Counted from the first letter of the stretch, positions 1 through 32,724 are shown. The stretch: DNA of 32,724 nucleotides from Microcaldota archaeon (GCA_013425375.1 JACCLH010000048.1:1-32724), one strand, 5' to 3'. Program-made: numbers and translations. The notes: generated by a model not told the origin, from the letters alone.

Positions 1-164
1 TGTTTTGCTATCTGGTAGATTGACAGGTCTCTCTTCTCTATTTCCCTGACAATCCAGCGTATTTTCCGCTTATTCAGCTTCTTCATATACTGAAGAAGGT
101 CTTCAGATTTTACCGAGGTAACCTTATTTCGGGATACGACACTGGGCACCCGACACCCAAACAT
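1..164 (-). CDS. Transposase N-terminus, truncated by the window edge
   Basis: An open frame runs on the minus strand from an ATG at 164 through base 3 without a stop, giving 54 residues. The second half contains MKKLNKRKIRWIVREIEKR followed by DLSIYQIAK, a basic helix-turn-helix start that I recognise from DDE transposases of archaeal insertion sequences (IS481-like). The first ten residues are read through a GC-rich stretch at 141-160 (gggcacccgacaccc), which may be the element's terminal repeat, so the true start could be further in, for example the GTG in this frame near 149. The catalytic DDE domain would lie beyond base 1. The family call rests on memory of the motif and not on a search; whether the gene is intact cannot be told. 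Confidence 0.55.
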   Translation of the reverse strand, partial: MFGCRVPSVVSRNKVTSVKSEDLLQYMKKLNKRKIRWIVREIEKRDLSIYQIAK

Positions 165-176
165 TTAAATATAAAG
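163..176 (+). promoter_or_regulatory. TATA-like box before the TFE gene
   Basis: The A/T stretch atttaaatataaag is the only TATA-like element before the ATG at 207. The spacing, about 31-35 bases from box centre to ATG, would leave a leader of only a few bases, as for most promoters in this window. Confidence 0.45.
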
Positions 177-206
177 AATGAGCAAATAAGATGGTTATTT
201 GTTGCA

Positions 207-1040
207 ATGGGTGATACTGTGGCGGTCAAAGGAAACAAGGCTAATAAATCACGTCAATTGACGAAGAAAGCTATCAAACACGTCGGGGTGTTGAAACGCA
301 AGGCCCGTAAAATGAAGGCTAATGCTAGGAAAACAGCCAAAATCAGCGCTCGCCGGCCTGTCAAATCGATGCGGAAAACCATGAGGGGCGTCCTTAAGGC
401 AGGTAAAACCAAGATAAAAGCCAGGATGAAGGCTGTCAAATCCAAGACCGCCAAGATACAGCTCAAGGCAGCCAAGGCGCCTTTGCTGAAGAAGGAGAAA
501 ACCCCTGAGAAGCCGGTCAAGAAAGAGCTCACCGAGAAGGAGATTGCGGTGCTCCAGCATGAGCATACGCAGAGGGTGTCCAGGATACTCGGCGACTCGT
601 CGGTCAGGCAGAACCTGATAGGGATAGGCGGCGAGAACGCGCTCGCCATAGTCAGGAGCTTCTACGGGAACCACAGCGACGAGGATCTCGCAAAGAAGCT
701 CAAGATAAAGATAAGCGACGTGCGCGCCACGCTCAACAGGCTGCATAACGAGGGCCTGGTCAATTACATACGCGAGAAGGACAGCGAGACCGGATGGTAT
801 TCCTATAGCTGGACCCTCAACCATCAGAGGATGGAGAAGTGGGCGAACAGCCAGACTGAGAAGCTCAGTGCCCTCACCGGAAACGGTGTCGACTATTATT
901 TCTGCCCTTCCTGCGGCATTTCAAGCATAATCAATTTCGAATCCGCGGCCGGCACCGATTTCAGGTGCGAGCGCTGCAACAGGCTCCTGGAGTTCATAGA
1001 TGAGAAGAAGATGGCGGAACTCCATGAGAAAAGGCTTTAG
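207..1040 (+). CDS. tfe: Transcription factor E (TFE-alpha) with lysine-rich N-terminal extension
   Basis: The C-terminal part (about residues 112-265) has the TFE layout. A winged-helix domain (HSDEDLAKKLKIKISDVRAT, then LNRLHNEGLVNYIREK, around 156-190) is followed by a linker helix and a zinc ribbon with Cys233, Cys236, Cys254 and Cys257. TFE helps TBP/TFB and RNA polymerase open promoters; it is the archaeal relative of TFIIE-alpha. Normal archaeal TFE is about 170-180 residues. This one is 277 because of about 108 extra residues rich in Lys, Arg and Ala with repeated KA/KT/KS pairs, like a histone H1 tail. No in-frame ATG near residue 108 has an evident promoter, whereas the ATG at 207 has a TATA box, so the tail seems real. 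The Nudix gene follows after 24 bases. Confidence 0.8.
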   Translation: MGDTVAVKGNKANKSRQLTKKAIKHVGVLKRKARKMKANARKTAKISARRPVKSMRKTMRGVLKAGKTKIKARMKAVKSKTAKIQLKAAKAPLLKKEKTPEKPVKKELTEKEIAVLQHEHTQRVSRILGDSSVRQNLIGIGGENALAIVRSFYGNHSDEDLAKKLKIKISDVRATLNRLHNEGLVNYIREKDSETGWYSYSWTLNHQRMEKWANSQTEKLSALTGNGVDYYFCPSCGISSIINFESAAGTDFRCERCNRLLEFIDEKKMAELHEKRL

Positions 1041-1064
1041 ACCTATCCCCAGAAAGGGGTATTG

Positions 1065-1445
1065 ATGAAGGTACAGGAGCTCAATGTCTATATGGTCCTT
1101 TTCAACAAGGACAGGATACTTCTCCTCAAGAGGACCAATGGGGTCTGGGAATTCCCTGGCGGCGGGGTAGAATGGGGCGAGGACCCCAGGGATGCGGCCA
1201 TCCGCGAGACAAGGGAGGAGACAGGCCTCACGGCGCATGATGCCGGCTTTGTCATGATAACCTCTGCCACCTACCCAAAGGGCGAGGACGAAAAACACTC
1301 GGTCTATATCGTGTATAAGGGGCAGACGGACAGCCTGGACGTGAGGATGTCGCCAGAGCATGTGGAGCACAGGTGGCTGGGCCTGACAGAAGCCAGGTTC
1401 ATGAAGATGGCCCTGAATGCGGAAGGAGTGCTTGACTACCTCTAG
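1065..1445 (+). CDS. Nudix hydrolase
   Basis: A 126-residue protein with a complete Nudix box: Gly33, Glu39, then R47-E48-T49-R50-E51-E52-T53-G54-L55, matching GX5EX7REUXEEXGU. The family uses Mg2+ to cleave nucleoside diphosphates linked to another group, such as oxidised dNTPs, ADP-ribose or diadenosine polyphosphates; the substrate cannot be read from the sequence. The length is typical of a minimal single-domain enzyme. A TTG lies directly before the ATG at 1065; I chose the ATG because AGAAAGGGG sits at a good distance upstream as a ribosome binding site. It lies 24 bases after the TFE gene on the same strand and is probably cotranscribed. It converges on the operon ending at 1457. Confidence 0.9.
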   Translation: MKVQELNVYMVLFNKDRILLLKRTNGVWEFPGGGVEWGEDPRDAAIRETREETGLTAHDAGFVMITSATYPKGEDEKHSVYIVYKGQTDSLDVRMSPEHVEHRWLGLTEARFMKMALNAEGVLDYL

Positions 1446-1456
1446 CCGGAAAAGCC

Positions 1457-4012
1457 TCACATCGATTTGAACTCTATCAGCATCTTCTCAAGCTCCTCAG
1501 TGGTGAGAAGCAGGAGCGAGCTGCTGTCCAGCTCCATCTTTGTTATCAGCGGAGCCACGGACGGAGAGGAGTTTATCAGCCCCTGGAAGCTGCTCTTGTC
1601 GGCCATGCTCTTGAAGACGACTATGGATATGCCATGGCCGATTGACGGCAGGATCCTCTTCAGGAGCTCCTTCGGATCGCCGCCCTTCTCATAGAAGTGC
1701 AGGTACATCTGCTGTCCGACCACGGTGAGCACGCTGTCCGCCTCCTTGGACTCATCAAGCTGGGTGAACGGGATGGCATTGTTGACGCAGATGTCACGCA
1801 GGCGGCGCATGAGGGCCAGGTATTCTATGGAATGTTTGGTCCTGTCCTCCCAGCTGATGAGACCGTAGTAGCCGATGCATTCCTTGAGCAGATTCCGCTT
1901 CTCAAGGGTGTCCAGCAGGAACTCTACGTTGTAGTCTGTTATGTAGACGGGCTTGCCATGGAAGAAGATATCCTTGAAGCCGTTCTTTATCTCTGTGGGC
2001 GCCAGAGGCGTGCACTGCCACCTGTAAGTCTCGTTTATCTTCTCGAATATTCCGAGTATGGAATCAGCGGCCAGGGGGATCTTGGTCCTGGCCACAGGCG
2101 GGAAGTCCGGGATGTCCAGAGCGAAGTATATGGCTTCCTGGCGGGCGAACAGGACGCCTATGCCGACTATGCCGCCTGTGAGTATTATCATGATCCAGAA
2201 GAGCGGGTCGGTGAATATGGTCTTCACGACCTGATGCTTGATGGGCACATCCACCTTGAGCCCGCCGGCGGTGAACTTGAACACGTGGTCTCCGGTCGGA
2301 AGGCTGTTGTCGCCAGTGAAACCGCCCACATCCACCTTCATGCTGCTGACGCGGTTGAAAGTGTAGGAGCCGTATTTGCCTCCATCCACGAGAAGCGAGA
2401 TCTCGTTCAGCTCGAATGGCTGGCCGTCCATGGATATGTCGAAGTAATACCTGGAGGGCTTCTTGGAATCCTGGCCCTTCCAGGTGATGTCTATGGACAC
2501 CACCTTCATGTAGACCTGGGTGTATATGTTGCTCTCATCATCCATGAGAGCCACGATGTACTCGCCGCGGTCTATGTATATCGGGACGTCAAAGGACTTG
2601 TCGGCCTGCACATTCACAGGACCCTGGCTTATGCTCTGCACCTCTGTGCCGTTGCTGTCGGTCATGGTGAGATACATGTTCGGCTGGGCCGCCTGAGGCT
2701 CCCTGAGCATCGCGTTCATCCTTACGGGTTTGCCGCTTATGTTGGTCGGCACCACCTTGCCGCCCAGCTCTATGTACATGTCGTTGTCGCGCTCCTTCTC
2801 AATGCTGGTGAAAAGGGTCTCGCGCACCGGGAACTCGGAGGTCGATGTGTAGCCGATGAAGTCCACCTTGAGCGTGACGCTGGGCTTGGCGAACTGGTCC
2901 GAGAAGAAATAGCTGCGGCCGGCATAGTATGTCTGGTCGGCGAACGTGTAGTTCTTGGATGGCGCGTTGGGCTCTGCCCAGGGGATGTCGAACACTATCC
3001 TGGACACATCGTCAGCGGCGCTGGTGTAGTTGCCGCGCCAGCCGCCGTCCAGGGTCTGGGGAAGGAATACGAAGGCGCCATCTCCCTTGGTGGCGACGCT
3101 GATGGAGCCGTACTTCAGATCTCCGGCCCAGCCGGATGTCGGAGCTGCCCGGTAAAGGGGCTGGTAAACATGCATGGCCGCGCTGGTCTGCAGCTGGACA
3201 TTTTCGTCGAAACCGAATGGAATGGTCTTGAGGGTCGCCTGGGGCGTGGTCTGGACAAGGGTGCCGTTCAGCATCTTGGTGAAAGGCTGCCCCAGGTATA
3301 TGACCACCACGCCGCGGTCCGCGAGATGGTTGGGGGTTATCATACTGTTGACGCCGAGCATCTCCATGGGCACCACGCCGCTGGGAACTATGATGATGGC
3401 GCCTTCCGGTATGGTCTCCAGCTGCTTGAGCGTTATCTCGTTGAGTATTATCTTCCGCTTGGCCAGATTGGAACGGAGGGTGCGGATGAAATCAGGATAC
3501 ATGCCGGCTTCGAAGCGCTCGCTGTTCAGTATGAAGACCTCGTAAGGGAGCTTCTGGTCGTATGTGGATATGATGACCGAATAGTTGACCAGGTTGCTCG
3601 TGTTGTAGTCTATCATGACCGAGGCCACGTACCTCGGGTTCGCCCTATCGCCTGAACTGATGACGTCGCCGCTGATGATGGTGTTCTCGATGGCCGGCTT
3701 CTCGGAGGGGGGCTGGAACACGCCGGCTGACTGGAACGCCTGGGTGGTGAGGAAAAGCCATCCCATCGCAAGCACTATTATGGCTATGAATATGAAAGCG
3801 CCGAAGACCATGAAGTTGAAGCCGCCTGGCGGGGCCTGGGACAAGACCGCTTCAGTCTTCTTCTCCTTCTTGGGGGTGAGGATGCCACGGACCAGGTCCT
3901 TTATCTTTTCTATGGGTGGCCTTACCTTTGTCCGGTAGTGGCTCACGTACTGGTACTTCTTCTTGAGCTCGAACCGGTATGTCTTCTTCAGCCTAGCGTC
4001 CTTTTCTGCCAT
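1457..4012 (-). CDS. Large two-TM protein with external domain, last gene of VirB4-like operon
   Basis: An 851-residue protein with a basic cytoplasmic start (1-62), TM helix 65-89 (rich in Ile/Phe/Leu), a roughly 510-residue beta-rich region (95-600) with many N-x-S/T sequons, a second TM helix near 604-624, and a soluble C-terminal domain (625-851). In the external part, residues 200-250 (IPEGAIIIVPSGVVPMEML, then GVVVIYLGQPF) alternate strand and loop like a Rossmann/amidotransferase-type fold, and 400-600 looks like stacked beta-sandwich modules. Both ends should be cytoplasmic. I do not recognise the family. It starts 7 bases after the stop of the coiled-coil gene and closes the operon, so it is likely the surface or channel-facing part of a complex powered by the ATPase at 5357-6940. 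A 652-aa open frame on the opposite strand is a shadow. Confidence 0.85.
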   Translation of the reverse strand: MAEKDARLKKTYRFELKKKYQYVSHYRTKVRPPIEKIKDLVRGILTPKKEKKTEAVLSQAPPGGFNFMVFGAFIFIAIIVLAMGWLFLTTQAFQSAGVFQPPSEKPAIENTIISGDVISSGDRANPRYVASVMIDYNTSNLVNYSVIISTYDQKLPYEVFILNSERFEAGMYPDFIRTLRSNLAKRKIILNEITLKQLETIPEGAIIIVPSGVVPMEMLGVNSMITPNHLADRGVVVIYLGQPFTKMLNGTLVQTTPQATLKTIPFGFDENVQLQTSAAMHVYQPLYRAAPTSGWAGDLKYGSISVATKGDGAFVFLPQTLDGGWRGNYTSAADDVSRIVFDIPWAEPNAPSKNYTFADQTYYAGRSYFFSDQFAKPSVTLKVDFIGYTSTSEFPVRETLFTSIEKERDNDMYIELGGKVVPTNISGKPVRMNAMLREPQAAQPNMYLTMTDSNGTEVQSISQGPVNVQADKSFDVPIYIDRGEYIVALMDDESNIYTQVYMKVVSIDITWKGQDSKKPSRYYFDISMDGQPFELNEISLLVDGGKYGSYTFNRVSSMKVDVGGFTGDNSLPTGDHVFKFTAGGLKVDVPIKHQVVKTIFTDPLFWIMIILTGGIVGIGVLFARQEAIYFALDIPDFPPVARTKIPLAADSILGIFEKINETYRWQCTPLAPTEIKNGFKDIFFHGKPVYITDYNVEFLLDTLEKRNLLKECIGYYGLISWEDRTKHSIEYLALMRRLRDICVNNAIPFTQLDESKEADSVLTVVGQQMYLHFYEKGGDPKELLKRILPSIGHGISIVVFKSMADKSSFQGLINSSPSVAPLITKMELDSSSLLLLTTEELEKMLIEFKSM

Positions 4013-4019
4013 AGAAACA

Positions 4020-4823
4020 CTACTGGACTACTTCCAGGTATCCTTCGTTGACCAGCTTATTGAGCATCTCCTCTACGCGGGCTTCTGACACCTTGAACAC
4101 CTTCGCGAACTCGGTGATGCTCAGGGACCCGCTGTGCTCTGACACCCACTCCTGGAGCTTGGCTTTCAGCGCGTCGTCCGACAGGCCTTCCAGCTGCTGC
4201 ACCCTGAGCCTGAACTCGTCGTTCTGGGTCTTCAGCTCGTAGTTCTGCGATGTGAGCGCCTGGCTCTGCTCGGTGAGGCGCTCCACCTTCTTGCGGTAGT
4301 CGTCCACCTCCTTCTTGAGGGAGTCATAGGCCGTGTACAGCTTGGTGTAATCCATGGTCACCGAGCCTGCGAGCTCCTTTATGGAGTCCTCCACGAGCTG
4401 GTAGAGCGTCTTGTTGTCCACCTGGTAATAGGATTCCGTGAGGGAAAGGATGTTGAGCAGGTAGCGGATGACATCCACCCTGCGCTTCTTGGGCCCTATC
4501 TCGGGCGGGATGGTGTACAGGACCTCCACCTCGTCCTCCTTTATCTTGACTATGGAGAAGAGGTAGGGATTCTTGTCGATGTCCCTGCTCTCCACGTATA
4601 TCACGTTCAGGACGTCCTTCTCAGGGGCGATCTCCAGGAAGGATATGGAACGGAGTATCGCTGCCAGGTCCTTGGGCTTGCCCTTGAGCATCTTGCCCTT
4701 TATCTTGAAGGCATCCACCTGAGGCGGATGGGGCGCTTCTGTTGTGCCCCCGCCTGCTGGCTGGGTTCCTGGAGTCCCTGCAGGCTTGGCAGCGGATTTT
4801 GGGGTCGGTAATGGAAGTGGCAT
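4020..4823 (-). CDS. Coiled-coil protein with C-terminal winged helix, VirB4-like operon
   Basis: A 267-residue soluble protein with no TM segment or signal peptide. Residues 1-38 are Pro/Gly/Ala-rich and probably disordered. Residues 39-155 form a mixed alpha/beta domain. Residues 160-212 are a coiled coil (KKEVDDYRKKVERLTEQSQA onwards). Residues 215-267 look like a winged helix (SLSITEFAKVFKVSEARVEE then MLNKLVNEGYLEVV). The upstream sequence GAGGTGTGACTG before the ATG is a clear Shine-Dalgarno match, which fixes this start. It lies 10 bases after the stop of the zinc/TM gene. The winged helix could bind DNA or act as a protein-interaction module on the cytoplasmic side of the machine. The family is not recognised. 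Confidence 0.85.
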   Translation of the reverse strand: MPLPLPTPKSAAKPAGTPGTQPAGGGTTEAPHPPQVDAFKIKGKMLKGKPKDLAAILRSISFLEIAPEKDVLNVIYVESRDIDKNPYLFSIVKIKEDEVEVLYTIPPEIGPKKRRVDVIRYLLNILSLTESYYQVDNKTLYQLVEDSIKELAGSVTMDYTKLYTAYDSLKKEVDDYRKKVERLTEQSQALTSQNYELKTQNDEFRLRVQQLEGLSDDALKAKLQEWVSEHSGSLSITEFAKVFKVSEARVEEMLNKLVNEGYLEVVQ

Positions 4824-4833
4824 CAGTCACACC

Positions 4834-5343
4834 TCATCTCTTTTTCTTGGGCTTGTATGCTGGCTTCTTTTTCGCCGCGGTCTCCGGCCTCTCTTCCGGC
4901 TCCTCAGGCTCTGGGACCGGAGCAGGAGGTGGAGGCTTGGACGGCTGGAATGACCCGCTTTCTATGGCAGGCGCATACCGGAATAGCGACAATAGCAACG
5001 CGAAGAGGGCCACCACGAACGCGGATATGACAACCCAGGCATCGAACCTGCCTGAACTGATTGTGGAATACAGCAGGAGAAGGACCACAAAACCGGCGAA
5101 TACGCTGGCGAACAGCATGGTCCTCTCGAAAGAACGGCGCCGTTCCGCATGCTTAGGCACGCAGGATTCACAGACGAAGAGCTTGTTCATCTGGGCAATG
5201 CCTAAACGCATCTTTATGGCCCTTAGCCCACGGATTATGCGGTCCTCCTTGATGGGAAACGCGGTCTTGTCCTCAACATCGGCCTGGCAGGAAACGCACA
5301 TCTTCTTCCCGTAAGAGGGACGAGGATTGACTATCTCGGACAT
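4834..5343 (-). CDS. Zinc-binding two-TM protein with Pro/Lys-rich tail, VirB4-like operon
   Basis: A protein of 169 residues. Two CxxC pairs (CVSC near residues 16-19 and CESC near 58-61) suggest a four-Cys zinc site of treble-clef or ribbon type. Two hydrophobic helices follow (LFASVFAGFVVLLLLY and VVISAFVVALFALLLSLF), then a tail rich in Pro and Glu ending in KKKPAYKPKKKR. The topology puts the zinc domain and the basic tail on the same, probably cytoplasmic, side. A GTG at 5352 would add three residues; I prefer the ATG at 5343 because GCGGGGTGG just upstream is a plausible ribosome binding site. It sits between the ATPase and the coiled-coil protein with almost no spacing, so it is likely a membrane adaptor of the same complex. 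The family is not recognised. Confidence 0.82.
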   Translation of the reverse strand: MSEIVNPRPSYGKKMCVSCQADVEDKTAFPIKEDRIIRGLRAIKMRLGIAQMNKLFVCESCVPKHAERRRSFERTMLFASVFAGFVVLLLLYSTISSGRFDAWVVISAFVVALFALLLSLFRYAPAIESGSFQPSKPPPPAPVPEPEEPEERPETAAKKKPAYKPKKKR

Positions 5344-5356
5344 GCCATCCACCCCG

Positions 5357-6940
5357 CTATTCCTCTAGGACGACCTGGCTTATCTCACGCCCGACACCGC
5401 CGCTCTTCTTCAGGTCCACCTTGCCGAAGATGTTGATGATGGTGATATCATCCACCCCGGCATCCTTGAGGAAGTCGCCGATGTTCCTGCGGACGATGCC
5501 ATAGCGCTCCAGCGTGATGACGAACGACACCACGTCCATGCGGCGGTTGCCCTTGTCGAACGTCTTGGTGAGGTCCTCTATCTTATCATCACCCAGACCG
5601 AACTGGCGCAATTTCCTCCTGAAATCCTCCTTAAGGAACGACACGCTTCTTGACACTGCAACATCCCTCCTCTGTTTTTCTGTAAGAACTTCGCTAAGGT
5701 CAAGGAAGTATTCCTTGCTCGGCTCCTCTCCCTCTATCTTGCTTATCAGGAAGGTCGAGGGATACGGAGTCGAGAGAGTGAGCGCCAGGTTGACGGCGCA
5801 CTGGCCGACCCCCAGCCTGCTTATCTCGTCGCGCATGTAGTTGCTGAAGTTGAGAGACCCCTGGAGATAGTCCAGGAACTTCTCGAACTTGACCTTTAGC
5901 ATGAACGTTGTGCCGACATTGGAGAATATGGCCTCGCTTATGTCCGTCGGGTTCTGCGATGCGATTATCATGGCGAAGTTGTACTTGCGGCCTTCGCGGA
6001 CTATCATGACCGCGTCGCTGTTGTCATCCTTGCCTATCTTCCATGCCTCGTCCAGCACGATGAGGAGCTTGAGGCCTTTCACGTTGGACCAGCCTTCCAG
6101 CCTCATCTTCTCCTTTATGAACTGCAGGATTGTGAGCGCTGCCAGGGCACGCGCCGTCTCGTCAGGCAGGCCGGACAGATCCAGGTCCACCAGGCCTGAG
6201 GTTATGAGCTCCTCCAGCTTCACTGTGCTCTGCTGGGCGAAGAAGTCCTCGCCTGACTTGGTGAACTGCTTGAGGCGGTAGATGGCGTTCTCGAGCTCTG
6301 CCGGGAAGTCATAGGACCCCACCTGGGCCTGGTCGGTGAGCACGCGTACGACGTCCTTGAGCGTGGGCGGCGTCAGCGGCTTCCCAAGCTCGTCCTTCTG
6401 CTCCCTGACGTCCATCCTGAATTTGCTCTCTATGTAGATCTTCTCTATGGCCTGCTCGGTGAGCCGCCTCTGCTCGGGGTAGTTGGATATGTCGGTGAGC
6501 AGCTCCATGGTCCTCATGACCTGCTTTATGCGGTCATAGGGCTTCATGCCGCCCAGGTCCAGCAGGTTGAGATAGGACCCCTTGCCCAGCGAGATGACCT
6601 TGCCGCCGCTCTGCTTCACCCAGTCCTTGTATTCACCTGCCCAGTCTATGATGAGCGCGTTGCTGTTCCAGACGAACGCGGAACGGAGCAGGAAGGTCTT
6701 GATGAAATAGGACTTACCGGAACCTGATATGCCGACCACGGCTATGTGGGGGTTGGCGACGTTCTCGAAGCTCCAGTAGAAAGGCACGTTGAATATCTTG
6801 GTCCTGCCGATGTAGATGGAGTTGGTCGGGTCTCCGAACAGCACCTCCATGGGCGGTTCCGGAGGATAGACCAGGATGCTGCGCCTGGCTATCGCGGTGT
6901 TTGGGAGTTTGACGAGCTTGAGCTTGCCTGCGATGCCCAT
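5357..6940 (-). CDS. VirB4/HerA-type ATPase of a putative membrane translocation machine
   Basis: A 527-residue P-loop ATPase. Residues 65-77 (PHIAVVGISGSGKS) hold Walker A with Lys76; IIDWAGEY (97-104) is the HerA-like motif after strand 2; LLIVLDE (292-298) is Walker B; ASQN (327-330) is the sensor strand; REGRKYNF (315-322) is typical of the VirB4/TraC/HerA clade. A short beta-rich lead-in (1-60) and a helical C-terminal region (400-527) flank the motor. Such ATPases drive substrate or DNA transfer in type IV secretion and conjugation, as hexamers at the membrane. The full VirB4 N-domain is missing here and seems to be encoded by the gene just upstream, whose TGA overlaps this ATG by one base (TGATG), so the two are translationally coupled. 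No relaxase, VirB6 or pilin is visible nearby. Confidence 0.88.
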   Translation of the reverse strand: MGIAGKLKLVKLPNTAIARRSILVYPPEPPMEVLFGDPTNSIYIGRTKIFNVPFYWSFENVANPHIAVVGISGSGKSYFIKTFLLRSAFVWNSNALIIDWAGEYKDWVKQSGGKVISLGKGSYLNLLDLGGMKPYDRIKQVMRTMELLTDISNYPEQRRLTEQAIEKIYIESKFRMDVREQKDELGKPLTPPTLKDVVRVLTDQAQVGSYDFPAELENAIYRLKQFTKSGEDFFAQQSTVKLEELITSGLVDLDLSGLPDETARALAALTILQFIKEKMRLEGWSNVKGLKLLIVLDEAWKIGKDDNSDAVMIVREGRKYNFAMIIASQNPTDISEAIFSNVGTTFMLKVKFEKFLDYLQGSLNFSNYMRDEISRLGVGQCAVNLALTLSTPYPSTFLISKIEGEEPSKEYFLDLSEVLTEKQRRDVAVSRSVSFLKEDFRRKLRQFGLGDDKIEDLTKTFDKGNRRMDVVSFVITLERYGIVRRNIGDFLKDAGVDDITIINIFGKVDLKKSGGVGREISQVVLEE

Positions 6941-7764
6941 CAGACCACGCTCTCTTCAAGCTCCTGGGCAGTCATCGGGAAGAACTTCTCCCATTCGAAG
7001 CATTTCAGCATCTCATCTCCGGTGAGGTTGACGACCTCCACGTTGAGCGCGTTCGCCAGCACGGTCCTCAGCTCGTTGGCCTGGGTACGGGCCGCTGCCA
7101 CAGCCGCGTCCTTGCTGAGGCCGACCGCCGTGGTCTGGGCATAGGCTATGATGCCCATGGGCTTCACGCCTTTTATCAGGCGGCCGAGCTCATTGTCCCT
7201 GATGGCGACCTCCTTCTCGTACTTGTCCACCTTGAGGACATCAGGCTGGGGCTTGTCCCTTTCCCTGGCCAGCCTCAGCTGGGCCTCTGCCCTCTTGGTC
7301 TCTATCATCTTCCTCTTCTCGCCCACGTCCTCCACGTAGAGCAGGTAGGCGACCTTGGTGACGTACTTGATGTTGGATATGGCCCTCTCGAAGAACTGGG
7401 TGTAGGCAATGTTCTCATCCGAGCTCTTCTCGATGGCCGATTCGAATATCTTCAGGCCCAGGAATGCAGAGGCATAGAATACGCCATTGACGTTCTTGAC
7501 TATGACGTCCTGCGAAGGCGGGATCTCATAGCCTGTGTCGGTCATCATGACGATTTTCGCCCTCTCGGTGACAAGGGGTATGAACAGGTAGCCATACTTC
7601 CAGAAGAGCACTCCGAACAGCGAGCCCAGCCCTGCCATCAGACCGCCTAGAAGGACGAACGGGCCCATGCCTGCGGAACCGCCTATGAAGGCGAGCAGGG
7701 CGCCCACGATGCCGACAACTATGGAACCGATTGTATAGGTCTTCGCACCACCAGTGATAGCCAT
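6940..7764 (-). CDS. Two-TM protein with VirB4 N-domain-like region, first gene of the operon
   Basis: A 274-residue protein with two strongly hydrophobic, Gly-rich helices (about 11-33 and 35-65) followed by a soluble alpha/beta region of about 200 residues. In the soluble part, YLLYVEDVGEKRKMIETKRA, a charged helix, then a segment GIIAYAQTTAVGLSKDAAVA and a final strand-helix (NVEVVNLTGDE) follow the pattern I associate with the N-terminal domain of VirB4/TraC proteins. The short TM pair resembles a VirB3/PrgI-like anchor. My reading is a VirB3-like anchor fused to a VirB4 N-domain, with the motor split off into the next gene; this is inference from pattern. The ribosome binding site GAGGGA lies 6 bases before the ATG, and a TATA box lies about 48 bases upstream. 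Confidence 0.8.
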   Translation of the reverse strand: MAITGGAKTYTIGSIVVGIVGALLAFIGGSAGMGPFVLLGGLMAGLGSLFGVLFWKYGYLFIPLVTERAKIVMMTDTGYEIPPSQDVIVKNVNGVFYASAFLGLKIFESAIEKSSDENIAYTQFFERAISNIKYVTKVAYLLYVEDVGEKRKMIETKRAEAQLRLARERDKPQPDVLKVDKYEKEVAIRDNELGRLIKGVKPMGIIAYAQTTAVGLSKDAAVAAARTQANELRTVLANALNVEVVNLTGDEMLKCFEWEKFFPMTAQELEESVV

Positions 7765-7805
7765 GGAGTATCCCTCGATTCAAGGTTACATAGGATATCC
7801 CAAAA

Positions 7806-7817
7806 GGATATAAAAAC
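7806..7817 (-). promoter_or_regulatory. TATA-like box of the five-gene VirB4-like operon
   Basis: Read on the minus strand, GTTTTTATATCC lies 42-53 bases before the ATG at 7764. Initiation about 25 bases downstream would leave a leader of roughly 20 bases carrying the GAGGGA ribosome binding site. It is the only evident promoter for the five genes, which are spaced by -1 to +13 bases. Confidence 0.5.
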
Positions 7818-7869
7818 CGCTCGATTAGTGCGGGCGCCGGATTAGGCGGAATTACGGCAGCCACCGGGC

Positions 7870-7880
7870 GCTTTATAAAT
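7870..7880 (+). promoter_or_regulatory. TATA box of the ankyrin gene
   Basis: The sequence gctttataaat centres about 30 bases before the ATG at 7905, the archaeal TATA spacing for a leaderless transcript. No ribosome binding site is seen before this ATG. Confidence 0.55.
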
Positions 7881-7904
7881 ACTTCTTATCACATATTACC
7901 ACAT

Positions 7905-9377
7905 ATGAGCATACCTACCATCTCCTTCGAGCCCAGGGTACCTGCCAGACGCCGAACTATCTGCAAGAGTGACGAGGCAGTGGTTAGCAGGCTCAGCTGC
8001 AAAGGCGAATTCGAACGCTATGACGGCATGGTGGAGAGGCTGCAGAAAATCGAGTACCCCGGGCCGCACATGAGCCAGTCTTTCGCGTTCAGGGTCGGCG
8101 AGGGCGGTCGTGGTGATTTTCTTTTCGAACAGTCAGATCGGATGTACCATATATTGAAATTCATGGCGCTGGACACAGCGAACGCATTATTTCCGGGCCA
8201 TTTCCTCAAGGCGCATGAGCTCAGGGTATTCAGGAAGGGCGGAGCGGAGTATGCCGCCACCTACTCGGACTTCGTACGCGACCTGAGCGGTGCCGGGAAA
8301 AGGACGATGGAAGCAAGGGAACTTTTCAAAAACGAGGGCCTCAGGGTCAGGATAGCAGCCGATCGGAGAGAACATGAGCTGACCCCGGAATTGGGTCCGC
8401 TCATGGAAGCCGTGGCTGCGGCAGGGATAATCATACAGCATCCAGAGGCGAATTACCATCTCACTGAGAACGGGATAGTATTCTTCGAGGTCGATGGCAT
8501 AGGCCTGCCGAAGGCGTTAGATGAAGGGAAGCGGCGGTTTTCCAAGACAAAGGAACTTGATTCCCTGGATAAACTGGCCGGGATGTATGCCACGATATTA
8601 AAATGCAAGATAAACGGTAGACTCAAAAAGATAGTGGATAGGCTACTGGCGAGACACCCGATGGACAGTGAATCGGAGACTATGCTGCCAATTTACGAGG
8701 ATTTCATGCAGTGGCCATTTGATGCACTCCGCAAAGAGGTTTTGCAGATATTCCTGAGAGGTATGAAAAACAGAATCATAAATGACGACTTCACCAGTGT
8801 GCTCTGGAACATGTCGAGGCTCCCGCTTAAAAGAATTGGAAAGGCATACCGGAGTGCGAGGGATACGATTTGGATGACGCTGGAGGGTAAGAAGATGGCG
8901 CTTATGTGGGCTGCTCTGCAGGGTTATACTGAAACTGCAAAAATGCTGATTGACAAAGGGGCGCACGCCAATGCGAAGGTTGCGAAGACTATGGGTAGGT
9001 ATACGGCGCTGATGTCGGCTGCTTCGAATGGGCATACCGAAACCGTTGCAATGCTTATTGACAAAGGCGCGGACGTGAACGCGAAGGATAATGAGGGCAG
9101 GACGGCGCTGATGAATGCTGCCTGGAATGGTCATACCAACACCGCCGAAATGCTGATTGACAAAGGAGCAGACGTGAATGCTAACGATAATGCTGGCAAT
9201 AGGGCGCTGATGTGGGCTGCTTATTGTGGCCATACCGAAACCGCCGAAATGCTGATTGACAAAGGAGCAGACGTCAATGCAAGTGATAATTATGGCTGGA
9301 CAGCGCTGATGCGGATTGCTGAGGATGGTCAAACCGAAACCGCTGAAATGCTAAGGAAGCACGGAGCGACTGAATGA
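7905..9377 (+). CDS. Ankyrin-repeat protein with unassigned, possibly kinase-like, N-terminal domain
   Basis: A 490-residue soluble protein. Residues 328-490 form five ankyrin repeats with the core MLIDKGADVNAKDN and TALMNAAWNGHT. Residues 1-325 are not a family I can name. Within them, IIIQHPEANYHLTENGIVFF followed by EVDG (175-198) recalls the catalytic loop and metal-binding loop of kinase-like enzymes (His179, Asn183, Asp197), but a Lys/ATP-loop motif is not clear, so it would be a degenerate or remote member. There is no signal peptide; it should act in the cytoplasm, with ankyrins binding a protein partner. The last repeat (AEMLRKHGAT) is nearly the same as the end of the ankyrin lipoprotein at 16512. 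It sits beside the purB scar and the AAA ATPase, in accessory DNA. Confidence 0.85.
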   Translation: MSIPTISFEPRVPARRRTICKSDEAVVSRLSCKGEFERYDGMVERLQKIEYPGPHMSQSFAFRVGEGGRGDFLFEQSDRMYHILKFMALDTANALFPGHFLKAHELRVFRKGGAEYAATYSDFVRDLSGAGKRTMEARELFKNEGLRVRIAADRREHELTPELGPLMEAVAAAGIIIQHPEANYHLTENGIVFFEVDGIGLPKALDEGKRRFSKTKELDSLDKLAGMYATILKCKINGRLKKIVDRLLARHPMDSESETMLPIYEDFMQWPFDALRKEVLQIFLRGMKNRIINDDFTSVLWNMSRLPLKRIGKAYRSARDTIWMTLEGKKMALMWAALQGYTETAKMLIDKGAHANAKVAKTMGRYTALMSAASNGHTETVAMLIDKGADVNAKDNEGRTALMNAAWNGHTNTAEMLIDKGADVNANDNAGNRALMWAAYCGHTETAEMLIDKGADVNASDNYGWTALMRIAEDGQTETAEMLRKHGATE

Positions 9378-9395
9378 TTCCGAGTAGGGCGTCAG

Positions 9396-9443
9396 TCAGC
9401 CCTTAACCGCGTCCTCAACTATCTTCTTCGCATGGCCGATATA
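9396..9443 (-). pseudogene. Displaced 3' end of a purB gene (remnant)
   Basis: On the minus strand these 48 bases encode YIGHAKKIVEDAVKG plus a TGA. The last codons of the intact purB at 10761-10808 encode YIGHAKKIVEDAVKD plus a TGA. Most DNA differences are silent, and 17 bases (ttcgcatggccgatata) are identical in both copies (9427-9443 and 10792-10808). No purB coding continues upstream of 9444. The fragment therefore derives from a related but diverged purB, as left when an element integrates in a gene's 3' end and supplies its own copy of that end. Confidence 0.75.
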
Positions 9444-9502
9444 AGCCTAGACAATGACTTTCAGGGCATGAATAGACGGCAAGCGGGATGCGACTAACAC
9501 TA

Positions 9503-9520
9503 ATAACACTAGTGTTAGTA
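9503..9520. repeat. 18-bp direct repeat, copy 1, with palindromic core
   Basis: The sequence ataacactagtgttagta is identical to 10714-10731. Its core TAACACTAGTGTTA is a perfect 14-bp palindrome. This copy overlaps the stop codon of the ATPase gene (TAA at 9515-9517); a further half-site (taacac) lies at 9495-9500. Confidence 0.8.
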
Positions 9521-10687
9521 GTTCAGAACCATGCGCCTTATGACAGGGTCTATTATCTTATAGCCAGCTTCATTTTTCGTGATAAGACCGTATTTCCTGA
9601 GGCGTTCCAGATAGACATAGATATTCGTCTTAGGCACGTTGGTAGCTATAGTAGTGGCAGTCTTATTGCCTTGTGCCATCGACCTGAGAATCAGACGGCT
9701 GAAACGGCCGAGACGCCCGAGTTGCTTCTCTACAGACTGGTAGACCGGACTTAGCGGCGAGGCCATCTCTTCGATCACGCGGACAGCTTCGTCTTTCGAG
9801 ACGTTTTTGCCTGGAAAATCAACACAACGCAACCCGGCCCAGTTCAGATACGCAGGGAATCCGTTTGTCCCTTCCCATAGGACCTGCAGCGCTTCTTTAT
9901 CTGCGCTCTTGCCATAGGAACCGAAGCCCGCTTTCAGGAAACGTTTGGATGTCTCTTCGCTGAACGGAACCACCCCCAGTATGTCGGCATTGCCCGCAAG
10001 CGGATTTCTCTTATTGCCGAACACGTCCTCCATCATGCCCACTGAGCTGCCTGCATAGACATATACGACGTTCTTCTGGAATTGTGTTGCCCTCCTGAAG
10101 ACAGCATGGAATTGCTTTTCCAGCCCATATGTGGCGGTTTCCTGGAACTCGTCAAACACAACGACATATTTCGAGCTGCTTTTGGCCGGAAGCGAGAGCG
10201 TCGCCTCCAGCAGTTCCCGCAGCGATTGCGGTGTTTTGCCGGTCATCCGCTCCCGCTCCAACTCGATGCGCAGCTTCAGGAAATCGGCAAATGCCGCGGA
10301 AAGCTCAAGAGCGCTCACCCTTCCCAGAATCTCGGAAAGCGCTGCTATCGCTGCTACAGTGCCGCCCCGAAGCGCTTCGCGTATTTTCATATCCGGACGG
10401 TCCTCTAATTCCGCAGACAACAGGGCGTTGCCATATTCCTTGATGAAACTTTCGAAATCCAGCCCCTCGCAGTCCAGGAAGACAGTCTTGAATCCTTTTG
10501 CCCGGGCATGACCAGCCATTTGCAGGGCAAGCGATGACTTCCCTACCCTCCTCGGACCAATCATCGCGATGTCGTTCCTTGAACCGGCCTTAATTGCAAA
10601 AAGCCGTTTTTCCAGGTAGGAAAGCTCATCCTCACGGTTGAAGAAATTATCATCCGATACCGGGGCGCCGAATGAAAAGCGTACCAT
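9515..10687 (-). CDS. Archaeal AAA ATPase (DEXX-box) with C-terminal winged helix
   Basis: A 390-residue protein starting MVRFSFGAPVSDDNFFNRED. Motifs: NREDEL near 17-22, Walker A GPRRVGKSS near 44-52, Walker B KYVVVFDEFQE near 180-190, a sensor strand VVYVYAGSS, then a lid, and a C-terminal winged helix (about 325-390, including NIYVYLERLRKYGLITKNEA). This matches the large archaeal STAND-like ATPase family (PF01637 type), common in accessory DNA and of mostly unknown job. The frame stays open to 10936, but that extension runs antisense through the purB end; the ATG at 10687 has a TATA-like ATATAAC about 25 bases upstream, flanked by two palindromes. The winged helix may bind those palindromes and control its own gene. 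The whole gene lies between the 18-bp direct repeats and between the two purB 3' ends. Confidence 0.85.
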   Translation of the reverse strand: MVRFSFGAPVSDDNFFNREDELSYLEKRLFAIKAGSRNDIAMIGPRRVGKSSLALQMAGHARAKGFKTVFLDCEGLDFESFIKEYGNALLSAELEDRPDMKIREALRGGTVAAIAALSEILGRVSALELSAAFADFLKLRIELERERMTGKTPQSLRELLEATLSLPAKSSSKYVVVFDEFQETATYGLEKQFHAVFRRATQFQKNVVYVYAGSSVGMMEDVFGNKRNPLAGNADILGVVPFSEETSKRFLKAGFGSYGKSADKEALQVLWEGTNGFPAYLNWAGLRCVDFPGKNVSKDEAVRVIEEMASPLSPVYQSVEKQLGRLGRFSRLILRSMAQGNKTATTIATNVPKTNIYVYLERLRKYGLITKNEAGYKIIDPVIRRMVLNY

Positions 10688-10698
10688 TGTAACACACC

Positions 10699-10731
10699 TA
10701 ACACCTGTGTTATATAACACTAGTGTTAGTA
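10699..10731 (-). promoter_or_regulatory. Twin palindromic operator around the ATPase TATA box
   Basis: Two inverted repeats of one type, TAACACCTGTGTTA (10699-10712) and TAACACTAGTGTTA (10715-10728), meet at a TATA-like ttatataac (10710-10718), 23-32 bases before the ATG at 10687. The second lies inside the second copy of the 18-bp direct repeat (10714-10731). A third half-site, taacac, lies at 10690-10695. A dimer bound here would cover the promoter, so repression or autoregulation is likely. Confidence 0.65.
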
Positions 10732-10760
10732 TTATAATCCTTCCACCGGGCAGGCACCAG

Positions 10761-12071
10761 TCAATCCTTGACCGCATCTTCCACAATCTTTTTCGCATGG
10801 CCGATATAGGTGGTGTAGTCGAACAGCTCGTCCGCCTCCTTCTTCGTGAGGAGTTTCCGCTCGACCACCAGCTCCCTGAGATGGCGATTCTTGGAGAACG
10901 CTTCCTGGGCGAGCTGGCGGATGGCTTCATGGGCATCCTGCCTGCCGAGCTTGCCTGTCTCCACCAGGTGTATCATGACGCGCTCGGCCATCACGAGGCC
11001 ATTGGTCAGCTCAAGGTTGCGCTTTATGTTCTCTGGATAGAAGACAAGGCCGTCAAGTATCCTGGTCATCTGGAGCGCCATGTAATCCACGCAGATGAAG
11101 CTCTCCCCGAATATGACGCGTTCGTTCGCGCTGTTGGTGAGGTCGCGCTCGTGTTCAAGCGAGATGTTCTCCATCGCCACAGCGGCATTGGCGCGTACCA
11201 GCCTCGCGAGCGAGCATATCCTTTCGCTTTTGTGCGGGTTGCGTTTCTGTGGCATCGTTGATGAGCCGACCTGTTTCGCTGAGAACGGCTCTGAAATCTC
11301 GCATATCTCGCTTCTTTGGAGGTTTCTTATCTCTTTCGCCACCTTCTCCATGAACGCGGCTGTGAGCGCGAGCGCGCAAAGCACTTCCGCGTGGCGGTCC
11401 CTTTGCACCACCTGGTTGGTGACCTGGGCTTCTACCAGGCCCAGCTCTTTCATGACAAGCTTCTGTATCTTCGGGCCATCCTTGCCGAATGTGGCCATCG
11501 TTCCGACAGCGCCGGACATCTTTCCGACCGCGATACGCTTTTTCGCCTCAGCCAGCCGTTCCATGTTGCGCTTCAATTCCTGATAGTATAATACGAACTT
11601 CATGCCATATGTGGTCGGGACGGCATGCTGACCATGGGTCCTTCCTATGCAGACCGTGCCCTTGTGCTGCAATGCGAGCTTCTTGAGGATGGATGCGAGG
11701 CCGGAAAGCCGCCCTTCAAGCAACTGGATGGCTTCCGTGAAAATCAGGGCTGTGGCAGTATCCTCTATATCATAGCTGGTGGCGCCCAGATGGACGTGTC
11801 TGCCTGCATCTCCTGCCTGCTCTGTGAGCGCGCGGACCATGGCCATCAGGTCATGATGTATCTCTTCCTCTACCTCTGCCACCCTTTCAGGGGTGACCCT
11901 CTCGGCCGCGGCGGCTATCCGCGCCGGAGCGTCCTTCGGGATGTTGCCGAGCTGCGCGTGCGCTTTGGCCAATGCTACCTCGACGACCATCCATTTGCGG
12001 AGCTTGGCCTCATCGTCAAAAACGGCATTCATCTCTGTCTTGTATCTCTCTTCGAAAGGGGAAACCGCCAT
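10761..12071 (-). CDS. purB: Adenylosuccinate lyase
   Basis: A 436-residue enzyme of the fumarase/aspartase superfamily, close to the usual length. Evidence: the signature GSSTMPQKRNP (269-279), the catalytic-site segment GRTHGQHA (143-150) with His146, and HLGATSYDIEDT (94-105). It splits adenylosuccinate to AMP and fumarate, and SAICAR to AICAR, in purine synthesis, as a cytoplasmic tetramer. The ATG at 12071 is about 25 bases from the A/T box at 12091-12102, shared with the divergent gene at 12123. Its last 16 codons occur a second time at 9396-9443 with silent changes, so its 3' end may have been supplied by an integrating element. Confidence 0.95.
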   Translation of the reverse strand: MAVSPFEERYKTEMNAVFDDEAKLRKWMVVEVALAKAHAQLGNIPKDAPARIAAAAERVTPERVAEVEEEIHHDLMAMVRALTEQAGDAGRHVHLGATSYDIEDTATALIFTEAIQLLEGRLSGLASILKKLALQHKGTVCIGRTHGQHAVPTTYGMKFVLYYQELKRNMERLAEAKKRIAVGKMSGAVGTMATFGKDGPKIQKLVMKELGLVEAQVTNQVVQRDRHAEVLCALALTAAFMEKVAKEIRNLQRSEICEISEPFSAKQVGSSTMPQKRNPHKSERICSLARLVRANAAVAMENISLEHERDLTNSANERVIFGESFICVDYMALQMTRILDGLVFYPENIKRNLELTNGLVMAERVMIHLVETGKLGRQDAHEAIRQLAQEAFSKNRHLRELVVERKLLTKKEADELFDYTTYIGHAKKIVEDAVKD

Positions 12072-12090
12072 AGTCCATTATCTCTAGTAA

Positions 12091-12102
12091 TGATTTAAAA
12101 CC
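12091..12102. promoter_or_regulatory. Single A/T box shared by divergent purB and 12123 gene
   Basis: The 51 bases between the two ATGs hold one A/T-rich core, gatttaaaacc. Its centre lies about 25 bases from the purB ATG (12071) and 27 from the plus-strand ATG (12123). TTTAAA is self-complementary, so it can be read as a TATA box on both strands. Confidence 0.5.
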
Positions 12103-12122
12103 GGCGCCGACAAAAGCCTGTC

Positions 12123-12920
12123 ATGGCGAAGGTACGTGTTCTCAGGAGGCAGGAGAAGGCTTACATAGAGCTGCCTTCAGAGATGGCAGGGCAGGAGGAG
12201 CTTGAGCTCTTCGCACTGAAAGACGGGTATTATCTCCTCACTATGCCTCTCGGTCTGCCGCCCGGGCAGCAAACCCAGAAACAGAAGGAAGGGATAAGCG
12301 AAATCGAACGCACGATTCTCAGGAAACTGCTCGCGATACGCTTCGAGAAAAGGACCCCGGAATACGTCTCAAAAGCGCTTTCCGAACGCGAGAAGGAAGT
12401 GCTGAAGGCGCTCGAGCAGAAGGGTTTTGTGAACGTGTTCAAAGGCGACAAGTACAAGGACGGCGTCTATAATATACGGGACAGCATCTACCCTCTCCTG
12501 TCGCAGAAGCAGGATACGACAAAAGAGGCAGGACCGGAGAGGCGCGCCGAGGCTGCGCAGGCCCCTATGGCCAGGCCGCAATCCACCGGTGGCGCATTCA
12601 GCATCCTCAATACCCGCGGCTTCATCATAGTCCAGGATAAAAGGGAAGCCATGATGCTTTCCGAGCAGATGACCCTGCAGATGAAAAAAGGCGAGGTCGT
12701 CGGAGTGAAGGGCTTTGACGGCAGGTTCTACATAGTCACCAGGGATTACCTCGCAGAAGCATGCAAGAGGATAAACTCTGTGCTCAAGGAGGACATGGAC
12801 GCGCCGTCCATCGCATCGGCTGCCAAGCTGGACCCTGACGGATGCGTGGCTGCGCTCAGGCTGATGGCTGAGAACGGCGATGTGATAGAGAGGAAAAGAG
12901 GGGTATTCGCTCCGGTATGA
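12123..12920 (+). CDS. Uncharacterised protein with two winged-helix-like regions
   Basis: A 265-residue cytoplasmic protein. Residues 3-38 (VRVLRRQEKAYIELPSEM and on) look like a short beta-barrel of AbrB type. Residues 60-120 are helical with SEREKEVLKALEQKGFVNVF, a winged-helix-like piece. A Pro/Gln/Ala linker covers 128-153. The part from 155 to 205 (SILNTRGFIIVQDKREAMML) is alpha/beta. The end (225-265), with IASAAKLDPDGCVAALRLMA followed by ENGDVIE, is another winged helix. I do not recognise the family; DNA or RNA binding is a reasonable guess. It appears leaderless from the shared A/T box. The next gene overlaps its stop by four bases (ATGA), so it is coupled with the HD hydrolase. 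Confidence 0.8.
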   Translation: MAKVRVLRRQEKAYIELPSEMAGQEELELFALKDGYYLLTMPLGLPPGQQTQKQKEGISEIERTILRKLLAIRFEKRTPEYVSKALSEREKEVLKALEQKGFVNVFKGDKYKDGVYNIRDSIYPLLSQKQDTTKEAGPERRAEAAQAPMARPQSTGGAFSILNTRGFIIVQDKREAMMLSEQMTLQMKKGEVVGVKGFDGRFYIVTRDYLAEACKRINSVLKEDMDAPSIASAAKLDPDGCVAALRLMAENGDVIERKRGVFAPV

Positions 12921-14074
12921 CGGATTCTTATGATAATGAGGCAGGGTTCCCTATGATAATAAAAGACCAACTCCATGGGACCATCGAATTCGATGATTTG
13001 GAAGGCAGGATAATAGACGCCCCGGTCTTCCAGAGGCTGAGACGGATAAGGCAGATGTCCATCACCAACCTGGTCTATCCCGGAGCCAACCACAGCCGGT
13101 TCGAGCACTCCATAGGGACCGCTCATCTTTCCGAGACCATAGCGAGGAGGGTGGGGCTTGACGATGAAGAGATAAGGAAGGTCAAGATCTACGGCCTGCT
13201 CCATGACATCGGCCACACCGCGTTCTCCCATGAGGGAGAGGATGTCGTGAAGAAGTATATAGGCGGCCATGAGGAGCTCGGCAGGAAGAGGATAACAAAG
13301 GGCGAGATAGCGGATATCCTTTCAGAAAATTACAAGCCTGCAGAGATAGCGGATATCGGAAACTCTGGCCATGGCAGCATAATAGATTCCGACCTTGGCG
13401 CTGACAGGATGGACTATCTCAAAAGGGATGCGATAAACACCGGAGTCGCCTATGGGCTGATAGACACTGACAGGATAGTCCACACGCTGGAGATGAAGGA
13501 CGGCCAGCTCTGCATAAGCAAGGGAGGGCTGGAGGCTGCGGAATATCTCCTGATAGCCAGGTTCATGATGTTCTCCACAGTCTATCTCCACCGCACGGTG
13601 AGGATAGCCACTGCCCTGCTCTACAGGGCCATAGAAGGCGCGATAGAGGACAAGACGCTGAAGCCTGAGCATCTGGCAGAGACCGATGATGAAGGCGCGC
13701 TCCTCGCCATAGCGAAGTCAGGGAAAGGCGCACCGTACGCGAAAGCGCTGCTCCAGAGGCGCCTATACAAGGAGGTATGCTCGCTTCCGAAAGAAGGATG
13801 GAGCGTGGAGAAGGCGCAGTCGGCAGGCAGGGAGCTGTCGGAGCGGTTCGGCTGTGATATAATCGTGGACTATCCGCACGAGTTCTTCAAGCCGGTGGAG
13901 TTCAAGGTGGACACAGGCAAAGGCCTGAAGCCCATAGCCGAGCTTTCCGAGCTGGTCCGCTCCCTCAAGAAGGCAGAGGAAGGCAGGATGAGGGTGCTTG
14001 TGCTGGCCGAGGAAAGCGTAAGGGAAAAGAAAGGGCAGGAGATCGGGAAGGCGGTCAGCGCACTACGAAATTAG
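12917..14074 (+). CDS. HD-domain phosphohydrolase (SAMHD1/dGTPase-like)
   Basis: A 385-residue enzyme with the complete metal set of the HD superfamily: His64 in SRFEHSIGT, His96-Asp97 in LLHDIGHTAFSH, and Asp163 in LGADRMDYLKRD. The opening KDQLHGTIEFDDLEGRIID and FQRLRRIRQM are typical of the YdhJ/SAMHD1-like branch, which removes triphosphate from dNTPs or acts on related nucleotides; the substrate here is not known. Length and motif spacing are normal. It overlaps the preceding gene by ATGA, which argues for an operon. Its 3' end overlaps the convergent Sec61-beta gene by 20 bases. Confidence 0.9.
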   Translation: MTDSYDNEAGFPMIIKDQLHGTIEFDDLEGRIIDAPVFQRLRRIRQMSITNLVYPGANHSRFEHSIGTAHLSETIARRVGLDDEEIRKVKIYGLLHDIGHTAFSHEGEDVVKKYIGGHEELGRKRITKGEIADILSENYKPAEIADIGNSGHGSIIDSDLGADRMDYLKRDAINTGVAYGLIDTDRIVHTLEMKDGQLCISKGGLEAAEYLLIARFMMFSTVYLHRTVRIATALLYRAIEGAIEDKTLKPEHLAETDDEGALLAIAKSGKGAPYAKALLQRRLYKEVCSLPKEGWSVEKAQSAGRELSERFGCDIIVDYPHEFFKPVEFKVDTGKGLKPIAELSELVRSLKKAEEGRMRVLVLAEESVREKKGQEIGKAVSALRN

Positions 14075-14216
14075 CCGCGACCACTATGACCACCACAATC
14101 ACGATCATGGCAATCAGGATTTTCGGTTCTACCTCTACGCCGCTGATTTTCATGTCGGGCGAAAAACCGATTATGCCCGCCGAGCCCATCGGCATAGAGA
14201 CCCTGTTTTCTCCCAT
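14055..14216 (-). CDS. secG: Sec61-beta (SecG) subunit of the protein translocase
   Basis: A 53-residue reading frame. It begins MGENRVSMPMGSAGIIGFSP, passes through DMKISGVEVEPK, and ends in one TM helix (ILIAMIVIVVVIVVAANFVV). The pattern of a short polar start with Pro/Gly-Ser-Ala-Gly-(I/L), a (V/I)xPxx motif and a single C-terminal membrane helix is that of the archaeal Sec61-beta subunit, which sits at the edge of the SecY/SecE channel. The ATG at 14216 lies about 26 bases from the A/T box at 14238-14247, consistent with a leaderless message. Its end overlaps the HD hydrolase gene tail to tail by 20 bases. It is easy to miss because of its size. Confidence 0.85.
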   Translation of the reverse strand: MGENRVSMPMGSAGIIGFSPDMKISGVEVEPKILIAMIVIVVVIVVAANFVVR

Positions 14217-14237
14217 AAAGCGCTTTGTGATGCGAAT

Positions 14238-14247
14238 GATATAAAAG
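14238..14247. promoter_or_regulatory. Single TATA-like box shared by Sec61-beta and the PAC2 gene
   Basis: Only one A/T core, gatataaaag, lies in the 53 bases between the divergent ATGs. Its centre is about 26 bases from the Sec61-beta ATG (14216) and 27 from the PAC2 ATG (14270), so both starts sit at the archaeal TATA distance, on opposite sides. Confidence 0.55.
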
Positions 14248-14269
14248 CCTTTGTCACCCCAAGTACCTC

Positions 14270-15010
14270 ATGGGCGACGTTGAGATTCGCAGGACAGCTG
14301 ACTTGAAGAGATTGAGGAGACCGGTCGTGATAATGGGCTTCCCGGGCACTGGCCTTGTGGGGAGCGTGGCCGCATCCCAGGTGGTGGAATCCCTCCAGAT
14401 GGAGTTCGGCGGCTACCTGTCAAGCGCTGAATTCGCCCCCCTCGCTGCCATACATAACTACAAGCCCATGCCTGCGGCCAGGGTCCATTTCTCCGAGAAG
14501 CACAATATGATAGTGATAATATCAGAGATGACCATACCGGTCGGCTCATCGCAGGACGTGGCCAACAAGATATATGAATTCGCCAAATCCGTTGACGCCT
14601 CGTCAATCATATCGCTCGGAGGCATCTCGCTGCAGGATGAGAAGAAGGGCGTGTATGTCGTCTCCAGCGACCAGTCTGTCGTGAAGGACGTGATAGCCAA
14701 GAAGATAGCCAAGCCGATAAAGGAAGGGGCGACGACCGGAGTGACCGGCCTGCTGCTTTCCAAAGGCACTTTGGACAAGTTCCCGATAACGACGATATTG
14801 GCAGAATCATCCGAGGAGTACCTTGACCCCAAGGCTGCGTCCAACGTGCTGAAGGTCCTGAACAGGATATTGGGCATTGAGATAAGCACCGCCAATCTTG
14901 AGAAAGAGGCAGCCGAGTTCTCCAAGGACATAAAGGAAGCCGTCATGAAGTCCAGGGTGATGAAGAAGAAAGGCCCTGGAGCGAGCGAAGGCGGCACGAT
15001 GTACGGGTGA
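14270..15010 (+). CDS. PAC2-family protein (proteasome assembly chaperone-like)
   Basis: A 246-residue protein with the PAC2 family features: VVIMGFPGTGLVGSVAASQV (19-38), a strand-rich middle (MIVIISEMTIP), a segment SIISLGGISL, and GATTGVTGLLLSKG near 152-165. Archaeal PAC2 homologues (PbaA/PbaB type) bind proteasome alpha subunits or form related assemblies. The C-terminus (about 210-246) is helical, then Lys/Gly-rich and probably flexible; archaeal proteasome partners often use C-terminal tails, but no HbYX motif is present here (the end is TMYG). It is transcribed from the box shared with Sec61-beta, 27 bases upstream, with no ribosome binding site. Confidence 0.88.
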   Translation: MGDVEIRRTADLKRLRRPVVIMGFPGTGLVGSVAASQVVESLQMEFGGYLSSAEFAPLAAIHNYKPMPAARVHFSEKHNMIVIISEMTIPVGSSQDVANKIYEFAKSVDASSIISLGGISLQDEKKGVYVVSSDQSVVKDVIAKKIAKPIKEGATTGVTGLLLSKGTLDKFPITTILAESSEEYLDPKAASNVLKVLNRILGIEISTANLEKEAAEFSKDIKEAVMKSRVMKKKGPGASEGGTMYG

Positions 15011-15058
15011 ACGCTGCAGTTTTTGAGAGATGGGATGGCAACCGCAACGTTTTTATTC

Positions 15059-15096
15059 TTATCCCTAATATGATAATATTATCCCTTTTGGGATAA
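15059..15096 (+). promoter_or_regulatory. Operator-like repeats over the MNT/HEPN promoter
   Basis: A perfect inverted repeat TTATCCC-tttt-GGGATAA covers 15079-15096. The same half-site, TTATCCC, occurs at 15059-15065, exactly 20 bases upstream and in the same orientation. Between them lies an A/T core (taatatgataatatta) about 28 bases before the ATG at 15107. The layout suits an operator bound by the winged-helix part of the first gene product, as in autoregulated toxin-antitoxin operons. Confidence 0.6.
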
Positions 15097-15106
15097 GGTT
15101 GACCAT

Positions 15107-15640
15107 ATGAATGCGATTGAACTCCTCGCGCACAAAGGGGCGCGGCAGCTCTTTGAAACGCTGCGCGCATACCCCAAAAGGCAGTTCACAATAAACGAAC
15201 TTTCCAAAACTGCCCGTCTTCCGTTCACCACCACATGGAAGCTTGTCCAGAAGTTCGAACTGGCGCAGATTGCTGAAGTCGCAACCATAGGGAGAAGCCG
15301 CGCAGTCAGATATCGTGAAACCCCGTACTCCAGGCTCGTCTCTGATATCCTGAAGATGGGTTCCTCCCCCCAGGCACTGGCGTTGCCTGAATTGAAACAC
15401 CTCCTCAGGGCAAGGAAGGGGGTTGTGGAGGCATATCTTTTCGGAAGCGTCGCATTGAAAAAAGAGAAGCTGGAAAGCGACATCGACGTAGCCTTGCTGG
15501 TCGGGAAAAGGATGGACCTCCCGTCGCTCATATCTGCGGTATATGACAAATACGGCGTCAAGGTGGTGCCCCTGGCTTTTGAGTCCAAAGACGAGCTTGA
15601 GGACTTCCTGAGGGATAAAAAGAAGGTGAGGTTGGTATGA
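15107..15640 (+). CDS. Winged helix fused to minimal nucleotidyltransferase (MNT antitoxin-like)
   Basis: A 177-residue, two-part protein. Residues 5-70 form a winged helix (FTINELSKTARLPFTTTWKL as helix-turn-helix, wing around RSRAVRYRE). Residues 95-177 are a minimal nucleotidyltransferase domain with Gly113-Ser114 and Asp125-x-Asp127 (LFGSVALKKEKLESDIDVAL). In MNT/HEPN pairs the MNT protein can modify the HEPN partner with AMP and neutralise it. The DNA-binding domain suggests it also represses its own operon, in agreement with the palindrome at 15079-15096. The HEPN gene starts within its stop codon (ATGA). The ATG at 15107 is about 28 bases after the A/T core; no ribosome binding site is seen. 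Confidence 0.85.
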   Translation: MNAIELLAHKGARQLFETLRAYPKRQFTINELSKTARLPFTTTWKLVQKFELAQIAEVATIGRSRAVRYRETPYSRLVSDILKMGSSPQALALPELKHLLRARKGVVEAYLFGSVALKKEKLESDIDVALLVGKRMDLPSLISAVYDKYGVKVVPLAFESKDELEDFLRDKKKVRLV

Positions 15641-16032
15641 CAGACAGCCCTGAACGCGCGGTTGCAGAAGCCGAATCCTGGCTTGCCTCCGCGAAGGACA
15701 AATTGGCGGTTGCCGAGACCGAGGATGCTGCGGCGAACGTCTGCTGCGCGCTTGCTATTCATGCCATCATAAGGGCGAATGATGCCATAGCCCTGAAATT
15801 TCTGCGTGTGAAGGCGACTCGCCACGATGACGCGCCGACCATGTTCTCCAAGCTTTTGGAGCAAGGGAAAATCAAGAGCGAAAATCGGCATTTCCTGCGG
15901 CTCCTCCAGAAGGCGATGATGGACAAAAGCGGCGCAGACTATGGGAAACGGGTTTTCAGCTATGAGACCGCGAGGCAGTATGTTGAAGATGCTGGGGGGT
16001 TTGTCGCTACGGTGAGAGCGCTGATTGGATAG
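15637..16032 (+). CDS. HEPN-like protein, putative toxin partner of the MNT protein
   Basis: A 131-residue, all-helical protein: ERAVAEAESWLASAKDKLAV (5-24), a second helix CCALAIHAIIRANDAIALKF (36-55), a third around MFSKLLEQGKI, and the end DYGKRVFSYETARQYVEDAG. This is the HEPN layout seen in proteins encoded beside minimal nucleotidyltransferases. HEPN toxins are often RNases with an Rx4-6H motif. The only fit is R57 to H63 (RVKATRH), which is not where the catalytic pair usually lies, so nuclease activity is uncertain. It overlaps the MNT gene by four bases (ATGA), so the two are made together. It lies directly before the tRNA-Leu gene and its integration scar. Confidence 0.75.
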   Translation: MTDSPERAVAEAESWLASAKDKLAVAETEDAAANVCCALAIHAIIRANDAIALKFLRVKATRHDDAPTMFSKLLEQGKIKSENRHFLRLLQKAMMDKSGADYGKRVFSYETARQYVEDAGGFVATVRALIG

Positions 16033-16105
16033 GATGCGGAAACCAAACGTTGCTATTTTTATCATTTGCCAGACACTGAGGTTATAGTCTCTCGGTTACT
16101 CTTTC

Positions 16106-16231
16106 GCAGGGGTGGCGGAGCGGTCAAACGCGCAGGACTTAAGATCCTGTGACTTAACGCATGACGGCGCAGATATATTGCGACGGAATGCGGGTCAAGT
16201 GTCTTCGAAGGTTCAAATCCTTCCCCCTGCA
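16106..16231 (+). tRNA. tRNA-Leu (anticodon UAA) with oversized variable region or intron
   Basis: The acceptor halves GCAGGGG (16106-16112) and CCCCTGC (16224-16230) pair fully, followed by discriminator A16231. The D arm has GCG/CGC. The anticodon stem is CAGGA/TCCTG around loop CTTAAGA, with anticodon TAA at 16140-16142. The T arm is GAAGG-TTCAAAT-CCTTC (16207-16223). Between the anticodon stem and the T arm are 57 bases, far more than a normal class II variable arm. They fold into one long hairpin: ACTTAAC/GTCAAGT with one mismatch (16152-16158/16194-16200), GCAT/ATGC, then CGCA/TGCG with a 7-base loop. This could be a very long variable arm or an intron within it. CCA is not encoded. Its 3' end is repeated at 17758-17772. 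Confidence 0.85.
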
Positions 16232-16233
16232 TT
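16219..16233. repeat. Attachment-site-like repeat, left copy, in tRNA-Leu 3' end
   Basis: ccttccccctgcatt spans the T-stem end, the acceptor 3' strand and the discriminator of tRNA-Leu, plus two bases beyond. It is identical to 17758-17772. Confidence 0.75.
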
Positions 16234-16242
16234 CAGATCTGT

Positions 16243-16329
16243 TCTGAGGTCGCACCTTTGTGATGACCTCAGACCAGGTCTCAAATCCTGCCTTAGCGCC
16301 TTCAGATCTGGTCTAAGTTTAGGCCAGAT
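16243..16329. repeat. Two hairpins just inside the left end of the island
   Basis: First, TCTGAGGTC (16243-16251) and GACCTCAGA (16265-16273) form a perfect 9-bp stem with a 13-base loop. Second, 16306-16329 is a near-perfect 24-base palindrome with ATCTGG and CCAGAT as outer arms, an 11-bp stem with one G-T pair. Short variants of cagatctg and cagacc recur between them. No coding potential is seen from 16234 to 16490 apart from a frame read through the tRNA. Confidence 0.65.
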
Positions 16330-16449
16330 GGGTCCGTCCGACCAAATTCTCATCTGAGGGCCAGAGGTTAAAAAGATAGGCCCGGAACCCGCCTTGTTTT
16401 TGAGTTCTTATGCCGGGCGTGTTTTTTCATTATGAACACAGAATAATGT

Positions 16450-16459
16450 GTTTAAAAAC
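16450..16459 (+). promoter_or_regulatory. TATA-like box of the ankyrin lipoprotein gene
   Basis: The sequence gtttaaaaac places initiation near 16480, leaving a leader of about 30 bases that contains the G-rich ribosome binding site GGGGGTGGGG (16499-16509) before the ATG at 16512. Confidence 0.45.
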
Positions 16460-16511
16460 ATGTGCCATCAAAACAAAACTATTGTAAGAAATGGTTTTTG
16501 GGGGTGGGGTT

Positions 16512-17456
16512 ATGGCGGTGGAAGCGAATCGGATTATTCATCCTAAATCAAAGTCTTTTTCTTCGCTAAAAAAGGCAGTTGCATTCGCTGCTCTTGGCAT
16601 GCAATTGCTCGCCAGCCCGATGATAACAGGCTGCGCAACTCCCAGCTTTAAAAATGCAGTGAAAACAGCGCTGGCCGAAAGGGTTGATGTGAATGCGCCG
16701 CTTTATGATGGCAAGATTAGTTATTTTGGCAAGACGATGCTGATCGGGGGCATCTGTGGGAATGAGCACTTTATGGATTCTGTTTTGGAGTATTCGGAGT
16801 ATATAGAAACAATAAATCTTCTAATTGCAAAAGGCGCTGATGTGAATGCGAAGGATGATGGTGGCACGACGGCGCTGATGTGTGCAGCTCAAAATGGCGA
16901 TGCAGTCGTTGCAAGGCTTCTCATTGCAAAAGGTGCTGATGTGAATGCAAGGAATATGTATGGCATGACACCGCTGATGTGGGCTGCCTATGAGAGCCAT
17001 AATAAGGAAACCGTGGAGCTTCTCATTGCAAAAGGGGCTGATGTGAATGCGACGGATTACCGGGGCGATACAGCGCTGATGGATGCTGCCTATTTTAGGT
17101 ATGATACAGGAATCGCAGAGATTCTCATTGCAAACGGCGCTGATGTGAATGCGAAGGATGATGATGGCACGACTGTGCTGATGAATGCTATTTGGAATTG
17201 GCGGAGTACTGACATTGCTGAAATACTGATTACAAAAGGCGCTGATGTGAATGCGAAGGATAATTATGGCAGGACGGCACTGATGTGTGCGGCTGGAGAT
17301 TTCAGGGAGCATGTGGAAAAAGTGAAGCTTCTGATTGCAAAAGGAGCGGACGTGAATGCGAAGGATGATGGTGGCACGACTGCACTGATGAATGCTTCGG
17401 GTGATTCTCATACGAAGACTGCTGAAATCCTGAGAAAGCACGGAGCGACGAAATAG
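16512..17456 (+). CDS. Ankyrin-repeat lipoprotein in the tRNA-Leu island
   Basis: A 314-residue protein. The N-terminus is basic (IIHPKSKSFSSLKKA), then a hydrophobic stretch VAFAALGMQLLASPM ends in the lipobox-like ITGC, so Cys41 would be the lipid-anchored first residue of the mature protein. About seven ankyrin repeats follow, nearly uniform (LLIAKGADVNAKDDGGTTAL). It would face outside the cell and bind a protein partner. An ATG at 16491 would add seven residues; I prefer 16512 because of the strong G-rich ribosome binding site before it. Its last ten residues (AEILRKHGAT plus K) match the end of the ankyrin protein at 7905. Codon use is AT-richer than in the flanks, which fits recent transfer with the island. 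Confidence 0.85.
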   Translation: MAVEANRIIHPKSKSFSSLKKAVAFAALGMQLLASPMITGCATPSFKNAVKTALAERVDVNAPLYDGKISYFGKTMLIGGICGNEHFMDSVLEYSEYIETINLLIAKGADVNAKDDGGTTALMCAAQNGDAVVARLLIAKGADVNARNMYGMTPLMWAAYESHNKETVELLIAKGADVNATDYRGDTALMDAAYFRYDTGIAEILIANGADVNAKDDDGTTVLMNAIWNWRSTDIAEILITKGADVNAKDNYGRTALMCAAGDFREHVEKVKLLIAKGADVNAKDDGGTTALMNASGDSHTKTAEILRKHGATK

Positions 17457-17526
17457 GAACATAATTCAGTAGTTCCGGAAAGATACGGTAGAGATACCCG
17501 CAGCAAACCACGAATCCCTAATCAGG

Positions 17527-17756
17527 CTTCAGACCTCATACCTGCTCTGAAGGATATTTGTAGTGGTAAATAGAAATAGTTTTTTCTAGAAATCGTTCCC
17601 CACTACAAAAACAAGCTATATGTCTACATTTCGGAAGAAAAAATATCTTGGGGACATATATCCGCAATCTCGCGTTTTCTGAAGATTAAACGCTCGGGTG
17701 TCACATCCCTCATCGTAACGTAAAATAATCGGTCAGACCTCTGATCTGCTCAGAGG
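17527..17756. repeat. Three inverted repeats at the right end of the island
   Basis: The 378 bases from 17457 to 17834 hold no convincing gene. They contain CTTCAGA/TCTGAAG (17527-17533, 17546-17552), a 10-bp pair TTTGTAGTGG/CCACTACAAA (17557-17566, 17600-17609) with a 33-base loop, and CCTCTGA/TCAGAGG (17738-17744, 17750-17756) ending one base before the right attachment-like repeat. The outermost one shares the CTCAGA/TCTGAG core with the hairpin at the left end. Confidence 0.65.
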
Positions 17757-17757
17757 C

Positions 17758-17772
17758 CCTTCCCCCTGCATT
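17758..17772. repeat. Attachment-site-like repeat, right copy
   Basis: ccttccccctgcatt is an exact copy of the tRNA-Leu 3' end at 16219-16233, here without any tRNA body before it. A T-run (17777-17782) follows. Confidence 0.75.
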
Positions 17773-17834
17773 ATCTTTTTTCAAAGTATCCTCGCTTTCT
17801 TCCCATGTTGTGAACGACGCTTCGTTCATGACAG

Positions 17835-18779
17835 TCAAAAAATCCTGGATTTTTTGCCATCGAAATATACCGTCTCCTCATACCGCATGCCGTAGTTCTT
17901 CAGGTAGAAAGCAGGCTCTATCGCCATCACGGTGCCGGCGAGCTTGTCTTCTGACTTCAGGCGGAGGCTGGGCAATTCATGTATGTCAAGCCCCACGCCA
18001 TGGCCAGGCGAATGTATCATCTTCGGGAAGCCTGCCCTGACCATGAGCCTCTCGCACGCATTCGCGACGTTTCGCCCGCTTTCCATCTCGTGGAGCGACT
18101 CTATGAGCGAGTAGCAGATATACTGCAGCTTCTCGTATTCCGCATGCTTTCTGCTGTCTCCGTCCCTGATGAAACATCTGGTGACGTCCGAGCAGTAGTG
18201 ATTGTACTTCACGCCATAGTCAACCATGACGAGCGAGCCGAGCTTCTTGTTTGTCGGTACTGAGTGCGGATACGAGGTGTTCTTGTCTGTGGAGATGATA
18301 GGCTCGAACGCCGGCTCCAGGCCGAGGTCCAGGGTGGCGATGAGTATCTGCTTCTTCAGGCCGAGCTCAGTCTGCGCTTTCTTGAAATCCAGCGAATCGA
18401 ATATCTGATGGGTGTATCTTGCGGCCTTCGCGATGTTCGCGACTTCATCCTTCCTCTTCACCATGCGCATTTTTAGGAGCTCGAGCGAGTGGTCCTTCAG
18501 CCTGCAATATCCTGAGAGCTTCTTGGCCATGCCCGCATTGAGCGAGTGGAAGTCTGCGAGGACGGTTTTGCGCCTGAGATACGGTGCGAGAGTCTTCAGC
18601 GCGTCTTCATACACCACGACATTTCCGCGGAAGCACGTCTTTGCGAGCGATTCGTTCATCTTCGGGACGAACAGCGTTTTCGCTTTGCCGCTGACGAGGA
18701 GGAAGCAGTGGTCCACATCGCAGCCGGAATGGTAGTAGAAGTTGGAATCGAGGTGTCCGCCGTTATAGAGCAGAAGCAT
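17835..18779 (-). CDS. M24-family metallopeptidase (Xaa-Pro dipeptidase-like)
   Basis: A 314-residue protein with the pita-bread fold. The five metal ligands can be placed: Asp187 (VMVDYG), Asp198 (CSDVTR), His260 (SPGHGVGLDIHELP), Glu288 (AIEPAF) and Glu301 (MRYEETVYF). The N-terminal 1-100 is a shortened creatinase-like domain (LLLYNGGHLDSNFYYHSG). The family removes residues before proline or splits X-Pro dipeptides; the exact substrate is not known. It ends soon after the last ligand, without the usual short tail, but the catalytic set is complete. A TATA-like gatttattaacc on the minus strand (18795-18806) lies about 22 bases before the ATG, so it is likely leaderless. It ends next to the right end of the tRNA-Leu island. 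Confidence 0.9.
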   Translation of the reverse strand: MLLLYNGGHLDSNFYYHSGCDVDHCFLLVSGKAKTLFVPKMNESLAKTCFRGNVVVYEDALKTLAPYLRRKTVLADFHSLNAGMAKKLSGYCRLKDHSLELLKMRMVKRKDEVANIAKAARYTHQIFDSLDFKKAQTELGLKKQILIATLDLGLEPAFEPIISTDKNTSYPHSVPTNKKLGSLVMVDYGVKYNHYCSDVTRCFIRDGDSRKHAEYEKLQYICYSLIESLHEMESGRNVANACERLMVRAGFPKMIHSPGHGVGLDIHELPSLRLKSEDKLAGTVMAIEPAFYLKNYGMRYEETVYFDGKKSRIF

Positions 18780-18877
18780 GAGACAGATGGGGAAACGGTT
18801 AATAAATCGCTTGCGGTCCAGGGCGAAACAAAAACAAAAACGTTTATTTATGCAGCGGGATAGCAGTAGCGGTGGTC

Positions 18878-19738
18878 ATGTTGAGAAACATCGCGGTTCT
18901 TGGGTTTTTGGTGGCGCTTCTTGCCTTCGGATGCCTTGGTATGGAACAGAGCTCGTCCAATACTGGGGACAGCAGGGCTTTGACTGATGCGTCCTATGCG
19001 CCGTCCGTGCCTTCCTACGACGCTGGCGGAGTGTCTGAAAGCCAGTATGTCACCAAGGAAGGCTCCATAACCCTGAAGGTTGCTGAAGGGACGCTCGAGT
19101 CGAAGTTCACAGAGATGAAAGACAAGCTCAGCGCCCAAGGGGCCGATATGAGCGACATCACCTACAACGAATACAGCGACCGTAAGCAGTACACGCTGAC
19201 GGTCAAGGTCGCACCGGCCAAATTCGAGAGCATCAGCGCCATGCTCCAGCAGCTCGGCGAGGTCAAGGACATGTCGGTGCAGCTGGAGGACGTCACCCAG
19301 CAGTACACTGACCTGGACACCAGGATAAAGAACCGCCAGATAGAGCTGGACAGGCTCTATGAGCTATATAACCAGAGCAGCAAGGTCAGCGACCTGCTCG
19401 ATGTGGAACGCGAGATAACCAGGGTGGAGACCGACCTTGAGATCCTCAAGCAGGAGAAGCAGTACCTGGTATCCAAGGTGGAGCGCTCCACCATAACGAT
19501 AACGGTCTATGAGGACAAGCCGGCCACCCAGCAGCTCACGCTGTCGCTGGAAGGTTTGGGGCAGATGTTCTTCGCAGCCATGGCGGCTGCAGTGACATTG
19601 GTCGTGCTTGCGGTGGGATTCCTGCTGCCATTCGCGATAGTGGTCGGCATCCTATGGCTGGTGTATAAGGCCTTCCGGGGAGACAAGAAAGCTAAACCTC
19701 GAGCGCCCGAACATTCCCGGATTCCACCTCAACCGTGA
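18878..19738 (+). CDS. DUF4349-type membrane lipoprotein
   Basis: A 286-residue protein. The N-terminus MLRNIAVLGFLVALLAFGCL is a lipoprotein signal with Cys19 at the cleavage site. An external domain follows (YVTKEGSITLKVAEGTLESK, with YTLTVKVAPAKFESISAML), then a long coiled coil (about 130-195, DLDTRIKNRQIELDRLYELY), the strand STITITVYE, and a C-terminal TM region (MFFAAMAAAVTLVVLAVGFL and on) with a basic tail. This is the layout of DUF4349 proteins, whose role is not known. The frame begins with GTG at 18872, but the ATG at 18878 is preferred; TTTATTTA at 18843-18850 gives TATA spacing to it. Its 3' end overlaps the convergent gene at 19692 by 47 bases. Confidence 0.85.
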   Translation: MLRNIAVLGFLVALLAFGCLGMEQSSSNTGDSRALTDASYAPSVPSYDAGGVSESQYVTKEGSITLKVAEGTLESKFTEMKDKLSAQGADMSDITYNEYSDRKQYTLTVKVAPAKFESISAMLQQLGEVKDMSVQLEDVTQQYTDLDTRIKNRQIELDRLYELYNQSSKVSDLLDVEREITRVETDLEILKQEKQYLVSKVERSTITITVYEDKPATQQLTLSLEGLGQMFFAAMAAAVTLVVLAVGFLLPFAIVVGILWLVYKAFRGDKKAKPRAPEHSRIPPQP

Positions 19739-20012
19739 GCTTGGCCGGCTTAGGCGATAGGGGGTAGACGAAATCCACGCTCTGCCCCTTCCTTATCCTT
19801 CTTCTTTCAAAGGTCACATCATCACCGTCCACGTTGGCGGTCACCGTGACCTTGTTCAGGTTGTGCTTGGCTGTGATTGTCAGGCAGGTATTGACGCCTT
19901 CCTTCCGTTTATCGTAGCTGAACGGATTCAGGTTGATGAAGAAGTATAAGACCAAAGCCAGGACAAGCAGTATGAGGGATCCTGCGCATGCTATGGGCAG
20001 AATGTCTTCCAT
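19692..20012 (-). CDS. Small single-TM protein with external beta domain
   Basis: A 106-residue protein: MEDILPIACAGSLILLVLAL begins one TM helix (about 7-27), then a beta-rich domain (CLTITAKHNLNKVTVTANVD, DFVYPLSPKPAKLTVEVESG) of Ig-like or fibronectin-like appearance. I do not recognise the family. A longer frame opens at 20105 but runs through the PIN gene. I chose the ATG at 20012 because it overlaps the PIN stop codon as TGATG, the coupling used elsewhere in this window. It is therefore expected to be made together with the PIN protein. Its end overlaps the convergent DUF4349 gene by 47 bases. Confidence 0.75.
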   Translation of the reverse strand: MEDILPIACAGSLILLVLALVLYFFINLNPFSYDKRKEGVNTCLTITAKHNLNKVTVTANVDGDDVTFERRRIRKGQSVDFVYPLSPKPAKLTVEVESGNVRALEV

Positions 20013-20401
20013 CAGACGACCCCCAGTTTGGACTTGGATTTCATGCTTATCACTTTTATGTCGATGGACCGTAGTTTCCTGCGGAGGGCGCTGTCGTTGG
20101 TGCACACTATGGCGCCGTGCTTCTCAGCATAGTCCACAATCCACTCATCAACATATCGGGTGCTCTTAATTATTTCTATCCTGCCCTTGTTTGCTTCCAC
20201 GAGTTTCATGGCGAGCCGCGCCGCCATGCCATCCTTGCCTATCATCTTCCCGAGCTTCCTGAGCTCGTCCATGGTCTTGGAGGATATGACATAATGGTGG
20301 CTGTATTCCAGCAGGTAGTCCAGCTCCCGGAGTATGTCTATCTTGAACTGGAACGGGATGAGCAGGAAATTGGTGTCCAATATCACCGGACGGGAGGGCA
20401 T
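20012..20401 (-). CDS. PIN-domain ribonuclease-like protein (Fcf1/Utp23 type)
   Basis: A 129-residue single PIN domain. Acidic residues of the metal site can be seen: Asp9 (VILDTNFLL), Glu46 (MDELRKL), Asp85/Asp90 (VDEWIVDYA) and Asp103 (CTNDSALRRKL). The opening ILDTNFLLIPFQFKIDI resembles the archaeal Fcf1-like PIN proteins, linked in eukaryotes to 18S rRNA processing; VapC toxins share the fold, but no antitoxin gene lies beside it. The ATG at 20401 is about 27 bases from a minus-strand TATA (rc of caatataaagg, 20423-20433), so it seems leaderless. The downstream small membrane protein overlaps its stop. Confidence 0.85.
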   Translation of the reverse strand: MPSRPVILDTNFLLIPFQFKIDILRELDYLLEYSHHYVISSKTMDELRKLGKMIGKDGMAARLAMKLVEANKGRIEIIKSTRYVDEWIVDYAEKHGAIVCTNDSALRRKLRSIDIKVISMKSKSKLGVV

Positions 20402-20422
20402 GGGCTATTAGGGGCGCCTTAC

Positions 20423-20466
20423 CAATATAAAGGTTATCAGCCTGAGCCGCGGCTCTTTTTTAAATT
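20423..20466. promoter_or_regulatory. Two back-to-back TATA boxes for PIN and dephospho-CoA kinase genes
   Basis: Unlike the single-box divergent pairs, this 84-base gap holds two A/T cores: caatataaagg (20423-20433), read on the minus strand for the ATG at 20401, and tttttaaattt (20456-20466), read on the plus strand for the ATG at 20486. Each is about 25-28 bases from its start. Confidence 0.5.
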
Positions 20467-20485
20467 TCCCTTATTATCACCACAT

Positions 20486-20980
20486 ATGCTAATCCCTCCA
20501 CCCATAAGGAAGCAACTCAAAAAGCCTCTGGGACGGCTCCATACGGGCTTCAGCGCCCTGAAAGGCCTCCGTCCGGGGCAGCGTATCATATCTGTAGGGG
20601 ACATCTGCACGCTCGGTCTCCTTGCCGCAGGCATACGGCCTCACCTGGCAGTATTCGATCATCGCTTCATGAGGAGGAAGCTCAGCAAAGCCCGCACCAG
20701 GAAGCTGGCCGCATGTTTCAGGCGTCCGAAGAGGTATGAGAATCCTGCCGGAACGCTATCCGAAGCTATAGTGAAGGATGCGAAAAAACTCATCGTGAAG
20801 GGCGGTGCGGTCCTCATAGATGGCGAAGAGGACTTGACTGCCCTGGCATTCATAAGGAGCGCAGGGGCCAGGGACCTGGTAGTCTATGGCCAGCCCCATA
20901 AGGGGATTGTTCTGGTAAGGTCTGATGAAAGGATAAAGAAGAAGATAGATAACTGGCTTTCAGCAGCCAGGAATTATTGA
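20486..20980 (+). CDS. GTP-dependent dephospho-CoA kinase (DUF359)
   Basis: A 164-residue protein matching the archaeal DUF359 family: a short basic lead (RKQLKKPLGRLH), the motif VGDICTLGLLAAGIRPHLAV (37-56) followed by FDHR with Asp58, and later IDGEEDLTALAF near 120. These enzymes phosphorylate dephospho-CoA with GTP in the last step of CoA synthesis and replace the bacterial CoaE type in archaea. The length is normal. The open frame reaches back to 20117 but that part is antisense to the PIN gene; the ATG at 20486 has TATA spacing. Its 3' end overlaps the convergent PRC-barrel gene by 7 bases. Confidence 0.85.
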   Translation: MLIPPPIRKQLKKPLGRLHTGFSALKGLRPGQRIISVGDICTLGLLAAGIRPHLAVFDHRFMRRKLSKARTRKLAACFRRPKRYENPAGTLSEAIVKDAKKLIVKGGAVLIDGEEDLTALAFIRSAGARDLVVYGQPHKGIVLVRSDERIKKKIDNWLSAARNY

Positions 20981-21231
20981 CCGTGGCCAGGTATGCTCGG
21001 GCCCTTTGTCACAACGATTACGTCCTCAACCGACTTCACGTTCTTGTAGAGGATGCTCTTCTCGCGGAGAGCCTTCTTGGCGTCATCCTTGCCTATCGGG
21101 AGGGCTTCAAGAAGCACCCTTGACACTTCGCCGCTTTCCAGATCAACGATGAAGTCCTGAGCATTGCCGATGAACTTCCCGGAGTCCGTGAAGATGTCCA
21201 TGCCATATAGTCTCGAAAGCTTTGTGCTCAT
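20974..21231 (-). CDS. PRC-barrel domain protein
   Basis: An 85-residue protein. MSTKLSRLYGMDIFTDSGKF, then IGNAQDFIVDLESGEVSRVL is the standard PRC-barrel pattern (a six-strand barrel with a conserved G-x(5)-D turn). Archaeal stand-alone versions are often linked to RNA metabolism or cell division; CdpB-type proteins are one example. I cannot say which applies. An ATG at 21249 would add six residues; the ATG at 21231 is chosen because GGTGAT, complementary to the 16S rRNA end, lies three bases before it. It is divergent from the DUF2085 gene, with an A/T core (gattaaaaaacc, 21262-21273) between them. Confidence 0.85.
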   Translation of the reverse strand: MSTKLSRLYGMDIFTDSGKFIGNAQDFIVDLESGEVSRVLLEALPIGKDDAKKALREKSILYKNVKSVEDVIVVTKGPSIPGHGQ

Positions 21232-21296
21232 CAGATCACCTATAGGCATTAATCTCTGAATTGATTAAAAAACCTTTCCCTTACCTACATACGACG

Positions 21297-21905
21297 ATGA
21301 AAATCGAGCATTTGGTGTATGCGGCATATGTCGGCTTCTTCCTGGTCACGATGGCAGTCATTCTGGCAGTACCTTTACTGGCGTTCCAGCATGATATGGG
21401 CACGGTCTATGATGCTTTCGGCTACACCTGCCACCAGAAAATGTCGCGTTCGCTCTGCGTTTTCAGCGACGGCGCGGGATACTGGATAGCAGACTGCCGG
21501 CAACAGAACGGCGTATTCCTCAGCGCTGCCATGGACCGCATGACAGTGGAGGTCCAGACAGACACTGCATTGGGCTACAAGATGCCTGTATGCTCCAGGG
21601 ATTTCGGGCTGTATGGGGCGATGCTGCTGGGCGCACTCGTCTATCCGTTCCTACGCAAGATAGAGGACAAGGATATATACCCGGCGATATGGCTCCTGGT
21701 CGCGATAGCGCCGCTGGCCCTTGATGGCGGCATCCAGCTCGTTTCTGAGATCGGGCTGCTGCCATTCGTCTATGAGAGCAGCAACTTCCTGCGATTACTG
21801 ACCGGTGCCATAGCCGGCATCGCAGCCTCGTTCTATGCCATACCGCTGCTCATGAACATGTTCGGCACCAGCGGCGGGAAGAAGGAGAAAGAGAAGAAAA
21901 AGTAG
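21297..21905 (+). CDS. DUF2085 membrane protein
   Basis: A 202-residue protein with about four TM helices: HLVYAAYVGFFLVTMAVILA at the start, then GLYGAMLLGALVYPFL, AIWLLVAIAPLALDGGIQLV, and LLTGAIAGIAASFYAIPLLM. Between the first and second helices it has the family Cys motifs CHQ and CSRDFGLYGA, which suggest a metal or disulfide site on the outer face. The function of DUF2085 is not known. A basic tail (SGGKKEKEKKK) ends it. The open frame begins at 21261, inside the promoter; the ATG at 21297 lies about 28 bases after gattaaaaaacc and fits a leaderless start. Confidence 0.85.
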   Translation: MKIEHLVYAAYVGFFLVTMAVILAVPLLAFQHDMGTVYDAFGYTCHQKMSRSLCVFSDGAGYWIADCRQQNGVFLSAAMDRMTVEVQTDTALGYKMPVCSRDFGLYGAMLLGALVYPFLRKIEDKDIYPAIWLLVAIAPLALDGGIQLVSEIGLLPFVYESSNFLRLLTGAIAGIAASFYAIPLLMNMFGTSGGKKEKEKKK

Positions 21906-21919
21906 CAGGCGGACCGCGT

Positions 21920-22519
21920 TCAGCGCAAGATGGATGACAGGAGCCCGTATGCCTTGGCGCTGTCCGCTCCCCTCACCACGAGAAGCGTGTCTGTATAGCA
22001 GGATATGAACTCCACCACGTTCACGCCTTCCGAGGAGAGCGCACCGAGGATATAGGATATCACTCCCGGCACCTCCTCCAGCTCTTCAGGGCTTTCTATT
22101 GTTATGAGGTTCAGGTTCTCCTCGCGCTTCCACAGCGCCTTGGGCGGCAGCTTCTCCAGGTCCCGCTGCTCGACGATATAAGTCACGTGCTGCCCGGATT
22201 TGACGCGGGACAACGGCCGGATCCCCTCCAGCTCCCTCTTCGCTATGATGACAGCGACCTTGGTCTTAAGCGCCATCGAGCTCTTTTTCAGGATCCTCAG
22301 GATTCTCGCCTCGAGATCCGAGTCGAGCTGCTCCATCCTCGTGCCGAGCCGGATAAGCGCCATCTTCACCGCATTCTGCTTCTTCGTGCTGCCGAAAGCC
22401 TCGATGGATATCTTCCTCGCCAGTGCCGAGTGGTTCACCACGCCCTCCCTGAGGACTTCCTGGAGAAAGGGCCTCTGCTTCACATAAAGCCATACCAGCT
22501 GAGAGATATTCTCCTTCAC
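21920..22519 (-). CDS. Helix-turn-helix protein with C-terminal ACT domain
   Basis: A 199-residue cytoplasmic protein. The N-terminal 1-110 is helical, with VVNHSALARKISIEAFGSTK (28-47) resembling a helix-turn-helix and LIRLGTRMEQLDSDLEARIL extending it. Residues 135-199 form an ACT domain (NLITIESPEELEEVPGVISY, ILGALSSEGVNVVEFISC), the fold that binds amino acids in aspartokinase and other regulators. It may be a transcription factor that senses an amino acid. The start codon is GTG at 22519, supported by GGGGGAGTGAT just upstream. It is divergent from the acetylglutamate synthase/kinase fusion, with paired repeats between them, so control of that gene is plausible; this is inference. Confidence 0.8.
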   Translation of the reverse strand: MKENISQLVWLYVKQRPFLQEVLREGVVNHSALARKISIEAFGSTKKQNAVKMALIRLGTRMEQLDSDLEARILRILKKSSMALKTKVAVIIAKRELEGIRPLSRVKSGQHVTYIVEQRDLEKLPPKALWKREENLNLITIESPEELEEVPGVISYILGALSSEGVNVVEFISCYTDTLLVVRGADSAKAYGLLSSILR

Positions 22520-22539
22520 ATCACTCCCCCCTAAGTTCC

Positions 22540-22570
22540 ATTTGTAACATCCAACTACTTATTTGTAACA
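22540..22570. promoter_or_regulatory. Paired direct repeats between the HTH-ACT and synthase/kinase genes
   Basis: ATTTGTAACA occurs at 22540-22549 and again at 22561-22570, exactly 21 bases apart, or two DNA turns. They lie between the divergent starts (22519 and 22632) and before the TATA-like gcttataagc (22583-22592) of the plus-strand gene. This is the placement of a regulator binding site. Confidence 0.5.
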
Positions 22571-22631
22571 CATCTTACGAAATGCTTATAAGCGTTTTCC
22601 GCTGCAAGGAAATCACAAACCACGAGTGATA

Positions 22632-23972
22632 ATGATGCAGAAATTGAAAATGCAGGGAGATGGCAGAGCGGCATCCAAGACGCCCATACGTATAAACCTG
22701 GCAAAAAGCGGGTTGGATACGCCGATGGCTGAGCCCAAGGCATCAGAACTGCTCATCCACAAGGATCTGGATGGATTCGACAAGGCCAGAATGAAAGAGC
22801 TCATCGAAAGGAGTTTTGGCAAAACACTGACGGCCGGATACTTAGAGGCCGGACAATTAGGACTGCCTGTGGAGCTGGTGATACTGGAGCGCGGCTATCA
22901 GGGGGTCGTCATAGTTATGAAAGTCGAGGGCGTGCCCTATCTGGACAAATTCGCGGTCTCGCCGGAATTTCAGGGAAACGGCCTTGGCCGGGAGTTGTGG
23001 GATAGCATGAGAACGGCGTACAGCTCTATGATATGGCGCTGTTCGAAGGACAATCCAGTGAAAGGCTGGTATTTGAAGAATTCTGAAGGCAATACGAGAA
23101 GCGGGGATTGGACCGTGTTCTGGTACGGGCTTGACAGTTCTGTCGCAGAGGGGCTGGCACCCAAGGTTGCTGCGATTCCTCAGACTGTATTGTCCAGACC
23201 AGCGCTGTCTGCACAGCTCGCGTCAAAGGTATGGGTGATCAAGACCAGCGGAAAGCTCTGCGATACGCAGGAGAAGATAGCGGCTCTTGCTGCTGAAGTG
23301 AAGCGGCTAACAGAAAGAGGGCTCAAAGTGGTTCTTCCCCATGGCGGTGGAAAACAGATAGATGCGCAGCTGGCTGCAAACGGCATAGCCACAACAAAGG
23401 ACGAAGAAGGAGTAAGGATAACGCCTCTGGAAGCGATGCCGATAATAAGCGAAGCAGTCGCCAGCATCAACAAACAGATAGGCGATGCCATAGCCGCCCT
23501 GGGGGTGACTGTAGCCTATTCAAGCAACACCAATATCAGTTTAGTCAACGGAGAAGCGACAAATCAGCGCACAGGTAAGGTTGCGACTATCGAAGTGGCG
23601 GCATTGCAGCGACTTTTAGAAAAGAACGACGTGGTCGTGCTTTCATGCCTTGGAAAAGATGCCCAGGGGGAGCTTAATATAAATGCTGATAACGTAGCTG
23701 CTGCGATTGCCCAGGCTGTGGGTGCCGAACGCCTGATCATGCTCTCGGACGTACCAGGGGTGTTGGATGGCAAGGGGAGAATAATTCCCGAGATGACCAA
23801 AGAAATAGCCGAGGCGCTTAAAGGCTGCGGGGAGATATCAGGCGGCATGGCAATAAAGGTAAGCCAATGCCTTGATGCTGTCGCTGGTGGGGTCCCGGAA
23901 GTCATTCTGGCTGACGGGGGCGGGGCATTGTACGATGTATTCTCAGGCAAAACCGGTACGAAATTCGCATAG
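22632..23972 (+). CDS. argB: Acetylglutamate synthase-kinase fusion (GNAT domain first)
   Basis: A 446-residue protein with two domains. Residues 40-175 are the NAT/GNAT domain of vertebrate-type acetylglutamate synthases: YLDKFAVSPEFQGNGLGREL (103-122) with the acetyl-CoA loop, then DNPVKGWYLKNSEGN and DWTVFWYGLD. Residues 198-446 are an amino acid kinase domain of acetylglutamate kinase type: VWVIKTSGK, VVLPHGGGKQID, LSDVPGVLDGKGRIIPEMT and GGMAIKVSQC. In known fusions of this group (Xanthomonas and vertebrate NAGS), the kinase-like domain comes first; here the order is reversed. The first steps of arginine synthesis are expected, but no other arg gene is in the window. The start is ATG 22632 or 22635 (GTG at 22626 is also open); GAGTGAT just upstream could serve as ribosome binding site. 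Confidence 0.85.
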   Translation: MMQKLKMQGDGRAASKTPIRINLAKSGLDTPMAEPKASELLIHKDLDGFDKARMKELIERSFGKTLTAGYLEAGQLGLPVELVILERGYQGVVIVMKVEGVPYLDKFAVSPEFQGNGLGRELWDSMRTAYSSMIWRCSKDNPVKGWYLKNSEGNTRSGDWTVFWYGLDSSVAEGLAPKVAAIPQTVLSRPALSAQLASKVWVIKTSGKLCDTQEKIAALAAEVKRLTERGLKVVLPHGGGKQIDAQLAANGIATTKDEEGVRITPLEAMPIISEAVASINKQIGDAIAALGVTVAYSSNTNISLVNGEATNQRTGKVATIEVAALQRLLEKNDVVVLSCLGKDAQGELNINADNVAAAIAQAVGAERLIMLSDVPGVLDGKGRIIPEMTKEIAEALKGCGEISGGMAIKVSQCLDAVAGGVPEVILADGGGALYDVFSGKTGTKFA

Positions 23973-23999
23973 CAGCATGGTTATAGCCAACTGCCCACG

Positions 24000-26432
24000 C
24001 TAGAAGTCGCCCAGGCTCTTCTGCTTCTTGTCCACGCTTTTGCCTTTCTTAGTCGCTGCCTCTTCATCCAGCAGCAGCTCTCCGAAAACGCCGTCATAGC
24101 CAGGCACCCATCTGACCTTGCCGGTATTGACCCGGACCAGCGCATCGGCTATCTCCTTGCTGGTGGCGAGGCGGACCTGCGCCTCACTGGCCTCATAGAC
24201 AGCGAACTCGTTGCCGAAATATCGGATGAGCTTGGAGTATTCGTCTGCGACCAGCTGAGACGTCTCTGGCTTCCTGATGGCCTTGGATATCACGGTCTCC
24301 AGGGGCACTGTGTATTGGAACGGGACCGCGTTCTCTGGCTTGAATCCTAATCTCCTGTCGGCCAGGTCGCTCACCCTGTGGAGCACTCCGATGGTGAGCT
24401 TGCGCCTGCACACCGGGCAGATGTTGTTGATGTCCTTGGCCTCTGTTGGGGAAAGAAGGACCTTGCAGTTCCTGTGGCCGTCATAGTGGTACTTGCCCTC
24501 CTCAGGATAGAACTCGTAGGTCTTCACGAAGCCTTTGCGCGTCTTTATCGCTTCGGTGATGGAGCGGTAGGTGACCTGTTCCAGCTCGAAGACGTTCGCT
24601 TCCCTCCCAAGCTTCCCCAGGCTGTGCGCATCGCTGTTGGAGACAAGGCTGTGGCGGTCAAGGGAGCTGAGCATCCAGTTCATCGCAGGGTCGCTGGACA
24701 AACCGGTCTCCAGTGCATGTATCCGATGGGCCTGGTCCTCGAACGCCTCTTCCACGGAATCCACGCCTGCCTTTGAGCCGAAGATGGAGAACCACGGCGT
24801 CCAGCAATTATGTACTGCGGCGAATTCGGTTAGGTAGGAATTGTCCTCCTTAACTTCAATATTATAGACATCACCTTCATAGAGGAATCTTTCAATTTTT
24901 CTGACAGGCAGGTAAACATAATTTTCGTCAATCCAGCCATGTTTGATGTCCGTCTTATAATCGAATTCATTGAATTCTGATTCTTTTAGGAGATTGAATG
25001 GATCTTCAAAGAAGGTTAGTGTGTTGAATATAAAATTATCATGGGCAGCTATAATTTCCCTACCTCCAATTATATGCTTCCCTCTGATTTTGTGATCTGT
25101 TTTTCTATCAATACGAATGCCTGGAACTATTCCAAGTCTGAGGCAGATTATTTTAATCTGATTTGCCAGAAGTTTGGATGATGTGCTTCCCTTGTCCCCG
25201 CGCCACCAGCCACGGATGATTTGGACCTGTTTTTTTAGCGGCAGATGAACAGCCCAATCCGGAAGACATTTCGTAAATGCGCGTTTCTTTTCTTTTGAGG
25301 AGTAAAAAACGGATTCAAAAATATTCATTAGATCCTTTGAGTAAAATATCAATTCTCCGCTGGTCTTGCCAGACTTGCATTTTACTCCGAAGTGCGCTTC
25401 CATGATCCGCTTAACATCTTCTATATATTCTCGCTCTGTGGTGTTGAATGTAAAACCGATTGCATCCCTCCCATTAGAGTGACCTTCTGCCAGATAATAG
25501 CCAACCAAACGACAGAAATCCTCATTTACATTAATCCGAAAATCTTTCACGGCTTCTGGAACAGTATCTCGGATGTTGATTTTCTCAATATCTTTTGTCA
25601 TATCGTTAAAGCGCGGGTAGACAAGGACATCCCCCTTTTCCATATCTCTGGCCAAAACCCATTGGGGCACATACTGCTTGTAGAAGTGTTGGTAACATAC
25701 CCTCAGATGTGAGATTGTTGGCTTGCAGACCAAGCCCTTTGTCCATGAACAATTCTTCACAGTTTTTATCGCATAAATAGGATGTTCGGATGTCGTTTCA
25801 ACACCTAGAGAGAAATACCATGGTACGATACGGAAAATTTCTCCCTTGTAAGGGCGTTTGTAAGTTTCAGTAACTTTTCTTCTTCTGCCGATGTGGGTAT
25901 AAACAGTATCCCCTTTTCTGAGTTCTTCGATGCTTTTCAGGTGGGGATTGCAATGGACTTGCGTCCCAGGCAAAAGACAATGAGCTGGAATCAGCATGAT
26001 GTCCTGCGATATGGCGAACACCTCCTCGGCGAGCGCTGCGCTGGAAAGCATCAGCGTCGGCCTGCCGTCGGCTTTCAGGTCCCCGTATTTCGCGAGGCGG
26101 TCGTTTATCTGCTCTGCGACCTCGAGCGAAGGGACGAGAAGCACGTGGTGCATCTTCCTGGATTTCCCGTTGAGCTCGAATATCACGCACACTTCAGTGG
26201 AAAGGATGAAGGAGATGCCGCCATGGCTGAAAAGGCCCGCCCCCTGTTCGTCCCTGGCGCCAGCGAACGCGCTTTTCATCTCGTTGAGATACGCAGGGTG
26301 GGTGAAGTCGCCGCTCGCCATGACGTTTATGCCTTTCATGCGGGCGCCTTCTGCCAGGCCGGGTATGTCGCATCTCGGGCTGGTGGCACGGGCGTATTTG
26401 CTGTGGACATGGAGGTCCGCTATGATGCGCAT
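24000..26432 (-). CDS. Endonuclease Q (PHP-type) interrupted by an intein
   Basis: An 810-residue precursor; without the 391-residue intein the product is 419 residues, the usual EndoQ length. Extein motifs: IIADLHVHSKYARATSPRCD at the start (PHP metal site, His8 and His10), SGDFTHPAYL, MHHVLLVPSLE, LIPAH before the intein, WTPWFSIFGSKAGVDS after it, HALETGLSSDPAMNW, SLVSNSDAHSLGKLGREANV, a CPVC zinc site with the paired NCK region, and GVLHRVSDLADR. EndoQ cuts DNA on the 5' side of deaminated bases (uracil, hypoxanthine, xanthine) and of abasic sites. The end QKSLGDF is a PCNA-binding (PIP) motif. A TTG at 26441 is also in frame; the ATG at 26432 has correct spacing to the shared A/T box at 26451-26464. 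Confidence 0.92.
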   Translation of the reverse strand: MRIIADLHVHSKYARATSPRCDIPGLAEGARMKGINVMASGDFTHPAYLNEMKSAFAGARDEQGAGLFSHGGISFILSTEVCVIFELNGKSRKMHHVLLVPSLEVAEQINDRLAKYGDLKADGRPTLMLSSAALAEEVFAISQDIMLIPAHCLLPGTQVHCNPHLKSIEELRKGDTVYTHIGRRRKVTETYKRPYKGEIFRIVPWYFSLGVETTSEHPIYAIKTVKNCSWTKGLVCKPTISHLRVCYQHFYKQYVPQWVLARDMEKGDVLVYPRFNDMTKDIEKINIRDTVPEAVKDFRINVNEDFCRLVGYYLAEGHSNGRDAIGFTFNTTEREYIEDVKRIMEAHFGVKCKSGKTSGELIFYSKDLMNIFESVFYSSKEKKRAFTKCLPDWAVHLPLKKQVQIIRGWWRGDKGSTSSKLLANQIKIICLRLGIVPGIRIDRKTDHKIRGKHIIGGREIIAAHDNFIFNTLTFFEDPFNLLKESEFNEFDYKTDIKHGWIDENYVYLPVRKIERFLYEGDVYNIEVKEDNSYLTEFAAVHNCWTPWFSIFGSKAGVDSVEEAFEDQAHRIHALETGLSSDPAMNWMLSSLDRHSLVSNSDAHSLGKLGREANVFELEQVTYRSITEAIKTRKGFVKTYEFYPEEGKYHYDGHRNCKVLLSPTEAKDINNICPVCRRKLTIGVLHRVSDLADRRLGFKPENAVPFQYTVPLETVISKAIRKPETSQLVADEYSKLIRYFGNEFAVYEASEAQVRLATSKEIADALVRVNTGKVRWVPGYDGVFGELLLDEEAATKKGKSVDKKQKSLGDF
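24807..25979 (-). other. Intein with LAGLIDADG homing endonuclease, inside EndoQ
   Basis: In-frame insert of 391 residues from Cys152 (CLLPGTQVHCNPHLKSIEEL) to Asn542 (AAVHN), followed by the nucleophile Cys543 of the C-extein. Splicing blocks: Cys at position 1; TTSEHPIY (block B with His217); YEGDVYNIEV and the final VHN|C (blocks F and G). Two dodecapeptide motifs, LVGYYLAEG (309-317) and IIRGWWRGD (405-413), mark a LAGLIDADG endonuclease for homing. The DNA is clearly AT-richer than the flanking exteins. The insertion lies right after an active-site His (PAH|CWTPW). All residues needed for splicing look present, so it should be active. Confidence 0.92.
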
Positions 26433-26450
26433 GAGGAACAAAGGTGAGAG

Positions 26451-26464
26451 AATTTATTTAAACC
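26451..26464. promoter_or_regulatory. Single A/T box shared by EndoQ and the Yip1-like gene
   Basis: The 49 bases between the ATGs at 26432 (minus) and 26482 (plus) contain one A/T core, aatttatttaaacc. Its centre is about 26 bases from the EndoQ start and 24-27 from the plus start (ATG 26482 or 26485). Confidence 0.5.
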
Positions 26465-26481
26465 GGCCCTACGATAGGCTT

Positions 26482-27225
26482 ATGATGAAAAGCGGGAGAA
26501 CCAAGCATACTGGCATGCAGAAAGAGTACCATGAGCTCGTCCAGAGATGGAACACCGGGCTCGCTCCTTTGGCCAGGAGCTGGCATAGCGCGAAGGACCT
26601 GTTCTATCCGGGCAGGGTGGCCAGGACAATTGATGAGGCGCTGAAGCATCCTGACATCAATATCGCCACGCCCATATTCGTGCTCTCGGCCTTCATGACA
26701 CTGGCCCTGTCGCTCATATCCACAGTCGAGTCTGTCCACCTGGCGGAGTATACCATGGGCATCATAGCCGACATGGGTGCCACCCCTCCGATGCTGGATT
26801 TCAGCAACCTTGGTGCCATGGTCGTGTACCAGTACGTGATGTACGTGCCGGTGGCGCTGCTGTTCATAGCCATCCACGAGGTGCTGGTGTACAGGATAGC
26901 GCGTGCCACCGGTGGAAAGGGCGATTTCGGCCGGCAGTTCTACCTGTCATCGCTGGTCGCCCTGTCAATGGCATTCCTGTCCGTGCTCTACCTGTTCATG
27001 CCCCTGCCCTGCATAAACTTCCTGGCCCTGGCAGGGCTCGTCGTGGGCGGATTATATCTTTCGCTCTATGTGAACAGCAAGATATACGCGAAGGTGCATG
27101 GCATCGGCTACATGCATGCGCTGGCCATAAACATCGCGGTCTCGGTCCTGCGCATAGCAGCCATTTATTTCCTGATGAGCGGAATCCTGTCCCTTCTGGG
27201 ACTGCCGACCACAGCCGGCTTTTAA
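26482..27225 (+). CDS. Yip1-like multi-pass membrane protein
   Basis: A 247-residue protein. A soluble N-terminal part (1-50, HTGMQKEYHELVQRWNTGLA) ends with DLFYPGRVARTIDEAL, the entry motif common to Yip1-type proteins. About five TM helices follow: TPIFVLSAFMTLALSLIS, then YVMYVPVALLFIAIHEVLVY, LVALSMAFLSVLYLFM, FLALAGLVVGGLYLSLYV and INIAVSVLRIAAIYFLMSG. Yip1 proteins in eukaryotes work in vesicle traffic; the role of archaeal members is not known. The open frame extends back to 25996, but that portion is antisense to EndoQ. The ATG at 26482 (or 26485) fits the shared A/T box. It is followed 11 bases later by the GMP synthase gene, probably in one transcript. Confidence 0.8.
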   Translation: MMKSGRTKHTGMQKEYHELVQRWNTGLAPLARSWHSAKDLFYPGRVARTIDEALKHPDINIATPIFVLSAFMTLALSLISTVESVHLAEYTMGIIADMGATPPMLDFSNLGAMVVYQYVMYVPVALLFIAIHEVLVYRIARATGGKGDFGRQFYLSSLVALSMAFLSVLYLFMPLPCINFLALAGLVVGGLYLSLYVNSKIYAKVHGIGYMHALAINIAVSVLRIAAIYFLMSGILSLLGLPTTAGF

Positions 27226-27236
27226 CGGTGTATCGC

Positions 27237-28193
27237 ATGGCGTTCAACCCTGAAAAGTTCATAACCGAAGCCACAGAGGCAATACGGAAGAAGATAGGCA
27301 AGGAGAAGGCGATAACCGCGCTTTCCGGAGGGGTGGATTCCTTTGTCGCCGCCACGCTCGCTGCCAAGGCCATACCAGGCCAGCTGCGCATAGTCTATGT
27401 TGACAACGGCCTCATGAGGAAAGACGAGACGAAAAGGGTGAGCGAGACGGCCAGGGCCCTGGGCGTTGACCTCAAGGTCGTGGATGCGCGGAAACGGTTC
27501 CTGGACGCATTGAAGGGTGTCTCAGAGCCTGAAGCCAAACGGAAAATCATAGGCGAAGCGTTCGTGAGGATATTCGAGGAGGAGGCCAAAGGGCATGGCT
27601 CCACGTTCCTTATCCAGGGCACCATAGCGCCGGACTGGATAGAGAGCGGAGGCATGGGCCGTGACACGATAAAGAGCCATCACAACGTCGGCGGCCTTCC
27701 TGAGAAGATGCGCCTGAAGCTGTGCGAACCGCTGAGGGAGCTTTACAAGCACGAGGTCAGGATGGTCGGCAAGGGGCTCGGCCTGCCTGAAGCCATCTAC
27801 CAGAGGCAGCCTTTCCCTGGGCCAGGCCTCGGTGTGAGGGTGGTGGGCGAGGTGACAGAGGAGAAGGTCGCCATAGTGCAGGACGCATGCGACATAACCG
27901 AAAGCGAGATAGACGCTGCCGTGAAGGCCGGGAAGATGGAAAGGCCGTGGCAGTATTTCGCTGCGCTGCTGCCATCCAAGACGGTCGGAGTGAGAGGGGA
28001 TGAGAGGGCCTATCAATATACGGTCATCGTCAGGGCGGTGAGGAGCCTGGACGGCATGACAGCCAATTTCTCGCACATACCCCAGGATGTCCTTGAGAAG
28101 ATATCCACGAGAATCACTAATGAAATCAGGACAGTCGGCCGCGTGGTCTATGATATAACCAACAAGCCGCCCGGGACCATAGAGATGGAATGA
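27237..28193 (+). CDS. guaAB: GMP synthase subunit B (ATP pyrophosphatase)
   Basis: A 318-residue protein. The PP-loop SGGVDS (30-35) binds ATP; IVYVDNGLMRKDE, FLIQGTIAPDWIESGG, KSHHNVGGLPEKMRLKLCEP, QRQPFPGPGLGVRV and the end ITNKPPGTIEME are GuaA PPase and dimerisation signatures. It adenylates XMP and, with ammonia, makes GMP. In most archaea the glutaminase subunit A is a separate gene; no such gene is in this window, which is normal. The frame opens at a GTG at 27228, but I take the ATG at 27237 (MAFNPEKFI), as in homologues. The gene converges directly on the small gene ending at 28194, with no spacer. Confidence 0.95.
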   Translation: MAFNPEKFITEATEAIRKKIGKEKAITALSGGVDSFVAATLAAKAIPGQLRIVYVDNGLMRKDETKRVSETARALGVDLKVVDARKRFLDALKGVSEPEAKRKIIGEAFVRIFEEEAKGHGSTFLIQGTIAPDWIESGGMGRDTIKSHHNVGGLPEKMRLKLCEPLRELYKHEVRMVGKGLGLPEAIYQRQPFPGPGLGVRVVGEVTEEKVAIVQDACDITESEIDAAVKAGKMERPWQYFAALLPSKTVGVRGDERAYQYTVIVRAVRSLDGMTANFSHIPQDVLEKISTRITNEIRTVGRVVYDITNKPPGTIEME

Positions 28194-28475
28194 CTATTTG
28201 CGGAGCGAGGCAAGCATATTCTGTAAACGCTCGCTAAGAGAAGTGGAACCCTCAAGCTTCAGGTCAGAAACGTTCTTGGCGATGGCCATGTCCTGGTCTG
28301 CCCTGATGACGGCCCTCGCACCACCCAACCGGGCGGATTCGCTGGTGAGCCGGATGTGGCTGGCGCTCCTGCCAATGGTATCGATAGGGCTGTGGAACTC
28401 TTCACCCCTGGCCCTGCTTACGCTCGGAAGGACCCGTTCTTTCGGAACTTCCTTTTCCTTGAATGTTTCGGCCAT
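28194..28475 (-). CDS. Small uncharacterised protein
   Basis: A 93-residue, charged, soluble protein without TM segment or Cys. The first 30 residues (MAETFKEKEVPKERVLPSVS) look disordered; from about 45 it is helical (ARLGGARAVIRADQDMAIAK), ending SLSERLQNMLASLRK. I do not recognise it. Support for a real gene: a minus-strand TATA-like element (28494-28505) sits about 25 bases before the ATG at 28475, and its stop codon touches that of GMP synthase without overlap. No strong ribosome binding site is seen. Confidence 0.6.
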   Translation of the reverse strand: MAETFKEKEVPKERVLPSVSRARGEEFHSPIDTIGRSASHIRLTSESARLGGARAVIRADQDMAIAKNVSDLKLEGSTSLSERLQNMLASLRK

Positions 28476-28552
28476 TTTCCCACTTTTTAACGTTATCTAT
28501 AATAGTATTGTATGTAAAACTCTTTAAAAGCTTGCCTTGAGAGTTCTATCCC

Positions 28553-29062
28553 ATGGAAGGCATAGAGCAGGCGAGGTCTCTGCTGATGAAACAGCGCTAT
28601 AGGGAGGCCGCCAGCCTGCTGGACCGACTCCTGCCCAGGGATGCGGACAACGACGAATTATGGTACCTCAGGGGCATGGCATCCCTCAAGATGAAGAACT
28701 ATGATGCGGCCCAGGAATGCTTCGGACGGGCCCTCCTGCTGGGCAGGAAGTCACGATACTACCAGATAAAGGGCATGGCGCATTTCGAGGTCTTCGAGAT
28801 GGAGGAGGCGCTGGATGCCTTCCTGGAAGCGTCTGCCCTGGAGCCTGACGACCCGACCACCAACTTCTTCCTCGCGATGTGCTACCTTTTCCTGGACGAC
28901 CCCAGGTCGGATGCGTATATCCGGAAGGCCTATGACCTCAACAAGAAGAAGACGAAACAGCTGCTGCTTAATTTCTACACGCTTTTCCTCAGGGACGACC
29001 CGCGGATAAATGAGGCGCAGAGGAACGCCATAGAATCGCATATACGGAGCCTGAAGGCCTGA
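28553..29062 (+). CDS. TPR-repeat protein
   Basis: A 169-residue protein made almost wholly of helix pairs of TPR type: EQARSLLMKQRYREAASLLD, then NDELWYLRGMASLKMKNYDA, YYQIKGMAHFEVFEMEEALD and TNFFLAMCYLFLDDPRSDAY, about four repeats with the usual W/L/G/Y-A-F-P spacing (for example DDPTTNFFLAMCYLFL). TPR proteins are scaffolds for protein binding; the partner is not known. There is no signal peptide. A TATA-like ctctttaaaag (28519-28529) is about 28 bases before the ATG, so it is likely leaderless. It converges on the gene ending at 29063. Confidence 0.85.
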   Translation: MEGIEQARSLLMKQRYREAASLLDRLLPRDADNDELWYLRGMASLKMKNYDAAQECFGRALLLGRKSRYYQIKGMAHFEVFEMEEALDAFLEASALEPDDPTTNFFLAMCYLFLDDPRSDAYIRKAYDLNKKKTKQLLLNFYTLFLRDDPRINEAQRNAIESHIRSLKA

Positions 29063-29956
29063 TCATCCGGCGATCTTTTTCTTCATGTCGTTCAGCCAGG
29101 CCCTTTCCTTGAGCGAGTGCGGCGTCACATCGCGGGCGAAACGCTCCAGGCTGCTGGCCTTCTCGCGGGAGAGCCAGCTTTTCCTCTTCTTGAGGTCTTT
29201 CAGATAGGAAGGGTTCGCGAGGAGAATCTGGGTGACCATGCGCTCGTAATGCCCTTTCCTCCCGGCGATGCCTTTCAGGTTGCTAAGGGCCTTCGCCTCA
29301 GCCACCGTCCCTTGGGCCGATGCGCGCTTGACCTCGGCGTTGGCCTTGTCCTCCTGGTAGGAAAGGCCGCCTATCAGGACCATGAACCGGTTCAGCGGCA
29401 TCTCTATGAGCGAATCAGACAGCAGCACGAGCCAGCCCTGCCTGCGCAGCTCCTTGTCGGCCTTGTCTATGGCCTCCAGCGCATCATCCTTGTCCATGTC
29501 AGAGGTGATAAGGGGCTTCAGGACAGGATAGGTGGCCGTTATGGAGCGGGAGGCCACCCTGCCCACCCATTTCTTCAGGAACGTTCTGGCATCCTTCAAC
29601 TGGGCGCGGTCATGCTGCACCTTGCCGAACCTCTCGGAAGCCTCTTTGGGCGGCATGCTCTTGAAATCCAGCAGCCACAGCTTCCTGGACACCGCCTTGC
29701 CGATGCAATCGTCCTCTTCAAGCACTTTGAGGAGGTCAGGGAAGTATTTCTTCAGGGCGCGGAACTCCTCCAGGTTCAGGAGGATCTCCATGTTTATCTC
29801 GCCATGCTTCCTCCGGATCTCCTGCTTCAGCGTGGCGATTTCCTTCTTGATGTCAGGGTCATAAATCCTGCGGTACTGGGCCTCCAGCCGCATCATGGCC
29901 GCCTTCCTCTCGTGGATATAAGCCGCGGCCTTTTCCAGATAATCTATGAGCAGCAT
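29063..29956 (-). CDS. Uncharacterised helical protein coupled to the endonuclease IV-like gene
   Basis: A 297-residue, almost all-helical, highly charged protein. It starts MLLIDYLEKAAAYIHERKAA and has a long helix around 25-60 (IYDPDIKKEIATLKQEIRRK), a middle part with KLWLLDFKSMPPKEASERFG, and a Lys/Arg-rich end (YLKDLKKRKSWLSREKASSL). No TM segment, signal or known catalytic motif is seen. I do not recognise the family. The frame opens at 30046, but the ATG at 29956 overlaps the TGA of the upstream gene (TGATG), so it should be translated together with the AP-endonuclease-like protein; a shared role in DNA or RNA handling is possible but unproven. Confidence 0.78.
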   Translation of the reverse strand: MLLIDYLEKAAAYIHERKAAMMRLEAQYRRIYDPDIKKEIATLKQEIRRKHGEINMEILLNLEEFRALKKYFPDLLKVLEEDDCIGKAVSRKLWLLDFKSMPPKEASERFGKVQHDRAQLKDARTFLKKWVGRVASRSITATYPVLKPLITSDMDKDDALEAIDKADKELRRQGWLVLLSDSLIEMPLNRFMVLIGGLSYQEDKANAEVKRASAQGTVAEAKALSNLKGIAGRKGHYERMVTQILLANPSYLKDLKKRKSWLSREKASSLERFARDVTPHSLKERAWLNDMKKKIAG

Positions 29957-30807
29957 CAGCGCTTCACACTCCCGGCGTGCGCCACCAGCCGCTCGTATTC
30001 TGCCTTCATGGTGAGCGCGTCCAGGTCCAGCTTGGGCGACTCGCATATGACTGTGCCTGAATAGCCGTTCTCGGCAAGGACCTTCATGAAAGGCCTGAAC
30101 GGCGGCTCGTCGCTGGTGCCAAGCACGAGATGGTTGAGTTCGCCCTTGTCAGAATAGTTTATCTCTGAGAAATGGCAGTGGAAGCGCCTGACATAGCTGC
30201 CCAGCTCCTTCTCCAGCAGGTCGAAGACGCGCTTGTAGTCCTCTGCCTTCTTCAGACGCATGTCCCCGCGCGCATGGAGGTGGGCGAAATCTATGACCGG
30301 CACCACCATGTCCAGCTGCTGCGAAAGCCGTATGCTCTCCAGCAGGCCGCCGAAGGCGCTCTTCTTGCCCACGGTCTCGGCGCCGAGCCTTATCTTGATG
30401 CCATCTTGCTTCAGCTTCTCCTCGATGGCCTTCAGGTTCTTCTTGGCTGCGGCGAAGGCCTCTTCAGGGCTCTGCTTCTGGTAGAAACCAGGATGGAAGA
30501 CCGTGATATCTCCGCCTGCCAATGCCGTGATGCGGGCAGAGGCGATGATGTGCCTGAAGGAGTTCTCCACCTTCTCAGGCTCCCTGGAGCAGAGGTTGAC
30601 GAAATAGGGAGCATGGGAAGAGAGGGAGATGCCTGTCTCCTGGGAGGCCTTGCGCACATCAGCCGCGGACGTTTCAGACATGCGCACGCCTTGGACGAAC
30701 TCCATCTCCATGGCCGTGAGGCCGATGTCCGCGCAGCAGCGCACGCCCTCAAGGGTGCTGCTGCCTTTGCACTGGATGGGGATTCCTGCCGGACCGAACC
30801 GTATCAT
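29956..30807 (-). CDS. nfo: Endonuclease IV-like TIM-barrel protein (AP endonuclease 2 family)
   Basis: A 283-residue TIM barrel of the Nfo/xylose-isomerase-like family. Metal-site segments are visible: SLSSHAPYFVNLC (His65 area), ITVFHPGFYQ, LGAETVGKKSAFG with its Glu, VIDFAHLHARGD, RFHCHFSEINYS and VICESPKLD. Endonuclease IV cuts DNA 5' to abasic sites using three Zn ions; sugar isomerases share the fold, but the order of motifs suits the nuclease. It opens with IRFGPAGIPIQCKG, as archaeal versions do. A minus-strand TATA-like element (atttttatc, 30829-30837) is about 25 bases before the ATG. The next gene overlaps its stop codon. Confidence 0.88.
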   Translation of the reverse strand: MIRFGPAGIPIQCKGSSTLEGVRCCADIGLTAMEMEFVQGVRMSETSAADVRKASQETGISLSSHAPYFVNLCSREPEKVENSFRHIIASARITALAGGDITVFHPGFYQKQSPEEAFAAAKKNLKAIEEKLKQDGIKIRLGAETVGKKSAFGGLLESIRLSQQLDMVVPVIDFAHLHARGDMRLKKAEDYKRVFDLLEKELGSYVRRFHCHFSEINYSDKGELNHLVLGTSDEPPFRPFMKVLAENGYSGTVICESPKLDLDALTMKAEYERLVAHAGSVKR

Positions 30808-30837
30808 GAGTAGGATGGGAAGTGAAAAAGATAAAAA

Positions 30838-31683
30838 TCATTGGCAGATATGGTTCACCTGGTTGCAGACCTCTCCCTGGACGCAGTCGGCGTTGTCGTT
30901 GCAGTATCCGAGCTTGGCCTTGCAGTAGTGCCCGCTGTCGCATACCTGCCATGCGCCGCAGTCGGCATTGCTTCCGCAGCGGTCCTTGGCAGGCATGCAG
31001 CGGTGGGTCTGGCTGCTGCAAAGCTCCCAGCTGTTGCATTCGTTGTCAGCTATGCAGTAGCCCTGCCGAGCGATGCATTTCCTGGAAACAGTGTCGCAGC
31101 GGGCCCAGGCGTTGCAGTTCTCGTCGTTGATGCAGTATCCCTCCTTGGCCTTGCAGAAGTGGGTCTTCAGCTCGCAGACCTGCCATGTATCGCAGTCTCC
31201 GTCCAGGTCGCATCTGCCGTCCAGCAGGTAGCACCTCTTGCTCACCGCATCGCATTTCTTCCATGAATCGCAGTCTGTGTCCGAGACGCAGTAGCCTGGC
31301 GCAGGGCCGCACTCGTGGCTGGCCGGATTGCAGTACTCGAAAACCGGATCGCATTGTGAATCGGAATCGCAGAAGCCCGGAGAGGCGCGGCAGTACTGTT
31401 CGCTGTCGCACACCTGCCAGTTCTGGCAGTTGGCATTGCTCCTGCACCTGCCTTCCTGGTAGATACACAGGTGGGTATTCTCCACGTCGCAGCGTGTCAG
31501 GTTGTCGTTGCACTGGCTGTCTTCTTCGCAGTAGCCTGCCAGGGCGTCGCAGGTCGCGCTGGTGGTATTGCAGAACTGCCAGCTCTGGCAATCCGTGTTG
31601 GCCGCGCAGGAGCCAGTGCCTCCTCCGCCGCACCCTGCCAGCATGAAAACCAGCGCCATGATACCGATTAGCAGAAGCCTCAT
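30838..31683 (-). CDS. Lipoprotein of ten Cys-rich repeats
   Basis: A 281-residue secreted protein. MRLLLIGIMALVFMLAGC is a lipoprotein signal with Cys18 at the cleavage site, then Gly-rich GGGGTGS. The rest is ten tandem units of about 26 residues with the spacing C-x5-C-x5-C-x(5-7)-C-x(5-6), for example CDSWKKCDAVSKRC. Many units have an acidic x-D-x-(D/E)-C start and an aromatic Trp after the second Cys. With 40 Cys in a regular pattern, disulfide cross-linking outside the cell is expected. It recalls EB or Dickkopf-like modules of animals, but I cannot assign it. A TATA-like element (aatttttataa, 31703-31713) is about 25 bases before the ATG. Confidence 0.85.
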   Translation of the reverse strand: MRLLLIGIMALVFMLAGCGGGGTGSCAANTDCQSWQFCNTTSATCDALAGYCEEDSQCNDNLTRCDVENTHLCIYQEGRCRSNANCQNWQVCDSEQYCRASPGFCDSDSQCDPVFEYCNPASHECGPAPGYCVSDTDCDSWKKCDAVSKRCYLLDGRCDLDGDCDTWQVCELKTHFCKAKEGYCINDENCNAWARCDTVSRKCIARQGYCIADNECNSWELCSSQTHRCMPAKDRCGSNADCGAWQVCDSGHYCKAKLGYCNDNADCVQGEVCNQVNHICQ

Positions 31684-31707
31684 GGGAAACTATTGGAACG
31701 TTAATTT

Positions 31708-32373
31708 TTATAACTGTTCCAGGATGCGGAAAAGCCCGCTTATGTCCTTCACGGTGTGGTCTGCCTGGGTGGGCACCCCGGAATGCTTACCTGCCAGCAC
31801 GCGGACAGTGGTGATGCCGACCTTCTTCGCAGGGGATATGTCAGCATCCTCCCTGTCACCGACCATCATGCATTCGTCAGCCCTTGCGCCCAGTGTTTTC
31901 AGGACCTTGCGGTAGAATGCGGGGCTTTTGCTTCTGCCCATCTCCTCTGACACGAACACAGCGTCGAAATAGAGCGCCAGGCGCAGCCGGATGAGCTTGT
32001 CCCACTGCTTGACAGCATTGCCGTTGGTCGCGACATAGAGCCTGTAACCCGCCTCCTTGAGCCTGAGCAGGGTGAGCGGCACCTTGGGGAAAGGCTGTAT
32101 AGCGGTCTTGGTATCGTGGTAGGCTGCGATGGCTGCTGCGGTGTAGCGGGCAGGCTCCTTCACGCCGGCCTGCCTGCACAGGTCATCGAAATGCCTGCCA
32201 TAGTTGGAGCCTTTCTTCTCTATTATCATGGCGAGCCTTGCCATGAGCGTGCCGCTGTCGCCGAGCATGCCCATGCCTATCATGGCGTTTATAGCGTTCT
32301 TCCTGGCAAGGGTGGAGAACTCGCTGGACGGGAAGAGCGTGTCGTCTATATCGAAAAGGATGTATTTCATCAT
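31708..32373 (-). CDS. HAD-superfamily hydrolase
   Basis: A 221-residue phosphatase-like protein. Motif I is FDIDDTLFP (Asp8 nucleophile, Asp10 acid/base); motif II is YVATNGN; the motif III Lys is in GRSKSPAFYRK; motif IV is VGDREDADISPAKKVGITTV. The cap is helical and lies between motifs I and II (about 18-95), as in subfamily I enzymes such as TIGR02253-like phosphatases. The substrate is not known; small sugar or nucleoside phosphates are usual. Two ATGs in a row (32373, 32370) are possible starts; a TATA-like element on the minus strand (agataataaaa, 32391-32401) is about 25 bases upstream. Confidence 0.9.
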   Translation of the reverse strand: MMKYILFDIDDTLFPSSEFSTLARKNAINAMIGMGMLGDSGTLMARLAMIIEKKGSNYGRHFDDLCRQAGVKEPARYTAAAIAAYHDTKTAIQPFPKVPLTLLRLKEAGYRLYVATNGNAVKQWDKLIRLRLALYFDAVFVSEEMGRSKSPAFYRKVLKTLGARADECMMVGDREDADISPAKKVGITTVRVLAGKHSGVPTQADHTVKDISGLFRILEQL

Positions 32374-32409
32374 GAAAAGAATAGGGAAAAAGATAATAAA
32401 AACTAGCGG

Positions 32410-32724
32410 CTAGCCGGGTGGTACCTTGGCGAAGATGTCCTTGGTGCATGGCGCAGGCGGCGAGCCCAGCGTGGCTGCTCCAGGGCTCACCCCGGTCTTG
32501 AGGATTATCTCCTTGGTCATGTCCTTCTTGTTCTCCGGATTGCTAGGACAATATCCCCCGCCGCATTTGGCAGATATGGTTTTTATCGTCGGCTTGCCGC
32601 CAGTATCCACAAGGAACTTTACTGTGACTTTTATGGCGTCCTGTGAATCGAGAAGCGTCCTCAGGTCTCCTGCATGGCCAAGCATCGCTCCTGCCACGCG
32701 GTTGGTCAGGTCGGTCGCGTTCAT
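32410..32724 (-). CDS. Uncharacterised protein reaching the window edge
   Basis: 104 residues are visible, from an ATG that is exactly the last three bases of the window to a TAG at 32410. This could be the true start or an internal Met, so the gene may be partial. It opens LTNRVAGAMLGHAGDLRTLL, continues with a strand-rich segment (AIKVTVKFLVDTGGKPTIKT), a Cys cluster CGGGYCPSNPENKKD, and a Pro/Gly-rich end (GSPPAPCTKDIFAKVPPG). There is no TM helix in the visible part. I do not recognise it. Confidence 0.65.
   Translation of the reverse strand: MNATDLTNRVAGAMLGHAGDLRTLLDSQDAIKVTVKFLVDTGGKPTIKTISAKCGGGYCPSNPENKKDMTKEIILKTGVSPGAATLGSPPAPCTKDIFAKVPPG

Follow-up and report, generated by a model that had tools for sequence, protein, structure and literature searches.

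Genes for a candidate T4SS-like machine specific to Micrarchaeota

A five-gene operon, judged from the genes alone, probably encodes the engine of a T4SS-like machine specific to Micrarchaeota, which are tiny, often host-dependent archaea. We put the probability of this reading at roughly three in four. The operon occupies positions 1457–7764 of the window (the whole stretch of DNA analysed, 32,724 nucleotides) and is transcribed from the minus strand in the order g5, g4, g3, g2, g1. The architecture of the machine, in terms of gene order, parts, and linkage, is well supported.

Operon structure and conservation

The operon is composed of five head-to-tail ORFs (Table 1), all of which are present as described in the first-pass annotation. 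The intergenic gaps in transcription order are −1, +4, +10, and +7 bases; of the range originally given, −1 to +13, the lower end stands and the upper end does not. A TATA-like element precedes the first ATG of the operon by ~45 bases. Hydropathy and alignments agree with the protein types originally assigned to the four genes around the ATPase gene (two-TM, zinc/TM, coiled-coil winged-helix, and 851 residues with an external domain).

Table 1. Features of the operon, with positions in the window.
Feature	Position	Strand	Description
Candidate TATA-like element	7801..7820 (approximate)	-	TTTTTATAT, consensus only
g5	6940..7764	-	274 aa, two N-terminal TM helices and a cytosolic alpha/beta domain
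g4	5357..6940	-	527-aa VirB4-like ATPase, P-loop domain and helical C-terminal domain
g3	4834..5352	-	172 aa, N-terminal CxxC...CxxC (putative zinc site), two TM helices, Lys-rich tail
g2	4020..4823	-	267 aa, soluble: N-domain, coiled coil, C-terminal winged helix
g1	1457..4012	-	851 aa: TM1, ~500-residue external part, TM2, ~200-residue cytosolic domain

A search of public genomes yielded 76 loci. Their neighbourhoods were surveyed with profiles of all five proteins, and only loci with enough flanking sequence were counted. The g5 gene adjoins the ATPase gene at 63 of 64 loci, and g3 is downstream of the ATPase gene at all 68. Likewise, g2 is present at 63 of 64 loci and g1 at 52 of 53. The full order (2TM, ATPase, Zn/2TM, coiled-coil/winged-helix, ectodomain) is kept on one strand at 49 of 50 Micrarchaeota loci, and at the lone exception (L043) only the last gene, g1, is inverted. 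Given this conserved five-gene order, the operon is more than a chance arrangement, and its description as one conserved unit is borne out: homologues of the genes are linked across Micrarchaeota loci, not scattered. Variations on the layout, present in many lineages, include two g5 genes in tandem and a small ORF resembling the C-terminal domain of the ATPase. An apparent g5–g4 fusion of 783 aa (L030) is artefactual, produced by a run of N.

The ATPase is detected in 214 and g1 in 215 of the 245 genomes of the phylum, and each is detected in 89 of the 96 high-quality genomes. Because the threshold for ATPase presence is strict (1e-30), divergence could mimic absence. In the alignments, mean column identity is 65% for the ATPase versus 30% for g1.

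A VirB4-like ATPase and its partner proteins

The ATPase carries the motifs GISGSGKS (Walker A), DWAGEY, LDEAWK (Walker B), and REGRKYNF, all four as first annotated; in an alignment of 61 sequences, the columns that they occupy are conserved or invariant. Three Pfam families match above their cut-offs, namely DUF87 (58.3 bits; cut-off 23.2), AAA_10 (51.2 bits; cut-off 27.5), and P-loop_TraG (40.6 bits; cut-off 25.8), in line with the earlier naming of the operon as a VirB4-like membrane machine. In NCBIfam, CedB ranks best (73.9 bits), followed by VirB4, CD1110, and CedD, all under cut-off. There is no domain in front of the P-loop domain of g4. In a small tree, the ATPases of this operon and of its paralogue (see below) group together in a single clade that excludes plasmid VirB4s and the HerA of the same genome, and the clade holds two old paralogues.

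Hydropathy places the TM helices of g5 at residues 11–29 and 36–54, and the gene overlaps that of the ATPase by one base. Searches of Pfam, NCBIfam, and PDB sequences with g5 return nothing useful. When the AF2 model of g5 (pLDDT 86.1) is compared with the PDB by Foldseek, the top five places all go to chains of TrwK, the VirB4 of the R388 T4SS (probability 1.00, E from 1.4e-3 to 7.9e-3), and the next match has a probability of 0.41. That g5 carries the fold of the VirB4 N-terminal domain is well supported by the model but not proven, because the confident matches are limited to one known protein, TrwK (TM-score 0.42), the score is modest, and a profile comparison with the N-domains of archaeal plasmid VirB4s is negative (hhalign probability 0.2%). 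If g5 does fold in this way, VirB4 would be divided between two genes. CedD is built of TM, N-domain, and ATPase in that order (PMC11868833); taken with the gene order, this suggests that g5 supplies the TM helices and the N-domain. The TM pair of g5 is VirB3-like by position and architecture, and curated models of VirB2, VirB3, VirB6, and VirB8 give no match to the machine parts. VirB4 assembles as a hexamer of dimers in which the N-domains make two kinds of contact (PMC12857230), and we infer that the two g5 copies might correspond to the two positions of the VirB4 N-domain.

Neither g3 nor g1 returns anything useful from searches of Pfam, NCBIfam, and PDB sequences. Hydropathy predicts two TM helices in g3 and none in g2. 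The Pfam families EAP30 and winged helix match g2 below cut-off, its profile matches coiled coils of a generic kind and one winged helix, and it is also kept in the paralogous operon. Probably, g2 and g3 are assembly or regulatory subunits. In g1, the TM segments lie at residues 69–87 and 604–622 by hydropathy, and the AF2 model (pLDDT 85.4) has helices at 67–92 and 603–622. The external part is modelled as Rossmann/GATase1-like and Ig-like domains. The Foldseek matches of g1 have low TM-scores and comprise generic Ig-like stacks and a GH42 enzyme; VirB8 is not among the listed matches, and a profile comparison of the ectodomain protein with its archaeal plasmid counterparts is negative. The modelled topology is one that a surface-contact or envelope-spanning subunit would be expected to have.

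Polytopic and pilin genes linked to the operon

The first-pass annotation regarded the operon as self-contained, with no VirB6 or pilin gene. This holds for the window and fails for the genome, in which VirB6-like arrays and VirB2-like pilins are found elsewhere. A paralogous operon on contig C12 encodes a 367-aa polytopic protein, g5′, g4′ (~40% identical to g4), and g2′; its first gene, the polytopic one, is followed by an inserted TnpB gene. In 14 genomes, the arrangement polytopic–g5′–g4′–g2′ is kept. This genome has 13 members of the polytopic family: C22 and C64 each carry a tandem array of six, and C12 carries the remaining one. The order of the C22 array is conserved in another family (L137). 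The polytopic family occurs in 220 of the 245 genomes of the phylum, usually in many copies. The proteins mostly have four to six predicted TM helices, with an N-terminal two-helix hairpin. They have no Pfam or NCBIfam match, the PDB sequence search returns nothing useful, and the profile comparison with archaeal plasmid VirB6-like proteins is negative (4.4%). We name the family VirB6-like because of its polytopic architecture with the hairpin, its position in operons with g5 and g4, and its fusion to pilin domains.

The fusion partner has its own genes. A profile of the polytopic N-terminal hairpin finds a free-standing gene (G000:C5:7378-7764). Its 128-aa product begins with what resembles a signal peptide and contains two hydrophobic helices and a short loop of charged residues. 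The family has the invariant motif YA.GQ..GAETRARA.VWAT, its genes are often in tandem, and it is present in 208 of the 245 genomes (87 of the 96 high-quality ones). In the natural fusion, an array protein of C22, two pilin domains (E 4e-18 and 5e-22) are followed by one polytopic domain (E 1e-25). Sequence reading and hydropathy give the protein the architecture of VirB2, and at other loci genes of this family adjoin g5; on these features, we regard the family as VirB2-like pilins. It has no Pfam match, VirB2 included, searches of NCBIfam and PDB sequences return nothing useful, and the profile comparison with the pilin candidate of pNOB8 is negative.

Both families are physically linked to the operon in other genomes. 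In family f17 (G054, G038, and G043), several polytopic genes are directly upstream of g5-g5-g4-g3-g2-g1 on one strand. At eleven other loci (in families f14, f15, f22, and f23 and at L033, L036, L038, L072, and L079), one to three pilin genes are directly upstream of g5(-g5)-g4, and these loci continue into g3-g2-g1 wherever the sequence reaches that far. The ATPase, g1, polytopic, and pilin genes are all present in 192 and all absent in 20 of the 245 genomes, with pairwise Fisher P values of 5e-12 to 5e-26 that ignore phylogeny. For the Fisher tests, genomes not listed were taken as negative from gaps in the positive lists, and the numbers agree with the totals. The absences cluster in families f16, f18, f20, f24, and f25 and in most of f21; the one f21 genus that has the ATPase also has the other parts.

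Relation to known systems and candidate functions

The gene order, the co-occurrence, the motifs, the fold match, the linkage to pilin and VirB6-like genes, and the fusion of the two are direct results, from which we infer a mechanism with its ring, its filament, its substrate and direction of transport, and the cell on the other side. In it, g5 and g4 would make up one VirB4 split over two overlapping genes and, by analogy with VirB4, would form a ring at the membrane. The polytopic VirB6-like proteins would be the channel base, and the signal-peptide two-helix pilins would be the VirB2-like filament. With its external Ig-like stack, two TM helices, and cytosolic domain, g1 would probably reach the cell surface or contact a partner cell. 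ATP hydrolysis would power both pilus assembly and the movement of DNA or protein as a substrate from cell to cell, the pair plausibly being a Micrarchaeon and its host. The machine probably serves such cell–cell exchange, with the host as the probable partner. Because the VirB2/VirB4/VirB6-like set is kept in ~85–90% of genomes despite their size of ~1 Mb, its function is likely a core one.

A fuller version of this reading is that Micrarchaeota possess an undescribed T4SS class, characterised by a split VirB4, VirB6-like arrays, many pilins, and g1–g3, that acts as a core organelle of host contact and exchange; as the archaeal counterpart of the essential T4SS of Patescibacteria, it would be a candidate for what forms the pili-like connections between ARMAN cells and Thermoplasmatales. 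We consider the chances of this version to be just short of even.

The machine could instead be a domesticated DNA importer like Ced/Ted of Sulfolobales and Thermoproteales, used to acquire DNA of other cells for repair or nucleotides and not in host contact. Ced/Ted, as well, have an archaeal VirB4-like ATPase, a VirB6-like polytopic protein, and a VirB2-like pilin without a known relaxase (PMC9905601, PMC11868833). There, too, the pilin module and the N-terminal portion of the channel protein are related, and the VirB4 N-domain is divided between proteins (CedB/CedD). The components named for Ced and Ted include no coupling protein (PMC9905601), and the coupling-protein family PF02534 has no match in this genome, which is 82% complete. 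However, although CedB is the closest curated model, its equivalog NF041017 gives 73.9 bits on g4 and 94.9 bits on the paralogue against a cut-off of 700 bits, and no family model reaches its cut-off in this comparison. Unlike in Ced/Ted, the ATPase and the N-domain are separate adjacent genes, the pilin signature is unrelated, and g1–g3, tandem VirB6-like arrays, and many pilins are present, none of which Ced/Ted are known to carry. In addition, no DNA-processing genes are recognised adjoining the operon. We consider DNA import possible but less likely than not. The machine itself is filed as a member of neither Ced, Ted, nor any MPF class.

Secretion of effectors or other proteins into the host, as proposed for Patescibacteria and nanohaloarchaea, would also account for such a machine. 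There are host-dependent lineages among Micrarchaeota (PMC5498576, PMC11329633), and surface contact would suit the external part of g1. The MPF-FATA-derived T4SS of Patescibacteria is the strongest functional parallel, by analogy: it is nearly lineage-wide in ultrasmall cells with reduced genomes, has several VirB2-like pilins, mostly occurs without a relaxase, and includes a VirB2-like pilin array essential for epibiotic growth (PMC12102498, PMC12857230). It differs in having recognisable VirB3, VirB4, and VirB6 and the T4CP TrsD, whereas the Micrarchaeota parts do not match these and g1–g3 are new. In nanohaloarchaea, also DPANN, SPEARE-like giant surface proteins join a VirB4/TraG ATPase to an adhesin with Ig-like external domains (PMC10266531), whereas in Micrarchaeota the ATPase and the ectodomain are encoded by separate genes alongside three further subunits. 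Against secretion, no effector, secretion signal, or T4CP is identified, and some Micrarchaeota may be free-living, yet the genes are near phylum-wide. We give this reading about the same chances as DNA import.

Very unlikely is a HerA-type ATPase for DNA-end processing or chromosome handling at the membrane, with no role in secretion. DUF87 and HerA structures do appear among the matches of g4, and the ATPase core is common to both. However, Pfam finds no HAS barrel in front of the g4 ATPase, T4SS-type models outscore HerA on it in NCBIfam, and the operon is linked to pilins and polytopic arrays. A HerA identity for g4 is excluded, since a HerA with HAS-barrel and DUF87 matches is encoded separately in the genome (L081:7519-9027). 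No NurA is recognised among the five operon genes, and the HerA/NurA repair complex, the outcome that would have undone the original annotation, is rejected.

Archaeal conjugative plasmids (pNOB8, pAH1, pHGQ25, and a Thermococcus nautili plasmid) encode a VirB4-like ATPase close to VirB6-like polytopic proteins and to a large ectodomain protein with one or two spans, but their VirB4 is in one piece with its own N-domain, and their N-domain, polytopic protein, and pilin candidate have no sequence similarity to the Micrarchaeota parts. That the operon is an integrated conjugative or mobile element is the least credible reading and is rejected, since the operon genes occur in ~90% of the genomes of the phylum, IMG/VR scans give no relative, no match to a plasmid extends over 80% of the ATPase, and the ATPases form the single clade with two old paralogues described above. 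The lineage-wide presence and the lack of viral-contig relatives also uphold the original view that this is not a standard conjugation system, and no relaxase is recognised within the window.

The novelty of the machine is provisional: it is not described in the full-text literature on Micrarchaeota or DPANN with T4SS or conjugation, a coverage that leaves out subscription journals and preprints. Apart from type IV pili and the Sec and Tat pathways, the Micrarchaeota literature examined names no machine dedicated to transfer, and the word DPANN is absent from a recent T4SS review (PMC12857230). How DPANN archaea attach to and exchange with their hosts is an open question, for which the operon provides named genes. 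If the T4SS-like reading is true, the machine would be an archaeal parallel to the T4SS of Patescibacteria, which is essential in epibionts (PMC12857230). Ultrasmall symbionts of two unrelated groups would then seem to depend on one kind of machine, and cell–cell exchange in Micrarchaeota would become directly testable.

The ATPase gene and other genes of the window

The C-terminal domain of the ATPase is homologous to a small ORF that separates the ATPase gene from the zinc/TM gene in many of the loci retrieved by genome searches (e.g., L027:11595-11889 and L059:11511-11808). In another locus, the gene of the ATPase homologue (L072:2680-5829) is split immediately ahead of Walker B by a LAGLIDADG-containing intein. 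Intein-splicing and LAGLIDADG matches also occur in an 813-aa protein of the window, the host portion of which reads like a PHP-type protein. Ankyrin repeats are found in two further proteins of the window; one is encoded divergently from the operon, and the other resembles a lipoprotein.

VirB6-like genes and their neighbours

The 1375-aa protein adjacent to the VirB6-like array on contig C64 of the same genome (G000) has no Pfam match. The 704-aa member of this array resembles extended VirB6 in having a large insert between TM helices. The array on contig C22 is adjoined by a TnpB-like ORF related to the TnpB-like gene of the paralogous operon.

Features in the window and at related loci of the same genome
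Feature	Position	Strand	Remarks
1375-aa secreted protein	L117:2234-6361 (G000:C64)		cysteine-rich, lipoprotein-like; directly downstream of six-gene VirB6-like array
704-aa VirB6-like array member	L117:9502-11616 (G000:C64)		big cysteine-rich insert separating TM helices
Ankyrin-repeat protein	window 7905-9377	+	divergent from operon
Ankyrin-repeat protein	window 16491-17456	+	
TnpB-like gene	L080:14803-16020 (G000:C12)		paralogous operon, between polytopic gene and g5'
813-aa protein	window 24000-26441	-	intein-splicing and LAGLIDADG matches

Ectodomain proteins near VirB4

Large ectodomain proteins with one or two membrane spans are also encoded close to VirB4 in archaeal conjugative plasmids (L142, L143, L144, L145, L146, and L148). 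A subunit of this kind may recur among archaeal systems.
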